From Syncephalis fuscata (taxonomy: Eukaryota; Zoopagomycota; Zoopagomycetes; Zoopagales; Piptocephalidaceae), in NCBI GenBank assembly GCA_025786725.1, contig JAHLTZ010000070.1, positions 1 through 62,535 of the forward strand: 62,535 nt of DNA, written 5' to 3'. A program made the position numbers and the translations under genes. Each line of letters begins with the position of its first letter. The stretch's first letter is position 1. Of the stretch, positions 1-62,535 are shown piece after piece. The notes beneath the pieces were generated by a model. It was not told the origin of the DNA. It saw only the letters and a list, made by a program, of their open reading frames with translations, and did no database searches.

Positions 1-1042
1 TACATCTCTCCAGAGAGCAACACGTCCATCAGCCGATACAGCCAATAGACTATGATCGGCCGCCAAATCCATCTGGGCAATATCGTCATCGAACGATAGC
101 ACTGCTCATCGATAAGCGAATGTACTATATACCATTTATTACTATTACTACTTACCGGTAGCCGCTCCAGTGTCTGCTGACTCTGCTCGACAATCCCATA
201 CTTAATGGTGCGGTCGTTTTCGGCACAGGTTGCACTTTTACTGCCATCAAATGTAAATAGCGCCGACTTTACCATTGAGGCATGGCCGGTAAAGCTTTTA
301 GTCACTGATTGTTTACGCAAATCCCACATCTCAACCCGATAACCAGCAACCAATAAATGCCGTTGGTCGCGGCTTAGTTGCATACTGCGTGGATTTGACA
401 CGGTAGCCTTCCAGTCGCGCTTCATTTGGCCGCCATTCACATCAAGTTCCCACTCGACAAGTTTACCATCGTCACTGCAACTGTAAGCAGTGCGGCCATC
501 TCGTGTCAGTGTTACATCACGTACGGCGCTAGAGTGGCCACCCGTCAAATAGAATTGTACTTGGCCCAAGCTGACATCGTATACAATGACCCGGCCACGA
601 TCTGTGCCCAGCGTAATCACCGTTGTTCGTTCCTGGTCACCTCCCACTCCATTCTGTGCTGGCTTAGCCGATTTACGCTTTTTATTCTTTGCACCTGGCT
701 GTAACAAAAACTATTAGTCAATACACCACCATTTAAACTCTATTGGCCATTTTTCTTTTGGCTTACCGTGGCATTTTTACCGCTTTTTGTCGTTAGTAAT
801 TGGCCCCAGGATAAAGCTGTTAGTTTTTCACCATTCTCTGATCGGTAATCGCATTTTAACGAACCGGTCTCTGTATCGAATACGCGTAGGCGGTGGCAGT
901 CAACGGCCAGTGTTACAAGTGCAAAATAAAGTGGCTCTGGACGGGAAAAGACGGCCAAAAGCGCATCTTGTACCTGGGCCACCACCTTACGTCCTACTGA
1001 CCGGTTGTTGGTATCATTAGCAAATATATTGGTCTCCCGCAT
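1..1042 (-). CDS. UTP5: Utp5/WDR43-like U3 snoRNP (t-UTP) WD40 protein, 3' part cut by window edge
   Basis: Three exons are visible on the minus strand: 1042-767, 698 to about 152-156, and from about 101 to the window edge. The product has WD40 features: a first blade with LAVDCHRLRVFDTETGSL, a Lys-rich linker (NKKRKSAK), then blades reading GGHSSAVRDV, YSCSDDGKLVEW and GHASMVKSALFTFDGS. Blade order and the basic linker after blade 1 match the WDR43/Utp5 family, which acts in the nucleolus in the t-UTP subcomplex of the small-subunit processome (family knowledge). Start choice: the ATG at 1042 opens directly into blade 1, as in the family. Oddity: splicing the second intron at the obvious GTAAGT (155) leaves the next exon out of frame by one. 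Either a donor 4 nt downstream is used or a base is missing from the GG run there. The C-terminal Utp12-type domain lies outside the window. Confidence 0.85.
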
Positions 1043-1181
1043 ATTGAATAGCGAGTGAATTGTGGCAGCGTGGCAGTAATTCCTCTACAGCAAGCACAAC
1101 AACAACTATAGTAGACGAGATCAAAATGGATGACACACTACACACACAGGCACGCAATGAGAGAAAAAAAGAAAAAAAGAT

Positions 1182-4100
1182 TTAATTTTTTCTACGACGA
1201 CTGCCATACACTCGATCCCACTCAAGGTAGAGTTCTAAATCTTTATCGCCAACACTGGCCCTTACTACAACATTATTACAAATAAACAAATATAATTAAT
1301 ATGGGTAATATGGTTATTATCTAACAATTTACCTTGAGTAAGGGCATTTTCAAAATCTTTGAATTGAATAGGCCGTACTTGTTCCACTATTAGTTCATAA
1401 CATTAGATACTAAAATACAGTCATTGACTACGATTTAAACGGTCAATACTTGCAATTGATGGTACGGATGTCACTAATAGATCGAATAGGTCCAAGGGCC
1501 GCCTCTATTTAATGTTGAAATTGATGAAATAATAGGTTAGATATAGTAGATTTATAATATTAAAGCCTACCTCGACATAATCCATCCATATCAGAGCCGG
1601 AATAACCTAACCAACAAGGATGACAGCAAAATTAATATTTATTAAATTAAGTGTTGATTTGTTACCTTGAGTTAACTGGCATACTCTTTCTATTTCTTCT
1701 TCAGACAGTTCATGGTTCTGTTTGTGCAATAAGTGGCGTATAATTCCTATACGGCCACTATCATCCGGTAATGGAATATAGAGACGTTTACGAAAACGAC
1801 GCCCTATTATCGATCATTAATAAACTGACTATTGGTATAGACAATTTATACTTGCGTGCAGCCTCGTCAATTTCCTGTGGTCTAATATATATATATATAT
1901 ATATATATTAATAACGAGTCTTTATTATTTACTACTGAACCTACCGATTCGTTGCTCCTATTTCATTATTCATTATTCATTATTCATTATTATTAGTTAA
2001 CTATTACAATAATATACATTCTAATTACCTATAATAAGTATGCGGTCATCATCATTGGTTGTACCACAGCCATCCTATTGCAATAGTTTAATAATATTAG
2101 TAGCGATTAAGATAGTTTAAATGTAACGAACAAATTGAATAAGAAACTCGGTCTTGATACGTCTAGATGCCTCGAATTCACCATCCGTCCGTTGACTTAG
2201 TAAAGAATCAATCTAATTATAATTTAGTCTAATTAATTAATATTAAATATTATTACGTACTTCATCTATAAATATAACTGCCGGTTGATGTACACGGGCC
2301 ACTGCAAACAATGCCCGTACCTATAGCAATAATTACGTAAATAATGATGAACATAATGAATGATGGTATACTTTAAATACTTGCCATTTTCTCGCCTTCT
2401 CCAACCCATTTAGAAGTAAGAGATGAAGAACTATTAACCAATATTATTAATAATATTAACATTTTAATTCATTTACAAACTACTTACCTTATACTAAAGA
2501 AAGTGGCCTTGGACTCGCTAATGTATACATATTTATATTTATATTGATAATTATTACAAATAACCACTAATAATACTAAAAACCTACCTAGCAATCCATT
2601 TACCAATCAATGTTTTACCTAATTAACAATATAGTTACTATTAATATTATATTAATATACAAATGCTATTTACCAGTGCCTGGTGGTCCAAATAACAATA
2701 CACCTAATATTATTAAATATTAATTAATTAATACTAATTAATTACAATAATAGTCATCTTACCTTTTGCCGGTCCTAATAATCCCTTAAATAAATCACTA
2801 TTCAATATTAATATTGATATTAATACATTTATCTGTATCGATTTATACATGTATCTATCTGGTTAACTTACGGTCGTTCCATCGGCCATACAACAATTTC
2901 TTTAATAGTTTGTTTAGCATCTTTTAATCCAGCAATGTCATCTTCCAATACAGGTCGACCTTGATCCATAATCTATTAAATCATTTATATATTAATATAT
3001 ATTATATACATATTATATATTCATTAAATAAATAAAGTATCTACCTCATTTTGAATCATTTCAATCATTTTTGGTTCAATATTACGAAGACGTGGATCGA
3101 CTGGTTCATTATTGTTACTGCCATTATTGCCATTCTGTTATTACTGTTATTACTGTTATTATTGGCTCTATTTATAATAAACCATTGATATAATTCAATA
3201 CTTATTAATTTAGCATACATTTCGACTTACTTATCCGTTTCTTCTGTTGATCTATTGATGAGTGGTGGTACAAATTTACGACTACCCGGTGGATTAATTG
3301 GACGCCGTTTAGCACCAAGTGCTCTATTTGTATCTCCTATAGATGATTGGCGTGTTACATTGGATGAAGTGTAATCATCCGCACGCTGTGTATCATCATT
3401 AGATCGTATTGATGTTGGTTTGCCATTCTCTTTTGTCTATTATCTATTAATCAATCGATCTGTATTAATACTAACTACTTACAAATTGATGTTTGGCTGT
3501 AGTGAAATCATTACGGATTACAGGTGTATATTGATCATCTTGATCCATATCCATTGGATCATAGTGATCTCCACTCATTTGATCTGCCGTCTATTAAATA
3601 ACAGTAATAATAATAATAATTATTTATATATTATATATGTGTATGTATATATTACTATTGATAACCTACTCGTTTACGTTCTATTCCATCTGTCACATCT
3701 TTGCGTCTTGGCTTGAAGAAGTTTGGATCTAATCGACCAGCGAATCGAATTGATTGATCATCCCATTGTTGAACACTATATGGATCTTTTACGGTATTCA
3801 ATGTAGACATGGATGGATGAATACTGCGATTAACTATATAATGATATGTATTAGAATATATTAATACTAAATGATCCAATTACTTACGACGTCGATTCTT
3901 TTCTTCACAAGCAATTAACGTTTTTGCTAAATGTCCTGTTGGTTCTTGATCATGAACTCGACAAAAAACTATTTACATTATTAATACTATAATATGTTAT
4001 TGTTGTTGTTAATATTTATTTACCTGTTTAAGTATTTTATCCAAATCCAGGCTACTGCTTTCAATACGATCAAGTGTTGGTGTGAAGCCGCGTTTTTCTC

Positions 4101-4446
4101 GTTTATTCTCTAGTAAATCGTTAACACGTCCAACTAGACTTGTTGCTGTTCCAGAATTGTTTAGTATTTGCTGTTCTGTTTGATGCCATAATAGTTCACG
4201 TTGACGCAATATGTTATTAGCAGTTATTTGGGCGGTTGCTTTCTCTTCTTTTGACGCGGTTAAACGACATGTTTCACCCGTTGCTAACAAAAAGGCGGTC
4301 AGTTGGTGTTGGGCCACTTGGTAGGCTTTATCACTAGCTGACAAGCTTTTATTCTCCTGGCACTGATCTGCCGCAAATACGTGATACTCGAGCCAGTGCC
4401 GTGTGGCTTCCATAGTCGTATGGGTAGATTCAACCGTCTTAGCCAT
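1182..4446 (-). CDS. Fidgetin-like AAA ATPase (FIGNL1 type), about 21 exons
   Basis: Exon 1 (4446-4024) encodes an N-terminal region starting [18 protein letters not shown]. The catalytic half is split over many tiny exons, all on the minus strand: [20 protein letters not shown] (near 2890-2950), Walker A GPPGTGKT split by an intron (about 2600-2700), [15 protein letters not shown] (about 2390), Walker B VIFIDE (about 2270), SRRIKTEF (about 2170), IGATNR (about 1950), RPQEIDEAA (about 1870), [14 protein letters not shown] (about 1790), GYSGSDM (about 1600), [10 protein letters not shown] (about 1490), and the C-terminal helix ending at a TAA at 1182. This is the meiotic-clade AAA architecture; [17 protein letters not shown] and VWPM are typical of FIGNL1. 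Family members form hexamers that remodel Rad51 filaments or sever microtubules; which role applies here cannot be told. The N-terminal exons (2990-3970) are poorly conserved and their exact borders are uncertain. Spastin/katanin is the alternative but fits less well. Confidence 0.85.
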
Positions 4447-4640
4447 AATGAATTCAGTAAAAGAAAAGTAAATTTACGCGCTTCTATTCAAAAAAATACA
4501 CGCTTTATTTGATTGGTTATTTGCTCGCATCTATTCTACAGTGGCTATTCACTCAGTGGATATAATTAGTATTAACAGTATGGTTTCTACTCTTTAGTCT
4601 TTATATTTACACATTGGTTTTTATTATTGGTATATTAATA

Positions 4641-5048
4641 ATGACCGACACTACATCGTTAACTCAAAAGGTGAATACACAATTATCTATTCCATTAGAT
4701 AATACAGAGTTACAGACGGCGTTAAATACAGTAGCTCGCACTATAACAACAACAGCAACAACAGCAACAACAACACCGCAATCTGAGTCATCATCAATAC
4801 GTCAACTGCCGTCAAATCTTGAACAGCAACTGTTAAAGCATCACTATACAGTACTTGCTAGTGTGGACAGTCTATTATCGGTAAGTCAGTTGTTTAAACG
4901 ACTCATCTAGTCTATAGTATAAGCGGTAGTAATAGTAATATGGCTATACTAATAGAAAGTACAAGCAGTTCAAGTATCAGCAGAGACTATACAATGTACA
5001 TTAGATGAATTGTATCAGCATATAAGCACCAGTTCTTGTCAATATTAA
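4641..5048 (+). CDS. Small Thr-rich, helical hypothetical protein (about 110 aa)
   Basis: Two exons: 4641-4880, and 4956-5048 after a 75-nt GTAAGT...TACTAATAG intron that restores one frame to a TAA. Exon 1 encodes a Thr-rich low-complexity stretch (TITTTATTATTTP) followed by a predicted amphipathic helix (LEQQLLKHHYTVLASVDSLLS) that continues in exon 2 (KVQAVQVSAETIQCTLDELY). Size and helix pattern resemble small coiled-coil subunits of complexes such as BLOC-1/BORC, but I see no signature motif and do not assign it. The gene diverges from the FIGNL1-like gene across about 190 bp, so the two probably share a promoter region. An in-frame upstream ATG at 4614 would add nine hydrophobic residues; I prefer 4641 because the added residues look like leader noise. 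Confidence 0.55.
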
Positions 5049-5310
5049 ACCTTTATTCTATATGCCATACCATAGCATCTATAGTCAATAAACATATATA
5101 TATATATTCCTTTATTTAATTAATTAATAATAAGTGAATTAATTGATGCTATATTACACATGTGTGTGTGTGTGTCCATTTAGAGTATAATTGCCTTCAT
5201 TTTTACCTTGACCACCACAACCACCTGACATAGTAGCCTATTCTATTCGTCATATTCTTTCATTCTATTGTTCTTCATCATTCCACTACATCACTATTGT
5301 TATTATAGCT

Positions 5311-6213
5311 ATGGAGCGCTATTTACGCTTAGAAAAGTTGGGTGAAGGCACCTATGCCACTGTTTACAAAGGAAAGCGCATAAGCACGGGAGATATTGTA
5401 GCGCTTAAAGAAATCACACTTGATCCCGATGAAGGCGCTCCTAGCACGGCTATTCGCGAAATTTCGTTGATGAAGGAATTGAATCATAATAATATTGTAC
5501 GGCTTCATGACGTCATTCATACGGAAACGCGTCTTCTCCTCGTGTTTGAATTTATGGATCTAGATTTAAAGAAATACATGGATTTACACGGCCAGAGCAG
5601 TTCACTACAGCCGACTGTATGCTGCTCGCTTATGTACCAATTATTGCTGGGTCTGGCCTACTGCCATCATCATCGTGTACTGCACCGTGATTTAAAGCCA
5701 CAAAACTTACTTATTAATGCGCGCGGTGAATTAAAGTTGGGTGATTTTGGATTGGCTAGAGCCTTTGGCATTCCTGTCAATACTTACTCGAATGAAGTTG
5801 TAACGCTATGGTACCGTGCCCCTGATGTGCTGCTTGGATCGCGTAACTACACCACCACAATTGATATTTGGTCAGCTGGGTGTGTTATGGCTGAAATGTA
5901 TACTGGCCGTCCTTTATTCCCTGGTGCCACTAATGAAGATCAGTTACAGCGCGTATTTAGAGCACTCGGTACACCAAATGAATTAACCTGGCCAGGCGTG
6001 AGTACATTGCCTAGTTGGCGTGAAGATTTTCCTTTTTATGCAGCCCGTCCATTGACACAGCTATTGCCACAAATGGCCAATGATGGATATGCACTTGATT
6101 TACTTACCCGTCTATTACAGTATCAGCCTGAACGACGTATTTCAGCTGAGGATGCATTGATGCATCCCTATTTTAATAGTCTGCATCGATCGGCAGCTGC
6201 CCAACAATCCTAA
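5311..6213 (+). CDS. PHO85: Cyclin-dependent kinase, Pho85/Cdk5 type
   Basis: Intron-less 300-residue kinase. Gly-rich loop [11 protein letters not shown] (residues about 11-21), ATP lysine in VALKEI, cyclin-binding helix PSTAIRE, catalytic loop [11 protein letters not shown] in [13 protein letters not shown], activation segment [21 protein letters not shown], and the [13 protein letters not shown] helix are all present. The Ser at the T-loop position (YSNEVV) and PDVLLGS are characteristic of Pho85 rather than Cdc28, where a Thr is phosphorylated by a CDK-activating kinase. Pho85-family kinases pair with several PCL cyclins to control phosphate sensing, glycogen metabolism, morphogenesis and cell-cycle entry (family knowledge). 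Length is typical. The absence of introns is unusual beside neighbours with up to 20. Confidence 0.93.
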
Positions 6214-6516
6214 TAAGTGCGAACATACAATTGAATAAAGGTAACAATAGCCACATAAATGATTCTATATAGTTAGCGCGATTAATACAATACACGTCAA
6301 TTAGCTGTCATCATTATTGTAAAGAAAGAAAAAGGCAGAGAAATGTGGTTTATATAAATGAACTGGACTTCATTAAATCAATTATATGCCACATTCATAG
6401 ACTAGTTGCATGTATACGTGTATTTGATCTCTTTATCATAGACTGAAAAGAACACGAATAGTGTTGATCGTTATTGTGTGTGTGTGTGTGTGTGTGTGTT
6501 ATTGTAAAGAATAGAT
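6214..6516. other. Intergenic, convergent 3' ends
   Basis: Separates the CDK from the convergent succinyl-CoA ligase gene. It contains a (TG)n run at about 6476-6500 and AATAAA-like signals near 6233. No gene seen. Confidence 0.7.
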
Positions 6517-7988
6517 CTAGGACAATGCCTTGCGTAGTAATTCGCCCATTTTAGCTGGAGATGGCGATACAATAACATTGGCACTTTCCAATGCCTTGAT
6601 TTTATCAGTGGCACCGCCCTTACCGCCAGCAATAATAGCACCAGCATGTCCTATATAGTAATATATTGATAAATTGATATTAGTGTATTAGTATACATGT
6701 ATATTGAATGATAATTATATAAAACTTACCCATACGACGGCCAGGTGGAGCAGTAAGGCCAGCAATGAATGAAACGACAGGCTTTGGTTTTGGCAATGTA
6801 AGATTATGTTGCTTTAAGAACTCGGCGGCTTCCTCTTCAGCTGATCCACCAATTTCACCAATTAGAATAATACCTAGATTATTATTTATTATTATTTATT
6901 AGTAATCATTCATATTATAATTGCTTATTAATATATATATATATATATATATATTGCCTATAATTATTACCTTCAGTCTCTGGATCGTCAAGGAACACTC
7001 TAAGACAGTCAATAAAGTTGGTACCGTTGAATGGATCACCACCAATACCGACACAAAGTGTTTGACCAAGGCCGACAGCCGTTGTTTGGCCAACAGCCTC
7101 GTAGGTAAGTGTGCCAGAACGTGACACAATACCAATCTTGCCTGGCAAGTGAATATGGCCTGGCATGATACCAATCTTACAAGCACCAGGCTTAATAATA
7201 CCTGGGCAATTAGGACCAATAAGTCGTGTCTTTGACTGGGTAGACAGTGCTTGCTTGACCTATTTAATCAATTAGACATTGTTATTATTGTTTATAATAT
7301 AGATTTAATAGGCTACTTACTCGCACCATATCTTGTTGAGGAATACCCTCGGTGATGGCTACAACCAATGGTACTTCAGCCTCGACTGCTTCTAGAATAG
7401 AGGCAGCAGCAACTGGTGGTGGGACATAGATGACCGATGCATCGGCTTTGTCTCTTTCATGGCCTATTAACCATAGTTAGTTGAATGCTATTAAATCTAC
7501 TGGCTACTTACATCTCTTACGGTGCCAAAGACAGGTAGGCCCAAATGTGTTTGACCAGCCTTCTTGGGTGATACACCACCAACCATCTTGGTACCGTATT
7601 CAATTGCTTGTTGCGAGTGGAACGTGCCCTATTTGTTGTAAAGTAGGAGAAAGCATAACATAGTGTATGGTAAGTGTTACTGCAATCGATATAATAAAGC
7701 ATACACGGTACCTGTTTACCAGTGAATCCCTGGCAGATGACTTTTGTATCCTTGGTAAGTACCATGTTTTCACGGTATCTTCGTATGATTGCGCGCGAGT
7801 AGTAGCGCTGAAGCGACGTACGGACGCTGTATATTTATAGAAAGCAAAGATGTGTTGTGTTAGCATAGAATCAAGTGTTTATTAGGCGTGCTCGTCCCAT
7901 AGTATAGTTGAACACTAACGATTGAACCGCTATACTTACCGGTAGCCATGGTACCGGCCGAACGGAGGACAGTTTGCATGCGAAGCAT
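6517..7988 (-). CDS. LSC1: Succinyl-CoA ligase alpha subunit, mitochondrial
   Basis: Multi-exon minus-strand gene. Exon 1 starts at 7988 with [13 protein letters not shown], a basic and hydroxylated mitochondrial presequence, continued by an Arg-rich exon. The mature enzyme begins around [17 protein letters not shown]. Next come [29 protein letters not shown], the CoA-domain segment ASVIYVPPP, the domain-2 segment [24 protein letters not shown], and the last exon beginning [13 protein letters not shown]. That last His is the residue phosphorylated in the catalytic cycle, so the enzyme should be active. It performs substrate-level phosphorylation in the TCA cycle together with the beta subunit (family knowledge). 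The TAG stop is at 6517-6519. Introns are 60-100 nt with clean GTAAG/TAG borders. No oddities. Confidence 0.93.
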
Positions 7989-8266
7989 AGTCGTGTTTAT
8001 TGGATTCAAACTAGGAAAAGAAGTGCTATGGCAATTGGATTATACCCAGCGCGGTGTATGAACGACGCGTGTCATATACGTCGTCGCCACCTTGTTCTCA
8101 CTCATTGATCCATCCACTGATTTAAAAGATTGACAGTTTATAAATAAAACTGTTGAAATGGAAAAGATGAAAAATAGATGACAGTAATTGATCGCTCACT
8201 TATTGATACAACTAAAGATTTATTTCTTTTTTATTCTATTTGTAACGTTGACATTTAGTACTTACC

Positions 8267-10125
8267 ATGTCTGGTTCGGATGGAGAAACGTTCAATATTC
8301 GGGTTAACGAGTCGTTTGCCAAGAAGTATGAAGAGAAGAAGCGCAAAGAAGAACTAGGCCTGTGTAAGTAGTTATATGGTGGAATGTTGTTAACCAATCA
8401 ACCAGTCAGCTAATAATAACTACCGGATTAGTACGAGAGAAGTATGGCGATATAGCTGGTGTAGATGACGATAAATTGGCACGTATGGCGGAACGTGCCC
8501 GCAAATATGGTATACGAGAGAGTGAAGCGTTACTTGATGAGGATTCAGAAGGAGAGTCGTCAAGTTCGGACGAGGAAGATGAGACGGGCGAGTTATTAAC
8601 ACCGGAAATGGATGCACAAATTATGCAGACTTTGTTAGCACTACGTAGCAAAGATCCACGGGTCTATGATAAAGAGACCAATTTCTATTCAGGTAATTAG
8701 TAAATAGTTAGTTAAATAACTAGTGATTAACTGTGATATTAAACTGATTTGTATGTCATTATAGAGGAAGCAATGAAGACAGCGCATAAGAAATGGAAAG
8801 AGACACAGACTAGAAAAAAGGTATATTTTAATTAGATTAGCGAATTATAGGCAGCGTATATTAATATTCTGACGATATAATAGAATGCAAAGCCAGTAAC
8901 ACTTCAGGATTTCCAAAGAAAGATTTTGCTTGAAGAAGGCGGCATTGTAGATGAAGCTAAGGAAATGTCAAATGTAATGACCCATGCACAAGAACAGCAA
9001 ATGCTTAAAGATGATCTTAAGGTATGTAGTTAAATAGCTTATACTATGTATGTATATATGTATATATGTATATGCTAATTAACCGTCAATAGTCGGCTGT
9101 TAGTAAAGCATTTGACAATGACGATGATAGTGACGATGATGACGATGAATTACTTATTAAACGTAACGTTCAAGTTGAAGACGGTGAGGGTGGAATAGAT
9201 TACACTTCGTTTTTACTAGAGGCCATTAAGGTAAGCGCACTATAAAGTAAACCGACTATTATATACTTATATTACAAATTAGAGTGGAGATGGCAATAAA
9301 CACACAGAGAAAATACTTGATTCATTAAAGACAGATGCAGATGGAAATACAGAGGATGCATTTTTATTAGAGTAAGTTAAACTATAAAGGACATATTACT
9401 TGCATATTGATAATAATACAACTATATAGTTATGTATTAAATCGTGGATGGATGGACGGCAGTGTTGGTCGTTCAGTTGAGCCACTTATTGAAGAGGTAG
9501 ATTTGGTGGAAGATGAGCGTGCTGTTGAAGCGGCCGATCATTTTGAAAGCGAGTACAACTTTCGTTATGAAGAAGAGTAAGTAATTAGTATAAATTAGTC
9601 ATATTTGCTTAAAACTATATAGGGGAAGTACCCAACTAGTGCATCATTCACGTAATGTGGAAGATACATTAAGACGCAAGGATAACACCCGTAAATTGGA
9701 GAGAGAACGTCGTAAAGAGCGCAAGGAAGAGGAAAAGAAAAAGAAGATGGAAGAGTTGAAGCGACTTAAGAATTTAAAGAAACAAGAGATTTTAGACAAA
9801 TTACGTAAAATTCAAGAAATTACCGGCAATACAAGTGAGTATTAATACTAAAGATAGGTATTAATAGAATATTCATTAACAATCTATTATTTATAGATGT
9901 GGGCGTAGATGATGTTGATTTGGACGAGGATTTCAATCCAGATAACTATGATAGTACAATGTCAAAGCTATTTAACGATAACTACTACAATGAAGTAAGT
10001 TGATTATAATCTATTTGATTAAAGCTTACATGGCCACAGAACGATAAACATAAACCGGTGTTTGAAGATGATATCGATATTAGTGACATTATCGGTGATG
10101 ATGCAGAAGAGAATGCAGAGACCGA

Positions 10126-10156
<31 letters not shown>

Positions 10157-10820
10157 AAGGCTGAGGCTGACAAACAAGCAGAATCCGCACTAGAATATGA
10201 AATTAATATGGATGCAGATTACTTACCAGATGGCGAGAGATTTACTGGTATGGACAAGTATTTAAATAATGGAACATTTATTTGGTTACTAACTTTAACA
10301 CTAGAAGAGAATAGTAAAACAAAAGAGAAAGGCAGCAAAAAAAGAAAGGCACTGGACGACTACTTGGACGAGTTTTATCAATTGGACTATGAGGATATTG
10401 TAAGCTATAGCAGAGGAGTGATGGATATATGGTTAACTAACTGTCTATATGTATATTAGGTGGCAGGTATTCCGACTCGCTTTAAATATAGACCAGTTAA
10501 AGCGGCCACGTTTGGATTGTCACCAGTGGAAATTTTAATGGCTGATGATGCTGATTTGAATGCACACATTTCAGTTAAGAAATTAGCACCGTAAGTATAT
10601 TGACAACATAGTCGCTAATTTATTAATAAATACAACCGACGTTAGATACCGGGCACCTGATGTGCAATCACGAGATGAGCGTAAATATTCAAAGAAGAGA
10701 CGAGTACAAGAATTTCGTAAGAAGCTTGAACAACAGCTTAAACAACAAGAGAAAGAAGAACGCAAAACAGCCGCCAAGGAAGATGGAAAGCAAAAAAAGC
10801 GTAAAAAGAGCAAGCATTAG
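8267..10820 (+). CDS. KRI1: Kri1-like ribosome biogenesis factor
   Basis: About ten exons. The start is MSGSDGETFNIRVNESFAKK, followed by LREKYGD; the NESFAKKYE and KYGD signatures are typical of Kri1. Conserved blocks then appear in order: DPRVYDKETNFYS, the EEAMKTAHKKWKE exon, VTLQDFQRKILLEEGG, a run of Asp residues (DDDSDDDDDELL, about 9120-9150), the LNRGW segment, a Lys/Glu-rich coiled coil (RRKERKEEEKKKKMEELKRLKN, about 9700-9780), FEDDIDISDIIGDD, and MDADYLPDG. An 11-Lys run is encoded by an AAG microsatellite at about 10127-10160. The C-terminus ends KKRKKSKH. Kri1 is a nucleolar protein required for 40S subunit assembly and works with Krr1. The acidic and basic low-complexity composition is normal for the family. 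Confidence 0.88.
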
Positions 10821-11158
10821 TTAAATTATTATTGTTACAATAAACACGAGCAGCAATTCGATTATAAAAATGTTATTTTATTATTATTATATGAACAACA
10901 GAATTGGAACAAGGTTTTGTTTTTATTTTATTCTAAAAGCAGATTTTTTGGGGTAATTATGCATGGCATGCACTGCTATACTGAAATTGTTAAAGATATG
11001 TGACAGTTTTTTATCATTTCTAGATAAACCACGTTCATGTTATGACTATTTCTAATCTCATAAACAATTCCATAAAGCTCTATTATAAACTATATATATT
11101 TTTTCTTTTTTATCCATTTATTATAATATTCAAGTTTACGAAAATTTTTATATACAAT
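10821..11158. other. Intergenic
   Basis: AT-rich spacer between Kri1 and the secreted pseudokinase. Poly-A type signals lie just after 10840. The tract before the next ATG is T-rich. No gene seen. Confidence 0.6.
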
Positions 11159-12449
11159 ATGTTAAAGCGCCAATTATTCTACATAGTAGCTGGATACTTG
11201 TTCTTGTCTGTATCCAAAAATGACGTTGTCAATGCCGATGATGATAACTTTGAAGGTTCGCTATCAAGCATACAAAACTATAGTGTCTAAATGTTATTGT
11301 TGTTATTAATATAGTTGACAGAAATGGAATTGGATATGCGCCAGAAGGTGAACTGGGCGTGCTTTCACAGCCAAAGTTAAAGATTAAACAATGGCAAAGA
11401 TGCACTATAGACAAGAGTTTTGCTATTGTTAAATGGAATAAGAAAAATGCGTTTTTAAAATGTTTAAAAACATCTAAAGTATCAAATAACGAATTGTCGG
11501 TGCTTGAGGTATAGTTATTTTAAAAGTATGGCTTTATGGCATATTAACGGTAATTAAAACATGTAGCGTATAGAAAGCGTTGAAGCTAGTAAAGGAAAAT
11601 CAAAAGCTGGCAAAGACAATATCCAAAGAAAGTGGAGTAGCTTTGACGTACCTGGTGGTATATGTATGGTGTTTCCCTTTATTGAAGGCAAGACTTTAAT
11701 TGATTTCTTTGATAACAAATCATGGGAAATAAAGACTGCACATTTGCTACCTATCTTAATTCAAGGATTGCAAGGTTTGTGCCATTCGTATATTTTATAA
11801 TGGCTAATCATAACGTAAATCTAGGACTTTCTTATTTGCATAGTATGGGAATACTTCATAACGATATGTGGGTAGAGAGTAAGTGGAATTGCTTAACAGG
11901 TAGCTATAACTAATTTTATTACGTTAAGATATTATTATTACTATGTCGAAAGTAAAAAGAGTCAAAGTTACTATTATCGATTACGATCAAAGTAAACTGT
12001 TTGCTCCAGCAACTTTAAATGACCGAGTCAACTACAAAAAACAGCTTAACTTTATAAAACACGAAGCAAACCATTTTTTTACAATGTTATACAGCTGTGT
12101 AATGCGACTTCAATTTGAGCAATCGCATTTCTACGTAATGCAAGAATACGTAAAAGCAGCCGGTCCATTGCTTAGAAAGGCAAACATTAAAGGATTTAAG
12201 GATTGGATTACTCCATCATTCCCTTTATTAAACAAGCCGGATGAGCAGCAATCATTAATACTTCCTGATCCTAGCAACTTGAAGATTGCACGAGGTTTGG
12301 TGCCGTTTTTTATTGTCATGCTAGCTAATAGGAGTCTAGATGTTAGCAAACTAACGAATCCTCAAATAATTTTAAAATATTTAACGAGATATGAAGAGAC
12401 ATGGTTTAGTCATATTTACTCTACTGTTCAGGACAATTGGCATAAATAA
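11159..12449 (+). CDS. Predicted secreted protein-kinase-like protein (probable pseudokinase)
   Basis: Five exons (11159-11255, 11315-11508, 11567-11774, 11825-11878, 11929-12449) give a single 357-residue frame. It starts with a signal peptide (MLKRQLFYIVAGYLFLSVS, then ...VVNA). The kinase fold is recognisable: a beta-3-like lysine in AFLKCLK, an alpha-C glutamate in NNELSVLERI, hinge region MVFPFIEGKTLIDFF, helix GLSYLHSMGILH, and the catalytic loop read across an intron as HNDMWVENIII. The canonical HRDLKxxN is reduced to H-N-D-M...N and the DFG is replaced by D-Y-D (TIIDYDQSKLF), so nucleotide and metal binding may survive but phosphotransfer is doubtful. It shares the xxKC beta-3 and overall exon plan with the gene at 57298-58580, so they are probably paralogues. 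Lumenal or secreted pseudokinases of this kind have no assigned role that I can name. Start choice: the first ATG that gives a signal peptide. Confidence 0.72.
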
Positions 12450-12527
12450 ATAAGTGATTTATTTACCGTAATTTAAAAACATTAACTTTTGATAATGTTG
12501 ACATTATTTAAAGCTGCATCGGTGTAT

Positions 12528-14682
12528 TATTATTGCTTTTCAAATTAGTAAGAATATAAATGAAATTTTATATTGCTACTAGTCCCAATAGTTAAGTTCA
12601 ATTCTTGATTATTAGAAATATTGCAGTGCAATGGTGAGTAATTAATAATAGACATTGATTGCTGGTAATAGGGCCTGTATCGATATATGGCAACGCAGTG
12701 CCAAAGCAAATTATTTATTCCTGTAGCCAAGCCGCAATGCTATAATAAAGACATGTGTAAATTAATCGACATATTTCATAGTTCAAAATTGCAAATAGCT
12801 TATGAACAACATTAAATATATGTAAGAAAGTGTAATTTCAGTGCACCAATTCTATTGCTATGTTGATGTTTTACACACTTGAAATAAATGTAAATATTAG
12901 ATTGGTATTATCGGTAAAAGCGACAACAAAAGCTGCGGGTTATCCTTATTGTTTCTGTAAAGCAGTCAATAAACAAAATTGCGTTGCATGTTTATTAGTT
13001 GTATTGTTTATACTGTAAAACTATATGTGTCAGACCAGTTTTCAACTAATAGTCGACTTAGTGCGAAGAAGCAAATAAAAAGCGAGATTAAAATAAAACT
13101 GAACCATATTTTGTTTATTACATAGCTAAAACAAACGCTCTTTCTATTAACGCACACTGATACGTATGGGCCTTAAGAATAGTAACTACAAAAAGTAAAA
13201 AGCTAAAAATAAAATGGTATAGATAGCAAGGGGAAACTAGGTTTGCGGATTTTACTGTCATACACTACAATATGCTGGAGCTTCGAAATAATCATCTATT
13301 AAATAGCTCATGCAATATCAACATCAACATTGCTCTTGGCTTCCTATCGAATAATTGTTGCTATTTGCTCTATAATAAACACACACACACTACACGCTAT
13401 TCTGCTTGTTTGTCCAACACATCAATATCACCATAAAGCCTTCTATTGCCGTCGTCTGCACCATCGTTGTGGCTCTTGTGGTCAATGCAGTCATGGTCGA
13501 TGCTATGCCTGCTCAAGGCCGTATTCGTATGTTGTAATTTCAATTTGCAAACTGGCATACTTGTTAACATTACGTATAACCACTACTGGCATTAGAAGGT
13601 AAGTCGTGGCCATTGAATGTCGTTCCGGTACTTATTGCACACTTTATGCACATGGTAAGCATGGTAAGCATATGCAAACAGTCGGCAATTTTAACTATAC
13701 GTCACTACTTGGCACTAATTGATGCGTGTTTGTTAATCTGAAATAAATAAACCAGGACGACCGTCCTATAGCAAGTCTGGCATATGACAATAGCAAAACC
13801 ATTATGCTGACGATACCAATATATTGTATTTACACCAGTATGAGGTAAATTATAATGGAAATAATTGACTATTCATGTAACTAAATACTATCTGTATTAC
13901 CAAATAATGCTACTAGTTCGTAAGTGATAGTCTATATTAATTAGCTATACGCTAACTACATGCTATGCAATGTGCGTGTTTATAATCTGCATTAATAGGG
14001 TGTAAGTAATATTGCACAATGTTACTTTATACAACAATTACATGGCATGTGCTGTATTCATTTGTGATTGTAGAATAACCGGTGATTTCAAGACATTGGT
14101 ATTGTGTATGGATCTAGTCCAATCCACTATTGATAATATCCAGTAAAAGTCAAGGCCATTTGGCAATTGCCGTTTAGTCCATCCATGTGTCGAGTTTTAG
14201 CCAATGCACCAATTTATTCAAATTCCAACTCATGGTCCCCTTTATTGTTAAAAAGCCTGCAATTAGTTGTGCTTATTCAGCTATGCAGGTTCTTAGCAAT
14301 AAAACATGGCTTTGTTTTACTATACATAATTGAGTTTATATGCATATTCATGCCTGATTTACACTCAACAATTAACAAAGCATGGGCCGAATCAATGGTT
14401 TAAAATCAAACTTGTGCATTTAAAATATCAGACCCAATCCTTAACATTGAACAGCATTTTCTGCCACTCTTGTTACAATCGAGTAAATGAAACAACAAAC
14501 GATCACTGTATCACTATAACAATAAAGTCTACATTTCATTAGCACAAGATCTGTTACTAAATATTGCTTATTCACAAATGATATAGGCTGTATATATCGA
14601 AATTAATAACGACATTTAATACTGTTTTACTATTTAATTTATCTGTATACAATAACCGATATCCACTGATCAATATACTGTT
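12528..14682. repeat. Left arm of a large inverted repeat
   Basis: About 2155 bp matching the reverse complement of 24849-27239 almost base for base; the same 90- and 78-codon chance ORFs occur in both. The outer border is near 12528, 79 bp after the pseudokinase stop; the inner border is at the shared AATATACTGTT (14682). The right arm carries an extra 238 bp absent here. The arm contains a decayed copy of the micro-exon peptide gene (13433 onward) together with its upstream and downstream flanks, which also resemble the flanks of the intact locus at 53.2-55.4 kb. The two arms are in tail-to-tail orientation with respect to the peptide gene. Confidence 0.92.
13433..14090 (+). pseudogene. Decayed micro-exon secreted-peptide gene, left-arm copy
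   Basis: The 94-nt exon 1 (13433-13526) aligns with exon 1 of the loci at 43351 and 54755: KPSIAVVCTIVVALVVNAV then MVDAMPAQGRI, then a GTATGT donor at the same phase (1). The initiator is ATA instead of ATG, and in the same frame upstream only stop codons are met. Micro-exons follow at spacings matching the intact loci: AAG 13596-13598, TCG 13682-13684 (donor GC instead of GT), TATGAG 13839-13844, TTC 13917-13919, GGT 13999-14001, last exon from 14074. Read in phase, TATGAG introduces a TGA. The dibasic site seen in the intact loci (RR) is also lost. Start loss, weak donor and stop together argue for a pseudogene, though non-AUG initiation of a very short peptide cannot be excluded. Confidence 0.65.
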
Positions 14683-14924
14683 ATAATCGATTTCAGACAG
14701 AGTCTAGACCAAATCATCTACTTGCATGATTCAGTCACGCGCGAATTCATGCATAATTAAACCTGTTCATATAGCTACTTTTGCTGCAACTGTCTTTGCA
14801 ACCTATATTTTGAAGAGCTAGCAAATAATTATTAATTATCCATATTAAACTATGCTTTTTATCTTAATCTTAATATAGTATATACCGACTTATTTAATAC
14901 AAAGCGCTTTGCTTATTTCTGCCA

Positions 14925-15944
14925 ATGCCAGTGGAGCAAACTATAAATAATAGCAGTACCAGCTGGGAAGACAATGCAGATCGTTTATTTGGAATCCCAC
15001 TCCATCCACTAGGTGAGATAAGTATGTACGATTTTGTATCAGAAATACCGAACGATAGAAAAACTACTCAGGCTCGACTTTGGAGCTTTTATCTTCAGCT
15101 TTTTTCCAACTATATTATAGCTGCCTTATTTGCTAGAAACGCTTTAATTGCCATCCGGATGATCAGAAAATGTCCTCACATTCTTTCCGGTTGGTGTTGC
15201 CTGTTTCCATCAGTTTTCGGCGTAATGCTAGGCGTTATCGGCCTAATAATAACATTTGGCAATGCTAGTTGCCGGCCCATCGCTTGGTATGCTATTACCG
15301 TGATGCCAATAGCAAATACATTTAACAGCGCAATTGTTTTACAAAAGGCGTACATAGTTCTTCTCAAAAAGCGATGGATTCTTATTGTTGGCTTTTTGTT
15401 TATGCTGCCCCAGCTAGCTTTTGCTCCCTTGGCGCTTATGTATTCCTTTGTTACTGTCGATGCCAAAAGCTTCTGTGTTGTTCACTATTCGTCGTTCATA
15501 CCGATGTATTGGTTCGGGTTCAACATCCCTATTAACATTTTCTTTTCGGCAATTTTTATATACGTGGCGTACAAACAATATCAACAACATGGCACTGAAT
15601 CATGGAGGAAATTGATGCGCAATGGCATCCAAGTAATGTGTCTTGTGGCGCTATGCAATCTTATCTGCGTTATCTGTGCTATATCCAATGCAACAGGAAA
15701 TTCATCAGCGATGTTTTTTATTGCTGATTGGTAAGTAATTATTGAGTCTTTATTAATAGCGATAATAGTAATCATATTGTCCAACGACAGGTTAATTACG
15801 TCGACTGCTTTGATTCAACATTGCAATCGTGTGCGCAATATTAGATCATCATCATCGTCGTCGTCGTCATCGTCATCATCGTCATCATCATCGTCAGCAT
15901 CAGTTCGTTCAAACGAGGGAAAGCTAGTCTATGTGTCACAGTGA
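14925..15944 (+). CDS. Seven-helix membrane protein (GPCR-like), unassigned family
   Basis: Two exons (14925-15730 and 15791-15944, 60-nt intron) encode 319 residues. After a hydrophilic N-terminus with an NSS glycosylation-type site, seven hydrophobic segments follow: YLQLFSNYIIAALFA, CCLFPSVFGVMLGVIGLIIT, WYAITVMPIANTFNSAIVL, WILIVGFLFMLPQLAFAPLA, YWFGFNIPINIFFSAIFIYV, VMCLVALCNLICVICAI and SAMFFIADWLITSTALI (the last crosses the splice junction). The cytosolic tail contains a run of about 17 serines from a TCA/TCG microsatellite (15846-15898). The topology fits a fungal receptor-like protein, but I see no motif that names a class. It sits just inside the left arm of the inverted repeat and would change orientation relative to its flanks if the arms recombined. 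Confidence 0.75.
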
Positions 15945-17228
15945 GAAATAGCTTGATCATATAAGCACATTTCGTATGGATCAATCAAATCCAATAACTG
16001 CATATTAATCGAGACTTTAGAGAAATTGAATAGACGGGCTAGAGAAAGCAATGGCCATATATTCTAATTTTATTAATTATTTATTGTAATTGCTATAATT
16101 TATTACAGTTGTATATAACAAACCCAACAAAAGTCCAATATATTACATCAGAGTAGCATTGAATTTTATATACATTTTATCAGTTTGTGAACATAATCGT
16201 TGTATTTTCAAAAGCTGTTTTTTCCTATCCTATATATATTGGCAAAAAGGCAATCTGGATACATCATGGTGTAGTACGTTTATAATAATTGGGCTTGTAG
16301 ATTTTTAAATAACACAAATAAGCATTGCATAAAATGGTATATAGTTGTAGGAGGCAAATAAATAAGTCGCTGTATTTTGTCATATGTTTATATGCTATTA
16401 CTGGCAATCAAATTTCCTAGTATGCTATCAAATCTAGTCAAAGTTATACTAAATGACTTTACAACAAACAGTAAGCTTTTAAGTGATGACAACAAACAAA
16501 TCCACTGTACAAACATATTTTAACAATGTGAACTAAGTCGATGATTAGCTGATACTAGTTATAATTCTAGATAAACTCATTAGTGTAAAGAAATATTAGC
16601 TTGGAATGTATTATATAGAAGTTAGATTGCATATAGCTCAATAAATGAACTAGGCTGAAGGTTATTAGAAATAAAGCTAGGAACAAGTGAACAACAGTTT
16701 GAATAGAGTAAGATCAAAAAGCATACAATAATATACAATAGAATAAATATACAATGGAAAAAGTATATAACGGTGTTGAAGTTATAGTGTATGTAGTGCA
16801 ATGACTGGAATGAGTGAACTTTATTAGAGTATATAAAGAATAAACTATGTCTAGTATATCGTAGAATGTTGTATAATAGTGTAGGGCACAATAGGAATAA
16901 TACAGATGAATAGAGGATGTATGCATACTGGATAGTAAATCTATAATGATGACTAATTTAATCCCTGATGTCACTCACCATTCATCATTATGCTCAATAG
17001 AACGGATATGTACTTCAACTACGCGAATGTTATCAAATATTGTTATTTGACCCCAGATCATGTTAAATAAAGTAATAAAACATTAGCATAAAGCAGATGA
17101 CGTAATAATGTTAAATGACACATAATATGGACCTATAGGTTTTTTAAAATAAAAATAAACTACTTTAATAAAAAGAAAAGAAACAAGGAACAAGAAATGG
17201 TTCTACGGCTTATTAAAGAATAATAAGT
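15945..17228. other. Intergenic with a dispersed repeat copy
   Basis: No convincing gene. 15945-16600 is plain AT-rich spacer. 16620-17070 is a copy of the dispersed repeat that also forms the arms of the foldback unit at 47.9-49.1 kb. The minus-strand ORFs here are by-products of that repeat. Confidence 0.6.
16620..17070. repeat. Dispersed foldback-arm repeat, single copy
   Basis: Shares an ordered set of short blocks with 47770-48230, 49995-50450 and 56600-57000: a GTATGCATACTGGATA block, then a GATGTCACTCACC block, then GCTCAATAGA, then a CGCGAATGTTAT block, then a CATTTGACCCC-like block. The copies are diverged and no coding capacity is seen. Probably a non-autonomous mobile element or relic. 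Confidence 0.6.
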
Positions 17229-18802
17229 TTAGAAAACCGTTGAGTGTCTTAATAACGATGGTTTAAACATAGTACAGGACAGAGTAGTCTGGTCCATTCG
17301 AGGTGGTAATACAGCGCGCGGTTTAAGCGGGCAAATAATCTTACGATCGAGTATCATACGTGTTTCCAGTGCTAGCATAAGCCATTGTTGCGAATTGGAT
17401 CGTGATCGACGGGAAGGTGTCGTTGTTGTTGTGGTGGTGGATGCAGTCCAATCTTTAGCCGTTTGCTTGACTGGCCATTCAAGATGCTTTATAGCAGCTG
17501 GTATTGCTGACGCTAAAGCTGCACCAGTTAATGGCTTTCCATTTGAAGCTTTTACCAGCTGGCGATACACTTGAGCCCGTGCAGCAACAAGCTTATGTAG
17601 ACGATAGGCCCGCCATGCGACCGTTGGATTGCAGCTTTCGACCATGGTAATTCGCGCTACTTCAAGCCGAGAGGCTGGCGAGCTAGGCTTCTTCGCCTTT
17701 ATTGGTTTCTTTTTATCGCTAAGCGGCGATGCATTTTTTCTGGCGATACATATGCTGGCGGAGGAGAAGGTGGTTTGGCCGTATAAGCCGGTGGTCCTTG
17801 CTCAGTAATATCAAGTGATACTAGGCTAGCCAATGTCTCGGTAGACCAGTCCCACTTGGACTTATTGGCTGTTTTCTCGTTCATCTTACGTGCTATCTTA
17901 TTCGTTGATGCTAATGGTAAATTCAATGGCGCTGTTGCATCGCAATCGTTGTGCTGAAGTACCGCCAATGGAGATAAAGATCGTCGACGTGTTAGTCGAT
18001 TCTGGCCAGCAGCGCTGACACTCGTGTTTCGCGTTGTTGATTCGGTTTTCTTTTGATCCGAATAAATACTATCAGATAATGCATTATACGTAGCACCGTG
18101 GCACCAAGCCGGTAATCGTAGATGATCTTTAATCGTATTAACTTTCAAAGATGGGCAAATAAAATTCATATTAAACATAGAGCGACTGTTCTCTTGCTCG
18201 TCGTTGTCTATCTCATCTTCGTCAACTCGACCGGATAACGGTGCAAGTCCTTCAAATATTGAAACTCGTTGTTGGATTTGTCGTCGTGGTAACGCATTGC
18301 TCTTCGGCAATGATAAGTCGCTTACCGTGCCACTTGCTGCAATTAGCGCTTCAGTTGCCGATATGCGAAGCACTCCCTTGTTCTTTTGGTAAGGGTGCCC
18401 GGATCGGGTGGGATATGCCGCGCTATCGTTACCACGTCGATGAGATAGCGGTGATATAGACTGCTGCTTTAATTGTGCGGTATTGGTACCAATAGTTGCA
18501 ACTGCACTTATAGCTGTCACTGCTTGTGTGGTAGATACAGCCGGGAGAGAAAGCGGTATTTTTACCGATAACATTGCCGGTATAGGTTTACGTACAGCCG
18601 CTTTAGTTTTGCAGCGTGGATTAGGCACTGGCGCAGTTAGTTTTTGTGTGGCAACATGACGTTGAGCTTTCATTTGATGTTTTCTTATGGGCGTGGTATT
18701 TTGATGCTGAATTATCGCCATATTAGCACGATTTGCTGACGGCCTAGTTATGTGTAGGTCATTTTCCATACTACAACGATAGCCAGCAGAAGACAAAGAC
18801 AT
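17229..18802 (-). CDS. Hypothetical basic, Ser/Ala-rich protein, paralogue of 21951-23849; one frame break
   Basis: The frame opens at the ATG at 18802 (MSLSSAGYRCSMEND) and runs to a TAA at 17699. A second frame on the same strand continues to 17229. The two join naturally if one base is missing from the A-run at about 17733-17738: beyond that point the second frame reads KKKP-rich sequence straight into NPTVAWRAYRLHKLVAARAQ. The C-terminal block SNSQQWLMLALETRMI...CPLKPRAVLPPR aligns with SPNRWLTTAVETYMT...GPLHPRAFIHAR in the gene at 21951, and AWRAYRLHKLVAARAQVY aligns with TWQARQAYAILAARTRY. So the two are paralogues, transcribed divergently. The rest is low complexity with a Pro-rich stretch (PPSPPPAYV). 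No known domain recognised. Confidence 0.6.
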
Positions 18803-21800
18803 GTTTCTTCTTAACACCAACAATACAAATAAAGACTTGCTGTCGTTGCTGCTATTATTTATGAATAGTAAGGCAATCTAGACAATTGAAAACAGACCAC
18901 ACAATGCTTTACGATGTATATTTCTGCTGTTATGATAAACAAAACAAAAGAAATACTATATAAGCTACAAAAGAAATAAAACTAATGATATGCGTATTAG
19001 AATAGTATGCAAATATGAAAGCTTAAATGAATAGAAGGGAAAAGACGACAAGTAGCAAAATAGAGAACCCGCGTCCTATCCAATGATAATAAGCGTAGTG
19101 ATAGTAGGCTAGCGCAGTGATTGACAGCAATAGTTCACAGGCAGCTAGCAAAAAGCAAGTAAAAATATATCAGTAATCAAGAAGATTAAACGACAATCAA
19201 TGCCAAGAAGTAGTACAATTCAAAGGTCGCCTTGACAACGGGGTAAAAAATACGTGAAAATACGTGCAATGAATATGAATAGTCCCAAGCGTGTTTACTT
19301 TGGCGTAGTAGTAGTAGTAATAATAATATAGTTGCTGTTAGTGAATGTGAGTGTTAAAACTGTCTATAAAATGGGCATACAATAAAGATCATATAAATTG
19401 TGTTAGTCATATTTGTACACGCATCCTATTTATTAACTGAAGGCACTATTTAGGCACAGTCACATGAGACTGAAAAAAGATGGAAAAAAATGCCCCAACA
19501 TAATCTCTGTACTCGTCATAATACCAGTAACAATAACAAAAACTTGAACATGCAGACGCAAGGATGTACGCTGTCGCCGAAGTGCTTGCATAGCATGGAA
19601 CCAACCAAAAGAGTTATACGCTGTAGTATCCGACAGCCAAGAAAGCAATACACAAAACTTACTATGAGTGAATAAAAGTAGCTTAACCAATAAATGGAAT
19701 CCAGCGTCGCTTGTCAACTTGTTTGCACTGCTAGTTTGAGTGCGTATCGTAACTACTACCAAAGCTACCGCAACGATAACAATGGTTGAAACAACCAAAA
19801 TGAATGAAATAACTAAGGGGAGGGTGAGTCGGTGACTGAATGAAATGGTGGATAGCTGCGCCGACATTGCCTATCTATTTGTATTTATAAACATTGAAGG
19901 GGCGGTGGCTGTCATCGGGGCTGCCTGCCGTGATAGACAATACTGCATCCGGTATTGACCGATGAGGGAATACGACTAGGTGAGACTACACGTGTGCTCA
20001 ATCAAAGATCATGTGATTGAGTTACCAACAGCCTATACTATTGCCCCCCTCCACTCAATCTATAGTCACCACGGCTTCGAGCCAAAAGAACGCCATAAAG
20101 TGCCACATTAACGAGTGAGCGAACAAGTGAATAAACCAAATCTAAACGATGGTAGTACGCATGTACAGGCTAGACCTATAGCATCCGCCTCTTGTTCGCC
20201 CATTTGTTTATACACTATTTGTTTACTGATGCAGCCTATTGGCTAGTAATCAATGAAGATGAGGATCTTAGGCCCTGTACAACAATTAAAGCAGCCAACA
20301 AAGAAATAAATAAAAAATAAAAACAACTAAACTGTATTATATTCGAGGCATTAATAAAGTTATAATGAATTTATTAAAGTCATAGGTTATGGTGCAGTTA
20401 TAGCTAGATTATTTAATTAATAAACTTTATTTGACTGCGTATCTATCCACGTAGTCTTCTTAATCTGGCTAAATGATCACGTTTGTCAGTCATGACTTGT
20501 CAGCAGCGATCAGTTGGTTGGTTGGGTCAAGTAGTAGCAAGCTATTCTTTACTCGTGCACTTGTAGATCAACTGTCCCACAGACAGCCGTTGCATTATAG
20601 TTGCTGCCCCAGTGTTGTTCGGTTTTGACTTTTTATTTGTCATTGACATGAAACAGCAATGTAGAATGCGCTGATGGTTGTTACTAGTTCATATTGCACG
20701 GATACATTCGTCTACAAACGATGCCTCATCTTTTAAACACCGTCTGTTTAATGGTTATGCCCCTTTGTTCAATAACCAGCCGAATAGGCCAATCAGCCAT
20801 CGAGTATACCCATCAGTCATAATGGCAGCATTAACAACAACATGCACCTGCCCGTTCGCATGTGTCTCCGTTAACCGTTTTTGTCAGTTGTATTCAGCAC
20901 CTTGCCTCGCACTCTTTCGTCTCCTTTTCCCCATTCTAGCCATTGTTGCAACACACACTCCACTGCTACTGCCACTGCCACTCATTACCATAACAACAAC
21001 AACATTTCTTTCTCTTTCATCATAGCACTTTGACCTCGCCTCCTTGTTTTCCTCGTTCATTGCATTGTTTCCTTGCCGTCCTTTCCACTCCTTTTGCAAC
21101 GCTCTTCTCTCTAACTAAACCAATCTCTCTTCCCGCCTCTAACCTGTCTCCATCGCCGCAGTCTTTTCCCTTTTCCGCCTTTTCAACCGTCCATTTACCT
21201 TGTGTTTTATACCACCATCACTACCTCCACCGTACCCCACTCCACTCCACTCTACTACGGTTAGCGGTCACCGACTAGGACTTGGCTGTTGATTATTACG
21301 TTTTATACGCATATACACACATACACACAAACTACACTCATATGTGTGTACGTGTGCTTACTGGTGAGTGTTTGTCACAGGCCTCGTCCCCTTTTTCGAC
21401 TGTGCTGTATTGTTAGTTTTTTCAAGTGCAGTGAAAAAAGCAAGGGCAACTATAGCGTGTAAATAGAAGTGCTTTTACGTATGCTGCACGGTTGTGCTTG
21501 CCTTTCGATGGCCGTTTTAAGACGTGCTAGTCAATGGATGACTTTGTATGTATTTGGTAGAATGATCAATACATTCTGTAACCAACAAACAAATAGATGA
21601 GCATAGTTACTCGGTGTTAGCCTTGCCAAACTATGTTGTTTGTTTATGGTGTAAATACTATTGGCTATAAAGCTGAAACAAATAAGCGTGGTGATATTAA
21701 AAGGTCAATAATATTAATATTAATAATAATGTAAATAATATAAATAATAATGTAAATAATACAAATAATATAAATAATATAAATAATGTTAATAATGTTA

Positions 21801-21950
21801 ATGGGATTGTTGTGTATATACTAAATTGAATTAATAAATTATATGTGATACTAATAAGATGCTGTATTTGTAGTCTTTTAATTATTAGGTCCTAATCGCG
21901 CGCGCGTAATCACGCACCGGCCACTTTTTGTGCCTTTATCGTGTTACACT
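18803..21950. other. Long divergent intergenic region
   Basis: A 3.1 kb spacer between the two divergent paralogues. A 135-codon minus-strand ORF (19460-19867) encodes two hydrophobic stretches (LPLVISFILVVSTIVIVAVALVVV) but has no supporting signal. 20680-21280 is strongly pyrimidine-rich on the plus strand, as often seen in long 5' UTRs or promoters of highly expressed fungal genes, and its ORFs look like composition artefacts. 21700-21800 is a TAATAA microsatellite. CGCGCGCG at 21898-21906 precedes the next gene. Confidence 0.5.
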
Positions 21951-23849
21951 ATGGTGACTGCATTACAACGTCGGTGCCGAATTGAGGGGACTGCCATTGT
22001 TATGGCAGCTGCGGCGGCCTCAACGAGCACGGTGGCTTCACCACCATCACCACGCGACCATTACCAACCTTACTCTTTGACAAATCGTGGCAATTTACGG
22101 TCACGCCGAGTCGAAGCTGGATTGGCTGCGCGCCCGTCGCGTAAAACCAAAGGCAAGCGTCATGCTGCCATTTCTCTTTCCCATACCAATGGAGCGCCAA
22201 TAAACTTTGAGACGATTGCCACAGCCGCGGCAGCACAAGCTCTTCGTCGCGAAGCATATACACTGTTGGCCACATATACAAAAGAAGACAAGGAAAACAA
22301 CGACATCGTTGATACTAATACATGGCGCAACTTTGTCCCGCTGCCGGACGGCGGCCGAAAACGCCGTTTAATACTACAAGCAATGCATGCATGCTGTGCC
22401 CGTGTCATGGGCCAGGCAGATACAGCTCGTGCCTCATCGACTACAAGCGATGCCACTGCTACTGCTTACTCCGGCAAGACAGCCAATGGACATAATGCCC
22501 AATCTAATACTCCTACTATTACTATTAACAACACTACTACTACGGCCAATGAAGTTGTAGCTCTTGATACATTTTTATTGGTGCGCGGTCCACCCAAGTT
22601 GACCGGCGACGACAACAATGCTGAGCAAGTCTGCATTCAATTAGATGCTGCTCATAGCAAGGTGTCAAACGTAGAATGTACTTCACTTATACACAACCCA
22701 TACACTAATACAACAAGCGAAGATAGCGACGATGACGATATTATTGAAGAAGATGAAGACATTGAAATTGTAGAAGACATGGCTACAAATACTTATGGCG
22801 CCAATTGCCAATCGTCCAGTCTACGCTCTATCTCATTGCCCAGCATTAGCAATCAAGCTTACTATTCTGATGACGATAATGACAATATAGACGATGAGGA
22901 CGACGATGAAGACTACTGCTTGGCCCGTCAAGTGCCACGTACCGCTTCTACTCTTTCAATTCCTTCTGTAGCTGCTGGTCCTTCTTGGACATCATCCTGT
23001 CAGTTGAACTCGTCACAGCAGAGTAACAAAGCATCTCTCGTGCGTGCAGCTACGCTTCGCTTGGCCGATGCACGACGAGATATGGCCATGGTATGTGGTG
23101 CTACTCGTACCTGGCAAGCACGTCAAGCATATGCTATTCTCGCTGCACGTACACGTTACAACACTGCCGCTAAAGCGCAGTCAAACATGGTCAGTATGCC
23201 GCCACGCGATCCATTTGGCTTCTGTCCACCTAGCGATGATGCTACTCGCTTGCGTAAAATAGCTCAGCAGCGTGCTTATACCGTCTGTATGGATGCACCA
23301 GCAAGTCGCACACGCCGTGGACGTGAATCACCCAACCGCTGGCTAACAACAGCTGTTGAGACGTATATGACACGTATCGGTAAGATTACTGGTCCATTGC
23401 ATCCACGAGCATTTATCCATGCACGTGCCGATACGTGGACCGGTTCTCCAGCTGCGTCGCCACTCAGTCAAGTCTGGTCAGCCGATGAATTGGCGCCGGC
23501 CAACGAAATGTCAAACAACGACTACTATACAGATGTGCCATTGGATTTCCTTACAACGTCTATGAACGATAACGATGACGATGCGGATTATCGTGAGGCC
23601 TATCTGCTCAATGCGGCCGCTGCGGTATCGGCTATGGAGTCAAATTTAATGCCACTATCTGCAGCTGCCATGTCCGCTGAATTCGTTGATGTAGAGGCTG
23701 CTTTTGCCGAGATGGACCAACTTGTTTCACCTATGGATATTGACACCATGGATGAAGATGTACCTAAGCTTAATGAGCAGTCCACGGCGCTAGATCCGGT
23801 TTCTAGCCTAAGCAATGACAACTCGGTCATGATTGCCATTGCTGGCTAA
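21951..23849 (+). CDS. Hypothetical acidic/Ala-rich protein, paralogue of the gene at 17229-18802
   Basis: Intron-less, 632 residues from the ATG at 21951 (MVTALQRRCRIEG). The frame is open 21 nt further upstream, but only from a GTG. The sequence shows a basic N-terminal third, two acidic stretches (EDSDDDDIIEEDEDIEIVEDM at 22721-22781, and DDDNDNIDDEDDDEDY at about 22868-22915), then the region shared with the divergent neighbour: TWQARQAYAILAARTRY and RWLTTAVETYMTRIGKITGP. A related but weaker module (ALRREAYTLLATYT) lies near residue 95. GC content is higher than in the flanks and codon use is even, so this is a real gene. No family recognised; the acid/basic makeup would fit a nuclear or cytosolic regulator, but that is a guess. 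Confidence 0.65.
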   Translation: MVTALQRRCRIEGTAIVMAAAAASTSTVASPPSPRDHYQPYSLTNRGNLRSRRVEAGLAARPSRKTKGKRHAAISLSHTNGAPINFETIATAAAAQALRREAYTLLATYTKEDKENNDIVDTNTWRNFVPLPDGGRKRRLILQAMHACCARVMGQADTARASSTTSDATATAYSGKTANGHNAQSNTPTITINNTTTTANEVVALDTFLLVRGPPKLTGDDNNAEQVCIQLDAAHSKVSNVECTSLIHNPYTNTTSEDSDDDDIIEEDEDIEIVEDMATNTYGANCQSSSLRSISLPSISNQAYYSDDDNDNIDDEDDDEDYCLARQVPRTASTLSIPSVAAGPSWTSSCQLNSSQQSNKASLVRAATLRLADARRDMAMVCGATRTWQARQAYAILAARTRYNTAAKAQSNMVSMPPRDPFGFCPPSDDATRLRKIAQQRAYTVCMDAPASRTRRGRESPNRWLTTAVETYMTRIGKITGPLHPRAFIHARADTWTGSPAASPLSQVWSADELAPANEMSNNDYYTDVPLDFLTTSMNDNDDDADYREAYLLNAAAAVSAMESNLMPLSAAAMSAEFVDVEAAFAEMDQLVSPMDIDTMDEDVPKLNEQSTALDPVSSLSNDNSVMIAIAG

Positions 23850-24848
23850 TATGCTTTGATAAGTATACGCGCCACTATGACCCCTTGATTGCTTTTTATT
23901 CTTGAACTGCTATTGGATTGCATACTCGTCCGATAGCCGATTTGGTCGATTTGCTTCAGTTGATTATGTGTTGTGTTGTGTTATATGAACGCATCGCTAA
24001 GTCGTTTTTAGTTTTTTGTTCTTTTTTTTCTAGCGATAACGATCCAGTTTCGCTGTTTTTCTCTTTGTTTTGGTTGCTCTATTGGTACGCACTTGATCTG
24101 TTTTCTATTATTATTGCGCTACTTTTGCCGTACTATTACTAGTATTATTTCAACCTATGCCTATACTATTATTTTAGCTACACGTTTTGTTTTGACCGTC
24201 GACGTGTCACTGGCTCCAAGGGAAGGCGAACTGTGCCTTATTTGCACTTCCAATGCCGATGTTGGTCTGTCTATTTAGCCATGTCACTGGCATACTTGTT
24301 GAGCCGTCACGCCGACCAAAAGACAAATATGATGTTTATCCCCTCTGTTTCTTGTCTGTATATTTCAGCCATTCCCTTTTCCTACAGACGAAACGACCCA
24401 ACTATTATGACTAACTATGCTTATGCATATATTTTTTGATGGATATGTTCATTTTATCGTCATTATTATCACTGATTTTGCACTTTTTATGCTTATTTTT
24501 ACCAGTAACAACAATGATGACATTTGACTATCTTTAGTGTCCTATTCTATGATTATCAACAACATTTATCTTATTTTATCAAAACACACAAAAAAGATCT
24601 ACTCAATATATCCTGCTATGAAATGATGACTAAACTTCTTTTATTAAATCGATTGCCATGTATTAAAATGCTGTATTGGCCGTAAATACGACAAAATAGT
24701 GATTAATACATTAAGCTGATTGGATTAATGATAGCAGAAGTTACTGTAGATCAGCATATAGAATAGATAATGATAGAATGATATACTATTAAATCGAATG
24801 CATAATCTACATTATAGAAAGTATTTGTCAGCAATCATACCAAAACAA
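23850..24848. other. Intergenic
   Basis: A T-rich 3' region following the 21951 gene, up to the inner border of the right inverted-repeat arm. Short ORFs are present but none has supporting features. Confidence 0.6.
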
Positions 24849-27239
24849 AACAGTATATTGATCAGTGGATATCGGTTATTGTATACAGATAAATTAAATA
24901 GTAAAACAGTATTAAATGTCGCTATTAATTTCGATATATACAGCCTATATCATTTGTGAATAAGCAATATTTAGTAACAGATCTTGTGCTAATGAAATGT
25001 AGACTTTATTGTTATAGTGATACAGTGATCGTTTGTTGTTTCATTTACTCGATTGTAACAAGAGTGGCAGAAAATGCTGTTCAATGTTAAGGATTGGGTC
25101 TGATATTTTAAATGCACAAGTTTGATATTAAACCATTGATTCGGCCCATGCTTTGTTAATTGTTGAGTGTAAATCAGGCATGAATATACATATAAACTCA
25201 ATTATGTATAGTAAAACAAAGCCATGTTTTATTGCTAAGAACCTGCATAGCTGAATAAGCACAACTAATTGCAGGCTTTTTAACAATAAAGGGGACCATG
25301 AGTTGGAATTTGAATAAATTGGTGCATTGGCTAAAACTCGACACATGGATGGACTAAACGGCAATTGCCAAATGGCCTTGACTTTTACTGGATATTATCA
25401 ATAGTGGATTGGACTAGATCCATACACAATACCAATGTCTTGAAATCACCGGTTATTCTACAATCACAAATGAATACAGCACATGCCATGTAATTGTGTA
25501 TAAAGTAACATTGTGCAACATTACTTACACCCTATTAATGCAGATTATAAACACGCACATTGCATAGCATGTAGTTAGCGTATAGCTAATTAATATAGAC
25601 TATCACTTACGAACTAGTAGCATTATTTGGTAATACAGATAGTATTTAGTTACATGAATAGTCAATTATTTCCATTATAATTTACCTCATACTGGTGTAA
25701 ATACAATATATTGGTATCGTCAGCATAATGGTTTTGCTATTGTCATATGCAGACTTGCTATAGGACGGTCGTCCTGGTTTATTTATTTCAGATTAACAAA
25801 CACGCATCAATTAGTGCCAAGTAGTGACGTATAGTTAAAATTGCCGACTGTTTGCATATGCTTACCATGCTTACCATGTGCATAAAGTGTGCAATAAGTA
25901 CCGGAACGACATTCAATGGCCACGACTTACCTTCTAATGCCAGTAGTGGTTATACGTAATGTTAACAAGTATGCCAGTTTGCAAATTGAAATTACAACAT
26001 ACGAATACGGCCTTGAGCAGGCATAGCATCGACCATGACTGCATTGACCACAAGAGCCACAACGATGGTGCAGACGACGGCAATAGAAGGCTTTATGGTG
26101 ATATTGATGTGTTGGACAAACAAGCAGAATAGCGTGTAGTGTGTGTGTGTTTATTATAGAGCAAATAGCAACAATTATTCGATAGGAAGCCAAGAGCAAT
26201 GTTGATGTTGATATTGCATGAGCTATTTAATAGATGATTATTTCGAAGCTCCAGCATATTGTAGTGTATGACAGTAAAATCCGCAAACCTAGTTTCCCCT
26301 TGCTATCTATACCATTTTATTTTTAGCTTTTTACTTTTTGTAGTTACTATTCTTAAGGCCCATACGTATCAGTGTGCGTTAATAGAAAGAGCGTTTGTTT
26401 TAGCTATGTAATAAACAAAATATGGTTCAGTTTTATTTTAATCTCGCTTTTTATTTGCTTCTTCGCACTAAGTCGACTATTAGTTGAAAACTGGTCTGAC
26501 ACATATAGTTTTACAGTATAAACAATACAACTAATAAACATGCAACGCAATTTTGTTTATTGACTGCTTTACAGAAACAATAAGGATAACCCGCAGCTTT
26601 TGTTGTCGCTTTTACCGATAATACCAATCTAATATTTACATTTATTTCAAGTGTGTAAAACATCAACATAGCAATAGAATTGGTGCACTGAAATTACACT
26701 TTCTTACATATATTTAATGTTGTTCATAAGCTATTTGCAATTTTGAACTATGAAATATGTCGATTAATTTACACATGTCTTTATTATAGCATTGCGGCTT
26801 GGCTACAGGAATAAATAATTTGCTTTGGCACTGTGTTGCCATATATCGATACAGGCCCTATTACCAGCAATCAATGCCTATTATTAATTACTCACCATTG
26901 CACTGCAATATTTCTAATAATCAAGAATTGAACTCAACTATTGGCACTATTAATTGTTTGCTCATAAACTAACGTGAACGCGCTAGACTGTATCTGCAAG
27001 ATTGAATACTCAATAGCAATGCACTATATATCAAACAGTAATGATTATGGTATCTCAATGACTAGGCTAACAATAACTTGATAAAATAGCATATTAGGAT
27101 TATGATGGTTTATTATAAATACCCGCACTAAGCTTGTCAGTAATCCATAGTAGATTACACTAAGGCAAGACCATAGAATTGGGACTAGTAGCAATATGAA
27201 ATTTCATTTATATTCTTACTAATTTGAAAAGCAATAATA
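24849..27239. repeat. Right arm of the large inverted repeat
   Basis: Reverse-complement copy of 12528-14682. Only scattered single-base differences are visible. An extra 238 bp (about 26945-27182), bounded on both sides by ATTGG, is absent from the left arm. Contains the mirror-image decayed peptide gene. The flanks of the peptide gene are recognisably similar to 53.2-53.4 kb (downstream) and 55.4 kb (upstream), so the arm and the intact minus-strand locus derive from one duplicated unit of about 2 kb. Confidence 0.92.
25440..26096 (-). pseudogene. Decayed micro-exon secreted-peptide gene, right-arm copy
   Basis: Mirror image of the left-arm copy. The 94-nt exon 1 spans 26096-26003 with an ATA in place of the initiator and a GTATGT donor; the first micro-exon is AAG at 25931-25933. 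The same GC donor and the same in-phase TGA are present, so the damage predates the duplication or has been shared by gene conversion between arms. Confidence 0.65.
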
Positions 27240-27948
27240 TATGTAGTAGATTCATCTTTAATAATTTGCTATTATCATTGTATACAATAAGTATGTATAA
27301 AATATACGTTTAATAAATATTAGGTATATGATTTTATATGACTATTCAGATCTAGTGTAATATGGCATTGTTTGCTAAAACAATAGCTGTGTACAATACA
27401 GCAACGTGATGCTAATATCAATAGGAATATACATTATATATACAGTATAATGAGAATGATATATCAAATCCTTTTATCTTTTGCTACCCGCACTATAAAA
27501 AATAAATTCATGGCGTTATCGCTTTGCATATTCATATATTCTATGGCCGACTATTAGAAGCATTGTGGTGTGATATAAACTCCATTTGAATTAACTCGAA
27601 CCGGCACAAACAAAAGCCAGACATCAAGGTAGCAAAAAATTAATGTTTTATATAATTTAAAAACTGAAAATGGTTTCATTGTAAGCCTGACATTTAGAAC
27701 ATTCTAGCAAAATCTAGTAAAAAGTGGATGACGACACAAAAAACTTATACTTTTTAACTTGTATCTAGTCTACACGTACACAGCTATCTCTACAGTATTT
27801 CACCTTGTCGTTTCTATTTCTACGTTACGTTAACTCATTGTTCTCCACAAACCGTAGCTTATAGTTAGTGTGTGTATACCTGTTTATTTAGTTATTCTAT
27901 TACACTTTTATTCATCTTATTCTTTATTACACAACAAGATTAAATATC
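27240..27948. other. Intergenic / promoter of the J-protein gene
   Basis: AT-rich DNA outside the right arm. The last 200 bp before the ATG at 27949 is pyrimidine-rich. No gene seen. Confidence 0.6.
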
Positions 27949-29033
27949 ATGGCTCAAGACTACTATAGCATCCTTGGTGTTGCCAAAGATGCCGATGATG
28001 ATACAATTAAAAAGGCTTATCGCAAACAAGGTAAGACTAGCTTTATAGAGTTGTAGCAAAGTACGATTTACTAATACAATGATTCTTAGCGTTAAAATGG
28101 CATCCAGATAAAAATACTGATAAACATGACGAAGCCAGTACTAAATTCAAAGAAATATCTGAAGCCTACGAGGTGCTTAGCGATAAAGATAAACGCGCCA
28201 TTTATGATAAATATGGCGAAGAAGGACTTAAGACCGGTGGTCCATCGCCTGGCGGTGCCAATGGATTTCCAGGTGGCTTTCCTGGCGGCTTTCCTGGCGG
28301 TGGTAGCCATACCTTTACATTTACATCAGGTGGTCCTGGTGGCGGCGCTGGCTTTAAACCTTTCCATCCTAGCGATCCAGAGGATATCTTTTCACAGTTC
28401 TTTGGCGCTGGTATGGGAGGCGGCATGAACGGTATGGGAGGTATGGGAGGTATGGGCGGTATGGGAGGCATGGGAGGCATGGGCGGTATGGGCGGCCGAT
28501 CGCAGCCAGTACCTACTACGCAATACAAGCTATCCTGCTCGCTCGAAGATCTCTACCAAGGTGTAACAAAACGACTTAAGGTGACGCGTCGACGTAGTGG
28601 AAATGGCGCAAATGAAAAGATCCTTACCGTTGAAGTAAAGCCAGGTTGGAAGGCAGGCACAAAGCTTACTTATGCCGGTGAAGGCGACGAAATGCCAGAC
28701 GGCCGTGCCAAGAATATAGAAATTGTAATCGAGGAGCAGCAGCATAGTACATTCCGTCGAGATGCTAGCAATCTTCACTTGGACGTGAATCTTTCGCTGG
28801 TTGAGGCATTGACCGGTTATGAACGTACTATAAAAACACTCGATGGCCGTAATCTACGAATAGCCGATAAAAAGGTTACGCGGCCCAACCAAGAGGCACG
28901 ATTTCCACGCGAAGGCATGCCAATTACGAAGCAGCCTGGCGTGAAAGGCGATCTTATTGTGCATTTTAACGTGGAATTCCCGCGCTCACTTACAGAAGAG
29001 CAGAAAGAAGCGGTTCGAGCGGCATTGGAATAA
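27949..29033 (+). CDS. SIS1: Type II J-protein (Sis1/DNAJB1-like)
   Basis: Two exons (27949-28030, 28090-29033) encode 341 residues. The J-domain at residues 1-70 contains [22 protein letters not shown] and, right after the intron, the HPD motif (WHPDKNTD). A Gly/Phe stretch ([15 protein letters not shown]) and a Gly-Met repeat region (GMGGMGG repeats at 28430-28495) follow, then two C-terminal peptide-binding domains ([71 protein letters not shown]). There is no zinc finger, which places it in class B. It delivers clients to cytosolic Hsp70 and, in yeast, is essential and implicated in prion propagation. The G/M repeats are a hexanucleotide-type expansion in the usual G/M-rich region. Confidence 0.94.
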
Positions 29034-29350
29034 TCGCCATAGTATTATTTTGAATTTACTACATTTTAAAAAATAAATGCATCATGTATCTATCAATAGT
29101 AATGAGTATTAATTAATTAATTAATTAAAAGATAAATTCATTTAGGTAACAATAATAAACGTTGCTTTTACATAGAAAAGCCACCAGTGTTGCTAATCAT
29201 TTCATCTTTATTTTAACCAGCCTTTTTTCTGTCATCGGTCGACGAGTGGCCTGAACAACGAGCAAGCCGTTCTTACTAGCCATAGTAACGGTTTCTATTT
29301 GATTATTCACTAATTAAGCTATCGGTTGTTTTACGCGAAATTCAGCAGCA
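29034..29350. other. Intergenic
   Basis: Short spacer with an ATTA microsatellite at about 29110-29127 and AATAAA-like signals. No gene seen. Confidence 0.6.
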
Positions 29351-30365
29351 ATGGTTGTAACACGGCGCGGCACTGATACGGAACAAGCGTCGCCGAACAC
29401 GTCTGCCGATGAATACTCGGCCACAGACTATGGAGAAACGACAACGACATCCAACAGTAATAATAACAATAGTAACAGCTCTAACAATAACACGGTGGAT
29501 ACGCAAAGAACAAGCAATGACACGCTAGGTACTCAATCGTCATCACCAGTACCACTGGCAATGCCTACGCCGTTGGCCTTACCTTCCGCAACATCGCCTG
29601 TATTTGCCGCAACACCTGAACGTATTGCTGCCGAAAGTGTTGTAGCCGATAGTGAAGATGAAGAGGATGAAGTTAATGCTAGGATTGAAGAAAACCTTAC
29701 ACATCCTGAGATGGAAAACCGACAGTTTCGCGATTTGCTTGTATTTGAAGAGCGACTGCGACAAAATGCCACCCGTCTACGCGGTGAACAACAGCGTTCT
29801 GAAAGTTAGTTGATTATTTAAATGGCTACTATGAATTGCACCCATTTAACACTTACTGTATTGTATGGTAATTATTTAGTGCTTCTTGGTGGTCTTGTGC
29901 TAATCAGTGCTATACTTGGCTGGTTTGCCATGATTCGGCCGAGTGAGGTGAGTGTATTAAACTGCAATGTATTATTTGATATAGTAACTAAATATGAATT
30001 AGAATGCATTTATACGTATATTTGTCAAGTGTTTATTGTTGGCCAGTATTATCAGTATGCTTGTATTATGCTATTCCGAGTCAATGACCCAAGCATCAAG
30101 GTAAACTGTCAAATTAATTAAAGTCAATCATAACATTGTAATACATAGATTTTTACCACAGTGTAATCGGGCACTTGTAAGTATTAACCTTCAATTAGGA
30201 GCACATGGTCTACAGTTTCATCGGTCAGTACCCCGGCGATTACGGGAAGGCTACGCGGCATTTCGCGATGCATATCATCAACGCCGGCGAGTGCCTACAC
30301 GCAGTTCGATGACAACCAATACTACAGTTGGGAATACGACGCCCCGAAGACGTAATCGTGCCTGA
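29351..30365 (+). CDS. SPO7: Spo7-like regulatory subunit of the lipin phosphatase complex
   Basis: Four exons (29351-29804, 29880-29947, 30003-30100, 30149-30365) give 278 residues in one frame. The N-terminus is a Ser/Thr/Asn-rich tail with poly-Asn, then an acidic patch (DSEDEEDEV), then RQFRDLLVFEERLRQNATRL, which resembles the conserved pre-membrane helix of Spo7. Two transmembrane segments follow: LLGGLVLISAILGWFAMI and CLLLASIISMLVLCYS. The basic tail begins FLPQCNRALVSINLQLG, matching the Spo7 pattern of CN...L..fN after the second helix. Spo7 and Nem1 form an ER/nuclear-envelope phosphatase that activates the lipin Pah1 (family knowledge). Without the introns the region looks like unrelated short ORFs; the exon choice is mine, supported by phase and the two clean hydrophobic helices. 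Confidence 0.7.
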
Positions 30366-31272
30366 TAATTACGCTCTGACGTCCTCATATTGTTGTTTTG
30401 TCAGTATGTATAAAATAAAATAACATTTCTTACAAAAATATAAAATATTTAATTTTACAAATATAATCATCATAAGACAGAGGAAAACGAGTACAATATG
30501 AAGCAAAGTGGGTAAATGTGAATAACTAATAGCATTAAAATAAATAAATGACGTGAAAATAGTTAATAGAGTATGAAATAATATAGGCCAAAACGAATAG
30601 ACAAAAGAAATTGCATGAATAATAATAATCATAATCATAAAGCTATAATGTATCTAGTTCAATAAGTGAATTAAGCTAAATGAATCAGTTTATAACAAAT
30701 AATATTGAAGACAAACATATGCCAACTTTGAATAGAGTACAGGTAGTAAATGCTAAAGCGGCATATAATAGAATGAATATACAAAGGAAGGAACAGAATG
30801 AAGATGAAATTGAAGAAATAAAAATACTATATAAATAGACCAGTCATTACCAAGATCCTTGTTTGTTATGAGCCAGTGGTGTTTGTATGGTAACAATTAC
30901 TGGTTAAGTACAATGATTGTATAAAAATGCTTTAGTAATATGTAAAGAACATTGCTATTATTTTATTAATCATACAATTAAAGATAAACAAAATATACAT
31001 TATAAATATAATGATTATATATGTTTATTAGTTATATTATTAGAGCAGCAATCCCCTTAAACATTAAAGCCATTGTAGTGGATGATTGATGAATTAATTT
31101 ACAATTACATTACCACCAGTGTTTACCAAATAAAACCAAAAAGCGCATCGAATCAAGTGCACAATCCACATTGAGTCAAATCTTTGACAACAGTCATACC
31201 ACAGCTTAATCGTTGATATTAATTAACGTTTGTTTACCTCGTCATCACCTGTTATATTCAAGTATTGTGGCT
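30366..31272. other. Intergenic, relic of a dispersed repeat
   Basis: AT-rich. 30640-30860 weakly resembles the outer part of the dispersed repeat seen at 16.6 kb and 56.6 kb (an AGTTCAATAAGTGAATTA block followed by TTTGAATAGAG). No gene seen. Confidence 0.45.
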
Positions 31273-34200
31273 ATGTTTGGGTTTTTGAAAAGTAATACTT
31301 CTTCGCAAAAGGGCGAAAATAGCGCAACAGCTGTATTGTCACCGTCGTCGTCATCTCGAGGACGTACTAATAATGCACGACAGCAACAAGCTTCGCTATC
31401 TCCTGAGGCATTACTGGCTGATTTAAACGTTGATTTCTCGCTAGATACTAACGTTAGCGACCACGATCTTGACGATGTGGATGACGCCGACCTTGACGAT
31501 CCAGAATTGTTGGTATGTAAATGACAAGTTGTTTATCGTATTAAATATTTACAAAATGTCAATATCTCTTTTTCTATTCAATAGGCTCAACTAGCGGCAT
31601 TATCCGTTGATACTAGTAAACCGACCCGACAAGCTAAGCCACAAGCACAGAAAGCAACTGCTAAATCTGCCAACATTGATTGGAATGTATTGGATGATAT
31701 TCATAAAACGGCAATTACGACAGCCGACGACGACGATGAAGACGTAGAAATTACAGAAGAGGATATGCAAGATCCACATCTTTTAGTAAGTATAATGTCA
31801 GAGCTATCGATATTGATTACTTATACGATGAATGCTTACTTTATTAATAATCTTTTAGGCTGAACTACAAAACTTAACGCAATCTAGTCATGTTGAATCC
31901 ACTACAGCTACATCGACAAATAGCCAAACCAATCAAAAGCAAATATACACATCAGATAATGCATTTACCAGTACTACATCTAGTGTGCATATTGAGTCAG
32001 AGACTGCTACTGCAACATTAGCAATGGCATCGGATAGACCAGATCCACCAAACGATATAATAGTTAAGGATACGTCGGAAGATGTCGCACCAATTGAATT
32101 CGATCCAATGGCCGACCAACTTGATATACTTGATGAAATTGAAGTAGAAACCGATCGTTTACGTTCAAATCGATCATATGATATTGTTAGCCAAGGACTG
32201 GATCGAATGAAACAAAAGATTGATGCTGCACGTCGAATCAATAATTCAGTAATTGAAGATGCAGCACAAGACGCAGTTAAGCGTATAGAAACGTACTTGG
32301 CGACACTGCCTAAAAGTAAACTCTCTGGCTCATCTACCAGTATAGTTAATACAACATCTACAAGTGAAAAAATCATAACAGTCGATACTATAGTACAAAA
32401 AGAGGCAACATCTACATCGGTGTCCGAAAATACCGATATTCGTGCAATTATTGAACAGGAACTGGCAACTCATTTGAATAATTGCAATATTACAGAAATT
32501 GAACAAGCTATCCGTCAATATAAAATACAAGCTGTACAAGCTAAAAGATCCGATCAATCGGATGTAGCAATGTTATATCTACGTGCCTCTAAACAACTTA
32601 CAGCTCATATGACATCTTGTACAAATACAACCTCAAATGAAACTGTTGTTAATAATACCGAATCCGCCTTGATTACAACTACAGATCGACCGGTACTTGA
32701 TGGTGAACTATTGAATGTACGGCTACAGGCCTACAAAGTAGCCGCCCTAGAGTCAAAACGTGCAGGTAATATGACACAGGCACGAGAATGCTTAATGGTT
32801 GTCAAACAATTACAATCTATTGCTGAACAACATACATCTGGTATTGAAGTAACCGATTTTATTATGCCACCACCACCATCACCTTCAGTAACAGCAACAA
32901 ATGCGACTGAAACTATAAATACACCAACGGTGTCAACAACAAGCCATAAAACCATAGAAACTAGTGCACATTCCACAAGTAAATCAGTACATACCACACT
33001 ACCTGGTATACCATCGACCGATATTACGACACCATCTAGTTTGAACCAAATTAGTGTAAGTATTATTACACTAGTCTACTATTCTAATTAACAATATATA
33101 ATACATGTAGACACTAAGCTATGATCAAATAGAAAAACGCCTTGCAGATCAAATACAACTGGCTACAACCGTTGCTGCCTATGCTTATCGACGTGGCGAT
33201 AAAGAAACAGCGCTTCAATTTCATAAGATTAAGAAAAACTTGGTTGCCGACACAGAATCAATTGTTTCTTTACGAGCACATAATCAACCGCTGCCACTTA
33301 TTACTTACCAGGAAATGGCATATACACTAGAGACGTGTAATGATGATTTGGACTCTAATGAACTTGAATTGGTGCTGCATAAAGCCTGGAATTTACATGG
33401 TGCCCGTGAAGCAACATCCGGCCCAATGGATGTATTTGTCCAATGGGATAGTGGACTTGATAGCGGTAAAGGAACATCGCCCACCGTAACAAAACAACGT
33501 GAACCAGGTAACTTAGAATTAAAAGACTAAACTGCAATTATTGATAGACTATGTGTAGTATTTGATTATCAAGCAAAGCAAACAATCCAGCGTAATCGAG
33601 TATTACAGCGACACTTTGAAAGAAAGAAAATAACGTTTGATGTCATGTCATATCGAGGATTTCTACGTGGTTCTGCGTGTATTGGACGAGCCACACTAAA
33701 GCTTGATGGTCTTTTAAAATGCTCTACTGTCGAGGAAGTCATTCCGGTAACTATTAATTAATATTATCCATAACTATTGATTAACAAAATATCAAAATAG
33801 TTATATGAACCAAATAGTCGACGAGAGACAGGTGGTCAACTACAAGTGTCATTACGTCTAAGAACACCATTACTAGGTGCACAGATTGTTAAATACGATG
33901 AAAGATGGCTATTTCTAAGTCATATTCGTGATACTGGATCTACAACAGCTACAGTTACTAATACTACAACCAATATTACTAACAATAGTATTAGTAGTAG
34001 CAATAATAGTAATGCAGCCACTATTAAAGTAGTTTCACATTCAAACACTTTGAATACTACTAACAACACTGCACCATCATCTATCAAAGCCATTACAAAT
34101 CCATCCAATTCTACTCCCATAACCAATGTACCAACAACAACAACAAACCAAGATGATGCATTAGAAACATTACTAACAGAATTTGATAGTGTAGAGAATA

Positions 34201-34520
34201 TAAAGTCAAATATGGTATTGGAGGCAGAACAAGAACGAATTCAAACATTGCTACAATCCAAACCATTTAATAGCGATGAATTACGTGATCGATTACAAGC
34301 AGTTCAGATCAAATTAAACATGTTAGTATTACAAGTACAAACAGGTGCTTTAACTCTACCGACATATATCCAAAGTGTACGCCAATGTGCAGATCAAACA
34401 AAACAGCAAGCAATTTTGTTTAAACGATCTAACCGAATGGACAAAGCTCGTGAAGCATTAAATCGCTTAAAGATTATGCAACAAGAAATAGCAGAAGTTG
34501 AACAGGCCGGTCTAGTTTAA
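31273..34520 (+). CDS. CC2D1/Lgd homologue (DM14 repeats plus C2 domain)
   Basis: Multi-exon gene from the ATG at 31273 (MFGFLKSN) to a TAA at 34518-34520. Two short acidic modules (DDPELL...AQLAAL and MQDPHLL...AELQNL) recall the CHMP/ESCRT-III-binding N-terminus. DM14-like helices follow: AIRQYKIQAVQAKRSDQSDVA, LQAYKVAALESKRAGNMTQA, and TTVAAYAYRRGDKETALQFH; a further one near the end reads QQAILFKRSNRMDKARE. The C2 domain reads ELVLHKAWNL, MDVFVQW, EPVFDYQAKQTI, FDVMSYRGFLRGSACIGRATLKLDGL. An apparent in-frame TAA at 33535 lies in a 51-nt intron (33508-33558); splicing it out gives the expected EPVFDY. Family members bind ESCRT-III and control endosomal sorting and signalling. Budding yeast lacks the family. 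Confidence 0.85.
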
Positions 34521-34806
34521 TATTTGAATAATTATTCATTGATGGTCAATGGATTATTTTCATTATTTGATTTATATTGAATCAGTAGATTGTTATTATT
34601 GTTATATTTATTCTTTTATTTATTAATTAATATTGATATGCATCAACTACACTTTGTAAACATGCAAGTAGTAATTACTACAACATTAGATAATGTCTTT
34701 ATTGTATGAAAAAGATCGGAACAGGACCTTAATTAGTTGTATGACATGGCCGGCACTATCTGACCATAAAGAGGGTCACGATAAGTAATGTGTTTTATAA
34801 CAGTAA

Positions 34807-35503
34807 CTACTTTAACAAAGAACTGGCCAGTCTTTCTTTTGCCGTTTGGTATGCTTGTAATAGTGTCTGCTCTGTCAATGCAACTTCGATATTATCCATA
34901 CCACGTTTTGTAACACGCGATACAATAAGTTCTTCATCGACTTCTAGAATAATTCTATTAAATAAATAGCTGGTTAGAACATTATTATAGTATATTATTT
35001 GTCGTTGCTAACCCATCGTCAATGCATTCATCCAATGCTAGTACAACCATATCGTAATAGCTTTGAATTGATCGCTTATCCATTTGATGTCTAATATTAT
35101 AGTATATGAATAGTCGTTATGGCTGTTTACATATTGTAGTTTACCTTAACAAGCTATCTAGTGCATCGACATATGCATTCAATGTGGTCGATAATATTAA
35201 TTCGTTTTCATCAGCTGAACCGACCAAATACACATAGACATCGACAACGCTGCGATAACATACAACATGACCGTCAAGAAGAGTGATTTCCGCTATTTAA
35301 TAGTTATTAGTACCAATATTGTACTATTATCAATACCTACCGTTGGTGCGTCGTGTCTTGTCAAATAGCGACTTTTCAAAGGCCCGCTGATCTTTAACGG
35401 CAGCGAATTCCGAAGCGTGCGGGTAATACTTGGCCATCAAACGATTACCCTCGGCATCGAGAATCAAGACAGCTTTGACCGAGTAAAGCGATAGATTGGA
35501 CAT
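34807..35503 (-). CDS. RET3: Coatomer subunit zeta
   Basis: Minus strand, several short exons. The start at 35503 reads [20 protein letters not shown], then RLMAKYY, then [14 protein letters not shown], the longin-type N-terminal fold of zeta-COP. Later exons give [71 protein letters not shown] and the C-terminus [20 protein letters not shown]. The product is a small subunit of the COPI F-subcomplex acting in Golgi-to-ER retrograde transport. Clathrin-adaptor sigma subunits share the fold, but DECIDDGRIILE and the LTEQT tail are diagnostic for zeta. Confidence 0.92.
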
Positions 35504-35822
35504 GGCGGCTAAAGAATATATATATATATGTATGTATGTATATATATATAGGTGCCTATAAGTAGTAGAACAGTAAGAGTGATGAGAACACGCTTAGTGC
35601 CAGTCTATTTTGCCACGTCAATGACAAGTGGAAAGGAGTCGAGTGGATATGGATCGCATTGAATCTGGATCGATGGTTTGTTTAGGCCGTTGCCAAACTA
35701 GGAATAAATAATAAAAGCAAATATCCCTGTTTCTCACCTACATATAAACAGCACCTTCTGACCATACTCGATAGCATTGTTGGCATTGTATTTTGTTTAG
35801 CATAAATTATATAGCATTCAGC
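35504..35822. other. Divergent promoter region
   Basis: A 319-bp spacer between the divergent zeta-COP and CorA-like genes, with a TA/TG microsatellite at about 35517-35552. No gene seen. Confidence 0.6.
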
Positions 35823-38101
35823 ATGAGCGACCCTAACGTTGCCAGTGATCAGCGTAAGTAATAGGTCTGGTTATCTTTTTTGTAGCAAGCTTATTTACTA
35901 TGATATATCCATTGTTAAAAGATATTCTACAAACTTCGCCCACCGTCTCTTCAGAGGTGTCAGATACACCGGGCACGCTTGAAACGACATCGACTATAAG
36001 TCCTAGTATGAAAAAACGCTTTCGAAGTGCAGCTCGACGCGTAATACACGCGCAAACATTAGCAAGACAAGCAAGTAAGTGGTAGTTGTTGTTAGTATTG
36101 ATTGGCAAATAGCTAATAGCACTATCTATCCATCTATCCATCTATGTAATGCTATTTAGGATATGCTTGGAAGTGGCAACCAGGCTCAGATCCTGGCGTT
36201 GATGTACGCCGATTTGAGGCAGAAGTCCAAGAAAATAGCTTGGTAAGTAATTTCAAAGGCCCATACTTTTCATTTGCCTTTTTTTCCACGACTAACAAAT
36301 GGCGCATTGATTCATCTGTGGATAGGCTAATTGTAAAATTACTGTAGTGGATTACAGTAAAGGTTAGTAATTATTATAGTAAAGTATAATGACAAATATA
36401 GTAATTGGCAATTAGATAAACTTGAAGTAAGCCCAACATTAAACAATGATACCTTTGAAGCATTTCTGCAAAAGCCAGTAAGTAGTACATAAAGTACGCT
36501 TATAGTAATTAATAACCACAATAAAATATAGCGTGCTGATTGGAGCAAAGTCAGGTGGATTAACGTTGAGGGCTTGTCCTTTGATGTTATTCGTACATTT
36601 GCCTTGGAATTTGGTAAGTAATTTGCTATTAAATATCAATTATTAATCATTATATTAATCAAATCATATAGATCTGCATCCATTGGCTGTAGAAGATATT
36701 TTGCATATACCACAACGTAATTATTAAACATAGTTTATTACTATTATCATCTCACAATATAATCATTACGATGAACTTACAGGTACCAAGGTGGATCGAT
36801 ATGCTTCTTCATTATACATATCTATTATTCTTCATGCTATATGTCCACAAGATGAATTAAAAAATATGGAAAATCACGCAGCTTTCTTAATGAGCACTCA
36901 TTTGGAGACAGAAATCGCTTCGAATAGTTGCTCCAAAGGAATTTGAAGTAACCGTCGAACAAGCCAGTCTATTTCTATTACCCGACTGTAAGTTGTATTA
37001 CTATCATTATTATTATACTAAATCTTGTCTATTTCAGCACTGTACTTACTTTCTTCCAGCACGAAGGTGAACTAGTTTGTCAGCCTATTTTTAAACGGAT
37101 TCAAGGAGAAGGAACTATTCTACGTAGCTCAGAAGATGCTAGTCTACTCGTTCAGGCAGTGCTGGATGCGGCTGTTGATCATGGCAAGTGTATAAACAGC
37201 CATTAAACATATTTATTTACACTTGTACCTATAGCACTTATTGTAGTCAATGCTTATCGTGACGAGCTATTGGCACTAGAAACAAACGTCATTCGCCGTC
37301 CACGGGCTAGATTAGCCAAAGGTAATTAAATAGCACTACTCTATGTATTACTTTTAATAATATAATGATTTTATTGTTTTATTTATAGATCTGCATTTAT
37401 TAACTGGAGAATTAAATCAATTCAAGCGCACTTTTATGCCCACACTAGCATTAATACGTAATTTACGTGAAAATGCAGCATTAACAACTGAAAAGTGGCA
37501 AATATCCAATTTGGCCCGTATTTATTTAAATGATGTCCTGGTAGGTTATATGCTTATTAAACACCAATAATAAACCAATATATCCTATTACACTACAGGA
37601 TCATTGTACAGTTATTAATGACGATTTAACAAATCTTATTTCAATGGCTGACAGTCTAATTAACTTGGTAATTTATTTAAATAATACAACATGATAGATA
37701 TCTAATATAGCCAATTAATAGATATTTAATCTAGTTGCTTCACAGACAAATGACATTATGTTTGTACTTTCCTTGGTCAGCTGTGTCTTCTTGCCTGTCA
37801 CATTTATTGCAGGAGGTAAGTATTACATTAAATAGACACTGATAGTATTTAATCAATATATATATATATATGCGCCTATATATAATGCATACGCTGTTTA
37901 ATAGTATATGGCACAAACTTTGAAGTGTTTCCAGAACTTAAATACAGCGATGGTATCTTATACTTTTGGAAGCTATGCGGTATCGTCACCGCACTAGTTG
38001 TTGTTATATTTGCCTTTGGATTCTATATGGTGAATCGACAAACGCATCGATACCGACCAGGCACGGAAATGGCCCGTCAATTACAAAACCATCGACGTTA
38101 A
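35823..38101 (+). CDS. CorA-superfamily (2-TM-GxN) transporter with GTN in place of GMN
   Basis: About ten exons. The cytosolic domain begins with a divergent N-terminus (MSDPNVASDQ) and includes RWINVEGLSFDVIRTFALEF, DLHPLAVEDILHIPQRTKVDRY, SLYISIILHAI and VTVEQASLFLLPD. The long helix and C-terminal pair of membrane segments follow: LISMADSLINL, then MFVLSLVSCVFLPVTFIAGVYG, and after the signature FFWKL-type segment LCGIVTALVVVIFAFGFYMV. The signature read across the last intron is YGTNF. Nearly all magnesium-conducting CorA proteins have GMN; zinc-exporting ZntB types have GVN or GIN. Selectivity here is therefore open. The frame is broken near 36905-36920 and at the donor near 36990 (both fixable by single missing bases), so the exon model there is approximate. 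Confidence 0.75.
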
Positions 38102-38418
38102 TAGTTATTATTATAAACAATGTTTATTAAATAAAGTGAAAAATTAAGTTTTTTTAATTAATCAGGATTAATGATTGATGTGTTCAATGATTTACACTCT
38201 AATAGCTTTCTATTTTTTTCGATCTGATTAGGTACATTACTCAGTATCGTTATTATAAACACAGCGACAAAGGGTCGGCGCCTTTATTGCGACAGCTTTG
38301 TTAGGTTCTATTTACAGTAGGTAGATTATAGCCAATAATATATGCAGTGCATCTAATTGAATCGCATCTTGTAATTGCCACGCATACGCAAGCACGCGTG
38401 CATACCTGCGTTTAAGCC
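38102..38418. other. Intergenic
   Basis: Spacer between two same-strand genes, AT-rich with no recognisable gene. Confidence 0.6.
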
Positions 38419-41400
38419 ATGTCAGAACCACATGACGCTACACCCGAAGAGGATTTGTCGGTGTCGCCTCTTTCTACTAACATTGTTCACGACGAGATTA
38501 CAAGTACAACTGACCAACAAGACTCATTGCAAGAAGAAAAAGAAGAATCAACCACTACAACTACGGCTGAAATGACTACCGATACACTAGAAGATGCAGT
38601 CATTTAGTAAACACCACCGAATCACAGCCTACTTTATTGGAAAAGGGGTCTATGTTTACAGATAAACAAACAACAAACGAGGATATTCATATATCAACTG
38701 ATGTGGCATCAACAAGTCCAGTAGAGACTGAACCGTCAACTGATACACTCCTTAATTCTGAACATTCATCCCCACCCGCTAAAGTAGCACCATCAGTATC
38801 TGGTAAGATGAATGTACAATAGCATATAATGTAGTACATTTATTTATTTACTTATGCTACTTAAATAATGTAGGTAATTTACAAGTGCCGCCTGTAAATC
38901 GACTACGCCGCTCAGACCCCGATCATTTTCAGTTTGAAATGGTTGAAGAGGAGTTTAATTGGGCATCTGGCACACAAACCCCTTCAGATTTAGGTGAAGC
39001 ATTAACAGAACGTAACACGCCCTCCACAACATCGCCATCTAAAGCCGCACTAATGCCAGATCGCATCGATATGCTTAATCGTGTACAAAGCCTTGATAGT
39101 GAAAGTAATTGGAGTGAATCAGAAACGGCATCACTAATTGATGAGGATGTATCAGAAGAGATGGAGGAGGAAGAGACAGATCATATGGTGGATATGCCAG
39201 ATATTGCTATACCAACACCTACCACAGATATGGATGACCATATAGATACAATTGATGACAACAATACTGACGAAAGTAATAGTGAACCAATAGCTAATGT
39301 ATTGACTGAATCAACAACATCTATAGTTACTGATACAACAGCATCGCCACCATCATCTGTTACATCCATCGTAGATGTATCTAATTCACCTATTCAATCC
39401 ACTTCTACAGCTGTTGAACAAAATCCATTTACAGATAGTAAAGATGAATCAGCTGCATCTTTATTGTTAAAGACACCAAAAGCACCCACACGACCCAATC
39501 AACAACTAGGATTTGTTGATACTGAAGTGACACCACAGCTATTTAAAAGAACGCCACTTGATAAAATACCAATTCGACTTATATCCGATGAAAGTCCCCC
39601 GGTAGAGTCATTGGAAAGAGAAAGTCCACCGTCATTCTTTATGTACAGCGATGAGCCGCCTTTATCGCATGGACGAGCATTAAAATTTACGTCGTCATCG
39701 TCGCCGGAAAGAATACAAGTCGGCCGCATAGTAAAGCGGCTTCAACTGCCGATGAAGCTGACCAAACAGCAATTCATATGGGTGATGAACATGACAAAAG
39801 TTCGCTGGGTGATCTAAGTAGTATTCTACCTGAACCGGGTCCATTAATAGGCCATGATATATCGATAGATGGTGAAATGGAAATAGAAGAAGAGGTTGAC
39901 GAAGCAGTGGTGGCCGCGGCCAAAATTGCCACTGTAGTAGCAGCCTCACCCAATCGTCGTCGTAGAGAAGTAGAAACGCCAGAACTGTATGCTTCAGTGG
40001 CACTAGTTGTACAACAACAGCATGAAGAGGCACGACGAACTCGGCTATCTATTTCGGAGCCGAAAGCGCATATTGAAGCTCAGTTTATTAATCGATTACA
40101 GGAAAGGTAAGTATGGCCGCTTTTACACACCACAATACTAATGGTCATTTGATAGCATATCAGCAGCAGCCATTGCTTCTCTTAGTCCCAATTCATCGAA
40201 TTCATTGCCGTTATTTAGTAGTGAAAACGATTTTGATACTGTTACATCGCTGGTTGATGCCCGCGACCGAATGACCAATTCAATGCCGGCCTTTTCAGGC
40301 GCACAACGTTCACTTAGCTCGTCTATGCTACGGGCCAATTCGGATGAAGATAAGTTAACTGCTTTACTTTTACAGCCATCGTCATTAGAAAGCCTACGTA
40401 AAATTGTACCTGCACCTGAAACAAATCTGACTCATTTATCAATTGTACTGGCTGGCGATGCACCAGATGAGGTATCGCGACAACAAGTATTACGGGCATT
40501 TGCACGCGCCCTTCATAGCAGCAAAGGTGGATCAAAGACGGGCCATTTGAATGATTATGCCAATGTAGCGCAGTATGGCTTAAATGTTGCCGATGTTACA
40601 GGCACGGTGGCACGTACACAGCAGCAGATGGCCTTCCAACACTCTGAATTATGTATCTATTTCCTTCGACCACCAGTGTCCAAAACACAGTTAGATGGGG
40701 CAGCCGAGTGTGCACGACAAATCAGTATTCTACCCGTGTGTCTTAGTCAAGGCGATCGTTTATTTGCAGATCAACGTCTTATAACACGCGGTTTAACACA
40801 ACGTAAAGTTGCCAACACCGTACTTACACCTGGCACGACATCAACCGTAATGCATTGGCAGAAATGCACCCGGCGACACTTGCCTTTTCACTACAATTGG
40901 CCCAGGAACGTACGCCAATGAACGACTGGCCAATAAGCGGCAAAAGATACGATTTGTTGTTTCTGTCGTTACAGTGTTTCTGGTCAGTCTATTTCTATTG
41001 GTTATTTTGCCTGGAGATGGCTCAACCGGTCGAGATGCACTGGATGCCGCATTACCGCCAGGCTGGTCACGTTGGCTGGCTCAATGGTCGCCGTTTACCG
41101 GCACATCAACATCCCAATCATCGTATTCACAATACTATGACACGGTTTACCATCATAAAGATACGAGAGATGACGATCCACATGCCGATTGGATATACGT
41201 AGGCGATGACACTATAGTAAGTTTAATTTATATTGGCATAGCATAATATAATAAGCAAAACAAATTTAGGTGGAAAATGTACCAGAATATGAGGCATTGC
41301 CACAAGAGCCGGCGAAGAAAGAGAAGAGTCAGAACGATACGAGAATAACAGCAAGGATAATGATGAAAATAAAGACAACAACAAGAGTGAAGATGAAGAA

Positions 41401-41898
41401 ATGCCTGACGATCTGTTTTCATGGTTTGGCAATCTAACACGCCAACTATCACGCTACTTGAAGAAGAAAGAAGAGCTGTCAAAGAAGCCAGGCATAATGA
41501 CGAGTGGCATCCATACGATCGTTCAATGGATAGATGCGCTATTTGGCACAGAAGATGACGACGATACCGAGCAACAAGAGGATGAGAAGATAAAGAGCGA
41601 AGAGCAGGTGGAACAGGAACGTCGTCAGCGTCGTCAGCATCGTCGTCGTATTAGAATACGTAGAACACGGCACCGCACTTACGATCCAGGTATGCGCGGC
41701 AATCTACACTGGGTCATGGATGTAGGATTGGACGGACTAGATGATGCAAGAATATGGCTGTACCGCACAACAGAACCGTTACGACGAGAGTTGGTCAAAC
41801 AAACAAGATTGTTTTTGCAAACAGAGGCTGGTAAACGACTACAAGAGCTTAGACAGCTTTTACGAGATCAGTTAGCAGATTTGATTAAAAGAATGTAA
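38419..41898 (+). CDS. Large acidic, Thr/Ser-rich single-pass membrane protein, frame interrupted
   Basis: Open stretches in different frames follow one another with continuous character from the ATG at 38419 (MSEPHDATPEEDLSV) to 41898 (...DLIKRM). Two ordinary introns are visible (38805-38873 and 40109-40155, approximately; a third at 41218-41270). The N-terminal half is acidic and Thr/Ser-rich (EEMEEEETDH; PTTDMDDHIDTIDDNNTDES). After about 40.9 kb a basic stretch (NKRQKIRF) leads into one transmembrane helix, VVSVVTVFLVSLFLLVILPG. A C-terminal charged domain has Arg-rich runs (RRQHRRRIRIRR) and a predicted helix. The frame shifts by -1 near 38594, 39715, 40852, 40910 and 41312; each is repaired by one extra base in a short homopolymer. 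Either the assembly is imperfect here or this is a decaying gene. I recognise no family. Confidence 0.5.
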
Positions 41899-43350
41899 TA
41901 AACATAAGTATAGTTATAACCAGTATAATTGGTGTAAATAATGATGCGATTTATATTACTGCTACATAAAGATAAAGTGAATGATAAATATTAGTTTTAA
42001 GCAAGTTATTTTTTGTATAAATGATCTACTACTGCTATTTACATTGCTGAAATAGAATAGCAGTTTACGTTTAATGTTATCAAGTGAATTTATATTAAGC
42101 AATATGACCACAAGTTTGATTCGTTATTATGTAATAGTTTCAGTTTATAAGCACATTGTATTCTAACTTTAGATTTTAAACTTTTTAATATGATAATTGT
42201 TGAAATGTATCAATTCATCAATGGATCTAACGACTATAAGTAATTAATAGCGATAAACTATTTTTATTTGTTGACATAGCATTTAAACTAACCATCCACT
42301 AGTTAGTATATGTTAGTAGTAACGGACTAGATGGATAAACTTAACCATGTTACTATACCAATAATACCGCAATTAGGCCTTAACAATTTTGGTTCATTGT
42401 AGCTGAAAATATGTTTTAAAATGCGTAAAACGTAAAGTCAATAACGATGTATCTTTCACTTTTCATAAACTTTTTATTATACGAGCCATGCTATTTCGGA
42501 ATGTTTAATGGATATAGACATGCTATAGCGCCTTTCTAATACATTAAATGCCAGTTAGCCGGTCGTATTACCGGGTGTTCAAGTAATCGATGATACAATA
42601 ATTGAATATATTGTTTATTATCAAGGCGTGTATACCTAATAATCAACGATAATGCTTAATTTTAGCAAAAGGCCTTTATGAATGGGTAACATATTAGTGT
42701 GTTGAACATAACCGCTCGGTTCTCTCTTCCCCGCTAACCATGGTATTAGACTGGGTGCACCCATGGAGCAACCAGTATACGCTATACCTCAAAGTAACAC
42801 GACCAGTTTCCACGCCAAAACAAGTATCTCTAAGGCAGCATTGGTTAATTGCTTAATATTGTTGCGCATTCACCCCCATGTGTTGCTTGTGTTACCTAAG
42901 CGTTTTGAAATTTTAAAACATTAGCAAGTATTGCGGTAAAGTCACAGCAACGCACCATTATGATTTTTAAACAATTGTAGTTTTATTAGCACGTTGAATG
43001 TAGTGTAACAATAAATACATGTTGTTATTTGAATTGATGGTGCATGCAGCACATTGTTGGTATTGTTGTCTCATTTGTGTAAATGCCGAATAATTTGAAA
43101 CAAATCCTAAAGTTGCTAATCTATTAATAAATCTATTTTAGCCTATTCTTTAGTGTTACCTTATTGATGAGCAATAGGAGTTAACGGTATAGTTTATACA
43201 ATACAGCGTGTCGGCGCCTCAGTACAAACATGTATTTAAATGGCCCATAAATATACTTAACTAGCTAATGGTATTAACAATACATTCTACTTTTTACCAA
43301 CTACGCTCTATTATCATTCTACTTGCTTGCCTCAACGAATCGGTATCATC
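41899..43350. other. Intergenic, upstream flank of the micro-exon peptide gene
   Basis: 1.45 kb of AT-rich DNA with no supportable ORF. The last 50 bp before the ATG at 43351 share TTCTACTTGCTTGCC with the corresponding place upstream of the 54755 locus (TTCTATTTGTTTGCC) and, more loosely, with the inverted-repeat copies, which suggests a conserved promoter-proximal or 5' UTR element. Confidence 0.5.
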
Positions 43351-44758
43351 ATGAAGTTATCTATTGTCGCTATCTGCACTATTGTCGTGGCTTTTATGGT
43401 CAATACAGCCACGGTGAATGCCAAACCAGCTCTAGTCCGTCGTGGTATGTTGCAATAACAGCATCTAATATTGCCATGCTTACCAATATCACGGCTAACA
43501 AATGCTGCTATTAGATGGTAAGCCGGGATAATGAATCAATCTTTAGCACTCATTGTATACTATTATCCGTATGCTAAACATCTTAAAGATATTTAAGCAG
43601 TTGGTAAGCTTTAAACAACAATAGTTACTGGAATTTAACTAACCATTATTTATTGATATACAACGGGTAAACTAGCGTCGTTGGCTAAACGTAAATCACA
43701 TATAACAGTAAATAAATATTACAGCTATAATACTAATACATTGAAACATTATCGATAGGAGGTAAGCTACGATGAAATACTTGTTTAGTTATTTAGCTAA
43801 ATGCTGATGGTATTTATTAAATGGCAGGATATGGTAAGTAGCACTATGCATTTATTATCTATGTATTAACTATATACTATCTATTGTGTATATTTATTGC
43901 TGATAGGTGTTCGTAAGTAGCATTTTATACTAAATAGCTATGCATTATCTAAATCTATGTGTCTATATATTTAATACTAGCAATAAGTGGTAATTAGCAT
44001 TGCAAATAGATTAGATATATATTAACCAAATTTATACATTTTAAATGAAATAATAGATGGTGGGTAGTAAGCATACGATTTAGCCGTGTATTAATTAAAT
44101 GTTATTTGCTATGACCATTCGATAATATTGATAGGACGTAAGTAGAGTATTACAAACCGATTAACTAAACACTAAATATATACTATTTGCTTTATAATAT
44201 AACAACACTGATAGTTCGTAAGTGGTATTGCATACTAATTAACTACACACTAATTAAATATTGTATAATCTTTGTATTCAATCTAATCAATAGGACGTAA
44301 GTTATACACATACTATTTCGCTGTATGTTAACCAAATTATGCATTGTGTATATTTAATAATACTAATAGCAAGTAAGTGGCATTGCATACCAATTAGCTG
44401 AACATTATTTAAATGCTGTGTATTTTTGTGTTAACTATTTAATAGAAAGTAAGGGGTATTATATATCAAAGGTTTATGCATTAATCAAATATTGCATGCT
44501 GCGCGTACTTAACAACAATATTAGGATGTAAGTAATATTGTAATTCAATTATTTATGCCCTAATTAGACGGCACTTTTGGGTATCTTATTAATTAATATT
44601 AATAGTCAGTAAGTTGTATTGTATATTTATTGGCTATATATTAACTAAATACTACGTGCTGTGTACATTTATTAATTAATAGTTGGTAAGTGGTATTGCA
44701 CATTAATTAGTTATGTGCTAACTATAATCTATTGTTTTATATATTTTCCACAGCTTAA
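43351..44758 (+). CDS. Micro-exon secreted-peptide gene (locus A): signal peptide exon plus 15 micro-exons
   Basis: Exon 1 (43351-43444, 94 nt) encodes a signal peptide (MKLSIVAICTIVVAFMVNTA...VNA) and a short propeptide KPALVRR, then a GTATGT donor in phase 1. Micro-exons between AG and GT: ATG 43515, TTG 43601, GAG 43759, GATATG 43828, GTGTTC 43907, CAATAA 43981, ATG 44057, GAC 44135, TTC 44215, GAC 44294, CAA 44370, AAA 44446, GAT 44525, TCA 44606, TTG 44683; the last exon begins at 44754. Introns are 66-83 nt except one of 155 nt. Joined in phase, the micro-exons read DVGGYGVPINGLRPKRFIA and stop at TAA 44756-44758. Every micro-exon is a multiple of 3. CAATAA could be CAATAAGTG (other donor), and ATG at 44057 uses a weak GTGGGT donor. 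The RR before the array looks like a Kex2-type cleavage site, so the mature peptide may be wholly micro-exon encoded. Function unknown; effector, pheromone-like or antimicrobial roles are all possible. Expression and splicing are inferred. Confidence 0.65.
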
Positions 44759-45372
44759 TCAAGAAAATTGATACATTGGTATTGATAGCGTGACTGTACC
44801 AACTGCCTCAATATATATCTAAATATATATTTGACAAGAATCAATACATTTGCCAATTGTCGTTGGTCCAGTTATATATATATATATAGCAAATCCTAAC
44901 CAATTATTTAAATTATCTAGCTTTTAATTAATGGAATTATTATATTATCAATAACTCTTGGTTGAACTTATTCAGCCATGTAAATTGTGTTAATAAAAAT
45001 ATTGTTTCATTCTAACTACATAATCAAGCTTTTATGTGCATTCAACGTTTGATTTGATTTAACAATTAGCGGACACCGGTGAATTAAGCATAGCAACACC
45101 ATAGCAAATATAATTCATTAGCTATTAGTATTTATTAATATAAATACAATAATATTGCATGTAAATGCTGTATTTTTATACCTTAGTAGGGCAGTAATTA
45201 TAGATATTTGCAAGCGCATATGCATAACATCAAAAATATCATTATTATATAATTAGATTGATAATATATTAATATTGATAAAATAAAAGTTTTTAGACCT
45301 CAAATACTAAAATTGCATTTTGATATTTGTATCATTATAATTTTAACGGATATACATAAAAGAGGGGGCCAG
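44759..45372. other. 3' flank of locus A
   Basis: Contains blocks shared with the 3' flanks of the other family loci, for example GCCAATTG followed by a GTTTAGTCC-like block near 44853 and GAACTTATTCAGC near 44962. They match 14167-14290 and, in reverse, 53220-53370. This shows the whole locus, not only the exons, was duplicated. 45200-45370 is AT-rich with no gene. Confidence 0.5.
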
Positions 45373-46286
45373 TTCACCGATCTACTATGTTGTTTGTTTC
45401 CGTGCATTTGACGCTGATCCACAAAGTATACTTACTTGGAACCAGTATCAGTGTTTACAGTAGTAATGCGTGAAGGTATTATTTAATCTATCAGCAACCA
45501 ACACCACATACACGCAATGTATTGCGCCGTATTCGACAACTGATTGATTATGTTAATATATCGCCCGACTGGATCAATTATGCACTTATGACGATATAAC
45601 TGATGGATTTGCACCACTTATTGGCAATCTGCAACTAGAAGTGGATAGTATTGATGAACTAGTACTGATTCTAAAGGAATCAGAGCAAAGTGATATGTTG
45701 CGTCGAATTGGACATGCTCGAAAAAGGTAATGACATCAATGCGACTTTTTGGTAGTAAAGCCAATGTGATGCGTGGATTAATTAAACGATGCAATGATTG
45801 GGCTGGTGATGAAATTGAATTATATCTTGGTGATATTCAAGATATTTATATGTATATTTGATATATGAATATAATAGTAACACTATGACATAGATCATTT
45901 AATTACAATGTTGCAGAATGTGCACATTACGAAAAGATTATTGCTCGTGCACATAGCAATTATTTGGCACAGATCAGTATTGAGTTGACACAGTCGCCCA
46001 ATGCTACCAATGATGTTATGTCAAAACTGACAGTTCTTGCTACTATTATAGTGCCAATGAACGTTGTTACTGGTAAGTTAGAATGCATATGTAGTAGCTA
46101 TTAGTTTAACCAATTTGTTTACAGGTTTATGGGGAATGAATGTGCAAGTACCTGGTCAAGATGCTGAGGGGCTTGCATGGTCTTTGGAATCATCGGTGGC
46201 ATGGTAATATTAGGTATTACTTATACGTGTATATGCGACGCAATAAGTTCTTTAATTATACTATAGACCAAAATATCGAATATTAA
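45373..46286 (+). pseudogene. Mnr2/Alr1-type CorA magnesium transporter fragment, 5'-truncated and frame-broken
   Basis: Translated in shifting frames, the segment reads IYYVVCFRAFDADPQS, YLEPVSVFTVVMREG, QQPTPHTRNVLRRIRQL, PDWINYAL, DDITDGFAPLIG, EVDSIDELVLILKESEQSDM, MRLFGSKANVMRGLIKRCND, LYLGDIQ, YEKIIARAHSNYLAQISIEL, MSKLTVLATIIVPMNVVTGL, and then WGMNVQVPGQD with the GMN signature, ending in the last membrane helix. This is the order and spacing of fungal Mnr2/Alr1 proteins. The N-terminal third is missing upstream. At least seven -1 shifts are needed (near 45433, 45481, 45590, 45726, 45920, 46182, 46229), each by one base in a run of 2-4. One intron donor is AT instead of GT (about 45842). 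Truncation argues for a pseudogene; the lack of visible missense damage is odd for one. Confidence 0.72.
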
Positions 46287-47545
46287 TTGATTTTATTTTA
46301 TCAAACTGATATAGCCATTTAAATATTGATTCGTTTTAGTAAAGATATTAAAGCATAGCAATATATTGTATCATGAATACCGTGCCACTGTTTATTCTCA
46401 TTGTGCTACTGTAGATACTTTGACTATATATTAGTAAACATGGCTATTTTATAAATAATTGTCATTTAGCATAATTGTAAATAAATACCGGCTTGCTTTG
46501 TTCATCCGCTCATTAGTCTATATGCACTATAGTTTAGTATAACTAATTGCTACTTGAGTTTGTATATTATTTATACCGCTTTATTGTTTTATTGTATAAT
46601 AAATACGCACTATCCAATAATATTGTTTTCTTAGCTTTAGCATTATTATTAATAAAATCCAGTTTATTTTGTCTATGTATCTACTTGTGCGAATATCCTT
46701 TATAACTTTGACAATGGCAACTGGCATGCCTTATATTGTAAACTTGTCTTGACATATAACAGCATATCATGTGTTAATTTATACAAATACTTATCTATTT
46801 GTTTATAGCTTCGCTCATTATAGCGTTTAACTTATTTTGTTGATTTGTTTATTGGTTGTCTATATTTACTGTGTAGATATTGTAACCGTTTGTTACTTGT
46901 AGTAATCAATGATTATTCTTAAGTAATTGACGATTACGCTAGATTATATAATAATAAACTAGATAGCACTAGTAATAAAACTAAAAAAATAACACAAATA
47001 ATTACTAATGTTTATTTAATATAATAAAAATATGTGCCCTTTTATACTGAAATGAGCTAAGTTTAAAAGATACTTGTAAAGGAAAAACTTGTTCGTTCCT
47101 TCCTTTTGGTATTGTATACGGGTATTAGTTTACTTTAAGTAAATTAGTACCCATGTAATATGCTAAATATTAAATAAATTGGCAGGGCCCTTGTAAAGAT
47201 TTTAAATTATTTACTAATATGTTAGTTAGAGTACTGGACCGCGTGCTGAGTAAAAGCTACACAAATGTTGTTTGACTAAGTCACGTGACTATATGTTATA
47301 TTAATTGTGATTACCATATATGGAAATGAGGCATATAAAATTATGTGATTGAATTATTATATTTAGTGTTCGTAACAAATTATTTACATTTTTTTACATA
47401 TATTCAGTTTATTGTATATTTTTACACGACAATAATTATTGATACTATGCCACTTTAACCAATTTATCTGTTTTGCCTGTTTTAACTTGCTTTTTTTGAG
47501 CCAATCAGCTTCAATGCGCAGTGTGACTGCTATATCTATATTCGA
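46287..47545. other. Intergenic
   Basis: AT-rich, with no supportable ORF or recognised repeat, up to the start of the 2.2 kb tandem array. Confidence 0.6.
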
Positions 47546-47939
47546 TTTTGTACCACCTTCCTAATATGGAGTATTGCCGTGACTCGGTTTAACATTCAAC
47601 TCCAGAGCCCGTAGTAATACAGCCACCCATTGGGCCATTTCCGGCTGACCTTGCCATTACTGTGGATACGCATTGTTTTGCTTGATCAACACCAAAGCCA
47701 TTGCTAATTGACAATTGCCGGCTTGTCTAGCAGACGGTTACAATAATTCGATTTGTTAATAATTAGCCTGGTGCAAAAATAAACACGATTTTGGATAGAG
47801 GAAAGATGGGCGATTATAGAAAACATAAAAAGCGGTGTCAAAGCTACAGTGTGTATAGTGGAATGAGTGGAATGAGCAAAGTATATTGCCGCGTATAAAC
47901 AATAAAATGTGTCTAGTGTATCGTAGAATGATACATAGT

Positions 47940-49085
47940 AGTGTGGGACAGAATGGGAATGATATAGGTAAATGGTGGATATATGCATACTGGATAACGA
48001 ATCTATGATGACGAGTATTTGATGACTGATGTCACTCACCACCCATCATCATGTTCAATAGATTGGGCGTTATTAAATATTAGTCATTTGTCCCCCAAAA
48101 AAGCAATAAGTGTGATGATGTGACGATTAAATAAAACTCACCACTTGTCCCCATGTTCAATAGAGTGAATGTGCAGTGCAATTGCGCGAATGTTATTAAA
48201 TTTAGTCATTTGACCCCCAAATCACACTACATGTAATAATGTAATGATTAAATAAACAATTATAAAATATATATATTGTTATATACCATTATATGACGGT
48301 GTAAGACGGCGTAAGACGGTATAAGACGTACGCTGCGTACCGCTCCGTACCGCGGCGTACCGCTCCATAAGACGGTGTAAGAAGGTATAAGACGGCGTAA
48401 GACGGCGTAAGGCGGTGTAAGGCGGTATAAGACGGTGTAAGACGGTGTAAGGCGGTATAAGACGGCGTACCGCTCGTACCGCGGCGTACCGCTCCATAAG
48501 ACGGTATAAGAAGGCGTAAGACGGCGTAAGACGGTATAAGACGGCGTAAGACGGTGTAAGACGGTATAAGACGGCGTACCGCTGCGTACCGCTCCATACC
48601 GCTCCATACCGCTCCGTACCGCTCCATAAGACGGTATAAGCCGGTGTAAGGCGGTGTAAGGCGGTATAAGAAAGTATATATCACTATACACCACTATATA
48701 CCACTATATACCACTATATACCATTATATACACTATATACCATTATATACCATTATATATCACATTATAGCTTTTTTTAACTAAAATCGTTTATTGCTTA
48801 GTGTGATTTGGGGTCAAATGACTTTTTTTTGTAACATTCGCGTAGTTGAACTACATTTTCGTTCTATTGAACATGGGGACAAGTGGTGAGTTTGATTTAA
48901 TCGTCGCATTATTACATTTATTGTGATTTGGTGGTTAAATGACTATTTTTAATAACGCCCGATCTATTGAACATGATGATGGGCGGTGAGTGACATCATC
49001 ATCAAATGCTCATTATTGTAGCTTTATTATCCAGTATGCATATATCCACCATTTACTTGCATTATTTCCATTCTGTTTATGCTGT
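47940..49085. mobile_element. Foldback-like element with about 300-bp inverted arms
   Basis: Within unit 1, the left arm (47940-48250) and right arm (48780-49085) are inverted copies. Shared blocks include GGTGGATATATGCATACTGG, a GATGTCACTCACC block, CATCATCATGTTCAATAGA, CACTTGTCCCCATGTTCAAT, a CGCGAATGTTA-like block and TCATTTGACCCC. The arms flank the minisatellite. The same element recurs in unit 2. Single diverged arms occur at 16.6, 56.6 and 58.8 kb. No transposase seen. The structure fits a foldback element or a non-autonomous terminal-inverted-repeat element. Confidence 0.6.
48294..48670. repeat. 10-bp compound minisatellite, copy 1
   Basis: On the minus strand it alternates two 10-bp families: CTTANNCCGT (NN = TA, CA or CG) and GGTACGNNGC. 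Because the unit is 10 bp, all three minus frames stay open, which explains three overlapping ORFs that are not genes. Runs of one family switch to the other about every 40-60 bp. Confidence 0.9.
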
Positions 49086-50516
49086 ACACTTTTATTTTAT
49101 TAAATGTTGTTGTACATTGTTATACAGTATATTGGCCACACTCTATCGGTTGGCGTTGTCCATTCGACTCTAGCTTTATAGTTGAATTGGCCCTTCATTA
49201 CGCTTTTTCTGCTAATGACCATATTACACAGTCACAGTTGGGCATATTGATAAAGTTAACAGTAAATTAACGAATATATATACTGCAAATCCGATTGGTT
49301 CTGCGTACTCGCATGACAATTCTGGCTATAATAAACCAATAAAATAAAATGTCTAAATATTTATTGTTTTTATTTAGAATTGTATACGCATATCATAGCA
49401 ATATTGGTCAAATATTGGTGAAAATCGTTAAATATAAATATAAATTTGTTTATTTATCGCTATAATTTGTTTATTATGCTAGTTTGTCGATTGGTGTATA
49501 GTATACTGGCTGCTGGCTGCCAATCTGGCTTATTCTAGTGCAGTCATTGCAGTCATTGCAGTGTTTCAGCTAATGACCATCAGTATGGTCCTTGCAGGTC
49601 CTTACTCGTATATCAGCTGGCGTATTTTGTTTGTTTTACGCCGCGTATGCATCGATTGCATTGCCCGGGTTGTTTCTGGCTATTGAGCTATGTAGTGGTA
49701 CGCTTTATTCGTTCTATTTCACTCATATTGGCCTCAATCTACACAGCACGCCACTACATCACTTCCGTTTTTTGTACCACCTTCCTAATATGGAGTATTG
49801 CCGTGACTCGGTTTAACATTCAACTCCAGAGCCCGTAGTAATACAGCCACCCATTGGGCCATTTCCGGCTGACCTTGCCATTACTGTGGATACGCATTGT
49901 TTTGCTTGATCAACACCAAAGCCATTGCTAATTGACAATTGCCGGCTTGTCTAGCAGACGGTTACAATAATTCGATTTGTTAATAATTAGCCTGGTGCAA
50001 AAATAAACATGATTTTGGATAGAGGAAAGATGGGCGATTATAGAAAACATAAAAAGCGGTGTCAAAGCTACAGTGTGTATAGTGGAATGAGTGGAAGGAG
50101 CAAAGTATATTGCCGCGTATAAACAATAAAATGTGTCTAGTGTATCGTAGAATGATACATAGTAGTGTGGGACAGAATGGGAATGATATAGGTAAATGGT
50201 GGATATATGCATACTGGATAACGAATCTATGATGACGAGTATTTGATGACTGATGTCACTCACCACCCATCATCATGTTCAATAGATTGGGCGTTATTAA
50301 ATATTAGTCATTTGTCCCCAAAAAGCAATAAGTGTGATGATGTGACGATTAAATAAAACTCACCACTTGTCCCCATGTTCAATAGAGTGAATGTGCAGTG
50401 CAATTGCGCGAATGTTATTAAATTTAGTCATTTGACCCCCAAATCACACTACATGTAATAATGTAATGATTAAATAAACAATTATAAAAATATATATATT
50501 GTTATATACCATTATA

Positions 50517-50910
50517 TGACGGTGTAAGACGGCGTAAGACGGTATAAGACGGCGTACCGCTGCGTACCGCTCCGTACCGCGGCGTACCGCTCCATAAGAC
50601 GGTGTAAGAAGGTATAAGACGGCGTAAGACGGCGTAAGGCGGTGTAAGGCGGTATAAGACGGTGTAAGACGGTGTAAGGCGGTATAAGACGGCGTACCGC
50701 TCCGTACCGCGGCGTACCGCTCCATAAGACGGTATAAGAAGGCGTAAGACGGCGTAAGACGGTATAAGACGGCGTAAGCGGTGTAAGACGGTATAAGACG
50801 GTATAAGACGGCGTACCGCTGCGTACCGCTCCATACCGCTCCATACCGCTCCGTACCGCTCCATAAGACGGTATAAGCCGGTGTAAGGCGGTGTAAGGCG
50901 GTATAAGAAA
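50517..50910. repeat. 10-bp compound minisatellite, copy 2
   Basis: Same two 10-bp families in nearly the same order as copy 1, with a few unit gains and losses, for example an extra CTTATACCGT unit and a one-base-short unit near 50777. This shows ongoing unit turnover within the tandem array. Confidence 0.88.
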
Positions 50911-52650
50911 GTATATATCACTATATACCACTATATACCACTATATACCACTATATACCATTATATACCATATATATATACCATTATATATCACATTATA
51001 GCTTTTTTTAACTAAAATCGTTTATTGCTTAGTGTGATTTGGGGTCAAATGACTTTTTTTTGTAACATTCGCGTAGTTGAACTACATTTTCGTTCTATTG
51101 AACATGGGGACAAGTGGTGAGTTTGATTTAATCGTCGCATTATTACATTTATTGTGATTTGGTGGTTAAATGACTATTTTAATAACGCCCGATCTATTGA
51201 ACATGATGATGGGCGGTGAGTGACATCAGTCATCAAATGCTCATTATTGTAGCTTTATTATCCAGTATGCATATATCCACCATTTACTTGCATTATTCCA
51301 TTCTGTTTATGCTGTACACTTTTATTTTATTAAATGTTGTTGTACATTGTTATACAGTATATTGGCCACACTCTATCGGTTGGCGTTGTCCATTCGACTC
51401 TAGCTTTATAGTTGAATTGGCCCTTCATTACGCTTTTTCTGCTAATGACCATATTACACAGTCACAGTTGGCATATTGATAAAGTTAACAGTAAATTAAC
51501 GAATATATATACTGCAAATCCGATTGGTTCTGCGTACTCGCATGACAATTCTGGCTATAATAAACCAATAAAATAAAATGTCTAAATATTTATTGTTTTT
51601 ATTTAGAATTGTATACGCATATCATAGCAATATTGGTCAAATATTGGTGAAAATCGTTAAATATAAATATAAATTTGTTTATTTATCGCTATAATTTGTT
51701 TATTATGCTAGTTTGTCGATTGGTGTATAGTATACTGGCTGCTGGCTGCCAATCTGGCTTATTCTAGTGCAGTCATTGCAGTCATTGCAGTGATTTCAGC
51801 TAATGACCACTCAGTATGGTCCTTGCAGGTCCTTACTCGTATATCAGCTGGCGTATTTTGTTTGTTTTACGCCGCGTATGCATCGATTGCATTGCCCGGG
51901 TTGTTTCTGGCTATTGAGCTATGTAGTGGTACGCTTTATTCGTTCTATTTCACTCATATTGGCCTCAATCTACACAGCACGCCACTACATCACTTCCGTT
52001 TTTTGTACCACCTTCCTAATATGGAGTATTGCCGTGACTCGGTTTAACATTCAACTCCAGAGCCCGTAGTAATACAGCCACCCATTGGGCCATTTCCGGC
52101 TGACCTTGCCATTACTGTGGATACGCATTGTTTTGCTTGATCAACACCAAAGCCATTGCTAATTGACAATTGCCGGCTTGTCTAGCAGACGGTTACAATA
52201 ATTCGATTTGTTAATAATTAGCCTGGTGCAAAAATAAACATGATTTTGGATAGAGGAAAGATGGGCGATTATAGAAAACATAAAAAGCGGTGTCAAAGCT
52301 ACAGTGTGTATAGTGGAATGAGTGGAAGGAGCAAAGTATATTGCCGCGTATAAACAATAAAATGTGTCTAGTGTATCGTAGAATGATACATAGTAGTGTG
52401 GGACAGAATGGGAATGATATAGGTAAATGGTGGATATATGCATACTGGATAACGAATCTATGATGACGAGTATTTGATGACTGATGTCACTCACCACCCA
52501 TCATCATGTTCAATAGATTGGGCGTTATTAAATATTAGTCATTTGTCCCCAAAAAGCAATAAGTGTGATGATGTGACGATTAAATAAAACTCACCACTTG
52601 TCCCCATGTTCAATAGAGTGAATGTGCAGTGCAATTGCGCGAATGTTATC

Positions 52651-53414
52651 AAATATATTTATTTAATACCAGTCACATACATTGTCAATAAACTGTTTAG
52701 TATTAATTTAATAGCTGTGACATAAATAAGACAGTTAACTAAATAAACCATTGATACTACTCCTACATCAACCAATCTACATATGTCATAAGTAGCCATC
52801 TGATAAGTTTATACAATTTAGTCTAGTTTGGCTATTATAAGGCTGACACAGTATCACTAGTAGTTTACCATTTTTTTACATTTACGCTCAGACTTCTGGG
52901 TCTTTGCATTGTTTTCGTGCTTTCTTATCTTGCTTATGCTGTTTTTTAATGCACGCCGTTCTTTTTTTTGCGTTCATCACAAGACAGTATAGAAGAGATT
53001 GACAAAATCGATGGCCATCATCAACACATGCTTCAGCATTGATTGCTTGATCAAGTCATTATTCATATTAGCTATTAACACGTGTATATCTATGTTAACC
53101 ATTAATGTGGAATAGTTACGTAAGTATATGAATGATATTTTCTGATTGTTAAATACAAATAAAGCACGAGCATAGCTATAATGAGTAATTAAATTAAATT
53201 AAATGGAACCATGTTTTATTACTACAATTTTGCATAGTTGAGTAGGAACGGCCAATTGCAAGCTTGTTGATAATATGCTGATACCATTGATTAAATAGTG
53301 AATAAGCCGAAGCATTGGCTAAAACTTGATGTATAAATAGACTGGACGGCAGTTATCGAATGGCCTTGCTTTTTGCCGAATATATACCTAAAGTTTGTTG
53401 AACTAGCAATTTGA
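52651..53414. other. 3' flank of locus B and spacer
   Basis: AT-rich spacer after the tandem array. 53220-53370 is similar to the 3' flank of the decayed peptide genes (25220-25390): a CATGTTTTATT block, GCATAGTTGA, GCATTGGCTAAAACT, and GGACGGCAGTTATCGAATGG. A Lys-rich minus-strand frame near 52870-52975 is too short to call. Confidence 0.5.
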
Positions 53415-54755
53415 TTAGATTACCAATGCTAATGCCTTGAAAGTGTTGGTTATTTTATGTTTATAAGCAGATATAACACATATCACATGATTAATATATA
53501 ATTGGTTAATATACAACGCCACTTACAACCTATTAACACGAGTTATTAGACACACACAGTGCGTGTCATACAATTAATATATATTTGGTTAATTAAAATT
53601 TTACTTACAGCCTATTATATAGGTCATTAGATGCACACAATGCATAGTATATGGTTAGTATATACCTAGCTAATATACAATACCACTTATGACCTATTAA
53701 TACAAGTTATTAAACACACAATGTATATGGTATACACTCAATATACAAATATTTAATATTCAATGCCACTTACGACCTATTCATATGAGTTATTAGACAC
53801 GCGATGTGTGTCATATGATTAACATATAGTTAGTTAAATTAATAAAAATCACTTACAAACTATTATATAGATTATTAGGCACACACGATGTGCGGTATAT
53901 GATTAGTATGTGGTTAGCTAATATGCAATGCCACTTACGAGCTATTATATAGGTCATTAGACACACACAATGCGCGGTATATGATTAGTATCTAGTTAAC
54001 TACTATCCAATGTCACTTACGTCCTATCAACACAAGTTATCAAACACACAACATATATAATATATGCTTAGTATATAGTTAGTTGATATACAATATTACT
54101 TACGACCTATTAATATGAGTTATTAGGCACACGGTACGTGTCATATGATTAATATATAGTTGGTTGATTAAAAAATTACTTACAAGCTATTATATAGGTC
54201 ATTAGACACAAGCGATGCGAGGCATATGATTAGTATATAGTTGGCTGATATAAAATGCCACTTACTAGCTAGCAAAGCCAATTTAGCAGCATAAACATTG
54301 TTTAGTTAACTAAAAACTAGTTAATGTTATTGCAATATACCTCCTATTAATATAGATTTGGTATATTAGCATTCTGAATGTGGCTTTTATTTATTGTTTT
54401 ATGTTAAACGTACTCTTAGCTAATAATTCTATATTTATTTATTTTAATTAATGAGCAATGGTTAGCCAAAACATCAATAATCATGTATGCTCAAAACTTA
54501 CGGGCTATTTACGTGTGTTATAGCATTCATTATGTGTATAACAACATATAGTGAGTACCAAAACAATGATCCATCATCACACTTACCACCTAGTACCATT
54601 GTTAGTTAAACATAATGTTAGTAAACATAACACTTGAATATTTATTGCGATTGCAACATACCACGACGGGCTAGAGTTGGATTAGCATCTACCATGGCTG
54701 TAGTGGCCACAAGAGCCATGATAATGGTGCAAACGACGGCAATAAAAAGCTTCAT
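53415..54755 (-). CDS. Micro-exon secreted-peptide gene (locus B): signal peptide exon plus 13 micro-exons
   Basis: Exon 1 (54755-54662, 94 nt, ending in phase 1 at GTATGT) encodes a signal peptide (MKLFIAVVCTIIMALVATTA...VDA) and propeptide NPTLARR. Micro-exons in transcript order, lower coordinate given: GTG 54587, CCC 54502, GAG 54341, CTA 54266, CTT 54184, GTC 54104, GAC 54021, CTC 53939, TTT 53857, GTC 53774, GTC 53691, GCT 53609, GTT 53527. The introns between CTT and GTT are 77-80 nt, each TAG-NNN-GTAAG. The eleventh unit has donor ATAAGT and may be skipped; removing it keeps the frame. In phase the array reads GARATCRPLCRRC, with Cys residues unlike locus A. The last exon is ambiguous: acceptor CATTAG gives four more residues and a stop at 53415; acceptor TTTCAAG (exon from 53435) would give a longer tail. 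The first three intron lengths (72, 82, 158) nearly equal those of locus A (70, 83, 155), proving common descent. Confidence 0.65.
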
Positions 54756-57297
54756 GTTGATATTAAATTGTTAAGGCAAACAAATAGAATGAACAAAGTT
54801 TGGTAGCAGTGAGTATTCGGTAGAAAATGGCGTGTGATGATGACAACACTTGTTAGTTTTGCGTACACTGTGGCCTATTTAAGTCCATGGTTATGCTAAT
54901 ATACCAGTATACTGCGTTGCATGGACTATACCATTAAAATGCAATATAAATCAATAGGAACACGTCCATATGGTGGTTGAAGCACGTGCATACCAGCACA
55001 CTGATGGTATGATAATTTGTAGTCAGGTCTTTATTCTAACCTGCTCAGCGCTGGCACGAATGATGTAGCAATATCATCATTTAATAAATGTATGATAGAG
55101 GTTTGCGTAAAAACTAGTACTGTGCTATTATGCAATTCGACCATGTGACGCTAATTAAATCTATTGGTTCTAAAAAAACAGGGATGATGTATCGTTGTGT
55201 CTTTGCTGTTGCTTTCAACGACAGCTTCAATCTTCGGTATTTTTATGTATCTAAAACAAACGTAAAGCATCAATACAGTAGCAACGCTATTGCATTAGGC
55301 CTTTGGTTCTTTACAGACATTTACTGTTGTGCATAAACTGATTATATTCTCTGAGCTATGAAAGTATATTGATTGGTTTGCATATGCGTTTAGCATTGTG
55401 GCTTGCCTACAGAAATGAATGGTTTATTTTTAGAAAAACATTATCAAATGCTGATGTAAGTTCTACTATTGATCAGGGATTATTTTTATTGCTTACTGCC
55501 TGTTAATCATATGCATTTTTGATAATGAATCATTACCTTCTATCACCAGTATCGTTTATTTCCCAGCACCAAAGCAACGTAAACTGACCAAATGGCATGT
55601 AGCTCTACATAAAGACATTGGGCTATGTCTATCAGGCTGCCTCAATCAGATACAATCAATGCTGAGTGTACAGCAGCAGTTCATGGTATGTCAATCAGTA
55701 CTCTCCTGTTGTGTAGATGATTCATACAGTAATGACTTGATTAAAATAACAGGTTTGCAATCTGAAGTCTGCGTTATGTGTTACACACCCAGGTCATGTT
55801 TTTACAGCCCCAATTTAATAAAAATAATAATTGAGCAGATTATAGCTATTTCAGCAATACTATTACTAGTCGTACCACTTTCCAGTCACTTTTCTGCTAT
55901 AGCTATGTATATTAAATATTATTTGCTGAGTAACATGGAAATAAGCAATATTCAATAAAATTCAGTTGTTTATTCACTGTCATATTGTATACAACCATAT
56001 TTACGATTAAAAACTTATAAAAAGTATTTATAATAAATAGCTGATCATTATACTTACTGCTTGTTATTGGTACAGCATGTATGCCTATTGCTTTGTATGT
56101 GTCTGCTTATAATTGTCTATTTGCTATTACAATGTATCTCATATATATTACTTGCTAATGTAACTTTAGTAGAATAACTTTTATCAACAAACATTAGCCC
56201 GATACACAGCATTATAATATATAGTCTATTCTTTACTTGCTTTAAATATTTTGAATAAACCGAGTATTTTTATCCATTATTTATTTTAAACAATCAAAGT
56301 TATAGCTATTATCAACTAATTCGCCCCTAATTAGCCATCAGTAATCAAAGTGCTAAATACTTTTAATAAACCAAAAGTTTACACATACCTCTAATATTTG
56401 TTCTACCGATATAGCTCAATGTTAAGTGCAATGACCAAGCTTTATAGTAATAGAGCTGGAACCAAACAGACAACAGCACTAGATATCACATAGCCAATAT
56501 GTAATAAAATAGTATACATTATAATGAGTATGCAATATTAAACGAGATTAGCAATGTTAAGTTATTGAGTATATATGCATGATCAATGAATGAATTAGTC
56601 ATTTACTAATAATAAAACTAGAACAAAAATAAAAATAGTTTTGAATAGAGGAAGGTTAGGCAATTATAAAATGATATATAAAATGATAAATGTACGGTGA
56701 AAAAGCATATAAAATGAAGTTAAAGCTATAGAGCATACAACGCAATAAATGGGCTGAGTGAAATGTGTTGGTGTGTATAATAAATAAAGTGTGTCTAGCC
56801 TATCATAGAATGGTATATGATGACATGAAATAGTATAAAGATGATATAGCTAAATAGAGTATATATGCATACTGAATAATAAATCTACAACAATGGGTAT
56901 TTTGATTATTAATGTCGCTCACTGCCTAGTTCTATGCTCAATAGAAATGATGTTGCCAAATCTAGTCGTTTGACCCCTAATAGCACTGAATAGTTAATAA
57001 AATGTTTTTTTTGCTATACTATAATATAAACACGCATTGTTACTTACTTTTTACAGTTTATCTATTCGCTATAGCTATAGCGTCCCAATCAATGTGAACA
57101 TTACTATAAAGCACCACTTGAACGCGTGGAGCTGCAATGGCCGCATGATTGGTGTGATTTAAGCACATGATTGCACAGCGTGACGCGGTATCAAAACGAC
57201 AAATGCACAGCCCGCAGATACATACGCAAGCATCTTTACTTCTTTACTTATTTCTTCTATTCTACTGTAGCTATACCACCAATATTGTTTGTAAACC
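54756..57297. other. Upstream flank of locus B, spacer and repeat copy
   Basis: 55380-55430 resembles the upstream part of the inverted-repeat arm (AGCATTGTGGCTTGCCTACA versus AGCATTGCGGCTTGGCTACA), extending the duplicated unit. Short frames at 55130 (with VTLIKSIGSKKTGMMYRC, vaguely like a kinase Gly loop) and 55659 have no further support. 56600-57000 is a dispersed repeat copy. Nothing else recognised. Confidence 0.45.
56600..57000. repeat. Dispersed foldback-arm repeat, single copy
   Basis: Ordered matches to 47770-48230 in the same orientation: TTTTGAATAGAGGAA, AATGGTATATGATGACATGA, ATATATGCATACTGAATAA, AATGTCGCTCACTGCC, TATGCTCAATAGA and a GTTTGACCCC block. Diverged; no coding capacity. 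Confidence 0.6.
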
Positions 57298-58580
57298 ATG
57301 CGCCATAATTGGGTTCTACCTTCAATATGGGCAATTATCAATGCCAGTAACTATCTGGCTGTTGGTATAATGCCAACTTATTCACCAAACCATTGTCGTC
57401 TTTCGTTGACGTCTTCGTTGTGGCTTTCGGCAGAGTATGAGTCGCACTTTGAAATGAGCTCAACCAACGATTTCCTTCCATTTGCTGTATATAATCAAGA
57501 GCCAGAAGTTGGAGAGGAAGAGGCACTTGGTGTGCCAGGATTAGTATTTGATAGTGAACGTACTGGCGGTGGTGCCATGAGCGACTACACGGCATATGTA
57601 TCCTACAAAGACCAGCCAGGATTTATGAAATGCAGCTACCGAACCTTCTGCTACACTCGTGAAGTTCGTGCGCTAAAGGTAAATAGATAACATTATATTG
57701 CTGCTTACGACTTATTATTGCTATTATTATAAATCAATTTAGAAAGTTAATAAATTAAATCCCCAGCTGCCTGTAATACCTGAATGGCCAGGCTATTCCG
57801 ACCCAATGCCATTCAGTAGCTATGTCCCCAGTCTGCTGACCTATTTTCGCACTGGAGATGGGTTCGGATGTATTGTAATGTCATTGGCCAATGGTATTAC
57901 ACTTAAAGAATACACTAAAAGTCTTAGTTCGCTTCAAAAGGATGTAGAACTACGCGACGTAGTACGGCAATTGCTTATTAGTAAGTATCTAGTATAGTTG
58001 GTTGATACAATGTCTAACCGATAACTATAGGTCTTGCCTATTTACATCGCTCCGAGTGGGTGCATGGTGATCTTAAGCCAGACAGTAAGTAGGCTGTGCA
58101 GATAAGAATTAAAACTAAACTTGTACAATAGATGTTATGGTCCAAGTAACGCCACCAAGAACCGATGGCAAATCACGTGTTCAAGTAACACTGATCGACT
58201 TTAATCTCGCATTTCCAACCATCAACGGTACTAGTCCTCCAGCAGGTCACACCGTCGGCTATACACCACCAGAGTTTTATGGATCAAAACAAACCGTCTC
58301 ACACTCATTTGATAGTTGGTCATTAGGTGCAACGCTTTATGCGTTATTTACAGGCCATGCTCCGTATGAGATTGATTATGACGAAAAAGGAACCACTGGT
58401 GTATGGTCATTGGAAAAGCGGAAAGAATTTATGCGCAGCATGCTTAAGCATCAGCAGCATAGCTATCAACAGCTAAACTGCAGCGAAGAAGCTCGTGAAT
58501 TTATTGAAACTCTAATGGTAATTGACCCAGCAAAACGAGTTACAGTTGAAGAGATTATGTGGCATAAGTGGCTTAAATAA
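57298..58580 (+). CDS. Protein-kinase-like protein with DFN motif, paralogue of 11159-12449
   Basis: Four exons (57298-57678, 57743-57980, 58031-58084, 58132-58580) give 373 residues. The N-terminus has a moderately hydrophobic stretch (NWVLPSIWAIINASNYLAVG) that may be a signal or anchor. Kinase features: beta-3-like lysine in GFMKCSYRT, alpha-C glutamate in TREVRALKKV, hinge CIVMSLANGITLKEY, helix LAYLHRSEWVH, catalytic loop HGDLKPDN (read across two introns; HRD is HGD), then TLIDFNLAF with DFN instead of DFG, GYTPPEFYG as the P+1/APE region, SFDSWSLGATLYALFTGHAPY, and a C-terminal VIDPAKRVTVEEIMWHKWL. Catalytic Asp, Lys and Asn are kept, so activity is plausible despite DFN. The exon phases around the catalytic loop match the 11159 gene (54-nt exon in both), which supports paralogy. 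Confidence 0.75.
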
Positions 58581-59440
58581 CTCATGAACCAATGAAGCTT
58601 TAATGGTAGCAGGTGATATTCTATACAAATAATAAATTAGAAAGGCGTGTCATTTTATCCAATGCTTATTATTATGCTAGTATATTTGGACACAACGGCA
58701 AAATTGCATTACTATTTACAAATATCTGATAGCATAAAGTGAAGGCGGTGTTAAGTGGATTGATTGAATAAAAAAAACAAATTAACAAAAAGCTGTATTA
58801 TATATAGCCTAATAAATAAAATGAATAAAGTGTGTTTATTATATCGCATAATGATACATATTAGCGTGGGACAGAATGGGAATAATGTAAGTAAATGAAT
58901 GTGTAGGTCAATTACGCGAATGCTATTAAATTTAAGCATTTAATTTTAAATCGTATTAAATGGTTTAGTAATTTGTTTAATATTAACATAATAATAACAA
59001 CAGATATTACTATTGAAATAGATGGTGTGGCTATAGATGCATCGAATGTAGCTAGTTGTAGTTTATTGCTATTTGCAAAAGAATACATTTATTAAATTAA
59101 TAAATGAAATAAAGTATATGTAACAAGCTGAATAGCAACAGCTCCCTTGTCACGATAAATCAAGTGTTGGGATTATGACAGTATTAGTTACACCGCCTTC
59201 ATTGCACTTTTATAAATAGCATTAGTGTGTAGCCGATGATCGCTTAACTATTTTTTGAAATAAAAATCACACATTTAATATTTTAACACGATACGTTTAC
59301 TAATAAGTATCACGACTATAAAATAGCTTAACAATACACGCTTTATAATGAAATATTATCTTTATTCACAATTCCGTGTTTACGAATGTTACAGTATATA
59401 TAATAATATTGTAACGCGAATCAAGCAACTAACTAACGTA
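58581..59440. other. Intergenic with repeat relic
   Basis: AT-rich. 58800-58930 is a short relic of the dispersed repeat (AAAGTGTGTTTATTATATCG, GGGACAGAATGGGAATAAT, ATTACGCGAATGCTATTAAA), matching 47900-47970 and 48180-48200. No gene. Confidence 0.55.
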
Positions 59441-60722
59441 TTACATTGACTTATTTCTATCATATACAAGTCGTAGACGATCGTCTTTTGGCAGTGTATC
59501 ATCAGATGATGTGGATTGATTTATCGCATCGACAAACGGACAAACAGCAACCTTGACTGTTGCTTCAAACAGGCCCCGTACTAGGTCGCGTAGGCGGTGG
59601 CCTGTTTGTGCAAAATCAGGGAATGCATTGGCTTCGAGCAGCCATACATTGTGAGATTCATCGATAAGAAAATCAAATCCATAGAGTTCAAATGCATTTG
59701 GCATTGGCTGGAAGCCAATAGCATCCGATGATACTGCAGCAAAACATTCACCCAATACTGACGCACACTGGTGAATATCTGCTCTAATGTTGTAGCTTAA
59801 GGACCATGGTTTGTTAGATTCCAAAAGCGCGTACAGCTTGCGCTTCATCAAATGCCTCATTGTGCTGCTGAAGGCATGTATTTGTAAGATGTCCTTGCAG
59901 CGATTCTATACTAGTAATATCATAGTCAGTGCCGGCAAAAAGTGCCAGCATTTCGCGATATAAATAGACTTGCGTTCGTCCTACAGATAGTACATAAGCA
60001 CGTAGATGGAATTTCCGTGAATCATTTGGTAAAAGCAACGGTTGCGCAATATATCGTTGAATGACCCATTCTCTCAAGAGCCATGCACTGCCCTGCTCGC
60101 TATCCGCATCTTCGTTGGCATCTTCTGCTTCGCTATCGCTTTCTCCAAAAAGCTCCTCTATCATTGTTTCCATGCCTGATAACGAATCTAGTAAATAGAT
60201 GCCTACACCGCGTCCAGTCATTGAAGGCTTCATGATAAAGCGTTCAAGCTGCTTGGGATCATTACATGACAGATTATTACGAAATCCACGCTCAACTTCC
60301 CAACACTCATTTAGTGCTTCATCAAGATAGTCAGGATGATCCAGACGGAATATCCACGTCTCTGGCACATGCTGTTTTAGCAAGCTTTGGGGTCGCTTTG
60401 CGCAGTAATGCTGAAAGGCATTGGCCATTTGAATTTTACGAATTAAAGCTTTTCGTATGCAGTAGGAATTAATTAAGCTGCGTTCAGGATGCTTACTGGC
60501 TATATCCCAGTCAATCGATTCGTATTCGCGCCACTGTAAAACGGGTACAGTATTGCTACAAACGTAAGCATCTTTATTACGAGGTGGCCACTCCGAAACA
60601 ATAGTCAACGCGGGACATAATAGCGCTAATGTTTCTCGTACTAGTATATCCACATACGGATCATCAAGACGGACTACAGCCACCATAGACGAGTGAATAT
60701 CGATACAGCTGTGGGTGGCCAT
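59441..60722 (-). CDS. Tubulin-tyrosine-ligase-domain protein (TTL family; Pby1-like), frame broken once
   Basis: The start at 60722 (MATHSCIDIHSSM) is the first ATG of the conserved frame. The sequence reads VRLDDPYVDILVRE, LINSYCIRKALIRKIQMANAF, IMKPSMTGRGVGIYLLD (the TTL GRGxGI phosphate-binding region), WVIQRYIAQPLLL, RKFHLRAYVLSVG, VYLYREMLALFAGTDYD, and GHLTNTCLQ. The frame then closes (TAA at 59814) while another opens with SLSYNIRADIHQ, FELYGFDFLIDESHNVWLLE and ANAFPDF, which is the rest of the ATP-grasp fold and clearly the same protein. The switch near 59820-59850 is explained by one extra or two missing bases around a TTTT run. An acidic insert (GESDSEAEDANEDADSEQG) lies in the middle. 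In yeast the relative Pby1 associates with P-bodies; the substrate is unknown here. Confidence 0.8.
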
Positions 60723-62303
60723 GATAAAAAAACAACTTCTACGAAGCTTACGAGAAATAAAAAGTAAAGAATATGCTGAAAAAAAAATGTGTAATGTAAC
60801 AAATTTTCCTTCCACGCAATTTATTATTTCCTTATTTAGTAGTAATGTCGTGTATAACTAATAAAATAAAGTGAAGAAAATTCCGAGTTTTTTAAAAAAA
60901 TAAAAAGTGAAGGCCAATATTTTATTATAAGATATAACAATGTTACTACTCCACATACTCAATAAATTGTTAGTAAAGCTTAAGTATATTGATTACTAAA
61001 CATAGTAGTTCAAATCAATTGCTAATATTATCCATGATTTACACCACATTATTAACACCCATGATCAACACGCGACTAAACACCCGGTCCTACCGACTTC
61101 TAACAACAGCGTCAATCAATTACTACTCTTATCAACCATTCGAATCCTTTGTAAAAAACTTTCTAATTGTTATCAACCATTAAGAAAGCAACGAACAAAC
61201 AATAAATTCAAGTCTTTCTTAGCTATTGCTAAAGGTCATTTGTTGTAAAATATCGCTACTATTTTGCTATCTCAATTTTAAATTCACTTCATTGCTAAGT
61301 TTTGGACCTTTTCGTGCCATCCCAACCTATTAGTAATATTTAGGCTGGACTGGCACGTTTATTAGCTAGTTTTACACTAGCTATTCTATACTTTATTATA
61401 TTTTTAATAAGGAATTAATCATCTTTTATTAAGGACCTAAGGTAAGCATTTATAATACTAACAATCTTGTTTCATAGGTTATTAAGATGAGTGTAGTATT
61501 AGTTATCGATTTATTACTTTTCTTTCAATAAAATAGCAACAAAAAAAACAGCAACATTCTTTTTGAATTTAACATAGCATAGATATCTAAATTAAAATTT
61601 TTAAAAAATGTCTACTTGTTACGAAGATAATTACGCGTTTTTTATTATACAAATACTTTATCGTAATTATATTAATTTAATATCCGCAAAATTCATATTT
61701 GTTACGCAATTTATTAAATAACAGCAATATTATTGATCTAAGATGGTTTAGAAAGTGTAATTATTTAGTATCTCCATCCTATATGGACTTGACAATAGCA
61801 AATATATTGTATACTTTGTTATGTCAAGTATTTCTTTATTTAAATATCAAATAAATATTACGCTTGTATTACAATACAACATAGTATATGTACATATAAC
61901 ATAAATACATGCCAGCCGTGCAACTAACAGACTATATTATGCAATCACCATACTCATACCATTTACTCTATCTGCCATAGTAATACTGTTTTGCCTTTAA
62001 TTACATTGCTACAAGACAATGGTAATATTATTTATGTGTTATTAAAATTAAAATTATAAAATTATTTTACTTGATCCGTAGCTATTGCTATAAAAGCACT
62101 GATTATACATTAAATTTATTTTAAAATATAACAATTGAAAATGCATGCATTTCGGTATTTTAACGTAAGCCTTTTAGCTATTTATGTTATAGTTTAGTGT
62201 ATTGTCGAATAAAAACAAACATCAAATGACTAATAAAGCACTAATATATAATCCACACAATCAATTAGCTAGTACATTTTGTTCTTGAAATTATCATAGC
62301 ACT
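60723..62303. other. Long intergenic region
   Basis: 1.58 kb of AT-rich DNA (poly-A/T tracts at 60888-60907 and about 61540-61555). A 64-codon frame at 60989 has no support. I see no gene, tRNA or recognised repeat. Confidence 0.55.
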
Positions 62304-62535
62304 TTATAGCACACTGGGACGCTCCCAGCCACAGTATGGACAAAATCGCCAGCTAGAAGATCCAATGGCAGTACTGCAAGCACCACAGTGATCCATAGAG
62401 TTTTCGCCTGCTACTATATTTGGATCTCTATAAGCTTGTTCCGCTGCGGCCAACGTTGCTTTCTCGTCACGATCCGGTAGATATGCAGGCGGCTTTTCTT
62501 GCTTTCTAACAGATGAAAATATTTGACGCTGTCTC
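62304..62535 (-). CDS. C-terminal part of a zinc-ribbon protein, truncated by window edge
   Basis: An open minus-strand frame enters from the right edge and ends at TAA 62306-62304. It reads RQRQIFSSVRKQEKPPAYLP, then DEKATLAAAEQAYRDPN, then a C-terminal treble-clef or zinc-ribbon motif HCGAC...RFCPYCGWERP with two CxxC pairs 14 residues apart. The upstream part and identity are outside the window. No family is named with confidence. Confidence 0.7.
   Translation of the reverse strand, partial: RQRQIFSSVRKQEKPPAYLPDRDEKATLAAAEQAYRDPNIVAGENSMDHCGACSTAIGSSSWRFCPYCGWERPSVL

Follow-up and report, generated by a model that had tools for sequence, protein, structure and literature searches.

The locus at 43351-44758 of the window, meaning the whole stretch of 62,535 nucleotides analysed from contig JAHLTZ010000070.1 of Syncephalis fuscata, raises the question of whether a gene can spell out most of a secreted peptide by joining exons of a single codon, one after another. 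Exons as short as 1-3 nt have been described as rare cases; in this species, thousands of one-codon exons are seemingly spliced in order. Syncephalis, which belongs to the Zoopagomycota, is presented as a genus of mycoparasites in the passages cited (PMC10386755).

The window gene and its family

The gene lies on the forward strand and begins with a 94-nt signal-peptide exon. Next come 16 tiny internal exons, of which 12 have 3 nt, two have 6 nt, one has 9 nt and one has 15 nt, and the last exon reaches a TAA after two bases; the 17 introns measure 66-83 nt (Table 1; slashes mark splice sites). The exons of this gene were picked by hand, whereas the family counts given below were made by script. 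The initial annotation had described the 94-nt signal-peptide exon with AG/NNN/GT units after it at intervals of 70-85 bp, and this arrangement was recovered; its count of about 15 exons, all of 3 or 6 nt, holds for 14 of the 16 found, the 15-nt and 9-nt exons departing from it. The joined frame is also open as had been claimed, ending at a TAA just inside the last exon (at 44758), and it reads MKLSIVAICTIVVAFMVNTATVNAKPALVRR-DVASLAKR-GYGVPISDGLRPKRFIA, a prepropeptide of 56 aa. Exon 1 ends in phase 1 at CGTCGTG/GTATGT, and the ASLAKR site has counterparts at the same place in two intronless paralogs, APLAKR in L057 and EPLAKR in L064. Regarding RNA families, no Rfam match was obtained in the window at gathering scores.

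Table 1. Exons of the window gene and of the second family member in the window.
Feature	Position	Strand	Basis
Exon 1, predicted signal peptide + KPALVRR, 94 nt, donor GTATGT, phase 1	43351..43444	+	same-genome 31-aa homologs
Micro-exon ATG	43515..43517	+	AG/ATG/GTAAGC
Micro-exon TTG	43601..43603	+	AG/TTG/GTAAGC
15-nt exon, with neighbours ASLAKR, second dibasic site	43676..43690	+	paralog matches
Micro-exon GAG	43759..43761	+	hand-curated model
6-nt exon GATATG	43828..43833	+	hand-curated model
6-nt exon GTGTTC	43907..43912	+	hand-curated model
9-nt exon CAATAAGTG, donor GTAATT, least certain call	43981..43989	+	hand-curated model
Micro-exon ATG, donor GTGGGT (weak call)	44057..44059	+	hand-curated model
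Micro-exon GAC	44135..44137	+	hand-curated model
Micro-exon TTC	44215..44217	+	hand-curated model
Micro-exon GAC	44294..44296	+	hand-curated model
Micro-exon CAA	44370..44372	+	hand-curated model
Micro-exon AAA, donor GTAAGG	44446..44448	+	hand-curated model
Micro-exon GAT	44525..44527	+	hand-curated model
Micro-exon TCA	44606..44608	+	hand-curated model
Micro-exon TTG	44683..44685	+	hand-curated model
Last-exon coding start, CT then TAA, 3'UTR after	44754..44758	+	hand-curated model; L071/L073 terminal exons
Exon 1, second family member	54662..54755	-	sequence match to family
Array of 14 micro-exon units (13 of 3 nt, 1 of 6 nt), ~80 bp apart	53527..54589	-	TRF 83-bp repeat 53487-54265

The window gene is one member of a large, recently expanded family of predicted secreted peptides in Syncephalis fuscata. 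At least 150 homologs of the 31-aa exon 1 are present in the same genome (the best 150 of 305 candidates scored), and the exon-1/intron-1 junction CGTCGTG/GTATGTT is found 183 times with at most one mismatch, against 33 times in a reversed control, with 95 exact junctions among the matches listed. Meanwhile, the strict unit AATAGNNNGTAAGT (AATAG/NNN/GTAAGT) occurs 3183 times genome-wide and only 28 times in the reversed control, whereas versions with four (54 against 50) or two (59 against 58) exon bases stand at control level. Copy errors of a satellite were considered as the origin of the constant 3 nt and rejected, as the spacing of the units varies (mostly 73-86) but the exon length hardly does, and as the 2- and 4-nt versions do not rise above the control.

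A chain search, allowing exon lengths of 1-18 nt and using splice-site weights trained on 3-nt units, recovers 517 exons in the sequence that follows 34 first exons of the family, compared to 41 in reversed and 29 in block-shuffled sequence, where the lengths are scattered. In these 34 genes, 480 exons of 3 nt are obtained by this search and 329 by strict words (together with two of 2 nt and eight spacings of 27-28); therefore, the total of units in the genome is probably above 4000. When the near-copies L049, L012 and L037, the unit-less L066 and false calls within a conserved 3'UTR word are removed, 30 genes remain, with 499 detected internal exons and a median intron of 78 nt. Exon length is divisible by three in 492 of them (469 of 3 nt, 22 of 6 nt and one of 15 nt), and the seven others were counted in a search whose site weights were learned on 3-nt units. 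The donor is GT after 487 of these exons and GCAAGT after 12 (GC-AG introns, NNN/GCAAGT), with detection favouring strong sites. In L002 (extended as L072), the run comprises 45 exons in succession, all of 3 nt.

In addition, inverted copies of micro-exon genes are seen on contig C1, between 475-478 kb and 531-534 kb and also between 575 kb and 610 kb. Among the matches listed, most of their triplets agree when one copy is read in the opposite order, probably as a result of recent segmental duplication.

Reading across the joined exons

Exon 1 imposes a phase in which every codon is split, its first base lying in one exon and the remaining two in the next, about 80 bp away. Among 438 such junction codons a single stop is found, compared to 15.05 (sd 2.98) when the exon order is shuffled within runs, and none of 10000 shuffles is as low, the lowest having five. 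With distinct exon pairs counted once, one stop remains in 318 against 10.8 expected, and the other junction frame has 33. The triplets read alone, in phase 0, have stops in only 2 of 518, and therefore stops alone do not exclude a frame in which each triplet is its own codon.

A second line of evidence comes from the intronless paralogs, which serve, to judge from their sequences, as natural cDNAs of the arrays. There are 19 distinct intronless members (L034 and L051 being nearly alike), with the same leader, the RR and a contiguous, mostly Cys-rich peptide; the hydrophobic leader and the RR after it are conserved in those aligned (14 of the 19), and secretion is predicted from this leader. 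One deposited relative, P0128, is without the RR. The joined peptides of 31 micro-exon runs reach a summed score of 833 against the 19 intronless paralogs, while exon-order shuffles give a mean of 645.6 (sd 19.2, with 686 as the highest of 60) and the other phases give 558 (phase 0) and 607 (phase 2). At the nucleotide level the joined sequences reach 302.5, while shuffling gives 271.8 (sd 5.4). The residue make-up correlates with that of the intronless peptides at 0.83 in the exon-1 phase and at 0.19 and 0.06 in the other phases, near-copy genes being included both here and in the paralog matching. Moreover, the Cys content is 12.5% in the joined peptides and 11.7% in the intronless ones, and the base make-up at the three positions, taken in the exon-1 phase, is near that of the codon positions of the intronless relatives.

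The correspondence can also be followed in single genes. A stretch spanning nine neighbouring exons of L033 joins to GAAAACTGCAAGAAAACTGGCAG, which agrees at 20 of 23 bases with uninterrupted sequence of the intronless L080. In the terminal exons of L071 and L073, the stop and the 3'UTR known from the intronless genes can be recognised by eye (for example AATAATCGATGG...CATCAGCATTG). Beyond the family itself, a Pfam search with six intronless members gave nothing above the cut-off, and two protein searches, which need shared words of five residues, found 4 and 13 proteins (the 13 including the 4), all of them named Syncephalis fuscata.

These results bear on a quite different explanation of the locus, in which the array is a non-coding satellite lying in one long intron, exon 1 is spliced to the last exon, and the AG/NNN/GT sites are inert or act as recursive-splicing steps. 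The units are tandem repeats, and both public models placed on micro-exon loci (P0122 and P0129, on L093 and L013) skip the arrays: each splices exon 1 and then fails, P0122 reading across the first micro-exon and on into the intron that follows it, and P0129 joining an AG just past the first AG/CCG/GT unit and continuing into the intron. However, stops are avoided across the joined exons, the match to the intronless paralogs depends on both exon order and phase, the amino-acid make-up agrees with the intronless peptides, the 6-nt and 15-nt exons are multiples of three as well, and the divergence described in the next section is specific to the exons, all of which makes a satellite highly improbable.

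It could also be that the micro-exons are real but serve mainly for alternative splicing, single-codon skips giving many in-frame peptide variants per gene. Almost all units are multiples of three in a single phase, and a skipped unit should therefore keep the frame; the schistosome micro-exon genes are likewise described with alternative splicing, as far as the cited passages go (PMC10526429). On the other hand, the units detected, in a search with a preference for strong sites, have consensus donors almost without exception, as would be expected of constant inclusion, and the full-length joined peptides look like the intronless ones. Alternative splicing as the main function is thus considered unlikely.

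Divergence of the triplets and origin of the arrays

Change is far more rapid in the exons than in the neighbouring introns. In the nearest unit pairs, with at most two mismatches in 68 flanking bases (70 pairs, those between near-copies being left out), the difference per site is 0.205 in the exon and 0.014 in the flank, and in the 117 pairs with 3-5 flank mismatches it is 0.50, 0.36 and 0.64 at the three exon bases (e1, e2 and e3) against 0.055 in the flank. The exon differences of the closest unit pairs are then about 9-15 times those of the flanking intron, a ratio inflated to some degree because the pairs were chosen by their close flanks. Whole-array alignments, where the pairs are unselected, place exons below introns in identity for 175 of 179 pairs of genes; these pairs have genes in common and are not independent. 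As examples, identity is 58% in exons, 95% in introns and 98% in splice motifs for L002/L004, 53% in exons and 88% in introns for L041/L042, and 56% and 88% for L028/L029; L005/L006 and L005/L008 have almost no exon excess (80% in exons, 81-82% in introns). The four pairs lacking an exon excess are three copy-like pairs and L006/L037, and in the copy-like pairs all 66 exon bases agree, the intron identity being 98-99%.

Taken together, these patterns are read as diversifying selection on the residues and not simple drift. The e2 base is the third codon position in the exon-1 phase, and none of the single changes hits it with 2-3 flank mismatches (0 of 19) or with 3-5 (0 of 34); this does not extend to every class, as 2 of 12 do so with 0-2 mismatches and 15 of 49 with 6-8. 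The 9-15-fold contrast also raises the possibility of a hypermutation targeted to the exons, which is not favoured, as the copy-like pairs have identical exons next to introns of 98-99% identity and as e2 changes least in most classes.

The same bases bear on the frame in which each triplet would be its own codon (phase 0). This frame was tried because GCA, GCG, GCC and GCT exons co-occur, stops are few and, as seen by eye, conserved 3'UTR-like sequence is open in this frame in some genes. It predicts silent change at the third base, yet e3 changes at a rate well beyond that of the introns and leads the three bases in three of the four distance classes, the exception being the closest one, with e1 at 0.24 and e3 at 0.21. 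In addition, its peptides are unlike the intronless paralogs (558 against 833) and exon 1 ends in phase 1, and phase 0 was therefore rejected.

Regarding the history of the two gene forms, a tree built on 154 columns of exon 1, with 49 genes of which 32 are of the micro-exon and 17 of the intronless type, needs 10 changes for the intronless form, compared to 14.1 with shuffled labels, and at least three of these changes are forced by well-supported (starred) branches. Intronless copies thus stand at several places among the micro-exon genes, which fits repeated loss of introns, for instance by retroposition of spliced messages; swapping of leaders between genes may also lie behind the pattern.

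The opposite direction is conceivable, with intronless ancestors in which introner-like elements inserted introns at every codon, instead of a duplication of units. The array introns are alike within and between genes, as such insertions would make them, but adjacent units of L072 closely resemble each other and often share their triplet, the outcome expected of tandem duplication, and the exon-1 tree fits repeated loss of introns. Moreover, among the matches listed for contig C1, the one contig considered here, 53 of the 56 strict 3-nt units sit in family arrays, without spread into other genes there. An origin by inserted introners is accordingly regarded as doubtful compared to the duplication of whole units.

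A proposed mechanism and its relation to known systems

The unit structure, the exon length in multiples of three, the translation-like constraint across the joins, the homology to intronless genes and the fast change of the triplets are read from the sequence itself. On these grounds, the arrays very probably belong to a family of secreted peptides whose mature part is spread over tandem units of about 80 bp, each made of an intron and one codon of exon in phase 1. The inclusion of the micro-exons in the mRNA and in the peptide is a prediction with strong but indirect support. The view that the window gene encodes a secreted peptide through in-phase single-codon exons, with about one mature residue per exon, had been put forward in the initial annotation, and it gains support from the exon length, the avoidance of stops across junctions, the intronless paralogs and the exon-specific divergence.

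In the mechanism proposed, the first exon would supply the signal peptide and a dibasic RR processing site, with a second KR site in some members. The pre-mRNA would be spliced stepwise from the 5' end, one codon being added per step, since a distance of 3 nt hardly leaves room for two spliceosomes. Each splice would join 3 nt and bring a strong GTAAGT donor beside the growing 5' exon, resulting in a ratchet along the array. The signal peptide would then be removed, and the peptide would be freed by Kex2-type cutting after RR or KR, which we take to be Kex2-type processing motifs in these peptides. At the level of the gene, units would duplicate or drop out, and residues would be gained or lost singly without a frame-shift.

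The peptides themselves would take part in an arms race, their most likely role being that of effectors or toxins directed at the Mucoromycota hosts. As Pfam gives no hit, this role is suggested by the leader, the processing sites, the Cys content and the fast change; it is the step held with the least confidence, the balance tipping just slightly in its favour. We lean a little more firmly towards the wider reading of a modular peptide-building gene, in which units are added, lost or altered singly, the spliceosome would ratchet codon by codon, selection would act mainly on the codon, and spliced copies would have been repeatedly frozen in intronless form by retroposition. If this modular reading is true, secreted peptides could evolve residue by residue and tolerate indels within a host-parasite arms race.

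Among known systems, the micro-exon genes (MEGs) of Schistosoma are similar in architecture, forming a secreted and variable family with a conserved signal peptide and numerous short internal exons whose lengths are for the most part divisible by three, according to the passages cited (PMC10526429). Their exons are mostly of 15 bp (range 6-81 in the text of the paper and 3-81 in its abstract), with 10-20 per gene and introns of 0.1-5 kb (same passages), whereas in the S. fuscata family 469 of 499 exons have 3 nt, introns are of about 78 nt, up to 45 exons stand in a row and the units form a tandem repeat. The two families belong to different kingdoms, and they are likened by architecture, with no claim of kinship. 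The bicycle genes of aphids, as portrayed in the passages cited (PMC9168663), encode fast-evolving secreted effectors, the CYC-motif proteins, in about 17 exons on average, many of them small and in one phase. These exons start at codon position 2, as do the internal exons in S. fuscata, where the phase is given by stop avoidance and homology. Those passages make no mention of single-codon exons or of a tandem array (PMC9168663), and no membership of the fungal family among the bicycle genes is claimed.

That spliceosomes can include 1-3 nt is seen in the 1-nt exon of Arabidopsis APC11, the 3-bp exon of Drosophila homothorax and the 1-nt exon of Fusarium CYP621A, as reported in the passages cited (PMC4674806, PMC7392893, PMC12940212); however, these are single exons in otherwise ordinary genes, compared to the arrays of S. 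fuscata. Recursive splicing at zero-nucleotide exons is also described there as a stepwise removal, in which the 5' splice site is regenerated (PMC4674806). It leaves nothing per step, while the arrays would leave one codon, if their splicing does follow a stepwise order. An exact-phrase literature search for arrays of 3-nt exons gave no match, and none was found in titles and abstract openings among the matches listed, a scope that most subscription papers and non-PMC preprints fall outside. The arrays would offer a probe of the minimum exon size for the spliceosome and of a possible stepwise splicing, as well as an unusual built-in gauge of selection, a codon with an intron on both sides being repeated thousands of times. 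As gene finders miss the micro-exon genes, as seen for P0122 and P0129, similar families may hide elsewhere.

The second family member in the window, located on the minus strand (Table 1), has ATAAGT in place of the GT donor in the unit with the exon at 53693-53691, and no AG is present where the alignment places the beginning of the gene's last exon. Because of this non-GT donor and the missing terminal acceptor, it may be a decayed copy. Between the two members, two similar compound minisatellite blocks, composed of GACGGTGTAA, CGTACCGCTC and TATATACCAC units, are placed at 48295-48763 and 50518-51000, about 2.2 kb apart. In addition, a stretch read by eye as LWGMNVQVPG is found at 46125-46200 on the plus strand, presumably resembling the GMN motif of CorA-type magnesium transporters.
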